From: Ignavibacteriaceae bacterium | Lineage (GTDB): Bacteria; Bacteroidota; Ignavibacteria; Ignavibacteriales; Ignavibacteriaceae | Assembly (NCBI GenBank): GCA_022865965.1 | Contig: JALHTS010000694.1 | Span: 1 to 8,063, forward strand | DNA length: 8,063 bases | Reading direction: 5' to 3' | Shown here: positions 1 through 8,063 of the stretch, piece by piece | Numbering within the stretch: position 1 is the first letter of the stretch | Layout: each line of letters begins with the position of its first letter | The notes under the pieces: generated by a model | Told to the model about the DNA's origin: nothing | What the model saw: only the letters and a program-made list of their open reading frames with translations | Databases searched by the model: none | Made by a program: the position numbers and the translations under genes

Positions 1-84
1 CCAGTAGTAGATAAAGAAATTTATCCGGTTGAAAGAGGGGTTGATGAAATGGAATATGCATTAGTACTTAAAAAAGAGTGCTAA
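1..84 (+). CDS. 3' end of an unidentified plus-strand gene (27 codons plus stop)
   Basis: Frame 1 is open from the first base to a TAA at 82-84. The residues read PVVDKEIYPVERGVDEMEYA and then LVLKKEC. The mix of charged and hydrophobic residues looks protein-like, and the frame ends just before a non-coding gap that separates it from the convergent minus-strand operon. The short tail is loosely like the C-terminus of a medium-chain dehydrogenase/quinone oxidoreductase, but that is too little to name a family. A 27-codon open stretch can occur by chance in AT-rich DNA, so reality as a gene is only moderately supported. It does not belong to the minus-strand operon. Confidence 0.45.
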   Translation, partial: PVVDKEIYPVERGVDEMEYALVLKKEC

Positions 85-170
85 CAAATCTATTTGTTTG
101 CTTCGATAGAATATCCATACCAATTTCGTTGATGAATTTTATGACAAGAAATTTTACATTGTATAACACT

Positions 171-200
171 GTGTATAGCGCATTAAAACGCGCCATACAC
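171..200 (-). terminator. Stem-loop at the 3' end of the minus-strand operon
   Basis: Bases 171-181 and 190-200 form an 11-bp stem around an 8-base loop (182-189). On the minus-strand RNA the one imperfect position (177 with 194) becomes a G-U wobble, so the stem is continuous; on the plus strand it is an A-C mismatch. It begins 8 bases past the stop codon of the threonine-synthase-like gene at 209. No clear U-tract follows, so it may be a 3'-end stabilising hairpin rather than a classic intrinsic terminator. The rest of the 85-208 gap holds only a weak AT-rich inverted repeat (83-88 with 93-98), which overlaps the end of the plus-strand gene. Confidence 0.55.
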
Positions 201-208
201 CAAGACCG

Positions 209-1414
209 TTAACTCCCTCCTAATTTTCTTAACGATTCTATATCCTTCAACCCATTACCTGTAATTAACAATAGATTTTTATCGGATAAATTGAGTTTAT
301 CTGCAGCTAATAGTTTTTTATAAGCTGCATAAACTGAAGCAGAAGAAGGTTCGCACAAAATTCCTGTTTGTTTAATAAATTCTTTTTGTGCGGATAAAAT
401 TTCTTCATCAGTTACTGCTATCGCAAAACCGTTACTTTCTTTAACCGCTTTCGCAGCCATAAAAAGATTACGCGGCGCACCTGCAGATATGCTGTCGGCA
501 ATTGTGTCAGCAGGTTTATATTCAAATTTACTCGTGTTTAAATATCTAAATAAAGCATCACTCCCTGTTGATTGGACAGCAATTAATTTTGGAAGTTTAT
601 CAATCCAATTAAGTGCGAGTAATTCCTTAAATCCTTTATAAATACCTGATATAATTACACCATCTCCAACCGGAACAAAAATTACATCCGGTATTTTTCC
701 CTGCGATGAAATAAATATATCATACGCAGCTGATTTTTTTCCTTCAATAGTCAGTGGATTGTAAGCGGTGTTTCTATTGTACCAATTATTTTTTTTAGAT
801 TCTTCAAGACAAATATCGAATGCTTTGTCATAATCACCATCAACAACATTGAGCTCTGCACCGTAAGCTTCTATTTGTATTCGCTTTGCCTCAGGAATGT
901 TCTTGGGCACATAAATTATTGCTTTTAATCCGAGTCGTGCACAAATACCTGCAAGTGAAGATCCCGCATTACCGGTTGATGCTGCGGCTATTTCATTAAT
1001 CCCGAGTTGTAAAGCTTTTAATGCTACTAACGATGAGGCTCTATCTTTATAAGAAAGAGTTGGATTTCGTGTATCATCTAAAATCCAGAAGTCTTTTTTG
1101 TCAACAGAGTATTTTAAAAGTTGATCAGAAGGCAACGCAAGTTTGATTAATTGATCATCTCTGTAGTTTTGAAAATTGATAGGCCACAGATCAGGATACA
1201 GCCAGAATTTCCCCGGAGTCAACTTAAGAAAATCTTCTCTCGATAATTTCTTTTTTAAACTTTCATAATCATAAACGATTTCAAGAACTCCTTCAAGCGG
1301 TTTATTTCTTTCCGCTTTCCCGCACTTTGGACATAAATAAATAAAATTCTGTTCAATTTCACTTACACCAAATTCCGAATAGCAATTTGAGCAGATGTAA
1401 AAATATGATTTCAT
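209..1414 (-). CDS. Threonine-synthase-like PLP enzyme with N-terminal zinc ribbon
   Basis: This 401-aa protein is a fold-type II PLP enzyme. Residues 8-31 form a zinc ribbon (C8xxC11 and C28xxC31), as in archaeal-type threonine synthases. The Schiff-base lysine should be K123 in SYKDRAS. The asparagine loop is STGNAGSS (146-153), a glycine-rich stretch PVGDGVIISG covers 248-257, and CEPSSAS (354-360) and TGNG (385-388) are typical of ThrC. Threonine synthase converts O-phosphohomoserine to threonine and phosphate. No other threonine biosynthesis gene is near; the gene is last in a ygeY/ygeW-type operon. It may therefore be a paralogue acting on another amino acid, such as 2,3-diaminopropionate, which is inference from context only. 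The ATG start at 1414 fits the zinc ribbon. No Shine-Dalgarno sequence precedes it, and a repeat element ends about 15 bases upstream. Confidence 0.85.
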   Translation of the reverse strand: MKSYFYICSNCYSEFGVSEIEQNFIYLCPKCGKAERNKPLEGVLEIVYDYESLKKKLSREDFLKLTPGKFWLYPDLWPINFQNYRDDQLIKLALPSDQLLKYSVDKKDFWILDDTRNPTLSYKDRASSLVALKALQLGINEIAAASTGNAGSSLAGICARLGLKAIIYVPKNIPEAKRIQIEAYGAELNVVDGDYDKAFDICLEESKKNNWYNRNTAYNPLTIEGKKSAAYDIFISSQGKIPDVIFVPVGDGVIISGIYKGFKELLALNWIDKLPKLIAVQSTGSDALFRYLNTSKFEYKPADTIADSISAGAPRNLFMAAKAVKESNGFAIAVTDEEILSAQKEFIKQTGILCEPSSASVYAAYKKLLAADKLNLSDKNLLLITGNGLKDIESLRKLGGS

Positions 1415-1428
1415 AAAATTTAAAGTTT

Positions 1429-1536
1429 AATGGAACACGGATAACACGGACCTGCCTTTGCCGCAGGCAGGTTCAACTGATGCTCACGGATTAAATCAGT
1501 GATAATCCGTTCAATCTGCGTCATCTGTGTTCTATT
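1429..1536. repeat. Geneless palindromic element related to the GxxExxY element
   Basis: This 108-bp element fills the gap between ygeW and the threonine-synthase-like gene. Its left end (from TGGAACACGG at 1431) pairs with its right end (CTGTGTTCTA, ending 1534). If the 21-bp block 1451-1471 is removed, the two halves match at 37 of 48 compared positions, so the element is one long imperfect palindrome centred near 1493. Many mismatches are transitions that would form G-U pairs in RNA. Bases 1430-1450 are identical to 2569-2589 at the left end of the GxxExxY-bearing element, and both right ends read AATAGAACAC on the minus strand. It looks like a non-autonomous or deleted relative. No convincing target duplication flanks it. 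Confidence 0.8.
1451..1471. repeat. 21-bp GC-rich hairpin nested in the left arm of the palindrome
   Basis: CCTGCCT at 1451-1457 pairs with AGGCAGG at 1465-1471 around a 7-base loop. It is much richer in G+C than its surroundings. Its boundaries are exact: deleting it brings the two halves of the surrounding palindrome into register. It is therefore best read as a later insertion into the older repeat. Confidence 0.7.
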
Positions 1537-1542
1537 CATTCT

Positions 1543-2553
1543 TCACATTGTTAAAGACATAATAGCTTTTGCAGTATGCAGCCTGTTTTCTGCTTCATCA
1601 AAAACAATCGAAATATTTTCATTGTCTAAAATCTCATCAGTTACTTCGTGACCTCTATCTGCAGGAAGAGCGTGCATCAGTTTAACATTTTTATCAGCGA
1701 GTTTTATTTTATGTTCGTCGCAAATCCAAGACTTATATTTTTCCAATTTAGATTTCATTTCTTTTTTACATTCGTTTTCATTATTCAAATAATCCGGCAC
1801 ACTATAAGCACCAAAGCCGCCCCAGTTTTTGGGAATTACAATATGAGCACCTTCAAAAGCTTCATCCATGTTATTAGTAAATTTAATACTTCCTCCTCCG
1901 GTTGCTGCATTTTGTTTTGCTTTATCAACAATGTTTTTACTTAGCGGGAATTCTTTTGGGTGCGCAACCGTTACATCAATTCCATAACGAGGGAAAAGTA
2001 ATATTTGTGTCTGCGGAACAGACAGTGGTTTAGAATGAGTGTCAGCATAAGCCCACGAAACTGTTACTTTTAATCCTTTAGGATTTTTATCAAAGTGTTC
2101 AAAGATTGTCATTAGATCAGCCAGGCCTTGAAAAGGATGATAAACATCATCCTGTAAAGACATAACAGGTCGTTTTGAATATTTTGCCATCTCTTTTAAA
2201 TAATCATTTCCTATTCCATAAAAACAATTTCTTGAAGCGATACCGTGTCCCATTCGAGAAAGAATAATTGCTGTATCTTTTGCAGATTCTCCGTGTGACA
2301 ACTGCATTTTATCAGCGGTCAAATCGTGTGCATGCCCACCAAGCTGTGTCATTCCCGCTTCCATTGAATTTCTTGTTCGTGTTGATTGCTCGAAAAATAT
2401 CATGAATAAAGTTTTATGTGGTAGATCCAAATGCGGGACTTCGTTTTTAAACTGATCTTTTAATTCAAATGATTTGTTGAATACAATATCTAGTTCTTCT
2501 TTTTTCCAGTCATCGCAAGTTAGAAAGTGCCTGCCTTTAAATTTGTTAATCAT
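1543..2553 (-). CDS. ygeW: YgeW-type knotted carbamoyltransferase
   Basis: The product is a 336-aa aspartate/ornithine carbamoyltransferase-fold protein. It shows the carbamoyl phosphate motif STRTR (57-61), HPFQ (139-142), and the loop KPLSVPQ (175-181) inside a WAY...KPLSVPQ context characteristic of E. coli YgeW. HALP (294-297) replaces the usual HCLP. The C-terminus carries AENRLH (321-326), which is closer to N-acetylornithine carbamoyltransferases than to E. coli YgeW, and the length also fits that group rather than the roughly 396-aa E. coli protein. It probably moves a carbamoyl group between a ureido intermediate and phosphate, giving carbamoyl phosphate; the substrate is inferred from the operon. 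The start chosen is the ATG at 2553, preceded by AGGAG with a 5-nt spacer. A GTG at 2586 in frame lies inside the adjacent repeat and would add 11 repeat-derived residues. Confidence 0.88.
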   Translation of the reverse strand: MINKFKGRHFLTCDDWKKEELDIVFNKSFELKDQFKNEVPHLDLPHKTLFMIFFEQSTRTRNSMEAGMTQLGGHAHDLTADKMQLSHGESAKDTAIILSRMGHGIASRNCFYGIGNDYLKEMAKYSKRPVMSLQDDVYHPFQGLADLMTIFEHFDKNPKGLKVTVSWAYADTHSKPLSVPQTQILLFPRYGIDVTVAHPKEFPLSKNIVDKAKQNAATGGGSIKFTNNMDEAFEGAHIVIPKNWGGFGAYSVPDYLNNENECKKEMKSKLEKYKSWICDEHKIKLADKNVKLMHALPADRGHEVTDEILDNENISIVFDEAENRLHTAKAIMSLTM

Positions 2554-2557
2554 ACAT

Positions 2558-2563
2558 TCTCCT
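2558..2563 (-). promoter_or_regulatory. Ribosome binding site of ygeW
   Basis: The minus strand reads AGGAGA here, ahead of the ATG at 2551-2553 (AGGAG plus 5 nt). It is the clearest Shine-Dalgarno sequence in the window and decides the ygeW start. It lies just outside the left end of the GxxExxY element, so the insertion left it intact. Confidence 0.75.
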
Positions 2564-2569
2564 ATTTTA

Positions 2570-3042
2570 TGGAACACGGATAACACGGATCAAACAGATT
2601 ATCAGGGATTTAATCCGGTTTTTCGGTCATTCGTAAAATTTTTCTTTTTATTTCCGGTTTCTTACCAAAATTTAGTAGTAACCCAACTTCTATATTAGTT
2701 GCTTTTAAATAATTTATTAATTGAAATTCATGCTCTTCACAAATTGCTTCTGCAGCTTTTAGTTCAATAATAATTTTATCCTCAACAATAATGTCTGCAT
2801 AATAATCACCAATAAGAATATCTTTATAAAAAACCTCTATTTTCTTTTGTCTTTCACAGTTCAATCCGAAAATTTTCAACTCATTGTATAATGCGTTTTC
2901 ATATACTTTCTCTAAAAACCCATAACCAAGTATATTATAAACTTCGTAAAAACATTTAATAATTTTATCAGATAAATCTTGATATAACATTTTAATTATA
3001 ATCTGTGATTATCCTCTAAATCTGTGTGATCCGTGTTCTATT
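2570..3042. mobile_element. GxxExxY-bearing element with terminal inverted repeats
   Basis: The left end (2570 to about 2615, beginning TGGAACACGGATAACACGG) and the right end (about 2998-3042) are imperfect inverted copies of one another. On the minus strand the right end begins AATAGAACACGG. The similarity runs for about 45 bp and covers the last codons of the enclosed gene. TATTTTA occurs directly outside each end (2563-2569 and 3043-3049), a candidate 7-bp target duplication, though it is AT-rich and could be chance. The element sits exactly between the ygeY stop codon and the ygeW ribosome binding site. Its only gene is a small nuclease-fold protein; no transposase is present, so the way it moves is unknown. 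Confidence 0.7.
2610..2990 (-). CDS. GxxExxY family protein (PD-(D/E)XK nuclease fold)
   Basis: This 126-aa protein has the family signature GFLEKVY (24-30, with G24, E27 and Y30). A nuclease-like core follows: D66 in YADIIVEDK, then E76 and K78 in IIELKA, matching the D...ExK pattern. HEFQLINYLK (87-96) adds the usual conserved Q90, and LLLNFG (104-109) follows, as in other members. All candidate catalytic residues are present, so the protein is probably active or recently so. The family's biological role is not established. The gene lies inside a pair of inverted repeats, and its last codons and stop overlap the left repeat. The ATG at 2990 has no Shine-Dalgarno sequence, only an A/T-rich leader. 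It is in the operon's orientation and would be co-transcribed, but it has no evident link to the surrounding catabolic genes. Confidence 0.88.
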   Translation of the reverse strand: MLYQDLSDKIIKCFYEVYNILGYGFLEKVYENALYNELKIFGLNCERQKKIEVFYKDILIGDYYADIIVEDKIIIELKAAEAICEEHEFQLINYLKATNIEVGLLLNFGKKPEIKRKILRMTEKPD

Positions 3043-3046
3043 TATT

Positions 3047-4231
3047 TTAATAATTAACTACAAACATTGCATAAAATGCTGATGCTTTTACCAGATGATC
3101 AATAGAAACTTTTTCATTTGGTGCATGCGCCATTTCTTCTTTGCCAGGACCGAATCCAATAACAGGAATTTTATGAATACCGTTTATAGTCACTCCGTTT
3201 GTAGAGAATGTCCACTTGTCAACTTTTGGTTTTTTATTAAATAGATCATTAAAAGTTTTTACTCCGCTTTTAATTACCTGATGATCTTCTTCAATTTTCC
3301 AGGTGGGATAATATTTTTCCATACCATATTTTAATCCTGTGAAGGAAGTCTTTTCATAATTAAGCAGCTCGACTTTTGCATTCATTCCCTTAACAATTTC
3401 TTTTACTTGATTTAGGGCCAGCTCCTTATCTTCACCCCAGGTTAATCTTCTATCGAGATGAATTTTTGCGAAATCCGAAACAGCACACAACGATGGACTC
3501 GATGAAACAAATTCTGTAACCGTAACTGATCCCTTTCCAAGAAATGAATCAACGGCAAGTCTTTCGTTTAACTTTTCTATTTCAAGCGCAGCCTTCGAAG
3601 CCATATATATTGCATTCTTTCCTCTTTCAGGAGCTGAGCTGTGCGAAGATAAACCATGAAATGAAACTTCAATTTCCATTCTGCCGCGATGCCCACGATA
3701 AATATTTAAATTTGTCGGTTCTGTCACAATTACACAATCCGGTTTTATTTTATCTTCTTCAATAATGTAATTCCAGCAGAGACCATCGCAATCTTCTTCC
3801 ATAACTGTACCTGTAAAATAGACTGTCACATCATCAGGCAATCCAATTTCTTTTAAAATTCTTCCTGCTGTAACAAAAGCTGCCGGTCCACCCGACTGAT
3901 CAACTGATCCTCTACCCAAAACAAAACCATCTTTAATTTCCCCGCTTAATGGATGAAAATCCCAGTCTTCAGCATTGCCTAAATCAACTGTATCGATATG
4001 ACCATCGATAGCAATTACTTTTTTTCCGTTTCCAATTCTGCCAATAACATTTCCAAGTCCATCTATCTTCGCTTCATCAAATCCTGCCTCTTCCATCATT
4101 TGTTTAAGTGCTTTAGCAACACCTTCTTCTTCTCCGCTAAGTGATTTTATTTTTATAAGTTTAGAAAGATTATTTGCTGTATAGTCTGAATATTCTTCAG
4201 CTTTGGCTAATATTTTTTCTGCAAGGCTCAT
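3047..4231 (-). CDS. ygeY: YgeY family M20 metallohydrolase
   Basis: This 394-aa cytoplasmic M20-type zinc hydrolase is close in length to E. coli YgeY. Metal and catalytic residues are visible: GHIDTVD gives H78 and D80, GRGSVDQSGG (106-115) gives D111, EED gives the catalytic pair E145/E146, EPT gives E171, and MAHAPNE gives H369. A dimerisation domain lies between roughly residues 180 and 290. M20 enzymes hydrolyse peptide, N-acyl or carbamoyl amide bonds. Together with ssnA, hyuA and ygeW, this one probably hydrolyses a linear ureido or amide intermediate of purine breakdown; the exact substrate is not readable from sequence. The ATG at 4231 is preceded by AAGGA with a 5-nt gap. The gene follows ssnA by 22 nt. 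Its TAA stop (3047-3049) abuts the GxxExxY element and is part of the candidate target duplication. Confidence 0.9.
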   Translation of the reverse strand: MSLAEKILAKAEEYSDYTANNLSKLIKIKSLSGEEEGVAKALKQMMEEAGFDEAKIDGLGNVIGRIGNGKKVIAIDGHIDTVDLGNAEDWDFHPLSGEIKDGFVLGRGSVDQSGGPAAFVTAGRILKEIGLPDDVTVYFTGTVMEEDCDGLCWNYIIEEDKIKPDCVIVTEPTNLNIYRGHRGRMEIEVSFHGLSSHSSAPERGKNAIYMASKAALEIEKLNERLAVDSFLGKGSVTVTEFVSSSPSLCAVSDFAKIHLDRRLTWGEDKELALNQVKEIVKGMNAKVELLNYEKTSFTGLKYGMEKYYPTWKIEEDHQVIKSGVKTFNDLFNKKPKVDKWTFSTNGVTINGIHKIPVIGFGPGKEEMAHAPNEKVSIDHLVKASAFYAMFVVNY

Positions 4232-4236
4232 TGTTA

Positions 4237-4241
4237 TCCTT
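4237..4241 (-). promoter_or_regulatory. Ribosome binding site of ygeY
   Basis: The minus strand reads AAGGA, 5 nt before the ATG at 4229-4231. It lies in the 22-nt gap after ssnA and supports independent translation initiation within one transcript. Confidence 0.6.
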
Positions 4242-4253
4242 CAATTATCGGTT

Positions 4254-5588
4254 TTATAGTGCATTGAATTTATTATATAGTTTTCTTCCCTGAACAGAAA
4301 TATTTTTGTTATAGGAAGAATCATCAAATGTAAAATTAAATTCTCTCATTAGTGTATTACCATTATGAACAACACTGTGGATTGGTCTTTCTAATATTCC
4401 ATAAATAAGATGGCCAAAGAAATTATCTTTGTTAATTGGAGTAGGTGAAATGTAATCCCAAATGATAACGTCAGCACGATCGCCATTTTTTAATGACGAA
4501 AAATCTGGAAAATACTTTTTAACAAAATCTAATTGTCGAAAGTAAATATTTTCAATCAACGCAAAAGATTGTTCAAATGTAAATCCGTTGTTTCTGGTAA
4601 GTAAAAATAATTGGCGCAATGTTTGTCCAGGGTTTGAATGCATTCCATCAGTTCCGGTAAGCAGTGGAATATTCTTTGACATCCTAGAAAAATTCTGAAG
4701 CCCAACGGCATTATTCAAGTTTGAATCCAAGTTCAGAACTACAGAACTGCCGCTCTCTTCCAATATATTAAAATCGTCTTCTTTTAAATGAATTCCATGT
4801 GCAAGAATGCTTTTATGATTTAATAATCCGTATTTTTTTAATCGATCCATCGGCTTCAATCCGTACATTTTCAGACTTTGATCTACATCACATTTATCTT
4901 CACATAAGTGAATATGAATTCCACAGTTTAACTTATTGACTATTTCATTTGCTTTATCTAAAGTTTCATCTGAGACTGTAAAAGAAGCATGAAGACCAAG
5001 TATGCCTTTTAAATCCTCATCAAGATTCGATTCCATAAAATTAATATTCTCATTCATTCCACTAAGAGCGAGTTGTTCTCCATTTCTATCAGTTGTTTCA
5101 AAACATAATATTCCTCTGATTCCAATTTCTGTTAAAACATCGGCAATAATGCCCAAACTGCCTTTTGCGGATTTCGGGGATGAGTGATGGTCGAAAATAT
5201 AAGTAACGCCGTTACGAATCGAATCAAGCACAGCTGATTGAGCAGAAGCACGAATCATTTCTTCATCAAGAATTAAATCAAGCTTCCACCATAAATTTTT
5301 CAGAATATTTTCAAAATTATCCATTGGTCCATTAATGGATAACCCTTTTGCTAACCGCGAATAAAAATGATCATGAAAATTGACTAATGGTAAAGTTAGA
5401 ACTCTGCCATTGGCATTAATGATATTGGCATCTGATGGATTTTCAGAAAAATTAAATTCATTAAATGATTTTAATTGTATATCAATAATTTTCCCATCTG
5501 AGACAATTAAATCTCCAAACATTGGATTGACAGCTTTACCATCAATCTGACAAATCCACGCATTAATAATTTTAAATTTTGTGTTCAC
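4254..5588 (-). CDS. ssnA: SsnA family amidohydrolase
   Basis: This 444-aa protein is a metal-dependent amidohydrolase of the chlorohydrolase/cytosine deaminase type. Metal ligands are visible: H72 and H74 in NFHDHFYS, H227 with E230 in HIHLCED, H264 in AHGIHL, and D314 in GTDGM. Stretches recalled from E. coli SsnA are well preserved: LKNLWWKLD (96-104), DHHSSP (133-138), CFETTDRNG (162-170) and SPTP (381-384). Length equals the family norm. E. coli ssnA lies in the ygfK-ssnA-xdhD region, and in proposed anaerobic urate routes the enzyme hydrolyses a purine-derived ring. I recall that assignment; it cannot be read from the sequence. The start is GTG at 5588, with a weak AGAAG-like site upstream; the next in-frame Met (23) would remove the first beta strand. 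It follows the HyuA-like gene by 26 nt. Confidence 0.9.
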   Translation of the reverse strand: MNTKFKIINAWICQIDGKAVNPMFGDLIVSDGKIIDIQLKSFNEFNFSENPSDANIINANGRVLTLPLVNFHDHFYSRLAKGLSINGPMDNFENILKNLWWKLDLILDEEMIRASAQSAVLDSIRNGVTYIFDHHSSPKSAKGSLGIIADVLTEIGIRGILCFETTDRNGEQLALSGMNENINFMESNLDEDLKGILGLHASFTVSDETLDKANEIVNKLNCGIHIHLCEDKCDVDQSLKMYGLKPMDRLKKYGLLNHKSILAHGIHLKEDDFNILEESGSSVVLNLDSNLNNAVGLQNFSRMSKNIPLLTGTDGMHSNPGQTLRQLFLLTRNNGFTFEQSFALIENIYFRQLDFVKKYFPDFSSLKNGDRADVIIWDYISPTPINKDNFFGHLIYGILERPIHSVVHNGNTLMREFNFTFDDSSYNKNISVQGRKLYNKFNAL

Positions 5589-5614
5589 GTTATTCTTCTA
5601 TTAAAAATTAAATT

Positions 5615-7081
5615 TTATACTTTAACAAATTTACCATAGCCGATGGTTTGTCTTGCTCTTCCCTTCCGATTCAAAATTAATTCACCACGCAAAAATGTTT
5701 TTTCCACAACAGAATTAAAAGTAACACCTTCAAAAGGAGTGTACTTACCTTTACTGTGCATTCTTTTTGCTGTTACCTTTTGTTTACTCCACAAATCAAT
5801 AAGAGCTAAATCCGAATCGTATCCTACTTTAAGATGTCCTTTGTTTTGAATATTGAAGTAGTCCGCTACATTTGAAGATAGCAATGCAACTGTATTAGAT
5901 AATGATAATTTATTTTTCTTAAATCCTTCACTAAAAAGAAATGGAACCCGATGTTCAACACCGGGAATTCCGCCGTACACATCCCAAAAGTTTTTTTGTG
6001 ATTTTTCCTTTGCAGGATTACATCCGGCATGGTCTGTAGTTACAAATGATAATGTTCCATCATCCAAGCCATCCCACAATGCTTCTTTATCTTCTTGATT
6101 TTTAACCGGTGGAGCAGTTTTCAGGAATGAAGATATTTTGGAGTTATTAAAATCTTCTTGTGTGAAGTACAAATATTGCGGACAAGTTTCAGCGGTAATA
6201 TTGAATCCACTTTCTCTTGCATCTTTTATTAATTTTAATGCTCTTGCAGAACTCAAATGAACTATATGAATTTTACATTTTGTTTTTTTTGATATCTCAA
6301 TCATTAATTTTACAGCACGGACTTCAGATTCCACATCTCTAGCGTTACAATAATCTTTCCAGCTATTAAGTTCCAATTTTTTAGACAGATTCATTCTCGA
6401 TAAAATCAATTCTTTATCTTCAGCGTGGACTGCCAGAGGCTTTCCAGTTTTCCTTATCCACTTTGCTGTTTGAAGCATTCTTTGTTCATTTAAATCAGTA
6501 AATGTGTTCATTCCTGAAATTAAGTATGCTTTGAATCCCGCAACTCCATTTTGCGCAAGTTCGTAAATCTGTTTTTCAATATTTTTATTTTTATCGAAAT
6601 CATTTCCGCAAACACCGCCCCAAAAACAATAGTCAATCAAGCTTCGTTCCTGGACTGCCTGCATTTTCCTCTTAAGATTAATCTTACTTGTAACCGGAGG
6701 CAAAGATGTGCAAGGCATATCGATTATTGTTGTAACTCCACCGTACGCTGCTGCAGTTGATGCATGTTCAAAATCATCTCTATGTTCATATCCAGGTGTG
6801 TTGAAATGAACGTGTGGATCAATACTCCCGGGCATAAGCAGAAAGTAGGAGCCATCATAAATTTTGTAGTTATTAGAATAATCTAATTGTGGAAATTGCT
6901 GGATAATTTTTGCACGCTTTGATATTGTATTTATTTCATCCCAACTAATTTTTCTTGAACTGCGCGGAACAATTTTATTAATCGTAGTGCTAAAGTGTAT
7001 ATCAATTAATTTAAGATTGTTTCCGCCGGAACTGATAAATACATTTTTGAGAATTTTATTTGGATTAGTCAATCTTAACAA
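5615..7081 (-). CDS. hyuA: Allantoinase/dihydropyrimidinase-type cyclic amidohydrolase (HyuA-like)
   Basis: This 488-aa protein is a cyclic amidohydrolase with all binuclear metal ligands: H90 and H92 in DPHVHFNTPG, the carboxylated lysine K184 in GFKAYL, H219 in VHAED, H275 in IVHLSS, and D350 in TTDHAG. AETCPQYLYF (297-306) and GIPGVEHR (371-378) are further family signatures. HVHFNTPG and GFKAYL are closer to allantoinase (AllB) than to E. coli HyuA, so it may open a hydantoin- or ureido-type ring. The segment before MPG (residues 30-80) is longer than usual. No ATG precedes residue 83, so the start must be non-canonical. TTG at 7081 is used here; TTG at 7072 is an alternative and sits better spaced after AGGA at 7083-7086. 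Only 3 nt separate it from the upstream PLP gene, indicating translational coupling. Confidence 0.85.
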   Translation of the reverse strand: MLRLTNPNKILKNVFISSGGNNLKLIDIHFSTTINKIVPRSSRKISWDEINTISKRAKIIQQFPQLDYSNNYKIYDGSYFLLMPGSIDPHVHFNTPGYEHRDDFEHASTAAAYGGVTTIIDMPCTSLPPVTSKINLKRKMQAVQERSLIDYCFWGGVCGNDFDKNKNIEKQIYELAQNGVAGFKAYLISGMNTFTDLNEQRMLQTAKWIRKTGKPLAVHAEDKELILSRMNLSKKLELNSWKDYCNARDVESEVRAVKLMIEISKKTKCKIHIVHLSSARALKLIKDARESGFNITAETCPQYLYFTQEDFNNSKISSFLKTAPPVKNQEDKEALWDGLDDGTLSFVTTDHAGCNPAKEKSQKNFWDVYGGIPGVEHRVPFLFSEGFKKNKLSLSNTVALLSSNVADYFNIQNKGHLKVGYDSDLALIDLWSKQKVTAKRMHSKGKYTPFEGVTFNSVVEKTFLRGELILNRKGRARQTIGYGKFVKV

Positions 7082-7084
7082 ATC

Positions 7085-8063
7085 CTAAATTTTTAAACCG
7101 ACTTGTTTATTAAACTCATTTATCAATTTATCCCATTCCGGAACAGTTGCAAATCTTTCTTTCCAATAATTTTCATCGTACCATTGAGCATTTAATTCTT
7201 CCACACTTTTACCTTGCTGTTCAATCCAGGTAAAATACTTCAAATTATGAATTGATTTTTTATCATAGTAGCTGAGTTCTTTCATATAATCTATGCCTTG
7301 ATGCTTTAAAATACTCGTCCAATCAACTTCGGCTTTTGTTTCTGAATAATCTCCCCAATTATTATTCATTTCAATCAGCCGAGAATTATATAGATCGACT
7401 GAATCTGTAAATACAGTGAAGATTACATCATTTTCAGAAAGCTCAAAATATTTTGCTGTTTTTACTGCGCTTAACAAATTACAAATTGAAGAAATGCCTA
7501 AGTATGAAAGTTTATTAACAGTTTCCTGATCAACACCTTCTTTTACCAACCAGTTTTTTCCCGAATCCTCATTAAACAATCTTAAAATTCTTAGAGTTTG
7601 TTCATCATCAATAGCTGTTACTACATCAGTATTTTTTACATTGTGTATCCATGGAACATGTTTGTCTCCAATACCTTCGATTCTATGACCGCCATATCCA
7701 TTGAATAAAAGAGTAGGACATTGTAATGCTTCTGTGCATGTAATTTTCATAGACGGAAATTTTTGTTTTAAGTAATCTCCTGCTGCCAATGTTCCTGCTG
7801 AACCGGTTGCGCTAACATACCAGCTTAATCTCTGATCATCTTTTTTAATTTTTTGAAAAAGAGTTTCAATCGTAGAGCCTGTAATTTCATAATGCCAAAT
7901 GGCATTACCAAACTGATCAAATTGATTAAGAATTATATACTCATCACTCTCTGCTTCTAATTCATGACATTTATCATAAATTTCTTTCACATTACTTTCA
8001 CAACCGTAAGTGGCAAAAACTTCAGCACCTATTTCCCTCAGCCAGTCAAATCTTTCTTTACTC
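7085..8063 (-). CDS. Fold-type II PLP-dependent enzyme, cysteine synthase-related (5' end outside the window)
   Basis: The frame is open past the window edge, so the N-terminus is missing. At least about 100 residues are absent, including the PLP-binding lysine and asparagine loop. A GTG at 7990 is not the real start, because coding continues upstream (FDWLREIGAEVFATYGCESN). The glycine-rich phosphate-binding loop ATGSAGTLAAG lies near 7778-7810, and EGIGDKHVPWIHN near 7640-7680 resembles the region that follows it in cysteine synthases. The end of the PLP domain reads FTVFTDSVDLYNSRL (near 7376-7420). About 96 more residues follow, rich in W, Y and charged residues, which standard O-acetylserine sulfhydrylases lack. 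I believe this is the family annotated only as a PLP-dependent protein beta subunit. In this operon it may act as a lyase on a diamino or ureido amino acid, in the position YgeX holds in E. coli. That is inference. Confidence 0.8.
   Translation of the reverse strand, partial: SKERFDWLREIGAEVFATYGCESNVKEIYDKCHELEAESDEYIILNQFDQFGNAIWHYEITGSTIETLFQKIKKDDQRLSWYVSATGSAGTLAAGDYLKQKFPSMKITCTEALQCPTLLFNGYGGHRIEGIGDKHVPWIHNVKNTDVVTAIDDEQTLRILRLFNEDSGKNWLVKEGVDQETVNKLSYLGISSICNLLSAVKTAKYFELSENDVIFTVFTDSVDLYNSRLIEMNNNWGDYSETKAEVDWTSILKHQGIDYMKELSYYDKKSIHNLKYFTWIEQQGKSVEELNAQWYDENYWKERFATVPEWDKLINEFNKQVGLKI

What the first reader, a model, noticed from the sequence alone, without database searches (positions are those of the whole stretch)
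2563..3049. In silico excision of the GxxExxY element restores a perfect ygeY-ygeW junction
TATTTTA flanks both ends of the element. Removing the element and one copy leaves, on the minus strand, the ygeY TAA followed by 13 nt (AATAGGAGAATGT) and then the ygeW ATG, with a well-spaced GGAG. This is what an uninterrupted operon should look like, and it implies a clean insertion with a 7-bp target duplication.
Basis: seen in the sequence. Interest (0 to 1): 0.75.

Follow-up and report, generated by a model that had tools for sequence, protein, structure and literature searches.

The report
Palindromic nuclease element between operon genes
A 473-base piece of DNA with mirror-image ends and a predicted DNA-cutting enzyme gene sits between two genes of one operon where many related bacteria have only a short gap; its kin recur in many bacteria together with enzyme-less copies, so it is likely a little-studied kind of selfish element, but the 7-base duplication seen here is not a rule of the family.

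Summary
The insertion reading holds: of 50 junctions with both genes, 19 have gaps of only 14-44 nt and 10 (window included) carry a GxxExxY gene. A 7-bp target duplication as the family rule does not hold: eight other full elements testable at this junction share 2-5 bp, and 68 elements show no fixed length, although 7 of 68 have a 7-bp match near the ends where 1.6 are expected.

The thing is larger than the finding: a PD-(D/E)XK nuclease gene in the loop of a palindrome of ~9-nt words, with gene-less copies elsewhere, one at 1430-1535. End words co-vary with the nuclease's ancestry; the end pattern has 0-2 hits in each of 20 relatives without the gene, median 9 in 77 with it; the gene is under purifying selection at one Flavobacterium site. 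It works most like a REPIN/RAYT pair built on another nuclease. Cutting and mobility are inferred. TIGR02436 genes often have the same architecture.

The parts
2569..3041 (-). Full element, 473 bp, from terminal AT to terminal AT (AT-RGAAC ... GTTCY-AT); gene orientation is minus
   Evidence: Sequence; termini from 68 elements
2610..2990 (-). GxxExxY gene, 126 aa, predicted PD-(D/E)XK nuclease; its last residues depart from those of relatives
   Evidence: TIGR04256 140 bits (cut-off 35); PF13366 146.2 bits (cut-off 22); alignment of 30
2991..3041 (-). 5' arm in gene orientation: repeated ~9-nt words, ATAGAACACGGAT CACACAGAT TTAGAGGAT AATCACAGAT
   Evidence: Sequence
2569..2612 (-). 3' arm in gene orientation: inverted words ending in GATCCGTGTTATCCGTGTTCCAT
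   Evidence: Sequence
2563..2569 (.). TATTTTA, first copy of the proposed 7-bp duplication; overlaps the terminal A of the element
3043..3049 (.). TATTTTA, second copy; overlaps the ygeY stop codon
1430..1535 (.). Gene-less copy of the palindrome, 106 bp, with a further small palindrome (CCTGCC...GGCAGG) inside; shares 21 identical bases with the full element (1430-1450 = 2569-2589)
   Evidence: RNA fold z -5.16 for 1430-1538
1543..2553 (-).
   Evidence: PF02729 and PF00185; below the YgeW cut-off
3047..4231 (-). ygeY-type hydrolase upstream of the element
   Evidence: TIGR03526 519.3 bits, cut-off 321.5

Best explanation
The element is a palindrome of repeated ~9-nt words with a GxxExxY gene in its loop, lying in an intercistronic gap, and it likely works as the nuclease-bearing member of a REPIN/RAYT-like pair in which the predicted PD-(D/E)XK nuclease would recognise the word-repeat ends and let the palindrome, with or without the gene, spread or persist. 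Shown: the architecture and its recurrence; gap-only, gene-bearing and gene-less states of one junction; co-variation of end words with the nuclease's ancestry; co-occurrence of end motifs with the gene; purifying selection on the gene at one Flavobacterium site. Inferred: that the nuclease cuts DNA, that it acts on these ends, and that this drives mobility or homing. The gene-bearing form appears to be inherited mostly in place, each copy in a genome being distinctive. It lies sense between co-directional genes and may use the operon's transcription. Gene-less copies can arise by internal deletion (one case seen, L230) and are the numerous form.
For: Inverted ends: 46 of 77 loci at score 30 or more against 0 of 65 control pieces, and 18 of 33 loci of the second protein clade against 0 of 32. 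End motif in 64 of 88 clade-A but 3 of 32 clade-B loci (Fisher 3.8e-10); protein distance tracks end-word distance, r 0.49 against 0.06 for control pieces. End pattern: 1047 hits against 4 for the backward control in 97 genomes; 0-2 per genome in 20 without GxxExxY, median 9 in 77 with it; 5 of 7 genera that hold both states go the same way, 2 tie. Junction states. dN/dS 0.071. Internal-deletion derivative L230. Predicted nuclease fold with E27, D66 and K78 invariant and E76 nearly so. Highest same-genome identity between full copies 74.5% among the 24 loci compared, like the single-copy, distinctive RAYTs of PMC3116915 (passage).
Against: No transposition or cutting was observed. Genomes with only other-clade GxxExxY still have up to 66 end-pattern hits (median 5), so nuclease and end word do not match one to one. 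G069, with 181 hits, owes many of the copies read to another element that carries them. Sense orientation is no better than for ordinary small ORFs (90:1 against 36:1). Within clade A the end-word correlation (0.36) is only moderately above its control (0.26). The co-occurrence test is not corrected for phylogeny. Low dN/dS would also fit a host-useful gene.
Confidence: 0.5

Rival explanations
1. Homing: the nuclease cuts the empty junction of a relative and the break is repaired from the occupied copy, so that the element re-enters the same intercistronic gaps.
For: The same junction holds elements of both protein clades (L105 is clade B), and the tree needs 6 label changes for 11 junction rows, starred branches forcing 2; no fixed duplication.
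Against: Dispersed gene-less copies and different sites need more than homing; one clade for all 11 rows is not rejected (AU p 0.103); common inheritance plus loss explains part of the pattern.
Confidence: 0.2
2. The gene is a host gene or passenger with a cellular role, and the flanking palindromes are independent intercistronic repeats.
For: Purifying selection; sense orientation like ordinary small genes; same-site inheritance in Flavobacterium.
Against: End words follow the protein's ancestry but pieces 770-900 nt away do not; gene-less copies have the same arms; protein relatives lie at many different sites in several phyla.
Confidence: 0.15
3. Ordinary cut-and-paste insertion with a 7-bp target duplication.
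For: The 7-bp repeat and the restored junction; 7 of 68 elements with a match of 7 or more within 4 nt of the ends, 1.6 expected.
Against: Eight other full elements at the junction share 2-5 bp; no excess of any length directly at the ends of 68 elements; copies out of register with the conserved termini; the only gene is not a known transposase type.
Confidence: 0.08
4. An RNA-level element: the arms pair in the operon mRNA and are processed, like intervening sequences of 23S rRNA, which makes the insertion harmless; the protein acts on RNA.
For: Three gene-less copies fold better than shuffles (z -5.16, -2.53, -6.09). TIGR02436 genes show similar arms, and the Coxiella intervening sequence with an S23 ORF is described as a selfish element excised by RNase III (PMC4990558, abstract).
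Against: The predicted fold is nearest to DNA nucleases, and tolerance in mRNA does not explain spread. It is compatible with the best explanation as a second layer.
Confidence: 0.07

Closest known systems
REPIN / RAYT system (PMC3116915; abstract and four passages seen)
   Same: Inverted palindromic repeats outside genes, numerous without the gene and linked to a nuclease gene that is single-copy and distinctive in each genome.
   Different: The nuclease is PD-(D/E)XK, not a REP-associated tyrosine transposase; arms are four or so ~9-nt words; the gene lies inside the palindrome.
23S rRNA intervening sequence with S23 ORF (PMC4990558; abstract seen)
   Same: A small ORF in an inserted element of similar length (428 nt there) that is called selfish and vertically kept. 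TIGR02436 genes near this genome's kin have word-repeat arms; that TIGR02436 is the S23 family is recalled.
   Different: This element encodes another protein family and lies between protein genes.
PD-(D/E)XK nucleases near the model: SSO0001 (4ic1), lambda exonuclease type, fdxN excision controlling factor XisH type (2okf, 2inb)
Miniature inverted-repeat elements (recalled class)
   Same: Gene-less copies with the ends of a gene-bearing relative.
   Different: No fixed target duplication and no known transposase.

Membership tests
GxxExxY / PDDEXK_3 protein family | Score over the curated cut-offs | tested here: met
   TIGR04256 140 bits (35), PF13366 146.2 bits (22)
GxxExxY / PDDEXK_3 protein family | Conserved acidic and lysine residues of a PD-(D/E)XK site | tested here: met
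   E27, D66, K78 invariant, E76 at least 90% in 61 sequences; that these form the site is inferred
REPIN / RAYT | Nuclease is a REP-associated tyrosine transposase | tested here: not met
   The only family match in Pfam and NCBIfam is PDDEXK_3 / GxxExxY
REPIN / RAYT | Dispersed inverted palindromic copies linked to presence of the nuclease | tested here: met
   not corrected for phylogeny, and not one to one by clade
REPIN / RAYT | Each nuclease gene distinctive within its genome | tested here: met
   Same-genome matches at most 74.5% identical among 24 loci of five genomes; not all copies of those genomes were compared
REPIN / RAYT | Nuclease acts on the palindromes | not testable with these tools
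   Needs biochemistry
Classical insertion sequence | Fixed-length target duplication | tested here: not met
   68 elements; 8 full elements at the junction; a weak excess of 7-bp matches near the ends remains
Classical insertion sequence | Known transposase gene | tested here: not met
   Only GxxExxY inside the element
Homing endonuclease element | Cuts the empty allele and is copied into it | not testable with these tools
   Recurrence at one junction is compatible
23S rRNA intervening sequence | S23 ORF inside a 23S rRNA gene | tested here: not met
   The element encodes GxxExxY and lies between protein genes; no Rfam match in the window
YgeW (TIGR03316) | Score over the curated cut-off | tested here: not met
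   182.7 bits, cut-off 500

The most novel reading that the evidence does not exclude
GxxExxY genes are the engines of a large undescribed class of bacterial selfish elements: palindromes of repeated ~9-nt words settled in intercistronic gaps of conserved operons, moved or kept in place by a lone PD-(D/E)XK nuclease whose word specificity has diversified together with its end repeats. A second, unrelated small protein family (TIGR02436) uses the same palindromic chassis and settles in the same kind of gaps.
Probability: 0.35. Interest if true: 0.9.

Novelty: new variant of a known kind. Interest (0 to 1): 0.72.

Why it matters
GxxExxY proteins are very common (one protein search filled its list of 7,998 candidates, all significant) and are named only for a motif. 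If they are the cognate nucleases of word-repeat palindromes, many genes of unknown role and a widespread class of intergenic repeats get one explanation, and a nuclease-repeat partnership like RAYT-REPIN would have arisen independently on another nuclease fold. End words that diverge with the protein would offer a natural series for studying how a small PD-(D/E)XK enzyme changes its target.

Tried and rejected
A universal target duplication was tested at the anchored ends of 68 elements, with 0, 2 or 3 terminal bases removed and offsets 0-3; no length stood out directly at the ends (first try on 30 full elements). In these tests the longest matches at zero offset come from arrays (L045, L052, by their printed flanks), not from the window. 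At offsets up to 4, 7 of 68 reach 7 bp or more against 1.6 expected; I leave this excess unexplained.

G069 looked like a recent burst (181 hits), but many of its copies that I read ride inside another palindromic element with GAGACCTCTGAAAAATT ends. It was set apart but is included.

Sense orientation (90 to 1) first looked like strong evidence; small ORFs of the same loci give 36 to 1, so it does not discriminate.

A single origin of all 11 junction nucleases was tested and not rejected (AU p 0.103, log-likelihood 54.8 lower); a further clade test did not finish.

A strict match of clade-A nuclease and clade-A end words across genomes: only partly borne out.

No Rfam match in the window, no solved relative by sequence, no phage match, 6 plasmid records. 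VIA-align is a second look at Foldseek's list; folds that it does not list are not excluded.

Papers: GxxExxY occurs in 2 papers, passages seen, in passing. PF13366 / TIGR04256 / PDDEXK_3: one paper, listing only. Six repeat words: one unrelated paper, listing only. Wider searches gave nothing to the point in their listings. Subscription journals and preprints are not in that library; 'undescribed' means not found in these searches.

Full report
What is there. The window is contig C541 of a 3.03-Mb assembly in 741 contigs, 95.9% complete with 7.84% contamination. On the minus strand a ygeY-type hydrolase (3047-4231), the GxxExxY ORF (2610-2990) and an aspartate/ornithine carbamoyltransferase-family gene (1543-2553) follow each other. 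The last resembles YgeW but stays below that family's cut-off (182.7 of 500 bits). TATTTTA lies at 2563-2569 and 3043-3049.

Is it an insertion? The carbamoyltransferase was found in 51 of 97 genomes, the window's own included. I read the junction in 50 of them (30 loci from the search, 20 fetched; the 51st, a truncated match in G041, was not fetched) and in two loci, L032 and L090, from the GxxExxY scan. Of these 52, L105 and L135 had no recognisable ygeY end. Of the other 50: 19 have gaps of 14-44 nt; by my reading, 10 have a GxxExxY gene between the two genes (window, L103, L106, L119, L127, L129, L136, L142, L032, L090), 7 have gene-less, half or remodelled ends (L109, L115, L118, L121, L124, L128, L132) and 14 have other sequence. 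Start codons of a few rows are off by some nt because they come from alignment ends. In L119, L128, L136 and L090 the element's own TAG seems to serve as the stop codon of the upstream gene. So absence of the element is common and the insertion reading is sound. The closest relative by this enzyme (L097, 90%) has another 745-nt insert instead.

Is it a 7-bp duplication? Anchored on their ends, 77 elements (36 gene-less, 41 full) were collected from the loci held at that time, G069 left out; 9 with the motif in their flanks were dropped. In the other 68 the bases next to RGAAC are AT (A 62, T 64 of 68) and after GTTCY again AT (A 65, T 56 of 68). Direct repeats at the ends are about as long as in shuffled pairs (mean 1.84 against 1.70, sd 0.075; 4 bp or more in 1 element against 0.84 expected). 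At the window's own junction the eight other full elements with enough flank share 2, 3, 3, 5, 2, 4, 2 and 2 bp within 4 nt of their ends (L103, L106, L119, L127, L136, L142, L032, L090); L129 had 2 nt of flank only. The window's match lies at offsets 3 and 1 and has a chance probability of 2-4%. Against my reading, 7 of 68 elements reach 7 bp or more at offsets up to 4 where about 1.6 are expected; two of them are from one array (L052), others are A-rich. I treat the repeat as real sequence that may or may not be a footprint, and not as a family hallmark.

What the element is. The 126-aa protein matches TIGR04256 and PF13366 far over their cut-offs. E27, D66 and K78 are invariant and E76 nearly so in 61 sequences. 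The model is confident (mean pLDDT 94.6, pTM 0.87) and nearest to SSO0001 and other PD-(D/E)XK nucleases. The gene lies between arms of about four ~9-nt words each. A copy without the gene lies at 1430-1535 in the same operon; it shares 21 identical bases with the full element and folds as RNA with z -5.16. The end of the window's ORF reads RKILRMTEKPD where most of the 29 aligned relatives read RKIFTND, so this copy may be slightly damaged.

Generality. A scan of species genomes kept the best 80 of 578 loci, with record titles from Bacteroidota, Ignavibacteria, Cloacimonadota, Nitrospirae and others. Three lacked flank. Of the other 77, 46 have inverted ends at score 30 or more, against 0 of 65 control pieces, and 55 beat the best of 50 shuffles. 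In 33 loci of the second deep clade (L002-L004, L146-L175; L175 is not on the tree), with words like CACRGAG, CGCAAAG or CACAGATT, it is 18 of 33 against 0 of 32. Clade and words go together: the RGAACRCDGA motif flanks 64 of 88 clade-A and 3 of 32 clade-B genes (Fisher 3.8e-10; L105 left out). Protein distance correlates with end-word distance (r 0.49, 0 of 500 permutations; control pieces 0.06; clade B alone 0.50 against 0.004; clade A alone 0.36 against 0.26, where same-site neighbours may lift the control).

Gene-less copies. In 97 genomes the end pattern has 1047 hits against 4 for the backward control. The 20 genomes without a TIGR04256 match have 0-2 hits; the 77 with one have a median of 9 (Mann-Whitney 3.6e-7, no phylogenetic correction). 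Split with the clade-A profile (the cut between 161 and 118 bits is mine), medians are 12 (38 genomes with clade A), 5 (38 with other GxxExxY only, G069 set apart) and 0 (20 with none). Of 7 genera with both states, 5 go the expected way and 2 tie. Genomes with up to 66 hits but no clade-A gene speak against a strict one-to-one match. Full copies are not recent duplicates: among 24 loci of five genomes (20 fetched, a part of those genomes' copies, and the window genome's four) same-genome matches reach 74.5% at most. One distinctive nuclease gene and many gene-less palindromes is what PMC3116915 describes for RAYT and REPIN (abstract and passages).

History. On a tree of 121 GxxExxY proteins the 11 junction rows need 6 label changes; starred branches force 2, because L105 lies in the other clade. 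The window groups with L103 (SH-aLRT 89.7), and L090 with L068 from another site (92). One clade for all 11 is not rejected by the AU test (p 0.103), so I claim at least two arrivals, not six. At a second junction in Flavobacterium (a glutamate-kinase-like and a carbamoyltransferase-like gene, names recalled, no family scan run), 40 loci were read and L221 and L231 set aside as repeats of L081 and L092; 14 of 38 carry the gene. There dN/dS of GxxExxY is 0.071 (median of 51 pairs, 12 sequences; two with internal stops dropped) against 0.031 and 0.041 for the neighbours. L230 shows an internal deletion that leaves both ends and a remnant of the gene's start. The gene sits between co-directional neighbours in sense 90 times and antisense once among 100 loci with usable neighbours; other small ORFs of such loci give 36 to 1, so this fits operon life and proves nothing more.

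Wider chassis. TIGR02436 genes of relatives also sit in word-repeat palindromes, with other words: 11 of 28 at score 30 or more against 0 of 25 controls, 17 of 28 over the best shuffle (the 30 best loci, 2 without a usable ORF). At the site before ATGGCAGAATATAAAAGACC, L029 has a GxxExxY element and L063 a TIGR02436-like one (the family of the L063 ORF is by recall and by its likeness to these loci, not by a scan).

Verdict. The mechanism is inferred.

Noticed in passing
1430-1535: Gene-less copy of the same palindrome after the carbamoyltransferase gene, itself carrying a smaller palindrome CCTGCC...GGCAGG.
   Followed up: partly
2610-2645: The end of the window's GxxExxY frame (RKILRMTEKPD) departs from most relatives (RKIFTND...), as if the frame had shifted near the 3' arm.
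   Followed up: partly
L243-L272: TIGR02436 genes of relatives lie in palindromes of other repeated words (e.g. GTGATCAGTAATGAGTGATCAG, AAGTATCAAGATATGAG), the same architecture with an unrelated protein.
   Followed up: partly
L176-L205 (G069): Copies of the palindrome ride inside another inverted-repeat element (GAGACCTCTGAAAAATT ends), and a third palindrome (CCCCGTGGAATAAATT...ATTCCACGGGG) is nested in some copies.
   Followed up: no
L206-L242: The Flavobacterium junction is held in other species by three other kinds of palindrome-like intergenic sequence (TTAATCGTTAATTCGGTTAATCG, AATTAGAAAATTAG and CACGAATTCACGAATT types).
   Followed up: no
L014 and L035: At what looks like a leuS-serS junction (names recalled), the window's genome has a gene-less copy and a Melioribacteraceae genome (L035) has a full GxxExxY element.
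   Followed up: no
L097 and L141: Two relatives have the same kind of 745-nt insert with another small ORF (MSQESYEGICCYC...) at the ygeY junction.
   Followed up: no
209-7990: The operon joins a threonine-synthase-like PLP enzyme, the carbamoyltransferase, YgeY, an SsnA-like amidohydrolase, an allantoinase-type enzyme and a PLP-fold protein, which looks like a purine or ureide breakdown cluster.
   Followed up: no
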